Shown piece by piece: positions 1-64,000 of a stretch of DNA of 64,000 nt. This DNA comes from Lunularia cruciata (lineage: Eukaryota; Streptophyta; Marchantiopsida; Lunulariales; Lunulariaceae), in NCBI GenBank assembly GCA_948567375.1, contig OX419755.1:79936218-80000217 (forward strand). The letters run 5' to 3'. A program made the translations under genes and the position numbers. Under the pieces are notes generated by a model that was given only the letters and a program-made list of their open reading frames with translations, ran no database searches and was not told where the DNA came from. The stretch's first letter is position 1. Each line of letters opens with the position of its first letter.

Positions 1-797
1 TTGTTGTAATTGTGAGTCCCAAACTAGTCCAAGACCTCTCTCTTGAAAAGCATGAGAGCTTGGGAAACTCATAAGTGTGGGAAAAGTAGCTCTAGACTAT
101 CTAACTAGGTTCACCACTACCATAAGTGACCTATCAGCAACTACCACAGTTTGAGATTGACGCCCAACATCCAAGATGTCATCAACAATGATGTGGTCTA
201 GTTGCTAAATCCTATCATAAGCACACTATAAAACCTCTCTAGGTAAGAGGTTTGTTCACCAAAGATGAAGACAATGAGCCCATGATCCTACTTAGGCTGC
301 ATCTAACAATATAGTAGGTCCCATCCAAGAATGATCCTGATGTGTACTCACCACCACTTTGGTGTGAGAATCACCCATCAAAGGAACATTCTCTAAAAGG
401 TAAGCTGGAGAAACAAATTGATGGACCTGGAGATGTCAAAGTATAGGTAACATCTCCCAAAACACACCAGAATGGGGATCTTGAAGACCCAAACCTTGGC
501 CATATCCCTGGTATGGCCATCCAAAAATTAACAAATGAAAAGGCCTATGTATCTCCAAATCATACGCCCCCAATAAGGAAATATCTGCTAATAGTGCCTT
601 TTGATAACCCTTGACTGCTGACATTAGTAATAACTCAAGATATCAATAGGCCAAGTGTGCCACATGATGGAGAGAGACTCATCTAGTCATCTCATCTCTC
701 TCCACATACAAGTACCTCTATACTCGTATACCCTCCTATATACTACAACTAGTCTAGTGCTAATCTCACCAAACAACTCTTATAGACATACTCCCTT
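1..797 (-). pseudogene. C5-cytosine DNA methyltransferase domain of a retroelement polyprotein (decayed)
   Basis: Read on the minus strand from 797 to 1, one frame carries an ordered set of C5-methyltransferase landmarks with in-frame stops. A region like the end of motif I (RYLYVERDE, about 690-716) is followed by motif IV in the context FGWPYQGYG (PYQ at 508-516, where an active enzyme has PCQ). Next comes GLQDPHSGVFWEML, then motif VI ENV in YLLENVPLMGD (ENV at 385-393). A stretch ending in AH..LW.TNLLP resembles motif VIII of DNMT3-type enzymes. The domain continues the reading direction of the gag-protease region at 6363-9140, from which it is split by the gypsy insertion 798-6357. It presumably continued off the left edge towards reverse transcriptase. 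The catalytic Cys codon is TAC, consistent with TGC decay, and at least ten stops are present, so the domain is dead. Identification as a C5-MTase is fairly sure; the DNMT3-like affinity is an inference from motif spacing. Confidence 0.72.
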
Positions 798-1208
798 TGT
801 AGAAGACCAAATCCGAGGAGAGAAATAAAAGAATGGAAACTCACATTGGGACATTTGAATGAGGGAAAACTCCAAATGCCTAGCATGAGCTTTGGCTTTG
901 GTATTTATAGGTAGCATACAAGGCCCTTGAGAAGCTTCTCAAGAAGCTTCCTTGAGCCGCTTTCTTAGAGTGCAAGCCGAGTTAACTAGGAAGCTTCTCA
1001 AAAAGCTTCCTTCTAGAAGCCACCTATTTGGCGTGCAAGCTAAGCTAGTTAGAAGCTTCTAGAAGCTACCTGCTTGGAGTGCAAGTTAACTAGTTGGGAA
1101 GCTTCCCAAGAAGCTTTTTAGATGCTTTTGGAATATTCTAGGCTAATTTGGCTTATTCTCTACTTCATTAGCCTTACTAACTATGTCACTAAACTCCATA
1201 TTGTTACA
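798..1208 (-). repeat. 3' LTR of the gypsy element
   Basis: This 411-bp copy matches 5946-6357 closely along its whole length. On the minus strand it starts TGTAACAATATGG and ends with CTACA. It contains a TATA box (TATAAATA, minus, 902-909) and many GAAGCTTC palindromes at 931-1112. The matching TATA in the other copy reads TACAAATA. Confidence 0.93.
902..1112 (-). promoter_or_regulatory. LTR promoter with heat-shock-element-like array upstream of a TATA box
   Basis: Reading on the minus strand, GAAnnTTC modules lie 20 to 210 bp upstream of TATAAATA (902-909). Modules are at 931-938, 943-950, 990-997, 1011-1018 (TTCnnGAA), 1052-1064 and 1098-1105. The one at 1052-1064 has GAA, TTC and GAA at exact 5-bp spacing, which is a textbook three-unit heat shock element. 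The other pairs are separated by an extra 2 bp. Function is inferred only from the motif. Confidence 0.5.
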
Positions 1209-1219
1209 TATTCCCCCAC
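1209..1219 (-). other. Polypurine tract of the gypsy element
   Basis: On the minus strand GGTGGGGGAATA lies directly upstream of the 3' LTR, where plus-strand DNA priming is expected. Confidence 0.7.
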
Positions 1220-1243
1220 CGCTAGTTGGTGACGTCCTCATTG

Positions 1244-2401
1244 CTATTGAAGCTTCAAACTCATGGATGGCCATTTGTGCATTGTGGAGGTGAGAAAGAG
1301 GTTCCCATGTAGCATCATGAAGGAGGTACCTTTTCCAAAGGACCTTGTACTCCGTATGGTGGAGGCGTCCTTGTTGGATGTAGCGACATGCAAGGATACA
1401 ATCAACTTCATACTCCTCATGATCATTGATAGGGATAGGGGGAGGAGGAGGTTGGACTCAAGAGGAGAAAGAAGAGGGGTTAGGAACAAAGGTTTCAACT
1501 TGGAAACATGAAAGACAGGATGGATGCGCATATGACAAGGCAAGGCAAGTCGATAAGCAACAAGAGAGACAATTTGGGTGACATCAAAAGGTCCTATCTA
1601 ATTAGAGGCAAGTTTATGAACTTGGGTATTAAGAGGGAAGGTTAGATTACTAGAGGATAACATAACTTTATCACCAACTTCAAAGATGAGATCACGACAA
1701 TGATAGTCCGCATATTGTTTTTGACGATTCTAAGCAACAAGGAGGTGAGATTTGGCATGTTGGAGAGATTCAGAGATGGTGGTCAAGGAGGTTGAATTAT
1801 GGAGGACTTGAGATGGAGGAGGAGCAAGAAGAGAATTTCGGACAAGTGGATCTTGGCCAAAATTGAGAAAGAAAGGAGAGAATCCAATGCTTGCCTGTTT
1901 AGAATTATTGTATGCAAACTCCGTAGCTGCAAGACATTGATCCCAATTGATATGGTGAATGTTGACAAAGGCACAAAGCATATCTTCCAAGGTGCGATTT
2001 GTACATTCAGTTTGTCCATCAGTTTGAGGGTGATAGGCTATGGACAAAGCAAGCTTGGTGCCAAGTAGTTGGAAGAGTGCTTGCCAAAACTTTCCGGTGA
2101 AGTGAGGATCACGGTCGGAGATGAGTACACGTAGCATCCCATGATGTTTGAAGACATTATCAAAGTAGAGTTGCGACAAGGTTGGACAATCTACAGTATC
2201 AACAGTTGGTGCCAAATGGATTTGCTTACTAAGCTTATCCACAAACACCACAATTGTTGTATGACCTTGTTGTGTCTTGGGTAAGGAGGTGATGTGATCT
2301 AAGCTCACATGTTCCCAACAAGTAGTTGGAATGGGAAGTGGTTGAAGGAGCCCACTCGGCTTTTGGTTATTGGCCTTGTTACATTGACAACTCTCACACA
2401 A
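1244..2401 (-). pseudogene. Integrase of the gypsy element (catalytic core intact in one frame)
   Basis: The frame 2401-1730 encodes the integrase core with its catalytic triad visible: D in SLDHI, D in LISDRDPHF, and E in DGQTECTNRTLED, with the spacing expected of a DDE integrase. A zinc-binding remnant (CESCQCNK) precedes it. In another frame near 1543-1500 the motif [10 protein letters not shown] marks the C-terminal domain typical of plant gypsy integrases. A frameshift or stops separate the two parts. No chromodomain could be read after it. The protein would insert cDNA copies into the genome; this copy is broken at its C-terminal end. Confidence 0.85.
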
Positions 2402-2675
2402 TCAAACAAAGTCCCAAACATCTCGTGTCATGTCGGGCCACCACCATTGGCGTTGGAGGGTGCCCAAGGTCTTATCCACTCCCATGTGACAAGCTATTGG
2501 TAAATCATGGGCTTCTTGAAGGTGCACAAGTCAAAGATCACCTTTGGCTGGAACATAGATCTGGTCCGTATGGAATAGAAGGCCTTCCTTGGAGGAGAAG
2601 GTGTTGTACTCCTTGTTGCATGCTGTCAGACGACCATGTACCATTTGGAAGAAGGGATCTTTGTTGTAGAGCTGA

Positions 2676-4202
2676 TCAAAACTTGTTATGGACCTTGGGG
2701 ATTGGGGTCAATTGACTCCGTTGTAATTGCCGCCGTGATGAGAAGAAGAGCCTCCAAATCAGGTTGTCATGATAAAGCATCAAGGATAACGTGGAACTGA
2801 CTTGGTTTGTACTCAAGTTTGATGTCAAATAATTGGAGTTGCTCTTCCCATTGATGATGTCACTCTTCATGTGCTCCAAGTGTGGGGTCTGCAACAATGG
2901 GTTGTGATTAGTTTGCATGATCACTTGTTTCCCTAAGAGATAATGCTTCCATACCTTGGTGGCATATACCATTGCAAGTTGTTCCCGATCTTGAGCAGAG
3001 TAATTTCTTTCAGCTGTATTTAGTCAACAAGAAACAAAGGCAATGGGATGTAGCCCATTTGGGAATTCCTATTGCAACATAGCTCCAATTGCAAAGTTAG
3101 AAGCATCAAAATCAACCACACAAGGTAGTTGAGGATCATATGGTTGAAGAATGGGTCTTGAAGACACCATATGCTTTAACTTCTGGAATGCTTCTTCATG
3201 TTTGGTGGTTCACTAGAAGCTTGAGTTCTTTCCTAAGAGGTAAGTCAATGGTGCAACCACATGAGCATAATAGTGGATCAACCATTGGTAAAAGTTGGCT
3301 AATCCATTGAATGCCCATACTTCTGTAACATCTTTTGGGGTAGGCCAATCAGTAATGGCCTTGATCTTCTCTTCTTTCATCTTGATCCCCTCTGAGGAGA
3401 TCTTATGCCCCAAGAAGGTAACCTCCTTCTGCCAAAAGGCACACTTCAACTTCTTGCAGTCAAATTTCCATTGTCGTAGTCGTCTTAGGACTTCTCGTAC
3501 ATGATTCATGTGTTCTACCTCTATCTTGCTATAGATTAAGATATCATCCAATAACACCACCATGGACTGATCTAATAGTCCATCCAACACCCGATGCATC
3601 TGATTCATGAAGACTGTTGGAGCATTAGTGAGTTTGAAAGGTAGAACTCTCCACTCAAAATGCCCATAGCTTGCACGAAAGGTAATCTTTTTCACATCCT
3701 CTCTATCAATAGGAATTTTCCAATAGCCGCTACAACAATCCAACTTGGAAAAGTAGCGTGCTCCACTTAGTTGATCAAGCAAGTGATCAATCCGAGACAA
3801 GGGATATGCATTCTTCATGGTTTGCTTATTGAGCCCATGCTAATCAATACAAAAACAAAGTCCTCCATCCTTCTTTGGAACAAATAGTATCGGTACTCCA
3901 AAAGGAGAGGTACTATGTTGTATGAAGTCCTTCTCCAACAACTCTATAAGTGTTGTTTGAAACTCCTCCAACTCCTTTGGTGAGAGCCAATAGATCAGTC
4001 TACTCACTAGAGTACTCCTTGGCAATAACTCAATCTCAAAGGGCATACCTCGATCAGAGTGTAATCCCTTTGGCAGATAATCCAGAAACACGTCCGCAAA
4101 CTCCTTAACTATCCAATCAACCATTGCTTGATGAGACTCTTGGCCCTCTATAGATTGTTTTTGTGCAATCCACACTGCAAATATAGACTTATCTTCCTCC
4201 AA
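2676..4202 (-). pseudogene. Reverse transcriptase and RNase H of the gypsy element
   Basis: The frames 4202-3840 and 3818-3213 together form the RT. The first ends with the palm entry LFVPKKDGGLCFCID. The second carries KLDCCSGYWKIPI, FKLTNAPTVFMNQM and the active-site box VVLLDDILIYS, then the connection motif KEVTFLGHKIS. One in-frame stop near 3838 separates them. RNase H follows at 2972-2676, where MQTNHNPLL replaces the usual T-D-H motif, indicating loss of a catalytic residue. The order and motifs identify a Ty3/gypsy pol. Activity is excluded by the stops. Confidence 0.88.
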
Positions 4203-4406
4203 AGCTTGCTCCCTAGTTGCCTTCTTGGCAAACTTCCTATCTTGGGACTCATCTCCCTTCCAGGTTTGCTCTATGGCTACCTTCTCGACAAATTTCCCAT
4301 CTTGGGACTGACTATTCTTAGGTGTCTTACTCAGAGGTGCTAGACAACCTAATTGGAAATTCCTACCTTGGTGTTGTATTTGAATTTGGCGTCGGGTCCA
4401 ATCAAA

Positions 4407-4745
4407 TCAAACCTTATGATGTTCAAGCCAAGGTAGACCCAAAATGATATCATAGTGTAGAGGTGCCACTACAAACCTCATACACTTCAAATACTCCTCC
4501 CCAATCTTGAAGGTAACAGGATGCAAGGTGCGGAATGCAAAACCCTTTCTACCATTTGCTATCATCAAACTACTTCCAACCACTGGCTTGATAAGAATAC
4601 CCAATTCCTTTGCTACTTGCATAGACATGCAATTCTTTGAATTTCCAAAATCAACCAAAATCCTATAACCCCAATAAGATATCATACCTTGCAAGTGGAG
4701 CAAACTTGCATAGGTCAAGCTTTCAATCCCATTGGAACTAATCAA
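4407..4745 (-). pseudogene. Retropepsin (aspartic protease) of the gypsy element
   Basis: This 112-residue frame contains ILVDFGNSKNCMS, where an active retropepsin has D-S/T-G, followed by the second half motif IILGLPWLEHH that is typical of plant gypsy proteases. It lies between the gag zinc knuckle and RT, as expected. The active-site residue after Asp has changed from Ser/Thr to Phe, so it is probably inactive. Confidence 0.75.
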
Positions 4746-4849
4746 GCTCCCAATAGGCGGCTTGAAATGTCCTACTAGGATTCCTTGTTTCCCTAATCAT
4801 TCCGCTCCACAACCTCCACCTAGGCAACTTGTTGAGGTCATCCATTCTT

Positions 4850-5652
4850 GAGTGGACATTCAATAATGCAATGCCCTAATTGGTGACAATAAAAACAACC
4901 ACCATTTTATCACAATTTCTCTCTATCTACCGTGCTAAGTGGTCTTCGTTGAATGGCATCAATCTCCATTGATGTTGGTTCCTCCACTTGTGTGTAGTGC
5001 ATTGGTAGGCTCTATGGAGGTCAAGGTCGAGACCAAGTTGTTGCCACCAATGAATCAAAATGTTTAGCCAACCACATGGCTTCCTCCAAGTGTTGTGGCT
5101 CTTGCATGGTTATCTCTAATTTGGTTCTTGCCTTCAAGCCCCTCACAAATCAAGTCAAAACTTCACCTTCCAATATATCTAAGATTTTCATGATGGTGTT
5201 TTGGAACTGCGTGATGTAGCTTCTTATAGAGCCAATCTATTTCAACTCTGCAAACTTATCCCGTGCAGCTCGTGTGACATTTATAGCTTGGAACCGACTG
5301 ATTATTGCACTCTTGAATTTTGCCCATGTCAAGATTGGTGCAACAATTTGTCGTTCAGCTTGCTCTACTTGGAATCTCCACCATAGCTTTGCTACTCTAT
5401 CCAATTGGCTAGAAGCCAAGAGAATCTATTTTTGCTCATCTTATAGACTGGTAGTTTCAAAATAACGTTCACAATCAAACACAAAATTCTCCACTGCACC
5501 CAGAAGATTCTTGCCTTCAAATACCTTAGGTTTAGGGAATATGATCCGATCTTCTCCTTCTCAAATTGGTACTCTCTCCACTTGCTCTTATCGTTGAAGA
5601 TCTCATTCATCCAACAATCAAGTAAGGTGCTCGATTTGTTGCTGCATAGCAA
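4850..5652 (-). pseudogene. Gag of the gypsy element with zinc knuckle
   Basis: The frame 5419-5237 (LWWRFQVEQAERQ...) and its neighbours match the retrotransposon gag fold around a conserved W and the segment FKSAIISRFQ. Downstream on the minus strand, 4897-4856 encodes CFYCHQLGHCIIEC, a complete CCHC knuckle (C-x2-C-x4-H-x4-C). Multiple stops break the frame. Gag would form the particle in which reverse transcription occurs. Confidence 0.75.
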
Positions 5653-5932
5653 AGATATTATCAGGTATTTCCGTCATAGTTGCTACTCTATCACACCATT
5701 CCCAATCTATCTAATTTATTAACACATAGAAACAACACGTCCACCATTCTCCATAAGTTACAACTGGAAGCACCAAGGGTTCCTCAGATATGGTGATCAT
5801 ATGTAGAAAATCTTGTCCAAAGTGCGAGGTGATGAATTGTGTGAAACTATGCTTGGGTAGTATTTGGATGCAATCCCAATGGTTTGGTGGAAGTGGATTT
5901 GGTGGTCCATTAATTCCATCCATCCCATTCTT

Positions 5933-5944
5933 GCTTTGATACCA
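5933..5944 (-). other. Primer-binding site, initiator-Met tRNA type
   Basis: On the minus strand TGGTATCAAAGC lies one base after the 5' LTR end. It matches the common plant site complementary to the 3' end of initiator tRNA-Met, with one mismatch. Confidence 0.8.
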
Positions 5945-5945
5945 A

Positions 5946-6357
5946 TGTAAAAGACCAAATCCGAGGAGAGAAATAGGAGAATGGAAACTCACATTGGGAC
6001 ACTTAAGTGAGAGAAAACTCCAAATGCCTAGCATGAGCTTTGGCTTTGGTATTTGTAGGTAGCATACAAGGCCCTTGAGAAGCTTCTCAAGAAGCTTCCT
6101 TGAGCCGCTTTCTTAGAGTGCAAGCCAAGTTAACTAGGAAGCTTCTCAAGGAAACTTCTTTCTAGAAGTCGCCTACTTGGCGTGCAAGCTAAGCTAGTTC
6201 AAAGCTTCTAGAAGCTACCTATTTGGAGCACAAGTTAACTAGTTGGGAAGCTTCCCAAGAAGCTTCCTAGATGCTTTTGGAATATTCTAGGCTAATTTGG
6301 CTTATTCTCTACTTCATTAGCCTTACTAACTATGTCGCTAAACTCCATATTATTACA
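5946..6357 (-). repeat. 5' LTR of the gypsy element
   Basis: This 412-bp copy is the promoter-side LTR. It is highly similar to 798-1208. It keeps most GAAGCTTC modules, but its TATA box is changed to TACAAATA and the perfect three-unit heat-shock-like motif has lost its first unit. Confidence 0.93.
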
Positions 6358-6362
6358 CCCTT

Positions 6363-7520
6363 TATTGGATACTGCTAAGCAATGAGTGTGGTATCTAGAG
6401 GTGTCAAAGTAATCAACTCTAGAGGCTCATCCTCACAATCATCTCCTAGTTGTACAAAGGCTCCACTCCAAGCTTATTGCACCAACCAATCTGCATGCTA
6501 TTGTAATGTCTCCTCTAAACTCCACAATGAGACATCCAAGGTGGATGGAACAATCCCACTCGTACTCCAAATCTGAGTGATCTCCTCTGGTACTAAAGTA
6601 TCCTCTACATGGGCATTACCCTCCAATAAATTACCAAGCCAAGTAACAACACCACTAAAAGCTGAAATTGATGTTGTTATGGTCGTGGACTATAGTGAGC
6701 CAAGACTGCCACTACTGAAGCATACTAGTAGGTGACATACTCATCCCTCACCAAAGTGCCAACTTGGTCTATAGGAGGTTGTCTCTTCCTAATAGTCAAT
6801 ATTGAAACCCATGGGGTATAGCACTACTCCACCAACTAACACATCATATGACTCAACTATTGTTGCAATAGCTTGAGCTCTCACCACCAAGCTATCAATC
6901 GGGTGACTAGGCTGAACTTGGACAACAAGATCCCCACGTGTGATGTACTATGTCAAACCACCACCTAGAGATGTCTAGATCTAAAATAGACACCTCTCTA
7001 TATTGGTCTTTTGTAATGCTAGACCAACAATTGCAGCCTTCCCCAACATAAGGGGCTACTACCCAGAGTCTAATAAGACTCTTTTTGGTGTATAGACCTT
7101 CCTTAAAGGTCCCACCAAATGGAAAATTCCCCTTTGGTCATCCAATAGGACAAAACCAAGTGTGAACCGCACTCTCTCAAAGGCCAATCTAGCTGGCAAC
7201 TCCTCCAATCTAGCCACTGTTGCTTGGCATAAACCATTGGTTGCGGAGTGGATCCCATGTTCCTCAACCAAGTTAGCTCTACTATCAACCACCTCTGCTC
7301 TAGTAGTAGGAACCACATCATCACTACTCTCACAAAGCATGGTAGCTAATCTGAACACTAGGGCCGGGTCAACTCCTAATATGCACATGTCACTAGCTGA
7401 AAATAAAGGATAGCACATAATCAATTGAGTCGCACCCAACATTATGCTAGACTTAGTTTGTGTAGTAGTAGGTGGTGGATTAGTAGGTTGTCTATCATGC
7501 ACCCCATCACCACCTACCAC
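6363..7520 (-). pseudogene. Retropepsin and following conserved region of the methyltransferase retroelement
   Basis: The frame 7520-7059 ends in KRVLLDSG, the retropepsin active-site triad (D-S-G at 7062-7070). Two stops follow, and then the same frame continues with PLMLGKAAIVGLALQ. Further on are LVVQVQPSHPIDS and SYDVLVGGVVLYPMGF, which I recognise only as a conserved tail after such proteases. In-frame stops are frequent. At 6362 the frame is cut by the CCCTT duplication of the gypsy insertion and resumes as the methyltransferase at 797. The element was therefore gag-protease-methyltransferase in order. Confidence 0.68.
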
Positions 7521-7529
7521 ACCTGCACT

Positions 7530-9140
7530 AGAACGTCTACGAGCCCTAGATGATGTCTATAAGGCCTCAGAGAGTGTGTAAGACTAGGGAAGTCTGACTT
7601 GTCTCCTAACCTCTCCTCTCTGTGGGTTCCAACTCCACTAATGATCTTCTAGGCTCTAGCGTACATACTACACTCCTAGTCATTACTGCAGATGCATCTA
7701 CCTATGTTGCTCCGCACATGAAGTCCGAAGCATTCCTTCCATCCCTTCCATCCTTTTCACCAACATATGAGGTGGAAGCCTCAACACGTAAATCTGATCT
7801 CCTTTGAGCAATGGCCATGCTAGCCAATCTCTGCTCCAATCACTCAATGCGAGTAGCCATGGTTTTATCAGAAGTAAGGGCGGGTATTGCACCTCTACTA
7901 GGTGTAGATCCTCTACCACCACCTTGTCCTTTATGAATTGAAGCTCCTCTACTACCTGCCTTAGCAGCCCTACCACTCCTTAACTCCGAGTGTAGATCAA
8001 AGCACCGGTCACCAGTGTGACCAAATCTATGGCAATTCTCACATTGCCTCTATGTTAGCTATGATGCACTAGAGGTATTAGGTCCATTGCCTTAAGCGCA
8101 GTCTCTCTTATAGTGAGGTCCACCACAAGTCCAACAAGCAACACCACTACTCATTGGCTGCTGTTGACCCAAAAATGAAGGTAAGAGTCTAGCTCTACTA
8201 GGCTCTCCACTTGCTCCATAGGATCTGGGCTGTCCACCCTATCCTTGAAAACCAATTGGGCGTAGTGTACTCTATTGCACTCTAGAAGAAGTCACAACTA
8301 TGGATGAGGTATCCCTACCAAATCTAGATGTCACCACTCTCTCTTCCACCATGTTGAGCTCAATACACTCAGCCAAACCACAGACCACTACCAAAGTGGG
8401 CAAAGTAGCCTATAAACATGTAGCATCACAAACTCTACGTTGTAACTCCTTGTCTAGTATCCCATACCAAAACTAGATTGCTTGGGCCTTAGTAACTCCT
8501 TGAGTGAAACTAATCAATTGCCTCATGTGAGTGTATGCCTTGCATAGGCTCTCACTAGCCTTGTGCTGGAGCATGCAAGCTCATTAGCTTATTAGTCCAC
8601 ACTCCTTGGTAGTTCTACCTCAAACACTGGAAGAACTCTACCATGGAATTAAGCCTCGATATCACACCTTCCTATAGCGGTACCTCCACTCATAGTAGCA
8701 CTATCTCCAGCTAGTGCACATCCACTAGCTCCACCAATGTTGCTTGAGCTAGAACTCGTGGGTATCATTGATCTACTCATGGCAACCAAGTTTGAAGTGA
8801 TAGGGACATAGTTTGGAGACTAATATTGTCTCCATAACTCAATCTCCTCCAAGTAAGCTCTCCTGAATTTATGGTAATCGTCCATTGGCGGACACTCCAA
8901 ATACTAAAAAAACCCCTTCCATGCCATGAAGAGTGTGAACAAAGTTGGGTTCCGCATCTGTTGCAGATCACACCAACTATTGAACTCCTGGATGAAGTCA
9001 TCCAACTCAATAATACCCACTATACCAGAGTAATGCCTAGGGCCTTTGGAGGACTCATAAATCTTGTTCATGTCCCACAACAACGGTGCGGACACACCAA
9101 GTGCACTCTCAACTGAATCAACTCTTGGGTCAAACTCCAA
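7530..9140 (-). pseudogene. Gag of the methyltransferase retroelement, with two zinc knuckles
   Basis: On the minus strand the frame at 9140-8904 contains FNSWCDLQQMRNPTLFTLF and AWKGFF, and nearby frames add PPMDDYHKFRRAYLEEIELW; this gag core was read directly. Two CCHC knuckles follow: CWTCGGPHYKRDC (8136-8098) and CENCHRFGHTGDRC (8043-8002). Two knuckles in series before a protease fit a retroelement nucleocapsid. The frame is broken many times. The clade is not certain from the gag alone. Confidence 0.7.
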
Positions 9141-9180
9141 CTCAAAGTCAATCTACTCTCTCACTAGGACTTGAAATACA

Positions 9181-9191
9181 AGTTGATACCA
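9181..9191 (-). other. Possible primer-binding site of the methyltransferase retroelement
   Basis: TGGTATCAACT on the minus strand lies just upstream of the gag start and matches the first eight bases of the initiator-Met type site. A preceding LTR end is not clear, so this is tentative. Confidence 0.4.
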
Positions 9192-12183
9192 AGCACCACT
9201 CCAAGTAAACCCATTGTGTATTGCAAGGCTAACTCCTCTGGAATCCCCAAAGAACTCTGTCGTGACAAGTAACCGCAAACCACCAACCGCAAATTGCAAT
9301 TACCCCTCCAAGTGCCAACACTACCAACCAAGCACCACCAAGTGCCAACACCACCAACCAAGCACCACCAAGTGCCAACCCTAACGGAACACTACCCACT
9401 AATGTAACTCTAACTAAGACAACTATACTAGGAGAAAGGATGACCTATAACTAATCATCACAACACGCACTCTCATGGTCTATAAGTCATCACTTTTGGC
9501 CTCATTAGAGAGAAACATAGATAGTTTGATTGGCCATCACACCAGCCTCACTATTGAGAGCACACTAGAGCACCAACACTCTAAATTTAGGGCACCTCAC
9601 ACAAATACGGTGCACAAACAAGAAGTAGAGAATGGAGGGGGTCCAATCACAAGAAGGCTAAACAAAAACCCTCCATCTCATAAAGCAACACCGGATTGAC
9701 TCTATCACCATTTGGCATTTGACATAATCGGAGTACCGATTTGCTTCTTGAGTTATGAGGATCTCTAGAGAATGGGATCAAAGTTCTTTCACCAAAATAT
9801 GACGCAAATCCTTCACAAAATCTGACATAAATTTGACGTAAATTTGACATCAAATCCCTTAATTTGGCTGACCACTAAATCCTCCATTGACTCTTCTTTT
9901 GAGCCAAATTGGAAAAATCAGTGTTGTCTAATCTCTAATTCACGGGAGTGGGTTCCCAACTCCACCTTCAATTTCACTTTTTGAGCTCAACTTGCACTAG
10001 ATTGGTCATGTATTCAACTCTTGAGTTCAAAATCACAACTATCATTTGAAATCAACTTTCTCTAGCTCCAAATTTGGCCAGTGCTTCCATACACAGTCAC
10101 TCTTAGGGAAATTAGAACTACAATCATGGTACCATGATCCACCAGGCTTGGAGATACAACCACCACCATCCTCAGTTCCTGCACCCAATTTCCCCTTGAC
10201 TCTCACTTCTTCGTTGTAATCAGTTTGTTTACACCACTCAAATCAACTCAACTCAACTCAACTCATATCAATACTTGATATGTCACTCTATAAACTATGA
10301 AATTGGGCACTAATTACAATCAAGCCACACCCACTCTAGCTAAGAGAATCCAGGTGATACTTGCCGGCCTTTGTCCACCATAGCCAAGAACTCAAAGGCT
10401 CAACATTAGAGAAGTGAGCTCTATGGAGCTGCACTTCAAAAGTATACCCATGGACTTGAGCTAGGTCTGAAACCCTAACGGTCCCACTGATGGTCACACC
10501 CAATGGTGCAAAGTAACGATGGGCCCTACCATGAAATCAGTACCCTAAACACAAAATCTGACTGTTGGAAAGTAGTCTACAAGTGACTGCTAAAATACCT
10601 CTAACTACTATTACTGAAACTCCAATGTCTGAGCAATCTAGATGTGACACTAGAAATGGCATGACATCTTGGTAGATCTAACCATTGCTCAATCTAAATT
10701 TGAGCTAATATATATATCATAAGATTTGAGTGACTATATCATGAAATGCATCATGGACTTTGGTGTGCATCTCTCACTTGATATTATAAAATTTTACTTG
10801 ACATTATAAAAGTGTATCCCTTGCATGGCATATAGAGAACCACATGTGCACCAGTTTGGAAGTCTTATGAGAATTGGATATGGGAGACCCAAGCTCAATC
10901 TTAGTTCTATGGTAAACTCCTAAAAAGTAAAATAGAAGTTGTAAATCAAGGGTAAAGCATAGAACCAAGTTCCAAAGCTCTTCTCCCTGCAAGAGAGGAT
11001 CCTAATTGTCATGTAGAGGCACATCAATGAGTATGTTAGTAGTATGTGAGTGTGCATATGCTCACTAAGATCTGCTTGGAGCTTCCTAGAATCTAAAAAT
11101 ACAAATTTAATAAAATTGAGGAGTGTCTTGCATACATGGCTTGGTAGTAAGTCACAAGCCAAGTAAAAATATACCAGAAATTCATAAATTATCAATCCAC
11201 TATTGTGATAGGTGCCAATATAATATGATGACCCTCATATAAGAACATCTTTGCTAAACAAGGGACATCTAGAACCCAAGCTCCAATATATATATTGTTG
11301 GTGCTATGGCCTAGTGCTCTATGAAGCCACATTTGCATATGACAATAAGGAGAGCTATCTACTATCTATGCCACTCATTTGATAGCTATAGTAGTATGTA
11401 TGACCCTAAAAGAGTAGAAAAAGTATAGTAGATAGTATTTCAAACATCTACAAATGTGACAACAATGCTTGTGATAGCAAGGAAGTTTGTGCTAAATATA
11501 ATGTCCTAGGAAGGTAATCTAGTAAGAATGAAATAGACCACATGGATAGTACCCAACCTAAAGAGGAGGGTGAGCATGGGAAATGACATGTACTAAGGTG
11601 TCTAATATGAATGAACTACAAAAATACTCATGTTCCTAAGGAGAGTCTAAAATTCTCAAACCACCCACATGGAACTAGAATTTTGGTGGGAAATTTGAGG
11701 AAATAAGTACCATGCATTTGCTCTAAACTTTACATTGACAAGACTTGACTTGTCAAGAGACACAAGTGTAGGTCCTAGTTTTTTTCCTTGTTTGTTTTTT
11801 ATCCTTTTGCAAAAATATGGTGCCATTGAATGCCAAGCTGACTTTGTAATTCAAATGACATGTAATCCAAACCTTTGGCTAGAATAAGTTTTCTAACCAA
11901 AAACTCTCATTTGGATTATTCTCAATCTCATATTCTTGGTACTATTATTTTATAGGAAGTAACTAAAGAGGCTCAAACTTGTACGCTCTCCTTTGGTCCT
12001 TTTGCTATTTATCAGTATTTCAACTTTTTATTTATATTACATATTGGATTATCATCTAAGTAGATGTACCAAGATGGAACCAATGTATTCATTAGGTATC
12101 TCTTCATAATTGACATCCTAATAATATCATAAGGTTCCTTTTGCTTGGTTTTATTATCATTAACGTAGATTTGATGATGTTTA
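9192..12183. other. Repeat-derived sequence without a recognisable gene
   Basis: Part of this stretch is probably the 5' LTR of the methyltransferase element. The segment 9400-9660 resembles 53690-53950 in the right flank, which supports a repeat origin. A CAACT run lies near 10236-10262. The rest is AT-rich with only short, unsupported open frames. Confidence 0.5.
9301..9380. repeat. 30-bp tandem repeat, about 2.7 copies
   Basis: The unit AGCACCACCAAGTGCCAACA plus ten further bases repeats in exact 30-bp register at 9301, 9331 and 9361. The last copy is partial. It lies in the presumed LTR or leader upstream of the gag. Confidence 0.85.
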
Positions 12184-14324
12184 CTAAATAGGATAATTTA
12201 GGAGGATTGTTAAGTTGATCTTCTCTTTGTTAGAGAGAAGATTGAGAAGAGTGATCACATCAACTATAATGACACTCAAGATTACACACGCTTTGTCTAT
12301 CCTTTTGTTGATCATTCCAAGAATAACTATTGAGTCATGGGATTCTTAGCAATTTAGGCAAGTCGTACCTTGGGATTATTTGAGACTCATTTTCCATGTC
12401 CACATTATTCCATAATCTACCCCGTACACTCCATGATGAGGCTAGATGGACTTTTTGCCTACTTCTAGATTGTTTGGCACGTGATTCCTTAGACAAGTCA
12501 TCATGGTTCTTATTCCTCTTATTCCCTTGATGGTGGATGTACAAAGCATAGAGAGGTGGCTGCTAGATTTCATTTATTCCAAGCAAGGGATTGGGCTACC
12601 TTACAAGAGGAGTCTAATAAGGTTGCACATTTTAGGAGATAAGTTCCACCATAAGATACCACAAAGTCCACTCAATTATGATGGTGTAGTACATTGGGTT
12701 AGGCAAGAGAGTTTAGTAGAGCAACAAGAGTGCTACATCCTTTGTTTATAGCTAGTTCCACTGATGAGACTATTGGTAATACCATAACTAGACATAGTAT
12801 ATAGAGATGGAAATTGGTTTGGTAATATCTTGAGTGATGCTATATATGATGGTCTAAGTAGATTTGATAGAGGTGTCAGCAAAACACTACTTCCACTAAT
12901 ATGGCAAAGGTAGAAAAACACTTCGAAAACTTTAGAGCCAATTTTGGAGGCCTAAATGAAGAAAAAATAAAATGTTCTTCTACAGCAATGCCTTCTCCCT
13001 ATTTTTTTTGTCTCATCAAGAGCTTTCCAATAGTACCTTACCCATGCTATTTTGAGCTTCCTATAAGAAGATGTAGGAAGCTCAAAGATTCCCCAAATAT
13101 TCCCTTTAGTCAAACTTGTTTGGTCAACCAAATGGGACAAGGATCAACATGTCACCAATTTATGCAACTAATCTAAGGGTGGAGCTTGTTGACATATCAT
13201 CAATCCATATATCTGATCCAAGGTTGGATCTCTCTTTGGATGGATCCTCTTTGCTATATAATAAAGATAAGGTGCTCCTTTGGAACATCAGAGTATTAAA
13301 GGATGAGACCTTCTCTTATGTTTCTCATGAGGGGTTTCTTGTCCTTGAGACATTACCTTATCTCTTTGCTATGCTCACTACATCCTATGGCTAGAGAAGG
13401 AGTACCATCAGAGGTCTTGGATTATCAGCCGGAGTAACTTTTATGTCTTGATAGGTCATTGTTTGCACAAGCATTGTGCACTACTCCTCACTTCTCCTTA
13501 TGAGGCTTGTAAGGAATGGTATATGAGCATCTTAGAGATTGATTTTAGGCTAATGATCTTTCAAGTGGATTTACCAAGCTATTTCAAGTGGTTGCAATAG
13601 AGTGAGGAGAGATATTCATATGTCAATTAGTTGAGTGTTAGGTGCTAATAAACTTCTCACGATGGAGACGGACATAGAGTGCATTAGATCAATCACTCTT
13701 GGAGAGATATTTTTGTGCTTAGTTTGCTTCACCATTGTCCTTCAACATTGATCTCACTTTCAAGAGCACCTCCATATACATCAATTTGGAGTAGCTACAC
13801 TTGGAGGTTGTCAAGCTATATCTTTGGGCATCCAATCATTCCTAGATTTGGAGTGGATCATCCTATAGGAAGCTATTGAGTACACTTTTAATGGGATCTC
13901 TCAATCATTCATCTCTAGAGAGCTTGGGGAGGTTGGTGGATCCTTGGCAAGTCTCATTCCTTTTGTACGGTCATTCTATGGCTCTCTTGCTTCTCTTTAC
14001 TACTAACATGGTTGGTCATAGGTGAGAGTCACTATCTTGGAGTAAGTTGTTAGTACACAATAGGGAGATCCTTTAGGGGGATCTTTTTCTGCCATGGCTG
14101 ACTTTAGAGCTTTCCTATCTACTACTTTGGCCATGCAAGGTTGTATTTTTCCTTCATTGGCAAACAATACATACACTATGTGCCCCATAGATCAAATTAG
14201 GCAAGCCTTTGATCACTTGACTACCAAGCTACATCTTGTAGGATTGAAAGTCAAGGTGTCAAAGTGCAAAGCATAGTCCCCTTCAAGTATTCCTCCCCAC
14301 CTAGAGCTTCAAGAGGTGTGTGTT
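12184..14324 (+). pseudogene. N-terminal and palm parts of a reverse transcriptase element (first half)
   Basis: The plus strand reads AREFSRATRVL near 12700, a motif I associate with a large reverse transcriptase family of non-gypsy type. At 14030-14324 it reads a G-D-P-L-G-like turn, then FPSLANNTYTMCPIDQ and AFDHLTTKLHLVGLKVKVSK, the palm and following helix. The active-site pair is Asn-Asn where Asp-Asp is expected. The coding frame is cut at 14324 by the inserted element and resumes at 18046. Many stops are present, so this is a fossil. Family assignment (LINE-like or related) is uncertain. Confidence 0.55.
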
Positions 14325-17300
14325 TGTGACAACCCAGCAAGTATCACTTTGTGGTAATCAATAAGTAACAATTTTTTCACACAAAGATACAAGTCAAGAA
14401 TGATTAAATAAAAAGTAAAATAGTAACAAAATAGTTCTTTTTAGTTTTGTCTTTAATTTCTTGAGTAGAAACCACACTCAAAAGAGAGTAACAAGCACTA
14501 AATCATAATCTTATCACCAATAAATAACACCCATAATCACAATTCATCAATCTTTCCAAATCAATCTAGATGATGATGATTTAGTTCTTCCCAAAGAAGG
14601 CTACTTCACCATGAAACAGTTTTGCCTCAAAATTGTGTTCCACCCTTCACTGGAAGGCACAACTTTTTAAATCAAAATTGCTTTGCATCAATCGAGAGTT
14701 GCATCCATAGTTGTAAAATACTACCAACACTATGATTCCTCATAGATTCATCAAGCATTGCTTTGATTGCTATCCACTCAAGATTAAACACACAAATGGA
14801 AATTAGAGCTATAGAATCCAACATCTAACACACTCAAACTTGCACTTTGAACTTCTCCAAACACTCACAGGATGATACTTGGAATTAAGCTGGAACAACA
14901 AGCATTAAGTTACAACACTTCTCTTTACTCAACTTCAAAATAATAGTATTGAATAACAACTCATGGTGAATGCTTCCTTTAAATAGGTAGAGCATTGCAA
15001 CAATTATCTAACAACATACCATATCAATTGCTACTTTACCATTCTATAGATCCAAAATGACAATCCACTTCTTCATATCTGCCTCTTCATATCTCAAAAC
15101 TGTTACTAATTCAATCCCATGTCTACCTTGACTTTGGCTTCTACACCTAAATTATCTTCAATTGCTTCTTCTACTTTGGGTTCAACTCTAACTTCTATTT
15201 CTATCCTATCTTCAATCTAAACTAAAATTGAAGTCATCACTAAACTATCTACCTTTTCCTTCTCTCCTCTAACTTCTTCTAATGTCTCAAGTAACTCACC
15301 CAAAGACACCTTCACTCCTATTTCAAGTACCTCGCATCGGGTTTCTATTTTCTCACTACTCTTAAGCTTTTCTAACTCAGAATTCACCCTCTAATTTGAG
15401 ACAAACATCTTCCTATCTACTCTTTCTCTTAAGCAAATCAATAACTTATCCATATCTATGTCTTTTGCTTTCCTCTTCTTTATCTCTTGCACAAGCAACT
15501 TTAATTCATGCAGTATGGCTTCCTCCAACTTTACTTAAGCTCAATGCTTAACATCACCTTCAACTTCATGATAACTTCTATGATGGAGTCCGACTCACAC
15601 CTCAGAACTATCTTCTCCCAACACCTCCCTACTTCCAACTCATTTTGATACATCTTCAACTTGTCCTCAAATTTAGCTTTCAAGGCTTCTTTCTCCTCCA
15701 TATACTAAACAAGTTGAATCTCCATAATTCTGATCAATCCTCACAACCTCTCCTCCTCTTGATTTCTATTGGTCACGTTGCCAGGCCCAATTCTTCTCCT
15801 CTACACTCTTTCTCATGCTCTCTAGTTCTTACTCCATCAAAACTATCAACACCTTTAAATGTGTTACCTCCAAGTGCAGATCAAAAATTCACATTTCAAT
15901 TTATTGAATGCTACCTTCTGCTCCCTCAATTCTTTAGCTTGTTGTTCAAGTTCCTTGTTGCACTTCACAAAATTCTCTTACTAATTCTCAAAAGTCTTCC
16001 TCCAAAGAACAACATCAAACTGAAGTTCTTTGGCTTCTTCCTCTCCTTGAGTTAACTTCCTCCTTAACTCCAAGACTTCCTCATTCAAGAACTTCAATAC
16101 CTTGAACTCATCCTTCACTTCAGGATGCTCTCTTCACAGATCCTCCTTCTTCTACGACGATTGCAACAACAAAGGACATACAATCTTCAAATGTATGCAA
16201 TGCTATTGAACTCTCCTTCATTGTCTACTCTTTCTTTGGCTTCAGTCGGCACTTCTTTTGTTGGTGCCTTACCTGAAAGTCTTGATCTTTGTACTTTCAA
16301 TGTCATTTCTTCCAAGCTTTCTTCCTCCTCCTCAGCTTTACTCAGACTTGTAGCTGCAACCTACATACTTCTCTTTGATCTTGCTACTCTTGGAAACACC
16401 AAGGCCAACTCCTTTTGCTCTTTCTTCTTCCAGCTCCACCATAGGTAATTCCAAATAGGGTGTATTTCCTCCTTCCATACAATCAATTGCCGTATAGAAC
16501 TCCTCATCTTCTTCTCCCGCCACTTCATCCACCAATTGGTGGACTTTGGATTCTCCCTCACTCCCATTGCTAGACTCTTTACTATGCAATGTGAGCTCTT
16601 CTTCTTCTCCCAAATCTTCACACTTTGACTTGGCTTCTCCTTTCAATTCTTCCTTTGATGAATGGTTCTTCACCACCACCATCACTTGCTTTGGATTTAG
16701 CCTCCTCGTCTTTTGTGGCTGTAATGGTGATACTCTTCCTTTGGGTCTACCCCTCTTCCTTGGCCTTAGAATACTCACCAACACTAGCATCTCCTTCCCA
16801 GCCTTGATGAAGCTCTCATTGCCTTCATGGACTTGCCTTATGAAGCATTGCTCTCCCACACCTACAACTCAACATAATCAAGGTGAAAATGTGATACCAT
16901 CTTCATCTTTGCATTGAGTTGAGTAGATTCAGTCCAAAATAGAAATGGGTTGCAAAAGGTAATAGGGAGGCAGGTCCATTCTTCAACTATTGATCATTTG
17001 ACCTACTCTTTGGTGAAAACACTTTGCCCAATTCACCGCTTCTCCTACAAACATCTAGTGAAAGAACACAACCTATTGCTTCAAAAAATAGGTGATTTGC
17101 TCTGGCTTAAACATGGCCATTATCATGTTGACTATACCCCTTCATATTAGGTCTTTATAGTTATCTACCTTGTGCCTATTCTTAGTGTGAGACACATTGA
17201 AAAAATTCATCATCTTGGTTGTTCTTCCAAAGAATCACATTTCTAATAGAAGATGACTCCTCATACTTCTCTTGTTTCTCTCCCAAAGACTAATCTCCAA

Positions 17301-18045
17301 TCCAACTCAGTCCATCGGGCTAGATTTTCTCTCTTTCCCTCTGTCTTGGGACCGTCTTTGCAGTTGATGGCAACATTTTTTGCCATGAACCTTGGAAAGC
17401 TCAAATTCCAATTCCATGCCAAAAAGATGATGAAGAGTCTACTCGGACCTTTGATCCCTACCACTACATCTAATTGGAAAATTACAAGACTCGTCACCAA
17501 ACTCTGCTTATTACCCTTTGGTGGCATTGTGTGTGCTTCCTCACTCTTGGTCTCTAAAGATCAAACCCTCACCAAAACTTGAGATCCTAACTCCTTTGGA
17601 CAACTACTGAGAGGTATAGGATATTGTCATGACATTTTGAAACTCCCTCAATAAAGTCTCAATCTTATAGTATTTCATTGCATGATCATTCTTCAATTGA
17701 TCTTCAATTGACATACAAATTTTGCGTGTCTATTTTTTGTCACTCTCAATGTCATCTTGATCTAACTATTTTCTTTACTCATATTTTCTTGATTGGCTAG
17801 ACCCAAGGAAAAGTTGTTACAAGCTCTTTGGATTGGGTTGCGTATGTTGATACAAAGTATCCTTAATTTGGATCTATGCTTCCACAAATCCGATCCAAGT
17901 CCTTCTAACTCTGACCCAAGGTCAACTTCTTGGCTCTATGCTAAACATATGATTCTTCTCTTTTCTTCTTCATTAAGCTTCAATTTGACTTCAAAAATAT
18001 ACTTCTTTTTAAAACTAGTCAAAAATGAAAAATATGGGTACTACA
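14325..18045 (-). mobile_element. 3.7-kb retroelement insertion splitting the reverse transcriptase, possibly a long solo LTR or a non-autonomous element
   Basis: The ends are TGTGACAACCC at 14325 and GGGTACTACA at 18045, so the insert begins TGT and ends ACA. The host RT frame reads up to 14324 (LQEVCV) and resumes at 18046 (VTSIDGLCVLGVPIGFEDF), proving the insertion. The flanking 5-mers GTGTT and ATGTC fit a decayed target duplication, each differing by one transition from GTGTC. A second copy of most of this sequence lies at 49597-56341. The interior encodes remnants of an acidic coiled-coil protein on the minus strand. I saw no LTR pair inside, so the class (solo long LTR or LARD-like element) is unresolved. 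Confidence 0.65.
16338..16859 (-). pseudogene. Acidic gag-like protein remnant with AT-hook-like motif
   Basis: A 173-residue open frame starts with RQVHEGNESFIKAGKEMLV, followed by the basic PRKRGRPKGR, whose GRP core resembles an AT-hook. Next is a Lys/Glu-rich acidic tract and the conserved ending DEEFYTAIDCMEGG..PYLEL. The same order occurs at 51722-52078 (minus) and 49163-49596 (plus). Beyond it, 15100-16330 read on the minus strand looks like a broken coiled coil rich in Lys, Glu and Leu. Function is unknown. Position inside retroelements suggests a gag-like or accessory product. Confidence 0.5.
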
Positions 18046-19560
18046 ATGTCACATCTATAGATGGACTATGTGTTCTTGGAGTGCCAATAGGATTTGAGGA
18101 TTTTTTCACATGCTTCTTAGACATTGCCCTTCCAAAAGTTTTCTCCATGTGGACTATCTTCTTCTACTAGGAAGTCCATTGGTAGCATTTTGTATACTCT
18201 CCTCTAGTATTGCCCATTGATCGACTTACCTTCTTTGCACGATTCTCCCTTCCTTGACTTTCTTATCACATCTGAGAGCTTTTGATAGGAGGATTATGGG
18301 AGTCTTTGGTGCTATCATTGGACCAAGGACATTTGAGTGAGTAACAGGGGATTTAGCACATAGATAGACATCTCTACCAATCTTGTGCAAAGAGGTAGGC
18401 GTATTATCAATAGAGGAGACTACACTTATAACATTTTTGGGTAGTTGTGCTCTCTTGGCACCCCTACTTTCCCCAATTTTGTGGTTCTTGATAGGTCAAT
18501 TTTGGAGATATATGTGGTTGAGGTTGAGGAGGGATTCTTTTCTCTCCAAGTGTTATTATGGCACACGATAGATGGTCTATCCCCACAGGCATGGGAAGAT
18601 CTTCCATCCTTTGCTTCACTATAGTCACATTGGACCAGAGGTTTGGAGTCTTCCTTGTTGGAGCGATAGTGTTAGCATATGCTACATTGTCACTTAGTTG
18701 ACTCATCCATTCCTTGGGCCACTAAAGCATATCTTTGCTCTTGCCCTGGCAAGGGTGCATGCTCTTGTATCCTAGCTTGACTATGCATTAGGGCATTCCA
18801 ACTCGCATCAGCCACCTTCTCTATAATGATAAGGTTCCGCCTAGGTTTGGTCCATCCCTTTGCATGTTCATTACTCACTTGTGAGTGTGGTTCTACACTA
18901 TATGCAACAATGTTCCATATGACATAGTGTTCTTTTGGAGGCTAGAGGATAGCTACCCATGATGCCATCAGGGATATAGTGTTTGCTATGGCACGAGAGC
19001 GTGGATACCTTGCTTGGAGAAAGTGTTTGTATGCTTTGTAGACGACATGTGTTAGAGTAGACCTATACTTGGTCCGAGATGATCAAGTGATAGTGGTGGA
19101 TATTGTGGTTACATGATGCAATTTTCGAGGGAAATATTACTCATCCTCTTGGATGGGTAATCGAGCGGAGGAGCAACACACAAGGTCTCCAAGTATAGGG
19201 GTATGCAACGAGATCACCTCTTTGTTCCTCTAGCCTTGGAGTTATATGAAGCTATGGACATGGTGTTCGATACATTGGTCATGGAGTGCATTAGAGCTTA
19301 TCATATTAGACGTAAGGGGGTGCCACTCTCACTTTCATACTTTGTAGTATACTGCAGATAGCAGGTGATTGATACTCTACCGAGAGCATTGGCTAATGCA
19401 ATCCCCAAGAGAGTAATCACATTAGATGATGCTTCTTGAGATTTCTCTAGTAATTTGTAGACTTTACTACTTGCATAGCACATATATCTTAGATGCGGTT
19501 GGGTAGAATTCTCATTCCGGTACTTAGCCCCATTTTACCTCGTTTGTCTCTCCCTTGTCC
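18046..19560 (+). pseudogene. C-terminal half of the split reverse transcriptase element
   Basis: The plus frame resumes exactly after the insertion with GLCVLGVPIGFEDFFTCFLD and continues through FDRRIMGVFGAIIGP and LSIEETTLITFLGSCALLAP. It then reaches a late segment with MECIRAYHIRRKG and PKRVITLDDAS near 19280-19430. Stops interrupt every few dozen codons. The element ends near 19.5 kb, where base composition changes and CpG becomes frequent, marking the edge of the gene island. Confidence 0.55.
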
Positions 19561-20947
19561 AGCTTGAGGGGGTCTTCCCATCCCTCATGTGCTTTCCGGG
19601 GTAGCCTTTTTCTTGTTTAAACGACCCATTTCCGTGCCTCGTGTTCACGCCATTGGCTGTCAACGAGCAAGCCAATTCCCACAAGGCGTTAATCACCGGA
19701 CCACGTCATCAAAATTTAAGCGTTTTAACAAAAGAGGGGTCGATTTAACGGTCCCCAATTTAGTACGCTTTTATCTCTTCACCTCATGCAACCGGTGTTA
19801 TCATTTAATTGCTACTTCCTGAGCTAATCCGTAACTACTTCTCCATAGCAATTACCACTAAATGAGTCTAACGCATGTTTTTGTCGTGGAGTTACGCGTT
19901 GTGATAAACGTTGCTTTTGCTTTCGACACCTGATGTACGAGGTAAGTGTAAAAACTAAACATAAGAAAGAACTGCAGAACCCCGACTCGTGATTCGCGAT
20001 CTATACAGGTTCTGTAGAAGAATAAACCCTGGCATCTTCGTATACAAGATTCTGAGGGGGAAAGTCTTAGGTAGAAGCATATAGGAGTTACTTCTCTGGT
20101 GTTACCGGAGTTACTCTTTGATCGGATGGCTTAGAAACGCCCAATTCCGATGAGCCGGGAAAGAAACTGGAGGTCACCCGTTGGGGTTACAGTATAACTT
20201 GAGTAGCCAGATCGAGACGAGTCAGAAATATCACCTGGGTCAATTAGTCCCAGTAACTAGCCTTGCCCGATCTGACGCCGGGGTGTGTGCTGACGGCACC
20301 ATCGTGTTCCCGGCGGCTGACGAACCCGGTGGGAAGCGTGGTAAGTCCAGAAGATCCACACTATTCATGACACGTGGATACCAAGTTGGCGTGCTCTTAC
20401 AACCCATCCTCCGCTTTCAGATCTCGCCAATCTGGAATCATAACTTTTGACTAATCTCAGCCATCAGTTCACCGACTACTAGCATCCGACGGTTAATTAA
20501 TTCTACTGTTCCTGAATTTAGGAAAGGTTCCGATTGCTGCCCTGGCTGCCCACTGCGCAGAGAAAAGCGAGAAGTGTTATCTTCTCCCGGCCGGCTGGAG
20601 CTCCCGTCGCGCTCGCCTTGTCTATAAGCGAAAGCACGGCAAAAGACCGAAATCTCGGAAGAAGAGAAGAAGCGCAGGACGCTCTATTCCGCTGCACCGC
20701 TCTCCACTCCGTTCTCCACTGTTCTCCTTTCCCCTCCTGCGGCTGCACTCCTCTCCTCTCTTCTCCTATAGATCAATGTGATGAAGAAGCAATTGTCGTG
20801 ACAGCCTTTGAGGAGGGTTAAGTTGTGAAATTATTTCAGCGGCGGAAGAAGAGGAATTGGCTTCCTCCTTTTGGTTGATCTGCCGCTTAGGAAGGGTGTT
20901 AGTGATCAATTGTTGCGGAATTGGCCGCGTTTGCTCGAGGACGGAAG
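19561..20947 (+). promoter_or_regulatory. Upstream region and 5' leader of the bifunctional nuclease gene
   Basis: This is single-copy-looking, CpG-retaining sequence between the last retroelement and the BBD start codon. A pyrimidine-rich and GAAGAA-rich tract at about 20640-20770 fits a transcribed 5' leader. No convincing coding frame was found. The open frame at 20181-20450 has no family resemblance. Confidence 0.4.
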
Positions 20948-23878
20948 ATGGCGGTCGTGTTGCAGGCAGCAGTGGTTCCGGCTTCGCTTTTGTGGTCGCA
21001 GCAGCAAAGCGGAGGGCGTGTGGTGGCGTTGAGGCCATGTAAGTTTGGTGCAGGAGTCCGGGCTCCAGTGCAGCAAGGAGCTTGGTTGCGTTGGGAGAGG
21101 ACGGAGAGTAGGAGCACGCATTGTCATTCGAGCATGTCCTTCAACAACGGCAGCACGGCTGATTCCGGGTTCAGCGAAAACGACGAGGACTACGTTGATT
21201 CCACTGTGGTTGAAGCTGGTGAGATGCACGCTCAAATTTTGGCGTTTCTCTCACCTTACATCGCGATGTACAGACGGTGTGCGCAAGTGCATAATTGAGT
21301 CCATAGTTCAGCTTCCGTTCACTATTATCACGCTACAATTGGTGTCAATTGCCTAACCAGATGTCGACTTCGTCTATCTCGACGCGAAGAAACTGTGCTT
21401 AAGTTCCCTCGAGAGTTTCTTCGTCTAGAACGACACGGTTTGATTGAGAAGTACCAATCTGATTCCTTTCTTTCGAAGTTGTCTCACGATTGTGAACATT
21501 GGATGCCAGTTCTTCGGAGTAAGGTTAGCTGGATAAGGCGAGCGTAGAGGTCCTTACAATTGTTCAGCACATCACGGTGTTAATGCAAATGTGTAACGTG
21601 GGTTGTCGGTTCGTTTAGCGTCTCATTTGTTGAAGGTAGCTTGACGATCTTTAGACTTCGAACTCGTCAAATTAGACCTCTTGACAGTCAATTACCCTTC
21701 TCGGTCCTCAAGGGAAAGAGTACATTGCGTTTACCGTTTTATTTTCTCAAGTCACGCGTTTTTGCATGAGTCACGGCTGGTAGAAACTTAAAGTAGTCCA
21801 ACTTTTCTTGTCCGCTGGCCTCATTTTCCTCTTCTTTACCTTTCCCGCGAATCTTACTCTGACTCGCCGTGCAGTGGAGGTGAAGAGCGGCCCCGAGGGT
21901 TTTCTTATCAAAATGCGAGACGGAAGGTTTGTGAAGTGTGTCCACAACAACCCTGAAGGAGGTCACCTTCCAGACTATGCCCCACAACCAGCTATCGTTC
22001 TCAAGATGGAGGATGCAAGCGACTTGCTGTTGCCCATCATTGTTTGTAAGTTTCGACGTCCCCGTATCTTGTCTCGGAAACGGCCGGTTGCCGCTTGTGT
22101 GGCATGAGTGGCATCGGCACTTGCAAGTGTTCCAATACATGATTTCTGGTTTCCGGGGTACTCATGCGGCTTGCAATTGCCTCGATTCTGGACGTGAGCT
22201 GACACAAATTTGTTGCATACTTGACAGTGGAACTGCCCAGTACTATGCTCATGGAGGCAGTGCGCAACGTACAAGTGGTGCGTAAACTCAATTATCCTTT
22301 CTTCCATTTCAACCTTTCGTCACACATTTTCCTGCTGACTGGTCGTTAAACAAGCTCTGCCTCATGTATCGTAGATTCCTTCAGTTAAGTACGATAACTA
22401 GGACCACAATTTCGTGCCTGAGATCCTTACTCCATGGCGCAAGAGCAACTCTTTCTGCATGGTTTCAAAAACCTGTAGTATTCAAAGCAGTCTGACCAAC
22501 AGTTTTCTTTCAATCCTGCAGGCTAGGCCAACCGTGTATCAGGTGATGAAGGACATGCTTGAGTTGATGGGCTATGAGGTAAGAAGCGATATCAATCCAC
22601 AATCTCCATTAGCTTGAATTAGCTCACAGTTCGAGATATTTCTCTCACTTCTTCGTAAGAAGTTCAATTAGTCACTGAGAGGGTTGGTGTTTCCCTCCAG
22701 GCCAAGCTTGTTCGGGTAACTCGGAGAGTACAGGAGGCGTACTATGCGCGCATTTATGTCTCGAAGGTAATTTTGAAGTTTAAATTTCGACTTGCAAATG
22801 TCCGTAGGCTGGTGTGTAGCATAGACCAGTCGCTGATTCCAGTTGGTCCATCCTGACGCAGGTAGGAGATGAGACGCAAAAGATGGTCTCTTTGGACCTC
22901 CGCCCTTCTGACGCCATCAATCTAGCTGTACGATGCAAGGTAAAAGATTGCTTGCTTGTGAACTACCTGCGCTGATAGAAGTTCCATCAATAAACTGCCA
23001 TAGTGCTCGAACAAGCAAGAAAGAAAATTATCGCCGAATCGTTAACTTGATGGGAGTAGAGTTGTCCGTCGAAAGACGTGGATAGCTCGTCCGGATTCAA
23101 GCACTTTTTGGCGTGAATTCCCAAAATAGGCGGACAGTAGAGAGCTGACTCAGTTCTGACGTGGATGTGTTTTGTCAGATTCCAATTCAAGTAAATAGGG
23201 AACTTGCATACGGCGACGGAGTGAGAATCATCAGTGATCCTGCAAGATTACCCTCTCGGACGTTGCGGACCAATGTGGGTTTAGTAATGACAGAATTGGA
23301 TCGGTATGCTTTTGTAATACTGCCCTTTCATTTGAAACTTTGGCAGGGTTTTTTCCCTCTTGTTTCTCGTGTATGTACCCAAACGATCTCTGCTTTCTAT
23401 AAACTGAGCTCGGTCTGCTGCAGGCCTGAAGGAGATACGTGTGCGGCAGCGGAAGAATTTGTTCTTGTGCGCAGCATGATGATGGCCGCCGTTGAAGAGC
23501 GCTACAGCGACGCAGGTAAAGCATTAGCTGTTTAATTTTCTCGTTTACGTTAATTGCAGTATGCTTCTTTGTCTGCTAGCCGACCAAGCTTGCCGGTCTG
23601 GACTCTCAGATTGTTTACTATCTTGGATGAAGACACGATTAAACATTTGGCCAATGTCATTTTTCTAATTACATATTATTCCTCTTGATTGCAGCTCGCC
23701 TGAGAGACGAACTGAGCCAGCTGAGGACGAAGAAAAGGCGTCAGCAAAAGCAGGTGTGTTATCCCCTTCTCACCTAGTCTTTATCTTGGATTTACTCCAT
23801 CGAGTACCATTTTACATCTTGTCACGATTGAACCACCAGGAGGAATATCCTGATCTAAGTTTGTGTGTGCAGACCTGA
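20948..23878 (+). CDS. BBD: Bifunctional nuclease, BBD1/BBD2 type (DUF151 + UVR), 10 exons
   Basis: Exons: 20948-21218, 21875-22045, 22228-22277, 22522-22578, 22701-22766, 22862-22939, 23179-23303, 23424-23515, 23695-23753 and 23873-23878. All junctions are GT-AG and keep phase, giving about 324 residues, close to Arabidopsis BBD1. Residues 1-90 are a Ser/Arg-rich N-terminus, possibly organelle or nuclear targeting. The bifunctional-nuclease (DUF151) domain spans about 91-250 with FLIKMRDGRFVKCVHNNP, PAIVLKMEDASDLLLPIIV, LMEAVRNVQVARPTVYQVM and LDLRPSDAINLAVRCK. A C-terminal UVR-like helix (ERYSDAARLRDELSQL, about 293-308) follows. Family members cleave RNA and single-stranded DNA and act in plant defence and ABA responses. 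The last exon has only six coding bases. If intron 9 is retained, the protein ends nine codons past exon 9 instead. No break was seen, so the gene looks functional. Confidence 0.93.
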
Positions 23879-25264
23879 TGACGTCAAATCGATGGGAAAT
23901 TCAATTTGACGATTTTTTGCGTGTCACGGAGACGCATGCGAACGAGGTCTTGTTCATTGGCCACTTGTTGATAATGTACATAAGATATTCACTTGGTCAG
24001 GTGTTATGTGCGTCGCGCTTAGATGTCCAGTTGTTTGACTGGGGTAGCGGAATTGTGAAGTCGGCCAGTCCGCAGCTTCTGTCCCCTCAGTCGCATGAAG
24101 ATTTATTTATCTATGCAGTGTAAATGATGTTTCTGCAGTTACCGTGGGTAGCATAGCTTGCAGGACCTGTACAGAGGTGGAGTCTTGGGGTAGAGAATTC
24201 GCGTTAGCTTTTGTCTGGCTTGATTCTATCTTTCGGCATTTCCGAAGGTGGCATGTAAATACATTGGAAGGCTATTCAATTTAGATTATTCCGAATGGAA
24301 ATTTGTTCTCAACCGGACGATGTGTATGATGGTTCAAGTGCTGCAATGGCTTGTTGAACTACTCTTGCCAACCTCGGAAGTAGAGGCCTCTGTTCCTGAA
24401 AGGTGTAATGGACCCTAAGGCGCGATTCATAAAAGACACATCATGGACCACTAGCAGTTGACTAGTGGTTGGGCAGTAGCGGTGCATAGACGTTCGTTTT
24501 TGTTGATGATCTGGAAATATTTTCCGTGCAAAACAGTGCGCCATCGCATACCACATACAGTCATTTTCACTAGTCTTGAAAGTGTCAGCATTTCCCGTTC
24601 ATCCATGGGAGAGACTATCATGAAATAATTGAAATGTGTGTTAGATTCCACTTTGTCTGAAGAAAATTTTCAATGCTCTTCAAACGGCCCTGAGGTCTTC
24701 ATCTCCACTCTTTTGCGGAGAATGCAGTAAATTTGCCACGGTAGATGATATGGTAAGTGAACAATTTTAAGTGTCCTCTAATAGTCAGAGTTTATCTTAT
24801 TAGTACGTATATCAAGTTCTTAACTCGCCTGGGCATCTGTTTGTACACTTTTCTTTGTCTTATAATGGAAATAATGCCACACATTCTTCAAGCTCAAAAT
24901 CTATCGTTTTCGTTGTCTGGCTTCAACTATCACTGGGTGAACTAGTGAATCCTTTCACGTCGAATCTGTGGAAATATCAGGAGACCTTTGACAGGACGAC
25001 GTTTGAAACTGAAAAAGTTGAGAGCTGGAGTTATGCATACGCCCCTACTATACCGAAAGGAAAAGAGGAATCGCTCCTCAATTGAAATTAGCTTTTCCTT
25101 CTGGAGAGTAAAATTTAAACACAAGCTGACACCGTCGCATGCACGCATGCTCCAAAGTTGGAAAATTGATGGGATACAAAATCTCCTTGCAAAGAATCCA
25201 ACAAAAGACGTCTCGAAAATGATTCTGGGGAAGATAAAAGTTACTTCTGAAATGGTGGTCGACG
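23879..25264. other. Intergenic region between BBD and DPH2 3' ends
   Basis: The two genes are convergent here, so this stretch should hold both 3' untranslated regions. Open frames are short and show no family resemblance. Nothing else was recognised. Confidence 0.5.
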
Positions 25265-28200
25265 TTAAGTGGTTGTCTCATCTGAATAACCAGCCGCACG
25301 ACCTTCACGGCCTGGCACTGCAGAAGACTCACGAACTTTTCCTTCGTTTAACTCTAGTCCTTGATAAGTTCTAGCAGCTAGATACTCGGCGCCTGACTTT
25401 ATGTCCAGCCTTGATCTTTCTGTTGAGCTAAGGGATGAAGAAGAATTTGACAACTGACGTGCGTGGTCCGCTGATTTTGAGAGGACAACTGCTCGTGAGG
25501 ACTGATCTTCTGCTCCTAAAGGCCCACCTTCTCTATCTGTCAAGTGAGAAGAGTTAATATTCGACCACTCAACTGTTTCCAGAAAGGACGACAGAACCCA
25601 ACTTGACCACCATGACATACCATACGGCGAACTTCAATCAACATAGCGCAAACTTCAGCTCCATATGGCTTTACTTATCTATCTAATAACAAACCTCAAA
25701 TAGGTTCTAGACAATCAGAACTATGGTCAGAACAACACTCGAATATCCGTGTGAAATTCACCTTTAGTCGGAGGTTTATCACTCCCTACATAGCCGCCTG
25801 TAAAGAACGAGAATCGAGCTTCACTCTGTGGTTCAAGCGGCATCTCAGAGGAAGGAGAAGGTTCCAAGTTGTCAAACTCCAAGCGGTATGCTCCTGTCCA
25901 TTGTCTTCCTCTACACATCCATTCGAAAAGGTGTAACCCTTTAAAGGTCGGCTTTGAGAGGAATCACATAACCGTGTGAGCGCAAATGCTAAGTCATGAC
26001 CGCCTGTAATCATTGTAAGGCCAAGGAGCTTACTCGATAAATGCTAACTCTGCTTCGAATGGTGTTAACAACGGAGCAAGGTATTCTTTACTGTCAACCA
26101 GCGCTGTTTGTGGGCATGCCACTAGCACGAATACATCACACTGCATTGAGAACATCAATTAGTAGCGTACAGTAGAGGTCCGTTTCATATAAACATTTAT
26201 GAAAAGGCTAGCTTTACTCTGCTTGAGATTACAGTTCTACGCAGTCATCTTGAAAATCTTTAATTTTCTACCAACGCCGCAGGTACATATTGCATCGACA
26301 AAAACAGGCATGGCGCAAGTGTTGGTGTTGACAACTTGGACGAAGATAAAGATAAGAGGTGTAAGAAACCTCTGGAAAATTAGCTAGCTTGGCCGGATTG
26401 GGTTTACCCATCACCAACGTGTATGCTTTTTTCCCAGCTGATTCTACCATTCTTCTGGTGTTTTGTATAGTGTCCGCATATCCGGCTGGAACATATACCA
26501 CTTGATTAGACTTCCAAACTAACCAAAAGCTAAGCCATGGCAGCATAAGACCTGCTTCAAGTTGGCTCCCGAAGACAAGAAGTTTATGGAATGTCTAGAT
26601 GATGGTATCAAAAAGCTTCATGGAAGAAAATTCTGATAGGCAGTAACAGACTTAGACGTGAAGCAAAATGAGTGAGCAGCAAAACGAAGAACCTACCAAC
26701 GCCCAGGGTACCAACGACTATTCCCACGACGTTAGCATCCTTCGCCCGCTCGACAAGATAATATCTGTCACAAAAAATGAACCAAAAAAAGTCATGGAAG
26801 GACGTCAGAAATTGTCCGAAGCTTGAAGTCCTGCGGCAACGAAAACTAAAACGTGGAAACCTGCAAGGAAACCAGAAATACTGGATTGTCCTGTGATTAC
26901 TACATTGCTTACCAAAGTTTACAGTCCTTTAGCCATGCAGTTAGACCCTGACGACAAAGTTGTTGGCCTACTATTGAATGTACATTCAGACTTCAGAGGT
27001 CCTTGTCAATTTCTGCTTTTCACTTGATAAACACTATACTTCTAAATTGATTAAACTATCATCAGGAACAACTCTCAGCTTTCCCAATTTTCTTGACAGT
27101 CAGAACTTCCAGCTTAAATTAAGAGAACCTCTCTTTCTTGGTGCCGACCGACAAAGCGTTTTCTGGTGAGCGTGTCCTAAACACGGTACGGTCTACTGGA
27201 AGGGTCCACTCTTCAAGAAATAAGATCAAGCTTAGCGAGCCAAACCTTCGCTTCAGTACTTTGGATTGATTTGCGACGTCTTCCACTATTCTTTTATCTG
27301 AACAATCATATCTGACAACCTGCACGAGTTTGTAACGCATAGTAAGATTCCAGTGTTGACATACCCTAGCAGCTTTTAAGATTTAGAAGGCAGCTCGATG
27401 TTTTACTGAATGAGGAGGTTACAGCTCATGCCGTGTCCACCCAAACACATCATGGAACGTGATTTTCCATCGAATACAGGTGATTTTTGCTTCTAAGAGC
27501 AGATACCTACAGTTGAGGTATTAAAAACCAGTGAAACATTTGTTAGTCCGGGACATTCATCCCCGATCCAGAGAATGATGTAGTCTTCCATGGTCCTGTC
27601 TGTTGGGACTGTCCATTTGAGTCCTCCTAGCGTGTGACGTGAAGCTCCCGCAGCTGCCGAGTTGCGCTCATCACTGACTGGGTGTCCGCTAGAACCTGAA
27701 GCTTCTGATGAGTTCGAACAGGTCCCTCTTAGGTCGTAACCAACACGATCGGCATCAGTTGAGCTGATCTCTTGACCCTGCTCATTAGTCCTCCCTGCTG
27801 CATGAGGGATCTCTTGCTCTCTTGAGCCTGCCGCTGCATTTGAACATTCAAATTCCTTGTCGCATTTATACACACTAAGAGAAGGCTTCATATACTGGGT
27901 CGGGGCGTCTGCAAAAGTAACATCGATCTCTTTGTTTTCATCAATACTAAGCCTCTGTCGTATGTTCAATATTTCATGCGAGTACTCAAGTCCGAACATA
28001 ACCTGCAAGTCATAATGTCCAAACTTATGATGAGAAAGCTTTCAACCAGGTCGCATATGGTAAAATGGAGTAAATACTTTCAGTGAAAGGTAGCATCCAC
28101 CCTCAACAGAACTTCTACACGCCGTAGAGTTATGAAGTCTGGAAGCGACCATACTAATTTCCACTGAATGCATTACCAATAGGGGTTTTGACTTAGTCAC

Positions 28201-29271
28201 GGCAAACTCTTGAATTTGAGTTGCACACTTCTCTACATCCACTGCTGCCCTCCCAAACACGAACCAAACGGGTAGCCTTGATGTTCTGCTCCACATCCCA
28301 CAAAACGGTAATCAAATGTCAAGGCCATGCGTGCCATGTCATGTCCTGCTTACTTCGATTATCCCATGTATCATACTGCTCGATAAAATGCTCAAGTTGC
28401 CAATGAAAAGGCACAACACTCACAAACTCAGGCAAGCATTGCCATAGTGTACGATGCACTGCGCATCAGCGTGCATTGCAGCGACTTCGTCGGCACAGCA
28501 GCTCCCAAAGGTGGTATCTGCCATTACAAAGAGCCGAACAGGAGCACATTCTGGTTCCTCATGCTGCTTTCCAAGCTCTTTCTTCAGAGCTACAGCTATT
28601 GCGACACTGTGTCTAAGGAGCTCATCCGGAAACTGCAAGTACCAAGTGGGGCCAAATAACCGTTAGCAAGATACTTTGAGGTGGCCTCCGTCAGCTTACT
28701 TAAGCTCCTTAGAAACGGAATCCTTGTTTCTCTTGGGAAATTCTACCCGACGGAAGATCAAGTTGTACTCTGATCTTCTGAACTAATGGAAAAGATGGAA
28801 CCACAATCGTTTCCAGGTGCTTCTTCTGTGGAGTATGAGTTCGTGCCCTTGCTCGGAGGACCATACATCCACAACAATGAAACATCAGAAGTTTACACCA
28901 ACTTCAATCCAAAACTAGTCATATAAAATACGGTTGACATAAAAAGGGATGTGGATTTCCTCGACCTCAACTTCACCGACTACTACAATGTTACATCAAT
29001 TCAACAAATCCAGGATAGCCAAATCTGTTCCCAATTTTTTGCATCCATCAGACTAACATCAACTAGCATATGCTACCTGGAGCGCAACGCGCTGGAATCG
29101 GTTGCGGAGAATGAAAGAAGCAGTTGCTACAATATCGAAATTCTCCAAAAACTCGTTCTGATTCGCCATAGCCACCTGCCTGTCTTCTTGCAAAATATAT
29201 CGCTCGGACTTCAACCCCGATCCCTTACAGTTAGAATTCCTTTTCCCGGAGCGCCTGCGTTTGTTCACCAT
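25265..29271 (-). CDS. DPH2: DPH2, subunit of the diphthamide 3-amino-3-carboxypropyl transferase, 10 exons
   Basis: Exons in transcript order: 29271-29077, 28632-28424, 28285-28177, 28002-27511, 27319-27246, 26764-26697, 26485-26370, 26140-26034, 25910-25762 and 25536-25265. All are GT-AG and in phase, giving about 596 residues. DPH2 pairs with DPH1 in the cytosol to transfer the aminocarboxypropyl group of SAM to a histidine of eEF2, the first step of diphthamide synthesis. Diagnostic segments are FPDELLRHSV, FVMADTTFGSCCADE, CIVHYGNACLS, WFVFGRAAVDVEKC, FGLEYSHEI, VVGIVVGTLGV, GKPNPAKLANFPE, CDVFVLVACPQTALVDS, GRQWTGAY and AEYLAARTYQGLE. Candidate Fe-S cysteines are C110, C111 and C132, and C422 or C430. 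It is longer than the roughly 490-residue Arabidopsis protein because of a basic N-terminal extension and a Ser/Gly/Ala-rich insert (about 190-290) in exon 4. An alternative start is the later Met of MANQNEF. Confidence 0.94.
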
Positions 29272-29836
29272 CTGTTATACACCGAGAATTCACAAGAATA
29301 GAATCCATCGCGATCAATTTCACTACTTAAACACCTCTTTCACCTCGTCCGATTTTAAAACTCCAGAAAAGCTGAAACTCCTATTGCAGTTTGAATATTA
29401 TAGACATCACTGGCCTCAATCTTTTGCTGCTGTAAAAGCAGATTAGAGTACAGGCGCCTTTAGATGCTGCTTCTTCTAATGCTGGAGTTATCTCTGTCCT
29501 ATTCCTAAACCCTCACACCGTATCCTTCGATCTTTCGCTAACAAGAACTCTACAAGAACATTACACTACACTTTGTTTTAGTAGCAAGAACTTTCTGGTG
29601 CCCGCAGAAGTAAACCCTCACTATGTACTCCGTTGTCCTCTCGATCCAGAAACAAGTAGTATAACTTTCTTGTCGCCTTTGTTCTAGTAGCGAGAACTGT
29701 TCTGTTGTAGCAGAAGTGCTGTAAAGCGCCGAACACTCGAGGCGCTGCAGAAGCTGTCGAGTCTTGTGGAGGGGGTTTGGAGAATTGTTATCCGCGGAGT
29801 GGGAGGAGATTAATCGAAGGTAGATTCATTACCGAA
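29272..29836. promoter_or_regulatory. Divergent promoter of DPH2 and uL23m
   Basis: Only 565 bp separate the two start codons, so both promoters and 5' leaders share this stretch. The 11-mer TAAACCCTCAC, close to the plant telo-box AAACCCTA seen at ribosomal-protein promoters, occurs at 29506-29516 and 29611-29621. A second local duplication, TAGTAGCRAGAACT with flanks, lies near 29580 and 29686. Confidence 0.6.
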
Positions 29837-30720
29837 ATGGCCTCGGTGGCGAAGAAGCTGCAAAGGGTGATACATTTTGCCAATCTTCCTTTGAGATTGC
29901 TGATGCCGAATCAACGGGAGAATATTAAGGAGGTTGCCTTCAAGACTATCCCAAGCGCCTCTAAGGTATTTCTGCGCGACGTGAGATTTAGGCTTTCAGC
30001 GACGTGGGAATTGTGTTTTCAGTTGATTTTTACTTTCAATTGATATTTTTTTGTGTGCTGGTTGTTAAGCGGGAGACCTGGTATTATTTTGGGAGATGGT
30101 TACGTGTATTTGCAACGAAAACATTGTCTGATTTTCTTGGTATATTGTCGACTTTGTGTTCTGGACAGTGGATATAGAACTGGATTTCAGTGATCTCTGT
30201 GCTAGTAAAGTGGTACCACTCACGCGGCGTATTTTCGATGGCAATTTTCCTTCGAGACGGATCTTAACGGGAATTACTTAGGGTTACAAGTGATTCCATC
30301 AGATTAGTCTTGCAAGTTTTACGATCTTCTCGGCCGACTACCAGACAGAAAAGCTTCCAAAGATCGAAACTCACCTGGTTAAAGTCTTGCACAAGCGAAA
30401 AATACCCTTGTAGATGACCTTAGATTGGCTTCTGGATCATGGTGTTCTTAGTCGATTTCGGTTGTTCATCGCAGATTGAAATCAAGAGAGTTCTCGAGTC
30501 AGTTTATGGGTTGGAAGTGGAGAAAGTTCACACTCTCAACATGGAGGGGAAGAAGAAACTCAACAGGAAGAGAGGAGGATATTACAGGAGGCCTGACTAT
30601 AAGAAGGCTTACGTGGTCCTGAAAAATCCTGTAACACTGCCGGCAGATGTGTTCCCGTTGAATGCTGTAGAAGAATTCACCAAGGAGCCCCCGCAAGCAG
30701 CAGGAGCAGCTAAGAAGTAG
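29837..30720 (+). CDS. MRPL23: Mitochondrial large-subunit ribosomal protein uL23m, 2 exons
   Basis: Exons 29837-29965 and 30475-30720 are joined at a phase-0 GT-AG intron of 509 bp and encode 124 residues. The protein reads FANLPLRLLMPN, TIPSASK|IEIKRVLESVYGLEVEKVHTLNM and RRPDYKKAYVVLKNPV, matching the plant nuclear-encoded mitochondrial L23. It differs from the plastid L23 and cytosolic L23A families. uL23 sits at the exit of the peptide tunnel of the large subunit. The N-terminus is basic and short, and may serve as its own mitochondrial signal. A Pro/Ala/Lys-rich tail ends the protein. An AATAAA-like signal (ATAAATAAATA) lies about 10 bp after the stop. The gene is transcribed away from DPH2. 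Confidence 0.93.
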
Positions 30721-32303
30721 ATCATATATGTATAAATAAATATTTTTGACACTCTTGAGTTTGTTAGTCACTTTCTCATCCAGGCCAACCCAATTCTGCA
30801 GCGGTGATTCTAATGAATTATGCACCGCCTAGAACAGCTTGCATTTGATTCCTTCAAATCAGGTTGTGCGGTTCAGTTCACCAGATAATTTCAAGGTTGA
30901 GGATTTGAGCCAACAATACTAGTGCTGGGCACATAAAGGACGTTTCAGCTGCCGCGCTGAGTTGATTGCTCGAAAGTTCTATGGCTGATGTAGCCTGCCA
31001 CAATTTAGCGTCTACGCATAGATATGATCCTGTTGTGGAGAGAAAGAATACGGGGTGATAAAGGCGGAATGCGGCACCAGAGTGAACAATGATTAACGAA
31101 TTCCATTACCATCATAAATTACAATAATCTGCTCGGAGCGAGTCTTACATCTCTGCCTGAATCTTATGTTTGTGGCGGTCTACAGGCTTTTTCCTCGTTT
31201 CCGTGCCATGACATGATTAGAAATAAAGTATAGTGAATTATGATGCAGTAAATGTGTTTAGTATTGTATTTGAACCATGGTGTGCTTGATCATGTAGGCA
31301 ATAAATAGCTGACGACTGTCACATATTCTTGTGGCATCGGGTACAAACTAGTTGCCATTTTCTGCAGGAACAGACTATCATTCTCTCTGGTCCAATTTGT
31401 GAGGATGAATGAACTATCACCAAGAAGTATCATGTGGAGCCGATACCAGTTTCTACTCTGCATTTTTTCCTCTTATGCCCGTCTTACACTATGCTTGCCC
31501 TCCACTGATCAACCGTCAAAACGACCCGTGCACATTGGACAATGAATGAGCCTAAGAAGCAGTCGTTCCTCTCATTCTTCTGATTGTTGGTCCCCTTATA
31601 AAACAGCTGTTTCACAGAAACGATTTTAGGAGTTCTACGTTAAGAACATCTAGTGTTCAATAGGAGTCCTTTGCTATTCAAACCAATATGCTTGAAACCG
31701 AGGCTCGTACAAGATTCCCCTTTCAGTTGGTGTGAGGGCCAATGTGTCCTCTACTGGTAACACCGGGGCCTGATGCAATAAGAAACATGATGATTCCAGA
31801 AAGAGCGATGAACAGCAGGGACAGATGCCTTCCGTCAAAGCGCATGAATCGTGCTGTCTACCGTAACGCTATCGGCCTGCCCAAAGTGTCCGAGGCAGAA
31901 CATTGTCGAAGAAACTTGTCAGCGAAAGGAGGAGGGTAGAAAGCTACACTGTCCGGAGCTCAGATAGTCTCCAGAGTACATCCGGAAGGCCATCCCGTCC
32001 AAGGCCCGGATCCCCGCTCTTTGCTTGCATTCGTCTTTGTTGTCAGAGTCTGGCGGACTGGATGGGGCCCGCAATACCTGTATGTGTCTCCTTCATGAGG
32101 GATCATTTCTGGCCTCATGTAGTGAAACGAGTGCGCTTGAGGTACACTTGCAGCCTCACGTCACGTATCGAAATAAGAAGAATGAAGAGGAGGAAACCTT
32201 GTAAGACAGAGCGACACTACTCTGTCCAAGACAGAATCAGAGCTGATTACAGCCTTACGAAAGAAAGAGGAAAGCCATAGGGGATACACGACGTTTGTGA
32301 GGC
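30721..32303. other. Intergenic region with 3' UTR of uL23m and upstream region of FBN10
   Basis: No supported gene was found. Open frames at 31742-31939 and 31903-32280 have no recognisable family, although the second lies just upstream of the fibrillin start and could be part of its leader. Confidence 0.4.
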
Positions 32304-35300
32304 ATGATCATGTCAGTACAGGTCGTCGGACCTTCTCTCGGCACAAGAGGAAGATGTCGAAGCCATACTCAAAGGGTCAGTGCTTTGCCTGCTCGGACGG
32401 GTCTTTTACGTGTTCAATTTAACCCTCCTGGAGGAAATATTCGCCATGAAGCATCAAGGAATGATCTTGGACGCAGTTCTCAGCGTTTTGCGAACAGGAG
32501 TGTAACATGTTCGGCGTTGGTAACATCTATCACGACAGATATAGTTCAGAGCAAGGAGGAATTGGCTTTGGTACAGGCCTTGCTGGGGATTCAAGGTCGT
32601 GGTCGCGTTGCTTCTGCTCAACAGCTGGATGTATGTTTACCTTCTCCAAGATGGAAATTGAAATGCTTAGAGAGAAATTATCTGCCGCTATGTATTCACT
32701 AGAACCATACACCTCACCTACAATTCGTAACGAAGGACTTTGTGTAATAAGTCAAGAGTCAGCAAAGCCAAGCCTGTAGGGGAAGATTTAGAATTACATA
32801 TTGAAATTACCACCTTAAGATCATCAAGAGTCTCGATGAAGCTGTTTTTGCTTGCTGAAAGGTAATTTGAATTGCGGGAGCGAGGAAACAGACTTATCAC
32901 TAGGAGAGAAGGAAGTGTCTCGCGTCTATATCGACTATAAACTGTGATGTCTGTGAGTTTTGTCTTCTGAATCCATTACCAGCTGAACAGTTCTATGCAA
33001 TGTGTACAGGCGGTTAAAGAAGCTATCAGAAATTTGGAAGAAGCGGGAGGTGTGCAAAACCCAGTAAGACGTCATAACCTTCAAGATAGTAGTTATAGAT
33101 ATGTAGAAATTTTGAATCTCACCATAGAATTCAATTGGATTGGAAGTATCTACTTGTAATGCTCACCATATCGGGGCCGTTTGGAGCTTTTCTTTCTGCC
33201 AACCATAGTTCGGCCGTCTGCAAAGACATTTTGTGACTTTAAATGTTCCATCATGTGTCGTCAGTATCAGTGTCAGAACAACATGTCAGCTTGACTCTGC
33301 CATGATCGCTTGGAACAGACAGCTTCACCACTCATCGAAGGGCGTTGGCAACTCATGTTCACTACAAGACCTGGAACCGCATCACCAATTCAGGTTTGTC
33401 TCTCCATGGAACTCGTCTGGTGGTGTTAAAACAAAGGTATGGTTTTGCTTTCAAGGAAAAGATATCTCATCGAAGTTCAGCTGAAGGATTGGGTTAAACT
33501 TGCCTGTTTGCAGCGAACATTTGTAGGTGTGGATGCATTCACCGTCTTCCAAGAAATCCAGTTGAGTGATACTCCGGATCCTCGTGTAAGCAACATTGTG
33601 CGGGCCTCAGAATCAATTGGTGAACTGAAAGTTGAGGTGAGAAACCAGAGATCAAGTAGGAACAATCTTTCACTTTGGTCCGGGTGGCTGAAGTTTGTCC
33701 AAAAATTGTCTATGGGGCTTGAAGATCCAAGGCTCACGTTCCTCTCGTTTGCTCAAGAGTATGTTGTGTGCTTAGTTTCTAGTTTGCATGCGTACCTCCC
33801 TATGTAACTGACAGTAATGACGAATTTTACTGGGTTTTACAGAGTCAGTCCAGTCAGACGTCGGTATAGAACTCGTTTGTTTACAACGGGTTCTGTATTC
33901 CATTACATAATGTGTGATTAGTTCTTCTGAAGTAGAGGGCGTTCACAGATGAATTCAAACTCAACACAGGACTTTCTCATTCTGTCTTCCTATACCAGCA
34001 TTTTCTTATTAAAAAATCAGCTGTACTTAGTTGACTGGAGGTACCCATTCTTGCCTAAATAGTTGCAGCGCAGCTTACATGAGTCCATTTTGAGGCAGGA
34101 GTAGTGCAGTAGTAGTGGATCACCCCTGTAGATGCCCACCGACGTTTCTGATTACCTTGCTTTGGGTGGAACTTATCTTCTGTGCTACTAAAGTCTCATT
34201 GTGACATGCGGGTGAACAGGCAGCTGCATCCAGGGAGAGTAGCAAGCGGATTCTTTTCCGTTTTGACAGAGCTGCTTTCAGTTTTAAGTTTCTACCTTTT
34301 AAGGTTCCATACCCGGTACCGTTTAAGCTTCTTGGAGATGAAGCCAAAGGGTGGTTGGACACAACATACCTATCTCCGTCGGGAACAATAAGGATCTCGA
34401 AAGGCAATAAAGTACGAACTCGTTTCATTTCATCTGCAGGCACAATATTTCAAAGGAGCATAAACTTGAATAAATTTGAAGAAATTGTTCCCCTTCCTCA
34501 TCCGGAGTCTAGCTAGTACCTCGTTTCGTGTCGCTTGATCCTCACAAATAGGCTGTGTCAGGTCCTGCCCTCGTGAAGATTTCTGTTTCAGTGCTGAGAG
34601 ATAAGTCGATAAGTCTTGCATCGTCTGTCATTACTGCTTGGAGATAACTCGATACCTCTCAGCACTCTGTTTGTGAATAAGGAGTGCAGGGATCCACATT
34701 CGTTCTCCAAAAGAATCTCGAACCACGTCAGCAGCTTCTTCAGGCTATAGCGACGGGCACCAACGTTGAGAAGGTTCCAGTTAACTTTGCACGCACCTGA
34801 ATGGGCTTGTACAGACAAAAATCAAGCCAGGCTTCTTGAATGCAGCTTTACTTTAGTGCTGAATTCAAAGAGTTTACTTGTTCCCATCTCGAGTTGGTTC
34901 GATGCTACACATATTTTCACGTGACGTCACGCAACAGGCTCCAGTATAGAAGCTAACGCGTTTGTTTATGTTGGCAGGCAGTGGAGCAACTCGTCTCACT
35001 TAATCCAACCAAAAACTTGACAGACATCAGTGGCTTAGTAGGGCAGTGGCGGTTACTGTGGACTTCACAGGTAGGTTTAATCTCGAAAGGTCTTCAACGA
35101 TAGCTAGACAAACTGTTACAGGAAGAAGTGGAGCAATATGGAACGATCTGCATATGAAGCATGAATTGATGGAAGATCATAATGACTATATAGAAATAGA
35201 AATAGAGATATATAAAAATTAATAAAGCATTAGAGATTCACTAATCTGAAATACATATGAATTAACATCGAAAAGTATTACCTGTCATTCGGCATATGGA

Positions 35301-36700
35301 GTCATTACCCTACAAGTAGGAGATCTACTAAGCTTGGGCTAGATATTCTCCCACTATATAGAAATAAAATATTAGGTAGATAATCTCTATTAAATCAGAT
35401 GACTGACCAATCATAGTCACCATGAATTCACAAGAGACAATGAGTCAAAATCCATTGATGAGTCTTAAAGAATATTACACCTCTTGTCGTCACAAGAATT
35501 GAAAGTATCAAACCCCATGTAGTTTATAGTTTATAGTTCATAAGGTCTCAATACAGATAAGTTACGTGGGACCTAAGTGATCCCTGTATATAAGTGGTAC
35601 GGTACTAACTTTGAAGACTCCACAAGATTCCATATTTCGCGTCGTCACGGACAAAAGAGGCTCTGACGAGTGGATTCGGAATATAGATTGGCCGTTGGTA
35701 GGACCGCTGCAGTCAGGGCTGAACGTACAGCATCTGTTCAGAGAACTACGTTTATGATTTACCAATATGATTTACTAACAGATCACTTTGCTGCTTCAGG
35801 CCGACAACGCGAACTGGATACAGCGATCATCTGTTAATTTTAGCAACTGGCAGGTCTGTCTCCAAATACTGAATGATTTGCCTCTTCTAGTTTTGAAGAA
35901 AACAAGCACAAGCGTGGAATGTCTGGACTGTTGCTACCGTGGCGACCTGTGAAAACAGTCTCAACTTTTGTTCTCTCATGCAAGGGCCTTGAACTGGTTG
36001 CTCTTAGTGTATATGATGTCTTGCTCATTCTTCAAGTGTAAATACTCTGGATGCAGATCTACTACGAGGGTGAAAGACTGGAAAACTTGGTCGAATTTCT
36101 CCCGGGGGTCAAATTAAGAGCAGGAGCCACTGCGTTGTAAGAATTAATATCTGTTGTTGTCCTCTTGCTGCAGTTTCTCAATGTACTCACGATCAATAAG
36201 TCCGACAATATCTTTTCCGCTGCCCGAAGGGTTCCTCTTGCATATTGAACATCCCGCGGAAATAGGTATGTCATTAAACTTGGGTGGTTTTCATCCCTGT
36301 GCTCAATATGTACAGGGCGACTTCAAAGGAACGACAAGACGTGAAAATTGGAGGTGCAACTTTGGAGTTGGGGCCTATACGTGTTCCAGTTAATATTAAA
36401 GGAGAGGGCCATGTAGATATATTGTATGTTTTCGTCTTGAACCACATTCTCATCAATTTGCTTATCTCAACTATTCGCAAGAGTAACATTAGATTCTTAC
36501 ACGAATTCTTACCATATGCTTTGACCTGTAGGAAGAGTTCATGGATTAAACAAAGTTTCGGGAAATGTTTTGTCTGTTAAGAAAAGACTTGATTTTGAGC
36601 TTTCACGTTTGACTTGACCTCTTGCAGATACATCGATAGTAAACTCAAGATCAGCAAGGGCAACAAAGGTAGTATGTTTGTGCACGTTCGAGAATCATAG
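32304..36700 (+). CDS. FBN10: Plastid fibrillin, FBN10/PAP12 type, two PAP/fibrillin domains, 12 exons
   Basis: Exons: 32304-32630, 33010-33063, 33319-33393, 33514-33636, 34220-34411, 34690-34773, 34978-35070, 35800-35853, 36057-36136, 36174-36182, 36316-36423 and 36628-36700. All are GT-AG and in phase, encoding about 423 residues. Residues 1-75 are rich in Arg, Ser and Thr with few acidic residues, as expected of a plastid transit peptide. The first fibrillin domain has LVQALLGIQGRGR, EGRWQLMFTTRPGTASPIQ, RTFVGVDAFTVFQEIQL, FLPFKVPYPVPFKLLGDEAK and ISKGNK, followed by GSTFVLQK. The second shorter repeat has LVGQWRLLWTSQ, ADNANWIQRSSVNFSNWQIY, LGPIRVPVNIKGEGHVDILY and ISKGNKGSMFVHV. Fibrillins are lipid-associated proteins of plastoglobules, thylakoids and stroma. 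Intron 7 (about 730 bp) is the longest. The 9-nt exon 10 is phase-neutral and therefore optional. No disabling change was seen. Confidence 0.92.
36174..36182 (+). other. Proposed 9-nt microexon of FBN10
   Basis: TTTCTCAAT lies between a CTTGCTGCAG acceptor and a GTACTC donor. It adds Phe-Ser-Met, residues conserved at this place in FBN10 proteins (F-S-M). Reading on from the acceptor without this donor leaves the next exon out of frame. Direct joining of exons 9 and 11 is also in phase. Confidence 0.55.
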
Positions 36701-37298
36701 AGAGAGCACGTATATCTCGTGTGTGAACTCTGAGTTGTGGGGTGGATCTACAACGTTTCCTCCATAATAGCTCAACTTTGGAGAGATAAGTCACAGAATA
36801 TGCTCTCCAGAAGTACTTATTATCTCTCAAAATATCCAGAAACTGTAGTCTCTAAGGTCCTTCTACTTGTTAGAGATTCATCACTGGATAATTCGTGTAG
36901 AGGGTCTAAGTAAGGGAGAAAGGGCCAAGTCTTCAGATTGTACATCAATGGCATTCCATTCCATATAGTAATTTATTGCATGAACTGGAAGAACGGTCAT
37001 AAAGATTATCTGTGTTGAGCAGCGTTCAGAGAGGTTGTAACTTTGTGGATAGAAGTCAGTAGAGAACATAATCGATCCGAGGTTCAGATCCATTGCAAAT
37101 AGGACTGCAACTGGACCTACTACATATTGGTTCGTCTACAACACACCTGTTAAACCAGCCAAGCTTAATCTGCCCAGTGTTGATTGTCGTCACGAGAATC
37201 AATCGTGTGGGATACTCCATCTTGTGGAAAGTTTCTAAAGTCCATTTAGAGGAAAGGCTTCCCAACATTTCTTGTTTACATTGCAAATATAGCGTCAG
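36701..37298. other. Intergenic, FBN10 3' region
   Basis: Nothing recognisable; likely 3' UTR of FBN10 and spacer. Confidence 0.4.
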
Positions 37299-37532
37299 AT
37301 GGGGAGATTCAAGGACAAACACAAGAAGAATCTACACAAGCGCATGCCAATACTATGCATTTCCATGGACCTCACTTGTAAACCCGATCTGTACTTCAAG
37401 GCAGACGTTTATGCAAGTGACAAATCGCCGAATGGATACGTGGTCAATTATACGTCGAGGTCTTTGAATTATTTTGCCAATGTGGCAAGGATTCGAGCTA
37501 ACATTGATGCGTCTAGTAAAGCACCAGCCTGA
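37299..37532 (+). CDS. Hypothetical 77-residue open frame
   Basis: The frame starts MGRFKDKHKKNLHKRMP, is basic at the N-terminus and continues with ADVYASDKSPNGYVVNY to a TGA at 37530-37532. Codon choice resembles the neighbouring genes (mixed third positions, CpG retained). I recognise no family. It could be a real small gene, the last exon of a gene whose other exons I did not find, or chance. Confidence 0.25.
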   Translation: MGRFKDKHKKNLHKRMPILCISMDLTCKPDLYFKADVYASDKSPNGYVVNYTSRSLNYFANVARIRANIDASSKAPA

Positions 37533-37856
37533 CGCTCCTCAATTTCTGCAATTTTGCACTTCAGTGTGATGTGTCTCTACCATGTAGGATGTTTGGCGTC
37601 GTGAGTTTAATGCTAACAGATCTTGGATATACCCTACCTGTATTCTGCTGCGCTCCTTTGATGCTGAGTATCTGATATTTAAACCCACAGTCTGTTCTAA
37701 TTTGAGCTTTAAATTGAATTGAGAGGGTGACGACAGGAATGAGTATAGCTACTATACTAGATCTAAAGTAATACGTTTATATGATTCTGATCTTGCTGTC
37801 GAGCATGGATCGTGAACATGAACTGTATTTACAGGTACGTCGCTGGCACTGTTCAA

Positions 37857-38382
37857 TTACATGAAATTGGAGCCAAAATAGCCCACTTTGTTGACGTAAT
37901 CAACTGCAGATTGCAGGGCATAGCTCACACATCTTCCTCCTGTTACCAAGCAAGTAGATGCAACGATGACTTGGTTCATAGAGCTGGAGCCGATAAACTT
38001 TGCTGAAGTGAACAGCAGTTCTGCGTTTAAAGAATCTTGTCCAAGCACCGCGTAAGCCTTCGCGCCTGATATTATGATGTCCACAATTTGGCCCCAGGTA
38101 TGTTAGAATCAGAGCCAAGGATACTCTCGAAGTGCCAGTATCAAAGACGACGCTCTCGCTTCCTTTCCTACTTCAATGTTGCTTACGTTCAGACTGTTCA
38201 GAGTGTACACGGGGTATTCAATGCGTAGGAAGTACAACACTTACTTTTCCTAAAAATTTCTAGACCCCAATATTTGTGAAATGCAACGAATCCAACATGA
38301 ATGACTTACCAGTTGCGAAGACGAGGAACATCGTCGCATACACGGCCATGATTGAGTTGAAGATCTTGAGCATGGAATTCAT
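37857..38382 (-). CDS. Possible two-exon small secreted protein
   Basis: Minus-strand exon 1 (38382-38310) encodes MNSMLKIFNSIMAVYATMFL then VFAT, which looks like a signal peptide or single membrane segment. It ends at a good donor (G|GTAAGT). Joining it to an acceptor (ATATCAG) at 38065 keeps phase and gives exon 2 (38065-37857), with KAYAVLGQDSLNAELLFTSA and ending at a TAA. The product would be about 93 residues with two cysteines. No family is recognised. The acceptor has a weak pyrimidine tract, so the model is tentative. Confidence 0.28.
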
Positions 38383-39063
38383 ATCGCCTCTGAAAGTATT
38401 TTCACTTGGACTTTGGCCTGTATCTTATGGAACTATTGCAAATGCAGTGGCAGTTCTGCAGAGCGGTCGCAGGTAGTCGAAATCAATTGTTGACAGGCTT
38501 GGGCTCTTGCTCAACTGATGGTAATCGAAACCAGCAGCTGCAAAGCTCTTATACCGGTGTGTTGCTGCAGTTTCAGTCACACAACTTCAGACAGCTGGAA
38601 ATGTAACACGAAGCTTGAGCTCAAAGAGGAAAGAGAGCAGAAGCGAGGTTGTTGAGTCTACATTACACAGAGCTTACACCACCAATATATCACAAATCCG
38701 CCCGATGTTGAAGCTAGGATCCTGGTCCCCTCACGACAAACGTGGACAGCCCGACGGTCTTCTCAGTCTTCAGGTCAGCTTGAGACCGAAACGAGGTCTT
38801 CCATACCGCACGGAGTAACCCGTTCAACGTCTTGTGCTTCCCATAACAGGACATGCCATCGGCACGACCACGCACAGAGCAAGAGAGATTGCGTTTCAAC
38901 CCCATTAGGAACTCGTTTTACACGATCCAAATTGTTCCTTTTTGGCCATCGAAGTCCTTACTAGATCCAATTCCAAAATTCCTTCAACCAAAGGTCCAGT
39001 CCGTCTTTCGCTTTGGAGTACTTTGAAGTACTTTGGACGGTCTTTCTCTTCATGACCTTACTC

Positions 39064-39087
39064 AAGTTGAAGTTGAAGTTGAAGTTT
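39064..39087. repeat. AAGTTG hexanucleotide repeat
   Basis: Three exact AAGTTG units are followed by an imperfect fourth (AAGTTT). Confidence 0.9.
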
Positions 39088-40007
39088 TCAGTACAGAAAG
39101 TCACTGTCGTATTTCCGCCGCCGAGCTTGAACACTACCAGACTAAGTTCAAGTTATTATAACCATTTCATAAGAAAAGGGAAGAAAGCCGGGGGTTTCAA
39201 GAAAAAAGGGGGATTTCAGAAAGATTTCAATATTATTTTTCTAATATCAGGAAATAAGATGATTTTAAGATGTGAAAAGGGAAAAAGATGTGAATTTTCA
39301 AATGTGCCACATTTAGCTCACATTTAAAATAGAGTTCATTTGTCAAACTTACGTACTGAGTTATACTCGGCTTCAATTATTGCAGTAAATTATATGTCTG
39401 CTTCTCTCTGTTGAACTTTATTGTTTTTGGCCAGTTTGGAAGGTCTGAACCCATGCTTTGATTTGATAATCTAGTCCTTTTTATATGAATGGCTAAAACT
39501 TGTGTATTGTCGTGCCTAACAATAGTCATTGATCAATCTAACTTCTCACGTTAATCTGAAAATAACAACATGGGTTTGTGTATTCTTGGAAAGTACTGAA
39601 GTGATTATACTTATTGCAAAATAATCGAAAATAACTATTCTTCATCGCACCACTTCGTGCACAAAGCATCCTATTATGATGAGTTATGCAATTTTCACAA
39701 GAGAAGTTATTCCAAATGATAGAAGTATGGGTGTGTGATTGTTCAAAAGATACTAACTTGAAGGTGGTTATGAATATCGCAAATACATCATAAATGAATA
39801 TTTTATTTCGCCCTGCCTCACACACAAAGTTACTCGGAATCTATGTCCCCTACTGAGTAAAACTATCATATGTTGCACTTACCTCTCGTTCAGATGTTTC
39901 GACAAGAAGCTTAGAATTAAAAGAATTAGTTGAAGAAGAAAGAAGTCGGGCAAACTCGACCGGTATAAAGGACAAACGCTAAAATAAACTAATCCAAAGT
40001 AAGAATA

Positions 40008-40039
<32 letters not shown>
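40008..40039. repeat. (AAT)n microsatellite
   Basis: About 10 uninterrupted AAT units. Confidence 0.95.
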
Positions 40040-40042
<3 letters not shown>

Positions 40043-40056
40043 TAAATCCATTGAAA

Positions 40057-40171
40057 GATTAAACATACACGATGTAGTCTTTTTCCAGTTGTAAGTTTGC
40101 TCAGTAAGGTACAGATTAAACATAAACTTTGTAATTCTTTTTTCCCGTTGTAAGTTTTCTCAGTAAGGTAC
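40057..40171. repeat. Tandem duplication, 57/58-bp unit
   Basis: Two adjacent copies (40057-40113 and 40114-40171) start with GATTAAACATA and end with CTCAGTAAGGTAC, with several substitutions between them. Confidence 0.85.
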
Positions 40172-40851
40172 GCTTAAAGGAAGCAGTTAAATTGTTATAA
40201 GCAACTAGTATATTCTATAACGTTATTACTGGATGGACATGGGTACCATTAAACTAACCAGATTCACTCATTACAGAAGAATAAGTGATCAAGTAGTCTA
40301 AGAGTGTCCAAATAGGAGTCACACCTGGTCCATCTTTCTTGTCCATTTTTAAAAAGTGATTTTCTTTGACATCCGTTAGCAACATTCAACCTTTAAATGG
40401 CAAACAGCTAGTGGTACTTCCACATGATACTTACTATCGTTTCCCACTTAGATGCTGATATCGCTGTTGGGAATTTTATTTGCACCTCCCTCAATCAACA
40501 TAGAGTCTTGGTCCATGGCAAGTACATGTGGGATGACTCCGCTGTTGTATACTTCTCCCTAAAGTTGAAGCTTCTTTAACATAGAGCTCACCACTTAAGA
40601 ACTGCAAAACTTACTCAGGCCAGAGTGGGAGTGCAGGAAGGGAATTAGTTGTGTGAAACTTGGAGTTGTCAATTTATCCTGGTTTTGTCACTCTTAATCT
40701 ATGAGGCAGATGTAACTAATCATTACGCACTAGATTATTTGAAGAGCTCAAATTCCATTGGTTTAGGCAGGTCCATTATAATATATCTATAGCAGATTGG
40801 TCATTGCAAATGGAGACTTGATGTAATGTTTCAAGGGTGTACTGGACATCT

Positions 40852-41190
40852 TTAAGCCATATTGAAGGTGTGAAAGGTTGGTTGGAGATTTTGAATGCAA
40901 AGGGTTGTCATTGTTAATCGAGGCATGATATTGATGGAAGAACCTGAATCCTTATGATAGCTGTTTAGCAAATTGTAGTCTATTATCATGATGATGAGAG
41001 GATCGTGGTAATGTGATATATGGAAGATAGAGACTTGTGGAAGTGTTGGTGAAGGAGTTGCGGTGTGTTTGTCCGTACATAAGGTAGGTTCCACGACAAG
41101 GGAGTCCAGAGTGTCCACTCTGGACGATGCGGAGTTTTGCGTGGACAAAGGAGAGAAGGGAGTCCAGAGCTTCGTGTGATACGGAGGCAT
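40852..41190 (-). pseudogene. Gypsy retropepsin fragment
   Basis: The minus frame contains PLIIMIIDYNLL and DSGSSINIMPRLTMTTL, with a D-S-G triad and the N-I-M context of gypsy proteases, then NLQPT. It has no RT or LTR beside it that I could link, so it is an isolated fragment. It marks the return of retroelement sequence after the gene island. Confidence 0.5.
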
Positions 41191-41825
41191 TTTAATTTCG
41201 AAAATTTTCTTACTTTTTCTTTGTTTTATGTGAGGAAAGTGTGGGTTTACTTCTTCGGGAGCGTAAAGTCCTCTAATCCCATCTCCTTCTGAATATTTAC
41301 TTCTTCGGAAGCACCCTGTATTCTGAATACGGGACTGACCGTTTTCGGAAGGTCATCGTACTCAAAATTAAATATTCAGGTGCCGGATCTTTGGAAGATG
41401 GTAGACCTGTCTTGGAAGATAGCGAGACTCTTTCGAAGAGGTAGAATGTAGAATCATGGTGGTAGAATCATGAAAAGAGCCTTTTGAATTTAGCTCGCAC
41501 AAGTGGAAAGGGATGGGTGATTGACCACCGTTGTAGCAAAGAAGTGGGAAGAAGTATAAGCTTGGACAATTCCGTGCGAGTGAGCAATTTGACTGTCTTC
41601 ATGAATTTCCAAGAAGCCATTGATTAGGTATCTATGCACAAAGTTTGGAATCGAATGTTAATTAAGTAATCCGTTCCTAAGAGAGTAGATTGCTAGTCAC
41701 GAGGGATGCAATAGATGGAGCTCATGAAGATAGCGAAGTGAATTATTGACTAATTGAAAAATTTGTATCTCCCATCAAGAAGGAGAAGAAATACTAATTC
41801 AATACCACCACTTCTACAAAGAAAA
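41191..41825. other. Repeat-like spacer without recognisable gene
   Basis: The stretch is rich in TTCTTCGGA and GGAAG motifs near 41250-41450. No coding frame is supported. Confidence 0.35.
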
Positions 41826-43420
41826 TGCTTACTTGGATGAGACCAAGGAATCTTCAAGTCATCAAAGAGTCAAAAGGAGAAGGGGAGCAACCCCAAGAAA
41901 ACTCAAAAGAGAAACCTTCGGAAGTGTATGAGACCAACTTGGATGAATAAGGGAAAATGCAAGGGGAATGAGACAAAGATGAAGAATGCATAAGTAAGGA
42001 GGAAGAAACTCCCAATGACACTAGTCTCTTGGACAGTGGTAGTATGAATACACCTAAAAGAGATGTACCAAAGATACCATACAAGCTACCCATTTAGAAA
42101 CTAGGACAAGAAGTAGAAGGTGAAGGAATTTTTTGTTTTGGATAGTTGTGAGAGAAGAAGTAGAGCTTTTGCTAAAAATGGTACCCATGAAGACTTTGTA
42201 AGAACTTGCCAAGCTAGCCAAAGAAGCAAAGAAAAGGCTGATTAATGAGGAAGAAAGGTTTTTATCAAGGAGATGCTTGGGATGCAATATACTCACAACA
42301 TCCTACTTCTCTTCACGAGGACTCTAGACACTCATTACCCAATGTATGAGAGAAGCTGTCCAAGCCTATTTGGTTATTCTTATATGGTTGCCAAAATGTA
42401 TGCTCAGATTGGACACCTCAGATCCAAAGTTGCTTCTCTCAAGCATGAAGTTCTTTATCTTTGTGAAGAGCAAAAGAAGCAAGGCATTGACTCAATTGCC
42501 TGACGAGAAGAGGTAGATGCTATGAAAAATGAAATTTGGAGCATGCAAAGAGTGAGCATCTGAAGATGGTGAAGATGGTGGAGCTAGAGAAGGAGTTAGC
42601 TGATCTTTTGATTTTGTTGCAGTACAAGAGCCAAGTTGAAGAAGTGAATATTGCAATGAAGAGCCAAGTTCGGAGGAAGTAACCAATCTTGAGAAGAGGG
42701 CGGTAGGAAAGAAGGCCAAATTCAAAGGAAGGATTGTTCAATTTGAAGGGCAAGTGGGGCAATTGATGACCAAACAAGCATTGGCTATTATCCAAAGGGC
42801 CAAATATAGGGAGGAAAAAATTGCACATCAAAGGGAGACAAGCCTACACATTAGAGAGTATAAAAAATGGGGAGGTCTTGTAGAACAAGCTAAGGAAAAT
42901 GCATCAATAACATATCAATGCCATGGTCTATCTTAACTTGAAGAAGAGTAAGAAACTGTAGTTGATGCCAATAATACCCTCTCCTCCACTAAGAAAGATC
43001 CTTCAAGATGGCAAAGTGATGCTAAGATTGGTGATGAAGGTGTCAAAGGAGGATAAGCCCCAAAATACTATAAGACGTGGGTAGATGCCATGATGAAGAT
43101 GATGGAGGATTTCTTAGCCACTTCTACCATCACCAAAGAAGTGCACAAACTAAAGCTTGCAAAGCAAAAGCTCATGCAATCCCTCAAATATAAGATATTG
43201 GAGTGGATTGCCTTAGGACTTCGAGTTAGGATAGAAGTTTAAGGAATTAGAAGAAAACTTACCAATGACATTATTAGAGATTAAGGAGTGCTTTGATTAG
43301 GGTATTGAGTATCTAGAGCCAAAGGAATCAGTAAAGGAGTAGCATGTTGCACCATCATTCCCATTGTCATCCTTCCTAGAGTTGTAGATGCCGTAATGGC
43401 CTTAAAGAATAGTTAATTAG
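41826..43420 (+). pseudogene. Broken coiled-coil gag-like protein of a retroelement
   Basis: Short plus-strand frames rich in Lys, Glu, Gln and Leu succeed each other, for example MVKMVELEKELADLLILLQ near 42565. The reading frame shifts often. The composition and Lys/Glu heptads match the coiled-coil parts at 15100-16330 and 50500-51400 (both minus). It lies directly upstream of an LTR-like start at 43782, so it may be the 3' end of a non-autonomous element. No enzyme domain was seen. Confidence 0.4.
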
Positions 43421-43781
43421 TACTTTTTCATTCCTATCTTGAATTGGAGCCAATTTTACTAGGCTTCTTTGCTCCGATAGCACCAATAGTGGTGCTTATA
43501 GTGCTCCGATATAGAACTTCTAATAAGAAGTTCTGCGGTCTTCTAATAATGGTGCTTTTGGAAGGGTAGAACATTGGAATTTGGTGAAGACTATGTCTTC
43601 CAAAGGGTACAACAATGGTCTTTCAAAGTCAAGAAATAAGATCTTTTGAAGAAGTGAGGGTATTTGAAGGATAAGTGCCTTCAAAAGAAGAGAGCTTCTT
43701 CCTCTTTGGAAGAACATGACCTTGTTTTCTAAAGGGTAGAATATTCATCTTTGGAAGGTCTTCAAGTGACTTTTAGAGGAG

Positions 43782-44470
43782 TGTAGCACCCTAGTTTTGA
43801 ACCATCACTATGCTAGATTTCCTTGGAGCTATATCCCTTAGTATGAGTGATTCTTCTTTGTTATTTCCCATAGTTCCCTTTCTTGGTATCATTGTCCTTA
43901 CACAAGATGTTAAATAGTAAACTAGAAAGGATTCAAATAAGACACTTTCCTTCATATTTTATCACTTTTGAGCTACATCCTTGTAGGAACAAACTCATAC
44001 TTACTAAAATGCTTTAATTTGGTGTTTGTTGTGTTATGACATGACTGATTTTGGTGTCATTGCCAAAGATATTCTTCTTGAAGTGGTTGGATACAAAAGT
44101 CTTCCTTGAAAAAATAGAGATGCATGTTGTCCAGAGAAGAGGTACTTGGAAAATTGGAACATGCAAAATGATGTTGTGTTGTGGTTTTCATAATCCATGA
44201 AAAAGTAAATTGGTGATGGTTATCTCCTTAAAGATGGAGTAGGTTGTATGAGAGATCTCATGGTTGAGCTATTGCCATGTGAGCAATTTATGTACATGTA
44301 TATAGTTGGCTACATGGATTATGGTCTTGTCTTCTTTGAGGTCTCTTTTATATATAGATAGTGGAGAGTTGGGTGGAAGGTGTGGTTTAGTTTAAGGAGT
44401 CTCGAGCGGAAGGAGGACGTTGGGAGTGAGAGTTATAGCATAAAGTGAGCGTTAGAGTGTGGGAGGGAGC
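43782..44470 (+). repeat. LTR-like sequence
   Basis: The segment starts TGTAGCACCC right after a purine run (AGAGGAG), has a TATA-like TATATATAG near 44350, and is followed by the short conserved ORF. The part from about 44170 matches the reverse complement of 55560-55815. The exact end was not found. Confidence 0.45.
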
Positions 44471-44483
44471 ATTTGAGTAGGAA

Positions 44484-44893
44484 ATGTCCCATGCTCTCAA
44501 TCTGCCACTCTCAAATCCTTTTCTCATTAAGCTTCAGATTCTACACCGCAACGGCTTACTGGATTGGATGGTGGTACATTTTGGGGCGGTATTCATGGAA
44601 TCAATGATGGAAAACCCAGATCCTATTATCCTTCTAGTGCTTACTTACAAGCAAGTATGGTGCTTGACAATCTATGTGCTCTTGTAGTTGGAGAATGGTT
44701 CAATTTCACTCATGAGCTTAAAGGTGGAGTTGTGGGGTCCTCTTGTCAAAAAGTGAAGAGGCTAAATAACAAAATTGCAAGAGATTGGGTTCCAAGAGGG
44801 GAAGTTGAGAGTTTTTGGGGCCATCAAAGGAGTTTGGGGAAGGCATTCAAGGAAAAAAAACCATGGTTGGAGAGAGGAGCTAATAGGCTATAG
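44484..44893 (+). pseudogene. Short conserved leader ORF of a retroelement, copy 1
   Basis: The frame LPLSNPFLIKLQILHRNG, then WMVVHFGAVFMESMMENPDP and ending CLTIYVLL, is closely matched by 55519-55292 on the minus strand and more distantly by 63220-63390. In another frame, overlapping its end, is EWFNFTHELKGGVVGSSCQK. Its place just after an LTR suggests a leader or pre-gag product. Function is unknown. Confidence 0.45.
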
Positions 44894-45860
44894 TTTGAAG
44901 ACTAAAATCAAGTGATTTGAGCTGATTTTGTGGGAGATATTATTGATTGAATCAAGGGGGTAGAATTCATACCTATAAGCATAAGATAGAAAATTTAGAG
45001 AGCTTTGCAAGACATTTTTATGATATGTTACAGGGGTTGGAGAGTAAACAAAGTGCTTGTAGTGCTAAACTTAAGAAAGTTTAGGGTTTGATCAATCTCA
45101 AATCAGATCTAGTCAATTGAAGTTGGAACTCTAGGAAGTGAGGTGTTGGAGATGAGATGCTTATCAAGTTTGAAAATTTGGTCAATTCTAAAGTTGTGGT
45201 TTGAATCACCTCTTGAAAATTTTCTGTATTTTTGGTGGGATATTTTGTATCTTTGTGCAAAGTTTTCATGTGAATTACTCAAATTGATAATTCAAGGTCT
45301 TGGATCAAGCATACCTAGGTCGATAGAGCTCAGAATTTAGTTTAGCTCAAGAATTGATCCATATCTAAGGTTTGGGGTTGGATTAGGGTACTAAAATTTA
45401 TAGAGGTTTAGACAAGGATACAAATAGCTATTGTGAAAAGTTTGGTTGAATATGAGTCCATGGAGAGTGAGAGCTGATGCAAAAAAACTATACTAAAACA
45501 ACTAGGGTAAGCTTGATAGAGCATTTCTATCTTCTATCATGATTGAGTGACAATTCTCATATTTTTGTGACTATGATTAAGGACTTTAGGTTGTTGGAGT
45601 TTTTTTGAGGATTAAGTGTACCTTTGATCCAAAAATCTGAGCAAAGTTACCCAGAACCAAGAGCAAACCCTAGATTAGGGATTTCAAAATTAGGGTGAAA
45701 ATTATAGAAAGGAGCCAAGTTTGAGGGGAGCTATAATGATCAGATTATGGCTTATCTCATATCATTGGAAAAATAATTCTACATTGAATTTCAGAACACT
45801 TGAATCCAAATCATAAAGAGAAAGTTATGTCTATCTAAGTTACATAGAATTTTCCCCATC
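44894..45860. other. Retroelement leader sequence, non-coding as seen
   Basis: Up to about 45730 it matches the reverse complement of 54290-55080. No supported gene. Confidence 0.45.
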
Positions 45861-46450
45861 AAGGATGGTTCTACATAAGTCATGATTAGCTAAAGTTAGT
45901 TATATGTAAGATAGAGTGAATCTTACTTTAGAGGAAGTGGAAAAGATGAGCACTACTATTTTGGATTTAGTGTATTGACTTGGTATTATTCCAAGGTGTT
46001 TGGCTTTGAGGAAAGAGTTAAGACCTCTTGGACCCACAAGTCTTTTTGTTTCAAATTCTTCTATAGTCCAAGGATAGCCCATGTGAAGGAATCCTTAACT
46101 TAGTAATTAAGTCAAGATAAGACCACATGCTTAGGGGAATATTCCCATGAGAATGGATATTCCTTTAAATTTTTTACTTTATTTGACTTTTAGCCTAGTA
46201 ACTCCTATAATTAATAACTTTGGTGCATAACTATTTCACAAGTATATAAACTAGGGATGAGGAGGTACTCATCATCCTTTCATTTGCAATTGTCTCTTTC
46301 TCATTCAGTTCTGTAGTGAGCAATGGTTTGAGTCTTGGAGTGTTAGCCTTGGAAGAGTATGATGGAGTTGGAATTCTTTGCCTTCTTAGTCCATGGTCCG
46401 CTATCATAATAGCCATCAGAGGTTCATCCTAAGTGAGAGATAGGCTAGCT
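45861..46450 (+). repeat. Truncated LTR, same family as 62487-63178
   Basis: From AAGGATGGTTCTACA onward it follows the LTR at 62571-63178, including the TATA region (AGTATATAAACTAGGG) and the end GAGAGATAGGCTAGCTCA. The first 80 or so LTR bases are missing, and no primer-binding site follows. Confidence 0.8.
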
Positions 46451-49400
46451 CAAAAAACCACTAATCAATAGAACAAGGAAGGAGAAGCAAGGAGACAAAG
46501 AAGATGTCAACTTAGAAGCCACTTTCTTCATCTACTAGCTCATCAAGTTTGAGCTCCATGGCCAAATCATCTTCTTCCAAACACAAAAAGGAAGAGTTGA
46601 AGGAAAGACATTATCATTAGAAGAAGATTTTACAAGTTTCAAAGACTCTCCAAAAAATGGACAGTAAGCTGGAAGAATGTACAAAAGACTTCACAACTTC
46701 AAAGTGCAATTGGTGGGACAAAAAGAGAAGAGAAGGATGCCTTCCTACTTGCATCCTACCATTTGGTGTATAACATGTGGCAAACCATGCCACACTTATA
46801 CCCTAACATAGAACTAGTGGAGTAGGCTACTCCTTAAGAGCCACAAAAATACTTTGTGGAAGAAGAGGATCTAGTTTTTTCTATGCATGAATATCATAAA
46901 AGGAGTGGTTAGGCATATAGATTGAGTAAGTGTTGGTTTTCTATTCTAAAATATGAAATATACATGAGTGTTTAAGGATACAGGTAGAGACAGCACTATT
47001 AGAACTTCTTAACCATAGTCCAAAACTCTAGGTATTGAATGGTTTGTGGGTCTAATCATAGAAAATACATATTGGTTTGTTAGGGTGTTAGTTTGCATAA
47101 TCTCTCTCTTGATAGGTATGGCAATGGATGTCTGAAGGGATTGTGGAATGGTAGTCCAAACTTGGTGGGAGATCTTGTGCATGCTGATTGTACTTTGTCT
47201 ATAGTTGGTTGAAGCTTGAGATTGTATGGATAGAAATATCATTATCCTTATTGCATTAGTATTGTTGGCACTGTTGGCATATGTCAAAGCGGCTATTCTT
47301 GCCATGCTAGGAGAATTCTTGGTTAGTTTGGAGGTTTGGACATTTTGTTTTTGTATGACCATAGCTTCTGCAAACTTCAAAAAAGATATTGGGAGTGAGG
47401 ATGGTGTTGGAAGATGAAGGAATTGTCTAATATATTGCCAAATTGTCTATTGAGTTAACAAGACATTTACTTCTAAACTTTGGCATACTCAAGGCCAAAG
47501 TTAATATTTAACATGGACTAGAGGTTGTATTGGATGGAGTTTGAGAGAGGATTATTTAACATCAAATAAAATATAATGAGATAAGGAACATAAATTACAA
47601 GCACAAGGAACTTGATAATGATGATATGAAAAAACATAAACATAAAACATATGAGACTTATGAAACTAAAAGGCTTTTATTGATAAATAGTGTATAAGAT
47701 CTCAAGGTTTGGTCAATACATGGATCTCAAGGTATGTATATGAAAATTTTAAACCTTGATTAATTCCTAAAGTGTGGTGCTAGGCCTTGGCTAATTTCCA
47801 GGCCATCCTTAATTATTAAATTATGGCATTACTAAACCTAATTTGGTCCATATTGGTTTCCTACCCTTATGGTCCGTTCTATTGGCTAGTCCATTATAAG
47901 GTTTGTTATATTTTGTAGTCCACTATAAAAGGAGTTCTATTCTTGCACATGAGAAGCTTAGAGTTTTCTTGTTCTCATGTGTTAGCATCTCCACCAATTG
48001 GATGCTCTTCCCAAAGGTACTTATTTTCTTTTTGATTTAGCATTTCCACCATGGCTACTTTGGGAAGACTTTAAACTTGAGAAAGACAAGATCAAATTAT
48101 GCAAAATATGTGAGTTGCAAGGGAAGATCAACTAAAGAATGACTAAGAAGCACAAGAGGATAAAAATTGCAATTTCATTGACCAGGTTCTGCAACGCATA
48201 ATTGATACCTTGTTCCTCTTAGGAGTTATTCTGATAATATCATACCTACAAGCCCAATAGTCATAGTGATTTGTGAGAAACCAAGAGTGAAAAAGAACAC
48301 AATACCAATGAAGAGCATTAGGTAGGTTCCTTCATTTGCAATGAAGAATCTTGCAATTCAAAGGCCTTGAGATCAAAGGTCTTGAGTAGAATTTGGATCA
48401 TTTGTTTGCTTGGATTTGGAATGTAAGTTTTTTAGGGTTCATGGCAGAAATCATTGCAATCATTTATGAGGATGGTCCCAAAGTAGAAGGGAAGAGAGGA
48501 CATCTGGATCACTAGACTAAGTCAAATTGGAGATTGGTTCTAGGGAGAGAGGCTGGGGATTCATCTAGTATCACCTTCTTTTGGAAGTGTGACACATCAA
48601 AAGAAATTGCAAAAGTGAGGGATTTGTTTAGCACTGCTCTCAAAAAGAATGGGTATAAGGTGGAGAGCTATAGAGACCTGATACAACAAAGTATCATATG
48701 GGCTCTCATGGTGATGTTTAAACTAGAGCACACCACCTATGTCACAAAGTAGCATGCCATCTTCTTCCATCAAATGTTTGCAAGAGAGAGAGTGAACTTG
48801 GCAAGGTACTTCATCTACAAACCAGACAAATGTTTAGAAGATAGAGGACAAAGACACCTCCACATTATTTTTTACCACTTGTAGCTCATTTGTTCCTTGG
48901 ATTAAATCTTCTCAACTTGGAGGAGAAGAAGATGATAGTGTTGTATGTCCATCTGAACCTGCATCAAGAAGCAAATTCCAACAAGTAGTACTACATAAAG
49001 CAAATCCGAGAAGGTGATGAGGACTTTGCCAAGACAGGAAGAAAATGAATTAAATTAGTTATCATTCCAAGTCCAATGTCAAGGAAGAGAAATTGACTTG
49101 AGAATATAGTTTTCCTGGTTCAATCAAGCAAGACAAGGAGACTGAACCCGAGGCATAAAGAGGTGGTAGAGTTGTCATCAAGGGCAAAGTCTAAAGGCAA
49201 GGCCAAGAGCAAAGGTGAAGATTCTAACAAAGATGAAGATGAGCTCATGCTGCAAAGTCAAAAGTTGAGTAAGAGTGATGGAGAGCCTGAAGTCCAACAG
49301 GCGGTGGATGGAGAGTCTGAAGAAGAAGAGAGGGAGTTCCATGCCCAAATTGAACTCATGGAAGGAGGAGATGGCCGATACCTAGATTTGTTAAAGGAAG

Positions 49401-49596
49401 ACATTCTAGAGGTGCAAGAGGAAGAGTGTCATACTCCAAGGACAAGAGAACTCTCCAAGAAAGAAAATGCAAGTTTTTCACTCAATACTCTGATGCCCCA
49501 AAGGAGCCCCTTCTCTTTATTATATAGCAAAGAAGATCTCCTCAAAGCAAGCTCACCCTTGAATCAGATACATGGATTGGTGACCTTTCAAGATTA
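46451..49596 (+). pseudogene. Gag-like acidic protein of a non-autonomous retroelement (plus-strand copy)
   Basis: Three conserved islands occur in order on the plus strand. First, near 46730 is FLLASYHLVYNMWQTMPHLY. Second, 48534-48850 has AKVRDLFSTALKKNGYKVES and HAIFFHQMFARERVN. Third, 49163-49596 is an open frame with KSKGKAKSKGEDSNKDEDE, EVQQAVDGESEEEEREFHAQ and MEGG. The second and third islands have counterparts on the minus strand at 52387-52160 and 52078-51722. Between the first and second islands, about 46900-48060, there is unrelated sequence with a CTATAAAAGGAG TATA-like box near 47920, probably another insertion. Function is unknown. Confidence 0.45.
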
Positions 49597-51721
49597 TGTG
49601 ACAACCCAAGAAGTATCAATTTTGCAATAATCAGTAAGTAAAGTTCATTCCCATAGAGATACAAGTAAAAAATGGTCAAATATGAAGTACAATAGTAATA
49701 CTTAGTTCTCTTGGTTGCATCTTTAATCTCTTAGGTAGAAACCACACTTAGAAGAGAGTAACAAGCACTAACCCATAATCTTGTCACAAATTAAAACTCC
49801 ATAATCACAATACCCTCAAATTTTTCCAAACCAATTTTGATTGTGATGATTCAGATTCTTTTGAAGATGGATACTTCATTGCAAAATGACTTTGCCTCAA
49901 AATTATGTTCCACCCCTCCACTTATGACACAACTTCTTTGATCAAAATTACTTCACATCAAACTCACGTTGCACTTACATATTTAGAATACTACCAACAC
50001 TACAATTCTTCTCAAATCTCTCAAGGCATTTCTTCAATTACACTTCACTCAGGGTCAAACATATAGAATGAAGATCAATCTTATGGAATCCAACAAGCTC
50101 ACTGACTTGCACTTTGAAATTCTACAAACACTCACAAACACAAACACAAACTTGATACACATAATTAAGTTGAAACAACAAGCACTGAGATACAGCACCG
50201 CGCTTTATCTTTCTTCAAAAGTATGGATATTGAACAATGAAATATTGTGAATGCTTCCTTTAAATAGGCACATCACTTTGATAGTTAACTAATATACCAT
50301 TCTGTAACAACCTTACCAACTAATTTGAAATGATAATGCACCTCTTCATATCTGCCTCTTCAAATCTCAAAATTTCTTTACTCCAATCCAATGTTAACCT
50401 CAACTTTGGCTTCCAAATCCAATTCTACTTCACAAATTTCCCCTTCTTTGGGTCTTAATACTAAATCTTCTATTGTTTCAACTACCTTTGCACTTTGAAT
50501 TATAGTTGCAGACACGGGTAATCTATCTACTTCTTTATCCTACGACCCACTCTTCTCTAATATCTTAGGCAAATCACCCAAAGATACCTCCACTTCTACC
50601 TTAGCTACTTCAGAGTAGATATTCTTCTTTTTCTTACTTTGAAGTTCATCTAACTCCTTCCTTGCTAAATCTAATCTGAGACAAACATTCTCTCCTACTT
50701 CTAATATCTTCTTATCTACTCTCTCCCTTAAATTAATCAATAACTCATTCAAATTTACATCATTCACTTTCTTTGTCCTTGTCTCCTACACTAACAATTT
50801 CAATTTGTGTAGTATTTCTTCCTCCAATTGAACTTTAGATACCATATTGAGCATCGCCTTCAATCTCACAACTACTTCATTAACTATATCTGGTTTATTT
50901 GTCTTCAATTTTTCTCTTTCCACCTACAACTCCTCTCTATACACCTTCATCTTGTTGTCCAACTTGGCTTTCAATGCTTCCTTCTCCTTTACATTTTTTT
51001 GAGTTGCACTTCCATTCCTTTGATTAAACCATGCAATCTTTCCTCTTCTTGACTTTGTGCAGTCAATTCTCTTTGCCAGGCGTGATCTTTCTTTACCGCA
51101 CTTGTTTTCAAGCTATACAACTCTTGTCCCATCATTGCTACCATAGCCTTCAGATGAATAACTTCTACTCGAGCATCATGCACTTCCACCCTCAATGCTG
51201 CTCCCTTTGATATTTGTCTTGCTTTGCCATTGCTTTGCCTCTCTTTACAAAGTCTTCTATTAGACTCTTAAATTCCTTTCTCCAAAGTTTTGCCTCAGCC
51301 TGAAGTTCTTTGGCTACCCTAAACCCTTGGATTAACTTCCTTCTCAACTTGGAACTTTCTTCCCTCATATATTTTACTACTCTATTTATCCCTCAACCCT
51401 AAATGACTTCCCTTCAAGTTTTCTCTCTTCTTCTTCAATTGGAATAACAATGGACATACAATCTTTGACAAGTATTCCACTCCATCAAAGTCTCTTATAG
51501 TTTATTGATCTTTGGGCTTTGCCTCCTTCATCACTTCTTCTACTTGAGCTTTACTCTAAAGTCTTGATCTTCTTACATTCAGAGTCATTTCATCCAAGAT
51601 TTCTCCCTCTTCATCTACTTTATGCACTTTACTCAGTTTTGCAATTGTGGTCTGCGTATCTTCTCTTTGATTTCTAAAACCCCAACTTTGGTTCAGCTTC
51701 TTAGGTTTTTTCAATCTCCAT

Positions 51722-52078
51722 CTATAGCAATTCTAGACAAGGCATATGTCCTCCTCCCATGCGGTCAATTGTGGTAGGGAACTCCCAATCTTCTTCCTCA
51801 CCATTATTCTCTCCTTGTTGTTGAACTTCAAGTTCATCCTCACTTCCGGTGCTTGACTCTTCACTCCTTGGTGCGAGCTCTGGTTCTTTCTCTCCACCTA
51901 AGTCTTCTATCTTATAATCGGCTTCTCCTTTTGATTCTTCTACCCCCGATGACTCATTGTTCACTACGATGTTGTGCTTTGAGTTCACATTCCTTGTCTT
52001 TTTGGGCTGAATTGGTGATACCATCTCCTTAGGATGACTCCACTTCTTTGTCTTTGGAATAGTCACTGCTACTTTCAT
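51722..52078 (-). pseudogene. Acidic gag-like protein remnant, minus copy
   Basis: This 118-residue frame includes VSPIQPKKTRNVNSKHN, EESKGEADYKIEDLGGEKEP and EDWEFPTTIDRMGGG..PCLELL. It is a clear relative of 16859-16338. The continuation 52387-52160 has FFHLMFARVPMNWVKCFHQ. Lys/Glu-rich coiled-coil fragments follow at 51195-50540 on the same strand. Confidence 0.5.
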
Positions 52079-52499
52079 GTTTTAGCCCATTCTTGCATAG
52101 TGATCATCACTACTTTGAAGTTATTGGATGTATTCCTGCTCCTCCTTGTCCGCTTTTTCTCATAAATCTGGATGAAAGTGAGGCACCATCTTCTTCCGCT
52201 GCACCTCCTTCATTAGATTCAACCTAGAAGTAGAAGTGTAGTGAACAAAGTAGAAGTGTGTTTCAAATGGCACCAAATAGTGTAGAGTTGCTTGATCTCT
52301 CCAACTCCACACCATCTGCCGTGTTCTCTGGTGAAAACACTTCACCCAATTCATTGGCACTCTTGCAAACATCAAGTGGAAGAACACTAACTAGCACTGC
52401 ATCACGTATGTGGTTTGATCTGGCTTGAACAGTGCCATCATCATCCCAACAATACTTTGCCTTATCGGGTCTTGATAGGTATTGACCTTATACCATGTT

Positions 52500-53176
52500 C
52501 TGTGAGCCGGCCTGTCTCTCACGTAGGTGAACCTCTAATGGCTATTATGGAAGTGCACCATGGACTTAGAAGGCAAGGAACCCCAACCCCATCATACTCC
52601 TCCAAGACTCAAAACATTTCTCACTAGAGAACTCAATGAGAGAGAGATAATTGCAAATGAATGGATGATGAGTACGTCTTCACCCCTAGTTTATATACTT
52701 GTGAAATAGTTATGCACCAAAGTTACTAATTACTGGAGTAACTCAAGTTACTAAGCTAAAAGTCAAGTAAATTCAAAAAGTATAAAAGAATATCTATCCA
52801 CATGTGCATATTCTACTAAGCATGTGATCTTATCTTGACCCAACCACTAAGTCAAGGATTCCTTCACATGGGCTATCCTTGGACTATAGAAGAATCCAAA
52901 ACAAAAGGGCTTGCGGGCCCAAGATTTTTCAACTCTTTCCTCAAAGCCAAACATCTAAGAATAATACCAAGTCAAACACACTAGAATCCAAAATAGGTGC
53001 TCATCTTTTCTACTTCCTCTAAAGTAAGGTAACCTCTATCTTAGCTATGACTAACTTTAGCTAATCATGACTAATGTAGAACCATCCTTTATCTCTATAT
53101 AAATAACATCTCTCAAGTACTAGTAATACCAAACTAAATATCACAATACTACATACATGCACAAATGGGTATTACA
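52500..53176 (-). repeat. Solo LTR
   Basis: 677 bp match the reverse complement of the LTR 62487-63178 from end to end (TGTAACACCC-type start as GGGTATTACA at 53176, end as TGTGAGCC at 52500). The same four bases GTTC flank both sides. The flanking sequence joined without the LTR matches the homologous repeat near 17150, so this is an insertion reduced to one LTR. Confidence 0.82.
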
Positions 53177-55291
53177 GTTCTTTGTACACGGAGCATTGAA
53201 GGAATTGCAGACTTCTACAATTTTCTTTGCAGACTCTTCCTTCTTGAGGAATGTAGCCCTAGTTTTCTCACAAGCCTCTCTCCCCAAAACCAATCTCCAA
53301 TCTGCCTCTATCCATCAAGCCGGATTGCCTCTCTTCCCTTCTTCCTTGGGAACCTCCTCATAATTGCTCATAGCTACTTCAGCCATGAACGTTGGAAAAC
53401 TCAAGTTCCAGTTCTAGGCCAAAAACCTGATACAAAGTCTACTCAGAACATTGATCCTTGTTGTCATATCTAATCTCCAAATTACAAGATTTCTCATTGC
53501 AAGTGAGGGACTCTTCTTCTCATCCTTTATTGGCATTGTGCAATCTTTTACTCGTGGTAGCTGGAAATGGATCCTCCTGTTGTCATACTTTTTCTTTTCT
53601 CTCTATGGGAACACATAGGATGCCTAGCTGTAGAGACTATAGATCAGAGGCTAGAGGTAAACCCGTAATGACTTGACTGAACATGCATGTGACCCTATCG
53701 CAAGAACCCACCTTTCTCATAACTAATATTCTTGCTATCGAGAAGGGTAGTACCAGGCAACCTAACATGTCATCACAACATGCACTCCTAGTCTACTGGT
53801 CATCACTTCCAGCATTACCAAGGAGAAATACACAGCACTCTTAGAAGGAAATAATCTAAGCACAATGCCCGCACACCAATCCAAGCCAACTGGGCGTACA
53901 AACAGGCATACAAGCACAAAGAGGATCCAATCACAAGAATACAGCAACAACTCTCTGTACTTCTTGTCAAAAAAGAGCTTTAGAGCCTTCTTGCTCTATC
54001 ATCAAGCTCATTTCAACCTGTACTCCAAACCTCCTCCCATCTGTACTTCAGATCTCAACAAATTTCTACTCCATGTGGGAATTTTCTATGTCTTTTTTAT
54101 GGAGAAAACTCTACGCAACTCATATGCAAATAACTATTTCTATATAGCTTGTATTTGAGTGTTCTAGGATTCAATGGAAATCTTGTGAGATCAGCTTTCA
54201 AATGATTCAAAATACACTTCAATCAGGTCACTACAACTTGCCTGAAAAGCTCTCAAAGTTGGTCAGGTTTTTGCAACTTTCACTCTAATTTCAAAATTCC
54301 CTTTTTAGGGGTTGCTCCTGGTTCTTGGCATATTTTCCCCAGATTTCTGATTCAAAAATAGATTTGATCCTCACAAAAAATCTGGAAAACCTGAAACCCT
54401 TAATCATAGTCACAAGATAGGAGAATTGATATCCAATCAAGATGAAAGATAAAATTGCTCTACCGAGGTTATGAAGTATTTTTAGCAGAATGTTTTGCAT
54501 CAGATCTCACTCTTCACAAGTCTAGAACCAACCAAATTTTCCACAATAGCTGGTTGCGTTCTTGTCTAAACTCCTGCAAATTTTGGTAGCCTAATCCAAC
54601 CCCAGTCCCTAGATGTGGATCAATTCTTGAGCTGTGCTAACTTGTGAGCTCTACAGACCCAAGTATACTTGATCAAAGACCCTGATTTCTCTATTTAAAG
54701 AATTGACATGAAACATTTGCAAAAAAGTGCAAAATCTATTCACCAACAACCTTAGAAATTTTCATAAGGAAATTGAAGCCACAACTTGAGAAGTGACCAA
54801 AACTCCAAACTTGGTCATTAGCTCTTCTCCAACACCTTACACCTCAAGAACTTCAACTTCAATCAATCAGATCTGATTTGTGATTAACCAAAACTAGAAC
54901 TTTTTTTGCTCAATACTGTAAATACTTTGTCTTCTCTCTAATCTTTTTAACAGATAGTGAAAATGTTGCAAGAAGCTCTCTCCATGGCCTACTTTGTGCT
55001 CTTGGGTATGAATTTTACCCCCCCTGATTCAGTCGATCATCTCCCCCCTAGAATTGGCTCAAATCATGTGATTTCTGTCTTCAAATAGTAGCCTTTCATC
55101 TCTACTTTTCAACCATGGTCTCCACTTCTTAAATGGCCTCCTTGAACTCCCTTGATGGTCAAAAAACTCCCAACTTCTCTCTTGGGACCCCAATCTCTTG
55201 CACATTTGTCCTTTAGTTTTTTTACTTTTTGACAAATGGACCCCACAACTCCACCTTGAAGCTTATGAGCAAACATTTAGGCATTCTCCAA

Positions 55292-55519
55292 CTATAGAAG
55301 CACATATATGGTCAAGTCCCAAACATGCTCATAAGTAAGCACCGGAAGGACAATAGGATCCGGATTTCCCATCACCGACTCCATGAATACTGCCCTGAAA
55401 TATATCACCATCCAGTCCCGTAAGTCGTCACGGTGTAAAATCTGAAGCCTAATGAGAAAAGGATTTGGGAGTGGCAGATTGGGAGCATGGGACATCTCAT
55501 GCACAAATGCTTCCTCCAA
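55292..55519 (-). pseudogene. Short conserved leader ORF of a retroelement, copy 2
   Basis: This 75-residue open frame has LPLPNPFLIRLQILHRDDLR and FMESVMGNPDPIVLPVLTYE, ending DLTIYVLL. It closely resembles 44484-44687 and is the only one of the three copies intact from a Met to a stop over this length. Confidence 0.5.
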
Positions 55520-56341
55520 TGCTCCAACACTCGTGCTCTGCTACAACTCTCACTACCAACATCCTTCTTCCCTCGAGACTCTCCAAACTAAAAAACACCC
55601 CCGTCTCTCCACTCGCCCTCATCTTTATTCATCAGAGCCCTTAAACATGATAAGATTGTAACCCACGTGGCCAGTCACATACATGTACATAGATGGCTCA
55701 CATGGCAACAATCTCATCCGTCGGATCTAGCATACAACCTACCCCACTAACGTGAAGATAAACTATGATAAGTCACTTTTTTACAGCCTACGCAAACCAC
55801 AACACAACATTGTCTCTTGGACTCACTCCCTTTGGATTCTTGAAAATTGAACTCTCACTTGGCTTAGTAATCCGCATTCCTTCAGGATGACTACTTAAAG
55901 GCATAAGATACTTTCTTGACATCTCAAAGATTCCTCAACCAAGTTTTCATTTTATAATTTTGCAATATGTGATCATTCCTTAGTCACTCTCCACTAACAA
56001 ATCATGTTGTCCGCATGGATTACTCCTATCACTCTCAGCCTTCTCCCACTCAAGATTCAGCCATTTTCTTGATCATATGTTCTTGACTGGCACACCCAAA
56101 GGAAAGTTGTTATAGGGTCACCTCACATTAGGTTGATCATTGCGGTGAAGTGTTCCTACTTTGAGTTTAACTTGTGCCCATTCCGATCTCAGTTCCGCTC
56201 TCCTAACCCAAAGTATGCTTCTTCAAGTCTAACCCAAAGACAAGATTCTTCTCCCTTATTCCACCATTTGGCTTCAATTTGACTTTGACTATACACTTCT
56301 TCTTCAAAATATAACAAAACCAAAAAAATGTGGGCATCACA

Positions 56342-56354
56342 TAGCCCTTCCCTC
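56342..56354 (-). other. Polypurine tract of the right gypsy element
   Basis: GAGGGAAGGGCTA on the minus strand lies directly before the LTR-like start TGTGATGCCC at 56341. Confidence 0.6.
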
Positions 56355-56399
56355 AAATGTGAGCATCCTTGCAAACATCAACTTTGGGTTCTTCATACA

Positions 56400-57600
56400 A
56401 GGACGAGTCCATGGTCCAATATTTTTGAACTCTCCACCACTCAAGTGGCAAAAGGATTGCCCTCTAGGTCTACAAGTTGAATAGAGCCATTGTCATAAAT
56501 GTGCATTGCATGGTATGGTCCCATCCACCTTAGGTGTAGCTTGCCTCAAAAAATAATTCAGCAATTATCATATAACAACACCAAATCACCCTCCTAAACA
56601 ATAATAGGCTTAATTTTCTTATCATGCCTGAATTTCTGCTGTTCTTGTACTTCTTTTGTGGTTTGGGTTGTATTGTCTCTTTTCTCTTCTAACTACATTA
56701 GTTGATGGATCTGAAGATCTTGGCTTTCTTCCTCCAACAATTGTTCCTCACAAAGAATACAATGTGTTGGTAATTCAAATTCAATTGGTAGTATGTAATA
56801 CAAGCCTATGTCCAAAAGTAAGGAGTTTGTTCGATGGTAATCTTTTCAGTTGTTCCATATGCCTACAAAGCTGTTAGTAACTTTGTGTCCCAATCATAGG
56901 CATAATTGAGCGTCACCTTATTCAAAATTTTGCACAACAATCCATTTGCCTTCTTTATTAAGCCATTTACTTTTGGATTATAAGGAGTTGTCTTCCAATG
57001 TTTAATCTAGAAGTACTTGGTTATGCTTCCACCATGGAGTTCAAAAAATGAGTCCCCCTATCATGGACCAATTCCAAAGGACATCCGTAACATGAAATGA
57101 TGTTTTGAAAGAAGAATTTTGTGACTATTTTAGCATCATCTCACCGAGTTGCCTCAACTTCAACCATCTTGGTAGCATAATCAGTGCATACCAAGATGTG
57201 TCTCTTCCTTGTGAATCGAATTGTTAGTTGAATAGGACCCACAAAATCAATTGCCCATTTCTCAAATGGGGCTAATGGAAAAATTGGTCTCAAAGGCCAC
57301 TAAGAAGTAGCCGTCGGCTTTCTTGTTCTTTTACTAGCATCATAACTTTGGATATAGGTGTGAGTGTCCTTATACATTGTAGGCTACCAATACCCCGATG
57401 AAAGAATCTTCTTTACATTATTCTTTAGGGTATAGTGTCTTTCTGATGTCCTCCCAATGTGATGCTTCTGCAAGTAAGGATTCAATCACTCCTTTGACTT
57501 TGTATGCTTCCAAGCATATCCAAAGTACTTCATCTTCACCCACTTTAAATAGAATTTTCTGTTTTAGCTGATATGGTCCCATCTTCTTGAGGAAGACCAC
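56400..57600 (-). pseudogene. Integrase of the right gypsy element
   Basis: In one frame the core reads PFEKWAIDFVGPIQLTIRF, then CTDYATKMVEVEA and LELVHDRGTHFLN, giving the first two catalytic aspartates. The Glu region is degraded (NGLIKKANG). A C-terminal segment KLHLRWMGPYHAMHIYDNGS near 56530-56470 is the GPF/GPY-type domain. Stops and frameshifts are frequent. Confidence 0.75.
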
Positions 57601-57797
57601 CTCTACTGCAGGTCCAATCCCTCAAGATAATGGCAAGTATGCAAATAATGCTATTTTGCTGCATGCCTGGTACTTCACATTGCCATTAAATGATACAACT
57701 CTTCATCATGAAACTGATCATCAATTTCCAAGTCTTGGTCTTGAGTTTCCAACATGGATACAAAGTCTACATTTGAATGCAAAGCTCTCTTCCTTAC

Positions 57798-57983
57798 TTA
57801 TACAATGTATGTGAATTCTTGTAACAACAAGATCCATCTTGCAATTTGCCTAGAAAAATCCGCCTTCTTGACCAAATGTTGCAAAGCATAATGGTCCATA
57901 TAAAAGACAAACTTGTATCCCAAAAAATAGTGGCAAAACTTATTGCAGGCATACACCATTCCAAGTGCTTCTCTTTCAATCAT
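57798..57983 (-). pseudogene. RNase H of the right gypsy element
   Basis: The frame MIEREALGMVYACNKFCHYF, then MDHYALQHLVKKADFSRQ and IARWILLLQEF, matches gypsy RNase H. The D of the T-D-H motif is kept as MDH. It is open over 61 residues. Confidence 0.8.
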
Positions 57984-58139
57984 CTAATAGTTCTTTTTTG
58001 CAATTGAAAGTTGTCGATTGGCAAAGTAAATTGGGTAATCTTTCTTCTTCTTGTCCTTCTAACTTAAGATGACTCCAATTGCCATGGACAAAGTGACCAC
58101 ATACACATGAAACATGATATCCAATTTGGAGCCCTCATA

Positions 58140-59165
58140 ATTGGTGCTTCAACCAATTTTTTTCTTCAACACTTGGAAAGCTTCTTCTTGTTCTGTTTCT
58201 CACAAGTAGTCTTTGGACTTCTTTAGAAGCTTTTTTAGGGGTGCACCAAGCATCACATAGTTTGATACAAAGCGTTTGTAGTATCCAACATGTCCCAAGA
58301 AGACCCTCAGCTCCTGAATGTTTTTAGGGGATCTCAAAGCTGAGATGAATTTCACCTTCTCAACATCAACTTCAATACCTCAGCTTGAGATCCAATGCAC
58401 CAAAAGAATACCTTCCTTCATTGTGAAGAAGCATTTCTCTATGCATAAGGATAAGCCGGCACATTGATACCTTTCAAAATGTTGGCAAAGGTAATCCAAA
58501 TGTACTTCTCTTTGCTCAAACACAGAAAAATCATCATTGAAGACTTCCACAAATTTTGCACAAAAAATCTTTGAAGATTGCATTCATCATCCCTTGGAAA
58601 CTAGTGGGAGCATTACACAACCTAAAGGGCATTTGATTGTAAGAAAAAGTGCCGCAATTGGTAGTGAATATAGTTTTGTCTTTGTCTTCTTATGATTATA
58701 GCATGAGAATTCATTTAGAAAGCTATAGTAAGGATGACTAGCTACTTGGTCCAAAATTGTATTGGTAAAAGGTAAGGGATGATGATCCTTCCTTGTGATT
58801 GCATTCAGCTTGCAAAAGTCTTGGCACACTCAAATCTTCCTAGTCTTCTTCTTTGGAACAATGATAATGAGAGAAACCCACTCACTGCTTAAGATGGGAA
58901 AGATTATTTTGGCCCCTAAGTACTTGTCAATTTCATCTTTCACTAAGAATGATTACTTTGGGTTTAGGCGATACTACCTTTTTCAAACCAGAATTGCACC
59001 TTCAATAAGATCAATCAAATGTTCTCCAAATTGGCATAGAATACCCAACATTTGATCAATCAACCAAGTGAATACATTTTGGTATTCTATAAACAAGGCA
59101 ATGTATCCTACCAACTCCTCCAAAGGGATTGTTTTCAAAATATTCAAAAAATTTCCTTTGGACAA
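58140..59165 (-). pseudogene. Reverse transcriptase of the right gypsy element
   Basis: The frame 58829-58587 starts CQDFCKLNAITRKDHHPLPF and is followed by 58583-58380 with KFVEVFNDDFSVFEQREVHL, the RT palm with one of three active-site residues changed (N for M at the variable position). The upstream part (59165-58983) ends with LVGYIALFIEYQNVFTW. Several stops are present. Confidence 0.82.
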
Positions 59166-59495
59166 AACAACGTCTTGACAATCATTGGGGCTGATGACTC
59201 CTTCAATGTGATTGACTCAGCTTAACCAAAGTTGAATTGCAGTCAAACCCTCTTCCTCCAAATTTTTTTCACCCAAGGTGATGTCATGTGGGTCTTTGTT
59301 TTTGACCTCTACATTGTAGCATTCCAAGTAATTGACTTGGACTTTGTCTTTGGAGTCTTTGGAAGACAAAGACAATAAATCTTTGGATTCATCTTTGTCT
59401 TTTGATGAAGTTTTTTCCCCAAGGTGTGGAACCTTTGTCCAACTCATAGTCACCAGCTTTTGGTCTTCAAACACAATGCCCTTAGACCGTAGCTT

Positions 59496-59876
59496 CTATT
59501 GGTGCCAATCCACAACAACTTGGGCACTATACAACCAAGGTTGTTTGATCAATAGTAGGTAACCAATTTTGATCACTGCACTCAACACAATGTAATTTAA
59601 TTTGAAGGGCACTCCTCTAGTGATTGTTGTAATATTTGACAACATATCCAAAGGCCATCTCTTGGTTTGGGCTGCAAACTTCAAAATGCAGGGTGTTGGC
59701 TCAAGCGTGTGATACCCCAATCGATGTGCAGTGTCTTCCATCATGACATTTACATGTGAATCTAAATCAATGGGTATCAATATGATAAAAAAATCCTTAA
59801 TCTCTACAGCTATTTTGGGAGATCCCAAATCTTCTTGCTCAATACAATAAATTGCAAGCGAGTCCTTCTTTGTCAA
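59496..59876 (-). pseudogene. Protease of the right gypsy element
   Basis: This 126-residue frame has LIPIDLDSHVNVMMEDTAHR, where the active site D-L-G-S has become D-L-D-S. It lies between the zinc knuckle and RT, as expected. Confidence 0.6.
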
Positions 59877-60539
59877 TGCCCTTACTTTCTTGAGTGCTAA
59901 ACTTAACTATTTCTTGTATAGATTGTTGTCCTCCCACAATTGCTTAAATGTAACAATAGCATTCATGGAAACCAAGTTGGCCACTATATTGTATTGGGAT
60001 ACTCTCACCATCTTTGCCTTCATCATTGGGTTTGAAGTCTCTCCTCGTTCAAATTGGACTTCAGCGCGCTTCATGATGGCAACCGGAACACCAATGGTCT
60101 TGACCAAAGGTTCTTTGGGCTTGCCCACCTTGGCTTGGATCAAATCCTTGACTTTGGATTTGATGTCAGCCATAAATACTGGAGGTTTTGTCTTTGTATC
60201 CTCCTCTAAACTCATTCCCAAGTTCTTTGTATTGCCTCTTGGATTTCTTTTTGCAAGGCTTTGGCTTTAGCTTTGGCTAGGATCTACTCCTCCTTTGCAA
60301 AAATAATAGCTTTTGGGCGCAGCCTTTTTGCCTTCCGTGAAGATGAAGAAGTAGTACTCACTTCTTCAGGATCACACTTCTACTCAAGCGTGTCTCAACC
60401 TTCAAAATTTTGAGGTCTGGCCATTCTCCTTTTGAAGCTATACTCCCATTTTGAGGTCTCTCTTCCTCAAGTATTATGAAATTTACATTGGTATCTCCTT
60501 TTGATTGGAGCACAACATGCTCAATTGGGGTTGGTACAT

Positions 60540-61650
60540 ACTTTACCAAAGGCTTTGGGTTACATGGTTGTGGGCATTGATTACTAAAGTGGCCCAATCC
60601 TTTGCAATTTCCATAGAGTGGAACATACCCAACCTGATGCCTCGGCTCAGTGCAATTTGGAGACCAATGGTCATAGAGCCACAATTATAATAAGCACCCA
60701 ATGCAACATTCTGAGGCAGATTCTGGCTGCCCATTGGTGGTCTTTGTTGAAGAGCATTGTTGTTGTACTCCCTTGGTCCATACCTCGGACCTTGATACAA
60801 TGTACTAGCTTGAGGTTGTATCTCTAGAGTCTTGTACACTACCTCTTCTTTCTTATTTTGGTCCCATCTTGGAACCCAATCAATTTGTTACCCTAGAAAT
60901 GAAGTTTGGGTCAAACACTCCGTGTTGGCATGGCTTGACTTACCACACGTAGTGCACCATACAATTGGTCTGCCAAACAAAGGAGGCTTTCTTTGGTCCT
61001 TTGCCATAATCATCTAGATCTAGAAATCCGCAAACTCTTTAAAAAGAGTCTCCACCGTAGTGTCAGTTTTATTTACAACCTTTGTTGGGGTGTCAATACC
61101 TTCTTTCCTCCTTGCCTTTGTGTTCTTTTTGGCTTTGAGTCTTCTTTGGATTTTGAAGAAGAATTGGAAGACATGGAGGATTCTTCCAAAGAAGGAGATG
61201 TACTTTGAGAAACCCTTCATCTTGGTTCCTTGCCTTTCTTCTCCTGATTTCTTTGGTTATTGGAGGAGTGAGAGTGGGCCCCTTGTATCGGGCGACAAGT
61301 TTGAGAACTTTGTCTAGGGAAGTTACATTCTTCTCCCTAGCAAAGATGAAAATCTTTAGGAACAATCCGTTGAGGAACCAAGTGATAGCTTGGGCATCAA
61401 AGTAACTCACCACATCGGATTGCTTTGGCACTTGGTTCAATAATGCCATCAATTGCTTAGAGTAGTCTCTCAACTTCTCATTCATCCCTTGGTCTAGATC
61501 ATTGAGTGCCGCAAAGACACTTATATCATAATCAACTTCCTAGAATTATTCCAAGAAGTTGTTTTGCAAGTCCATCCAATTGGTGGGGTTAAATGCATGT
61601 ACCAGCCCTAAGCTTTCCTTTGGAGTAGACTTGGGAAAATTTGTAGGCAT
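60540..61650 (-). pseudogene. Gag of the right gypsy element
   Basis: The frame 61485-61093 reads LRDYSKQLMALLNQVPKQSD and AITWFLNGLFLKIFIFAREK, typical plant gypsy gag. A zinc knuckle remnant with GNCKGLGHFSNQCPQP lies near 60615-60570, its first Cys lost. Frames between are broken. Confidence 0.72.
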
Positions 61651-61880
61651 TTTGTAGAGTCATGCTCTTTATTGGCTAAGAAGATGACTTCAAATTCTTT
61701 GATGAATTTGTCTAAATCTTCATCTTGTTATGTCCCCTTATATTTCTAGTAGGTGTGTCGGGTGATGGGTAATGAAGTCATTTTGTAGCTGTATGAAATA
61801 GATTCCAGTAATGTTGAACTTGATGGCCTTGAAGAACTAATTGGTACTAATGTCGTGTTGTCAAAATGTTGATGAAGATC

Positions 61881-62178
61881 TATAACACCCATTTGTGCAT
61901 GTGTGTGGTATTGTGATATTTAGCTTGGTATTACAAGTACTTGAGAGATATTCTTTATATAAAGACAAAGGATGGTTCTACATAGAATCCAAAATAGTGG
62001 TGCTCATCTTTCCACTTCCTCTAAAGTAAGGTACCCTTTATCTTAGCTATGACTAAATTTAGCTAATCATGACTAATGTAGAACTATCCTTTATATCTAT
62101 ATAAATAATATTCTCTCAAGTACTTATAATACCAAGCTAAATCTCACAATACCACACACATGCACAAATGGGTGTTAC
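61881..62178. repeat. Inverted LTR-LTR junction (palindrome-like)
   Basis: 61881-61983 is the first 103 bp of the 62487-type LTR in plus orientation. 61985-62178 is the first about 194 bp of the same LTR in minus orientation. The two face each other and form an imperfect inverted repeat with 103-bp arms and about 91 bp between them. Confidence 0.85.
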
Positions 62179-62486
62179 ATTTACCCTTGGACTTAGTTTT
62201 CACTTTGTCCTCAAAGTGAAGGTATCTCTACCTTCTATGATACATTTTCAACTTATCATGGTTAATCCTATCAAAGTATCTTCCTCCCAATCCCTTGAGA
62301 TCATAGGTGTAATTGCCCCACACCTTCTCTACTATAAAAGGTCCAAAGAACTTAGGCAAAAACTTCTTTTGCACTCTCTTGAATTGAATAGAATCAAACA
62401 ACATTACCCAATCACCTTCTTTGAAAGGCTCCACCTTCTTCTTGCCTTGCCTCTTGTCATAGCTCTCCATTTTTTTTCCTTTGGGC
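62179..62486 (-). pseudogene. C-terminal integrase domain of a third gypsy element
   Basis: The minus frame reads FKEGDWVMLFDSIQFKRVQK, then KFFGPFIVEKVWGNYTYDLK and FDRINHDKLKMYH, the GPF/Y domain that ends gypsy integrases, followed by a stop at 62228. A purine-rich stretch and an LTR start (62178, minus) come next, so this is the 3' end of the element that owns the TGTAACACCC LTR. It is cut on its right by the LTR at 62487. Confidence 0.75.
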
Positions 62487-63178
62487 TGTAACACCCATTT
62501 GTGCATGTGTGTGGTATTGTGATATTTAGCTTGATATTACAAGTACTTAAGAGATATTATTTATATAGAGATAAAGGATGGTTCTATATTAGTCATGGTT
62601 AGCTAAAGTTAGTCATAGCTAAGATAGAGGGGACCTTACTTTAGAAGAAGTAGAAAAGATGAGCACCATTATTTTGGATTTTAGTGTGTTGACTTGGTAT
62701 TATTCCTAGGTGTTTGGCTTTGAGGAAAGAGTTGAGAACTCTTGGGCCCGCAAGCCTTTTTGTTTTGGATTCTTCTTTAGTCCAAGGATAGCCCATGTGA
62801 AGGAATCCTTGACTTAGTGGTTGGGTCAAGATAAGACCACATGCTTAGGGGAATATGCCCATGTGAATGGATATTCCTTTCTACTTTTTGACTTTACTTG
62901 ACTTTTAGTCTAGTAACTTGAGTTACTATGGTAATTAGTAACTTTGGTACGTAACTATTTCACAAGTATATAAACAAGGGGTGAGGAGGTACTCATCATC
63001 CTTTCATTTGCAACTATCTCTCTCTCATTGAGTTCTCTAGTGAGCAATGTCTTGAGTCTTGGAGTGTTAGCCTTGGAGGAGTATGATGGAGTTGGGGTTC
63101 CTTGCCTTCTTAGTCCATGGTGCGCTACCATAATAGCCATCAGAGGTTCATCCTAAGTGAGAGACAGGCCGGCTCACA
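62487..63178 (+). repeat. 5' LTR of a plus-strand gypsy element running off the right edge
   Basis: 692 bp, starting TGTAACACCC and ending GGCTCACA, with a TATA box (AGTATATAAACAAGG) near 62965. It matches the solo LTR 52500-53176 and the truncated LTR 45861-46450. It interrupts the integrase remnant on its left. Confidence 0.88.
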
Positions 63179-63182
63179 TTTT

Positions 63183-63200
63183 TGGTTCCGTTGCCGGGAC
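63183..63200 (+). other. Primer-binding site, tRNA-Asp type
   Basis: TGGTTCCGTTGCCGGGAC begins four bases after the LTR end. It is close to the TGGCGCCGTTGCCGGGGA site, complementary to tRNA-Asp, that is common in plant Athila/Tat elements. Confidence 0.75.
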
Positions 63201-63219
63201 CTCTCTAGAAGACAAGATA

Positions 63220-63390
63220 ATGTTCCGCGTCCAATTCTACATTAGGCAGAAGGAGGCTATGAGAGCTCACTTGGAGAGAACATTAGGAGAGGAGAGGGCT
63301 GAACTTATGTTAGAGAACCAAGATCCATTTGTATACCCTGTAGTTCATTATGATGTCTTTGAGGTGATATTGTACATCTTGTACACATGA
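63220..63390 (+). CDS. Short conserved leader ORF of a retroelement, copy 3
   Basis: A 56-residue frame opens with ATG at 63220: MFRVQFYIRQKEAMRAHLER, then ELMLENQDPFVYPVVHYDVF, ending ILYILYT and a stop. It starts 20 bp after the primer-binding site. The pattern N-x-D-P-[FI]-V-x-P-V and the ending match copies at 44484 and 55519, which belong to a different LTR family. Function unknown. Confidence 0.45.
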   Translation: MFRVQFYIRQKEAMRAHLERTLGEERAELMLENQDPFVYPVVHYDVFEVILYILYT

Positions 63391-64000
63391 GAGGAATTAG
63401 AGAGATTGTGTGAGGTGGATTGCAGATTTTGGGGATTAAGGTGATTTTGGGCAAAATCTCAAGTTTGAGATCTGGACTTGAGATTTCTACACATGATAGC
63501 TTGGGTTATCTTTCAGTTAGCACATTTTAAATTATTGTGAGAGCTTCTATGCGCACTAGGCTAGAATTTTTGAAAGTTGATAGGGTAAAGTGCTCCCGCA
63601 ACTGTATGCTCTCTGGAAAATTGTATAGAGTCTGCCATTTCTTCAATTTTCAGTGAATTGTCCTGAAAATTTCCAAACAAATTCAGTGCATTGTATCCTA
63701 CCTGCTGCCACAAAAATTAGAGAGAGATCATTCTTGCGCAAGGAGAAATGAGTTTTTGAAGAGAGGGGGGGTGGTTTTCAGACCAAATCTGAAATATGGG
63801 TGCTGAATAGAAAGGTGTCTATGCCAAATGGCTTGATGAAAAGATCTGAAATTTTGCAGGGAGGTACGCCCTGGAGTTGTTATCAAGTGTAAAAAATTTC
63901 AGAGGACTGTAACATACTGGTTTGGAGATTTGAGTGACATTGTGAGGAAGGGTCAATTCTGCAGAGTGGAGATCTCATGCATGAGAAGTTTGAGATCAAC
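63391..64000 (+). other. Retroelement leader, no gene seen
   Basis: Continues after the short ORF without a recognisable frame. The gag would be expected further right. Confidence 0.5.

What the first reader, a model, noticed from the sequence alone, without database searches (positions are those of the whole stretch)
1..9140. Retroelement that carried its own C5-cytosine DNA methyltransferase between protease and RT
The minus strand gives gag with two zinc knuckles, a D-S-G protease, and then a domain with PxQ (motif IV), ENV (motif VI) and a DNMT3-like AH...W.TNLLP segment, all in order once the nested gypsy is removed. Retrotransposon-borne cytosine methyltransferases have been reported in a few algal and protist lineages; a copy in a land-plant-like genome would be notable. 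Such an enzyme could mark the element's own DNA or interfere with host silencing. This copy is dead, but intact relatives may exist elsewhere in the genome.
Basis: partly seen in the sequence, partly recalled or inferred. Interest (0 to 1): 0.88.

Follow-up and report, generated by a model that had tools for sequence, protein, structure and literature searches.

The report
Jumping gene carrying a DNA methyltransferase
A plant-like genome carries many copies of a virus-like jumping gene that encodes its own DNA-methylating enzyme, the kind of mark hosts normally use to silence jumping genes, apparently made together with its shell proteins.

Summary
The minus strand of window 1-10666 is one old, dead copy of a Ty3/gypsy-type retroelement, split by a younger gypsy (798-6357, target duplication CCCTT). 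It carries gag, two zinc knuckles, a DSG protease and a DNMT3-like cytosine methyltransferase. The rest of the same copy lies just left of the window (L035): end of the DNMT, RT, RNase H, integrase, PHD finger.

The ORF1/ORF2 junction occurs at 941 places in the genome. Of 20 fetched copies, 18 have the order gag-protease-DNMT-UAG-RT-RNaseH-integrase-PHD; one lacks gag, one PHD. The UAG sits in the tobamovirus readthrough context (UAG CARYYA); 914 of 941 places read UAG. A related element with near-random silent sites keeps UAG CARYYA at the same junction with different bases. So the DNMT is probably made at Gag level, upstream of a recoding stop.

Copies have split direct repeats (A1...B1-A2-B2), TG..CA ends and exact 4-bp target duplications (18 of 18). 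Relatives occur in Marchantia, Calypogeia, Sphagnum and green algae, with the DNMT either before RT or between RNase H and integrase.

DNMT3-gypsies are known from Klebsormidium (KnitGypsy-Dnmt3); this is a variant with new features. Activity was not tested.

The parts
1..10666 (-). One dead copy of the DNMT retroelement, read leftwards; interrupted by a nested gypsy; continues beyond the window to about L035:1208 (G000:C1:79931425)
   Evidence: 71-88% DNA identity to genome copy L018 by segment; 4-bp duplication AAGA/AACA (3 of 4 match)
10217..10666 (-). Repeat A1 (left end of the element; starts TGTCATGCC)
   Evidence: 81% to A2 of L018; 80.7% to its own A2 in L035
8287..9002 (-). gag capsid region
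   Evidence: tblastn with L018 gag E=2e-92; Pfam Retrotrans_gag on L018 only E=0.005, below cut-off
7957..8151 (-). two CCHC zinc knuckles
   Evidence: E=1.5e-28 to L018
6717..7271 (-). retropepsin-type protease with DSG
   Evidence: 76% to L018, E=1e-87; no Pfam hit for L018 itself, but some relatives with this region carry PF13650 or PF13975
6372..6662 (-). linker between protease and DNMT
   Evidence: contiguous with the DNMT in P0002 and P0004
1..796 (-). DNMT3-like C5-cytosine methyltransferase, most of the domain; the last part lies left of the window
   Evidence: (84% DNA identity to L018)
508..516 (-). motif IV, PYQ (catalytic Cys replaced)
   Evidence: PCQ in 20 of 20 fetched genome copies
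385..393 (-). motif VI, ENV
241..279 (-). motif VIII region AHCLHLW.TNLLP
798..6357 (-). nested younger gypsy element (LTRs about 798-1208 and 5946-6357) inserted just before the DNMT motif I
793..797 (.). target-site duplication CCCTT of the nested gypsy, left copy
6358..6362 (.). target-site duplication CCCTT of the nested gypsy, right copy

Best explanation
It is a Ty3/gypsy-type retroelement family whose ORF1 codes Gag-protease-DNMT3-like C5-cytosine methyltransferase. ORF1 ends at a conserved UAG in the UAG-CARYYA context. Occasional readthrough makes the longer product with RT, RNase H, integrase and a C-terminal PHD finger. Shown: the order, the stop and its context, conserved catalytic motifs, the end structure, the 4-bp duplications, high copy number, and matching DNMT and RT trees. 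Inferred: the DNMT is made at Gag level, is carried in the particle, and methylates the element's own new DNA before or at integration. That would give new copies a mark like host heterochromatin and shield cytosines. Also inferred: the PHD finger steers integration to particular histone marks, and the ends are completed on the internal B1-A2 junction. The window copy is an old, dead member.
For: Homology of the DNMT. Motif IV Cys in 72 of 82 relatives (of the other 10: 2 differ, 2 gaps, 6 not aligned) and in 20 of 20 fetched copies. Rest of the same copy in L035. 126 scored matches in the genome. Domain order in the fetched copies: 18 of 20 complete, 2 lacking one end region. UAG in 20 of 20 copies and 914 of 941 places. 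L101, 46-52% identical in the DNMT, keeps UAG-CAATCA at the same junction although fourfold sites of RT are near random (24 of 72 same); UAG-CARYYA occurs once in each of the two fetched stretches, at this junction. CARYYA as readthrough signal: PMC3542737, one passage. TSD 18 of 18. The DNMT tree and the RT tree both split by layout. To two Marchantia ORF1 proteins, P0012 and P0013, the DNMT is 72 and 74% identical, the linker 47 and 57%. CG and CHG decay of the window copy.
Against: No activity, expression or readthrough data. The CG/CHG decay is what host enzymes would also cause. dN/dS among 20 copies (0.30 per site for shared variants in DNMT; 0.25 RT) rests on few changes, and on copies picked by DNMT match and long open frame. 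No structure model could be made. Several relatives (P0054, P0058, P0063, P0081 and others) have DNMT and RT in one frame, so the stop is not general. Self-methylation is argued by analogy with the 2018 work on other elements.
Confidence: 0.72

Rival explanations
1. The DNMT is a passenger without function, carried along by a successful element.
For: No activity test. Within-family selection is weakly resolved: 12 silent and 11 amino-acid shared variants among 20 copies.
Against: Motif IV Cys in 72 of 82 relatives, which reach down to about 35% identity. DNMT 72 and 74% identical to P0012 and P0013 of Marchantia while the neighbouring linker is 47 and 57%. DNMT and RT trees agree on the two layouts.
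Confidence: 0.12
2. The DNMT works on the host rather than on the element: it disturbs or floods host silencing, or acts as a decoy.
For: Gag-level dose inferred from the stop position. 941 junctions in the genome.
Against: A methylating enzyme would be expected to add silencing marks. The window copy decayed as heavily methylated DNA does. No host methylation data were available.
Confidence: 0.15
3. A chance juxtaposition: an element inserted next to, or into, a host DNMT3 gene or pseudogene.
For: The host seems to have its own DNMT3 gene in at least two pieces, as exons, and a DRM-like gene.
Against: Protease-DNMT-UAG-RT in 20 of 20 fetched copies on several contigs. The host DNMT3 pieces are closer to human DNMT3A (41 and 43%) than to the element enzyme (32% over 57 residues). 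Same order in Marchantia and Sphagnum proteins and in L101.
Confidence: 0.01
4. The UAG is a true end of ORF1, and ORF2 is made by splicing or internal initiation; the CARYYA context is coincidence.
For: Marchantia and Sphagnum gene models that reach RT skip the stop region, as a spliced RNA would.
Against: The frame goes on past the stop in 20 of 20 copies. The readthrough hexamer rule is kept in two families far apart, with different bases. Gene-finding software cannot pass a stop and may invent introns (general knowledge).
Confidence: 0.2

Closest known systems
KnitGypsy-Dnmt3 of Klebsormidium nitens (PMC5890265; section 9 read, other passages seen)
   Same: Gypsy-type domain composition, DNMT3-type enzyme in the polyprotein, DIRS-like repeat structure, purifying selection reported there
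   Different: Here in a land-plant-like genome with 941 junctions; DNMT lies upstream of a UAG-CARYYA stop with gag and protease; PHD finger; 4-bp duplications measured. The paper places its DNMT in the Pol polyprotein ORF; its sequences were not held here, so kinship was not tested
SymbioDIRS-Dnmt3 of Symbiodinium (PMC5890265; passages)
   Same: DNMT3 in a retroelement with A-coding-B-A-B repeats; more than one domain order
   Different: That one uses a tyrosine recombinase; this one has an rve integrase and 4-bp duplications
Ty3/gypsy chromoviruses (recalled)
   Same: gag-pro-RT-RH-INT order apart from the DNMT; a chromatin-reader-like domain behind the integrase
   Different: PHD finger instead of a chromodomain; DNMT; no ordinary LTR pair
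Tobamovirus replicase readthrough, UAG_CAR_YYA (PMC3542737; one passage)
   Same: same stop and hexamer rule
   Different: found here between Gag-protease-DNMT and RT

Membership tests
C5-cytosine DNA methyltransferase, DNMT3 type | motifs I, IV (PC), VI (ENV), VIII, X in order | tested here: met
   20 of 20 fetched copies carry PCQ and ENV; single changes in motif I (L023), VIII (L019) and X (L020); the window copy has lost the Cys
C5-cytosine DNA methyltransferase, DNMT3 type | closest solved relatives are DNMT3 | tested here: met
   29 of 30 PDB hits DNMT3A/B/C
C5-cytosine DNA methyltransferase, DNMT3 type | methyltransferase activity | not testable with these tools
   no bench data
Ty3/gypsy retrotransposon | RT-RNaseH-integrase order with rve integrase | tested here: met
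   RVT_1 1e-32, RT_RNaseH 7e-38, H2C2 4e-18, rve 3e-13; order in 20 of 20
Ty3/gypsy retrotransposon | two identical long terminal repeats | tested here: not met
   A1 at the left, B1-A2-B2 at the right; 18 of 20 copies show the right-hand block
DIRS/PAT order | split direct repeats | tested here: met
DIRS/PAT order | tyrosine recombinase and no target duplication | tested here: not met
   rve integrase; exact 4-bp duplication in 18 of 18
KnitGypsy-Dnmt3 | gypsy domains with DNMT3 and DIRS-like repeats | tested here: met
KnitGypsy-Dnmt3 | sequence kinship with the Klebsormidium elements | not tested
   no protein named as Klebsormidium among the listed hits (most hits are unnamed; one search lists 120 of 354)
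UAG-CARYYA readthrough | UAG followed by CARYYA with an open frame beyond | tested here: met
UAG-CARYYA readthrough | measured readthrough | not testable with these tools
   reporter assay needed

The most novel reading that the evidence does not exclude
An old lineage of retroelements in the green plants has made a DNA methyltransferase a Gag-level component of its particle: the enzyme lies upstream of the recoding stop that normally separates shell from enzymes. The element marks its own DNA before integration and uses a PHD finger to place copies. In the sister layout the same enzyme sits between RNase H and integrase, after a single move.
Probability: 0.35. Interest if true: 0.87.

Novelty: new variant of a known kind. 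Interest (0 to 1): 0.74.

Why it matters
Cytosine methylation is a main way plants silence transposons, so an abundant plant transposon that supplies its own DNMT3-like enzyme is a paradox. Relatives are annotated in Marchantia polymorpha, a laboratory model, so enzyme activity, readthrough and methylation can be tested directly. The conserved stop predicts a dose (enzyme at Gag level) that separates 'marks its own cDNA' from 'accessory to RT'. Annotation also suffers: some Marchantia and Sphagnum gene models that are pieces of this element bear the name DNA (cytosine-5-)-methyltransferase, and a contig filed as cyanobacterial carries a relative with both ORFs.

Tried and rejected
Pfam on the decayed window piece alone: below cut-off; relatives settled it. 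Viral contigs with the window piece: none. Viral contigs with alignment A1: 47 loci of weak, short matches (25-44% identity) that I did not look into one by one. Genome contigs: 21 loci, of which I examined one, L101, a gypsy-DNMT element filed as a cyanobacterial MAG. A tRNA primer site beside A1: none that I saw by eye in the printed leaders of four copies; no search was run. A PF00145 family scan of the own genome and a genome-wide count of the B1-A2 junction did not complete. Structure prediction was never accepted. Host DNMT3 capture considered and rejected. Scripts that failed: in part; time limit; redone. Literature: 10 searches; in what I saw no paper describes this element in liverworts. 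PMC12344493 (passages) says DNMT3 in retrotransposons was reported before in streptophytes and dinoflagellates. PMC6317226, PMC12885004, PMC10952607, PMC8616336 (passages): no such element found in the passages. Subscription papers are not covered.
Full report
What is in the window. The minus strand of window 1-10666 is one old copy of a retroelement, cut by a younger gypsy at 798-6357 (LTRs found, target duplication CCCTT read). The pieces were searched apart. Read leftwards they hold repeat A1, gag, two CCHC knuckles, a DSG protease, a linker and a DNMT. DNA identity to genome copy L018 is 84% for the DNMT part, 83% for ORF1, 81% for A1 and 71% for the leader. The copy is dead: 6 in-frame stops in the 214-aa DNMT piece, a frame change after motif I, and PYQ for PCQ. 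The window ends before its RT. The neighbouring 6 kb (L035) holds the end of the DNMT, a TAG followed by CAGCCA, RT, RNase H, integrase, PHD, and the right-hand repeats.

The methyltransferase is real. The masked piece found 9 proteins, best E=7.4e-58, 57% identical; one is from Marchantia paleacea. Pfam on the decayed piece alone failed (E=0.3). The same domain from copy L018 scores 28 bits (cut-off 22), and 29 of its 30 PDB hits are DNMT3A/B/C, best 1.8e-10. Among 82 relatives the motif IV Cys is present in 72; 2 differ, 2 have gaps, 6 were not aligned there. ENV is in 64 and EHV in 11. Gag of L018 reaches only E=0.005 in Pfam, below its cut-off, and its protease has no Pfam hit; these two rest on zinc knuckles, the DSG motif and on Pfam protease labels in some relatives.

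The genome is full of it. A protein search of the own genome (566 Mb) scored 126 matches (the tool scores only the best candidates), all at E 2.9e-125 or better; by my count of the listing 86 of 126 have no stop inside. I fetched 20 of them, mostly ones with long open frames, so they are biased to intact ones. 18 of 20 have gag, knuckles, protease, DNMT, UAG, RT, RNase H, integrase and PHD in this order; L020 lacks the PHD and L023 gag and knuckles. A 29-base pattern across the ORF1/ORF2 junction, with the stop codon left free, has 941 exact places and none in the reversed control.

The stop. In 20 of 20 copies ORF1 ends at TAG followed by CAGCCA or CAGCTA, and the frame goes on; in L018 and L023 ORF2 is open for 1037 residues. 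Genome-wide 914 of 941 places have TAG; among the first 100 listed there were 97 TAG, 2 TAA and 1 GAG. UAG_CAR_YYA is the consensus for efficient readthrough in tobamoviruses (PMC3542737, passage). A contig filed as a cyanobacterial MAG (L101), which by its content I take to be eukaryotic, carries a related element: gag, protease, DNMT (46%, 52%), TAG, CAATCA, then RT, RNase H, integrase, PHD in the same frame. Fourfold sites of its RT are near random against L018 (24 of 72 the same), yet the stop and the CARYYA rule are kept with other bases; UAG-CARYYA occurs once in each fetched stretch, at this junction. Of 43 relatives that end in a DNMT after gag or protease, 29 have a domain match longer than 300 residues and end 31-185 residues after it; some of these may simply stop at a contig end. 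Gene models of Marchantia and Sphagnum that reach RT skip the stop region. Against generality: another group (P0054, P0058, P0063, P0081 and kin) has DNMT and RT in one frame.

The ends. There is no ordinary LTR pair. A1 (about 455 bp) is at the left; B1 (107), A2, B2 are at the right. 18 of 20 copies show the right-hand block with a sharp end. All 18 with both ends have TG..CA termini and an exact 4-bp duplication. B1 and A2 are spaced by 2 nt in 16 of 20 (GC 14, GT 1, CC 1; 4 not matched), which I read as the joined, unprocessed ends. A1 and A2 are on average 98.0% identical in 17 copies and 80.7% in the window copy. So integration is most likely by the rve integrase although the repeats look like those of DIRS/PAT, as described for KnitGypsy-Dnmt3 (PMC5890265, section 9).

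Relatives and history. The second and third protein searches returned 73 proteins and 354 (120 listed; candidates capped at 8000): Marchantia, Calypogeia, Sphagnum, Haematococcus, an entry labelled Chrzof1 (Chromochloris, my reading of the label), and many unnamed. Of 160 proteins mapped, 56 show the DNMT alone; 59 fit gag-protease-DNMT(-RT) and 45 fit RT-RNaseH-DNMT-integrase(-PHD), 14 of the latter judged only by an integrase directly behind the DNMT (my tally). On a DNMT tree of 68 element rows (of 88 of suitable length, near-copies dropped) the layout changes once, branch support 98 by SH-aLRT in a quick search. On an RT+RNaseH tree of 26 element rows the second layout is again one side of a branch (99); the two window gypsies used as outgroup do not group, and P0081 sits beside one of them on a long branch. 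DNMT and RT therefore seem to have travelled together. The DNMT3A outgroup branch is long, so the direction of the move is open. The rows named from Marchantia, Calypogeia and Sphagnum in the first tree fall in one clade with the own copies (23 rows, 100/99). The host's own DNMT3-like and DRM-like genes are separate (the DNMT3 stretch scored has one stop inside, as expected if it runs into an intron).

Selection and methylation. In DNMT the shared variants among 20 copies are 12 silent and 11 amino-acid changing (per-site ratio 0.30; gag 0.19, protease 0.22, RT 0.25, RNase H 0.14, integrase 0.51, PHD 1 silent and 0 changing): consistent with constraint, weak in number, and biased by the way copies were picked. 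Between the window copy and L018, C to T changes hit 39% of CG, 36% of CHG and 9.6% of CHH sites against 4.3% A/T transitions. This fits a long methylated past but does not say which enzyme did it.

Mechanism. Most likely the enzyme is made with Gag, packed in the particle, and methylates new element DNA; the 2018 paper proposes self-methylation for its elements (abstract and discussion passages). The Gag-level dose follows from the stop position and is inferred, as is the role of the PHD finger. Neither activity nor readthrough was tested.

Verdict. Real, abundant, and of a known kind in a new setting with new anatomy.

Noticed in passing
L101 (CADCWO010000201.1): A 9.2-kb contig filed as a Synechococcales MAG is a gypsy-DNMT element with overlapping ends (57 bp); likely eukaryotic contamination in a reference genome. 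P0034, named as an Obscuribacterales methyltransferase, may be the same kind of case.
   Followed up: partly
window 798-6357: The nested gypsy has LTR pieces 93 and 96% identical, so it is much younger than the copy it broke (A1-A2 80.7%).
   Followed up: partly
window 57036-58982: Decayed RT, RNase H and integrase pieces of another gypsy, about 24-29% identical to the DNMT element.
   Followed up: no
window 53756-53835: An 80-bp stretch 75% similar to the region at the start of the element's ORF1, isolated from any other part of it.
   Followed up: no
P0026 and P0050 (Sphagnum): Sphagnum (moss) rows group with Marchantia to the exclusion of the liverwort Calypogeia in the DNMT tree (96/91); horizontal transfer or incomplete sampling.
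   Followed up: no
P0058, P0063 and relatives: A group with EHV in place of ENV in motif VI, with DNMT and RT in one open frame and no stop between.
   Followed up: no
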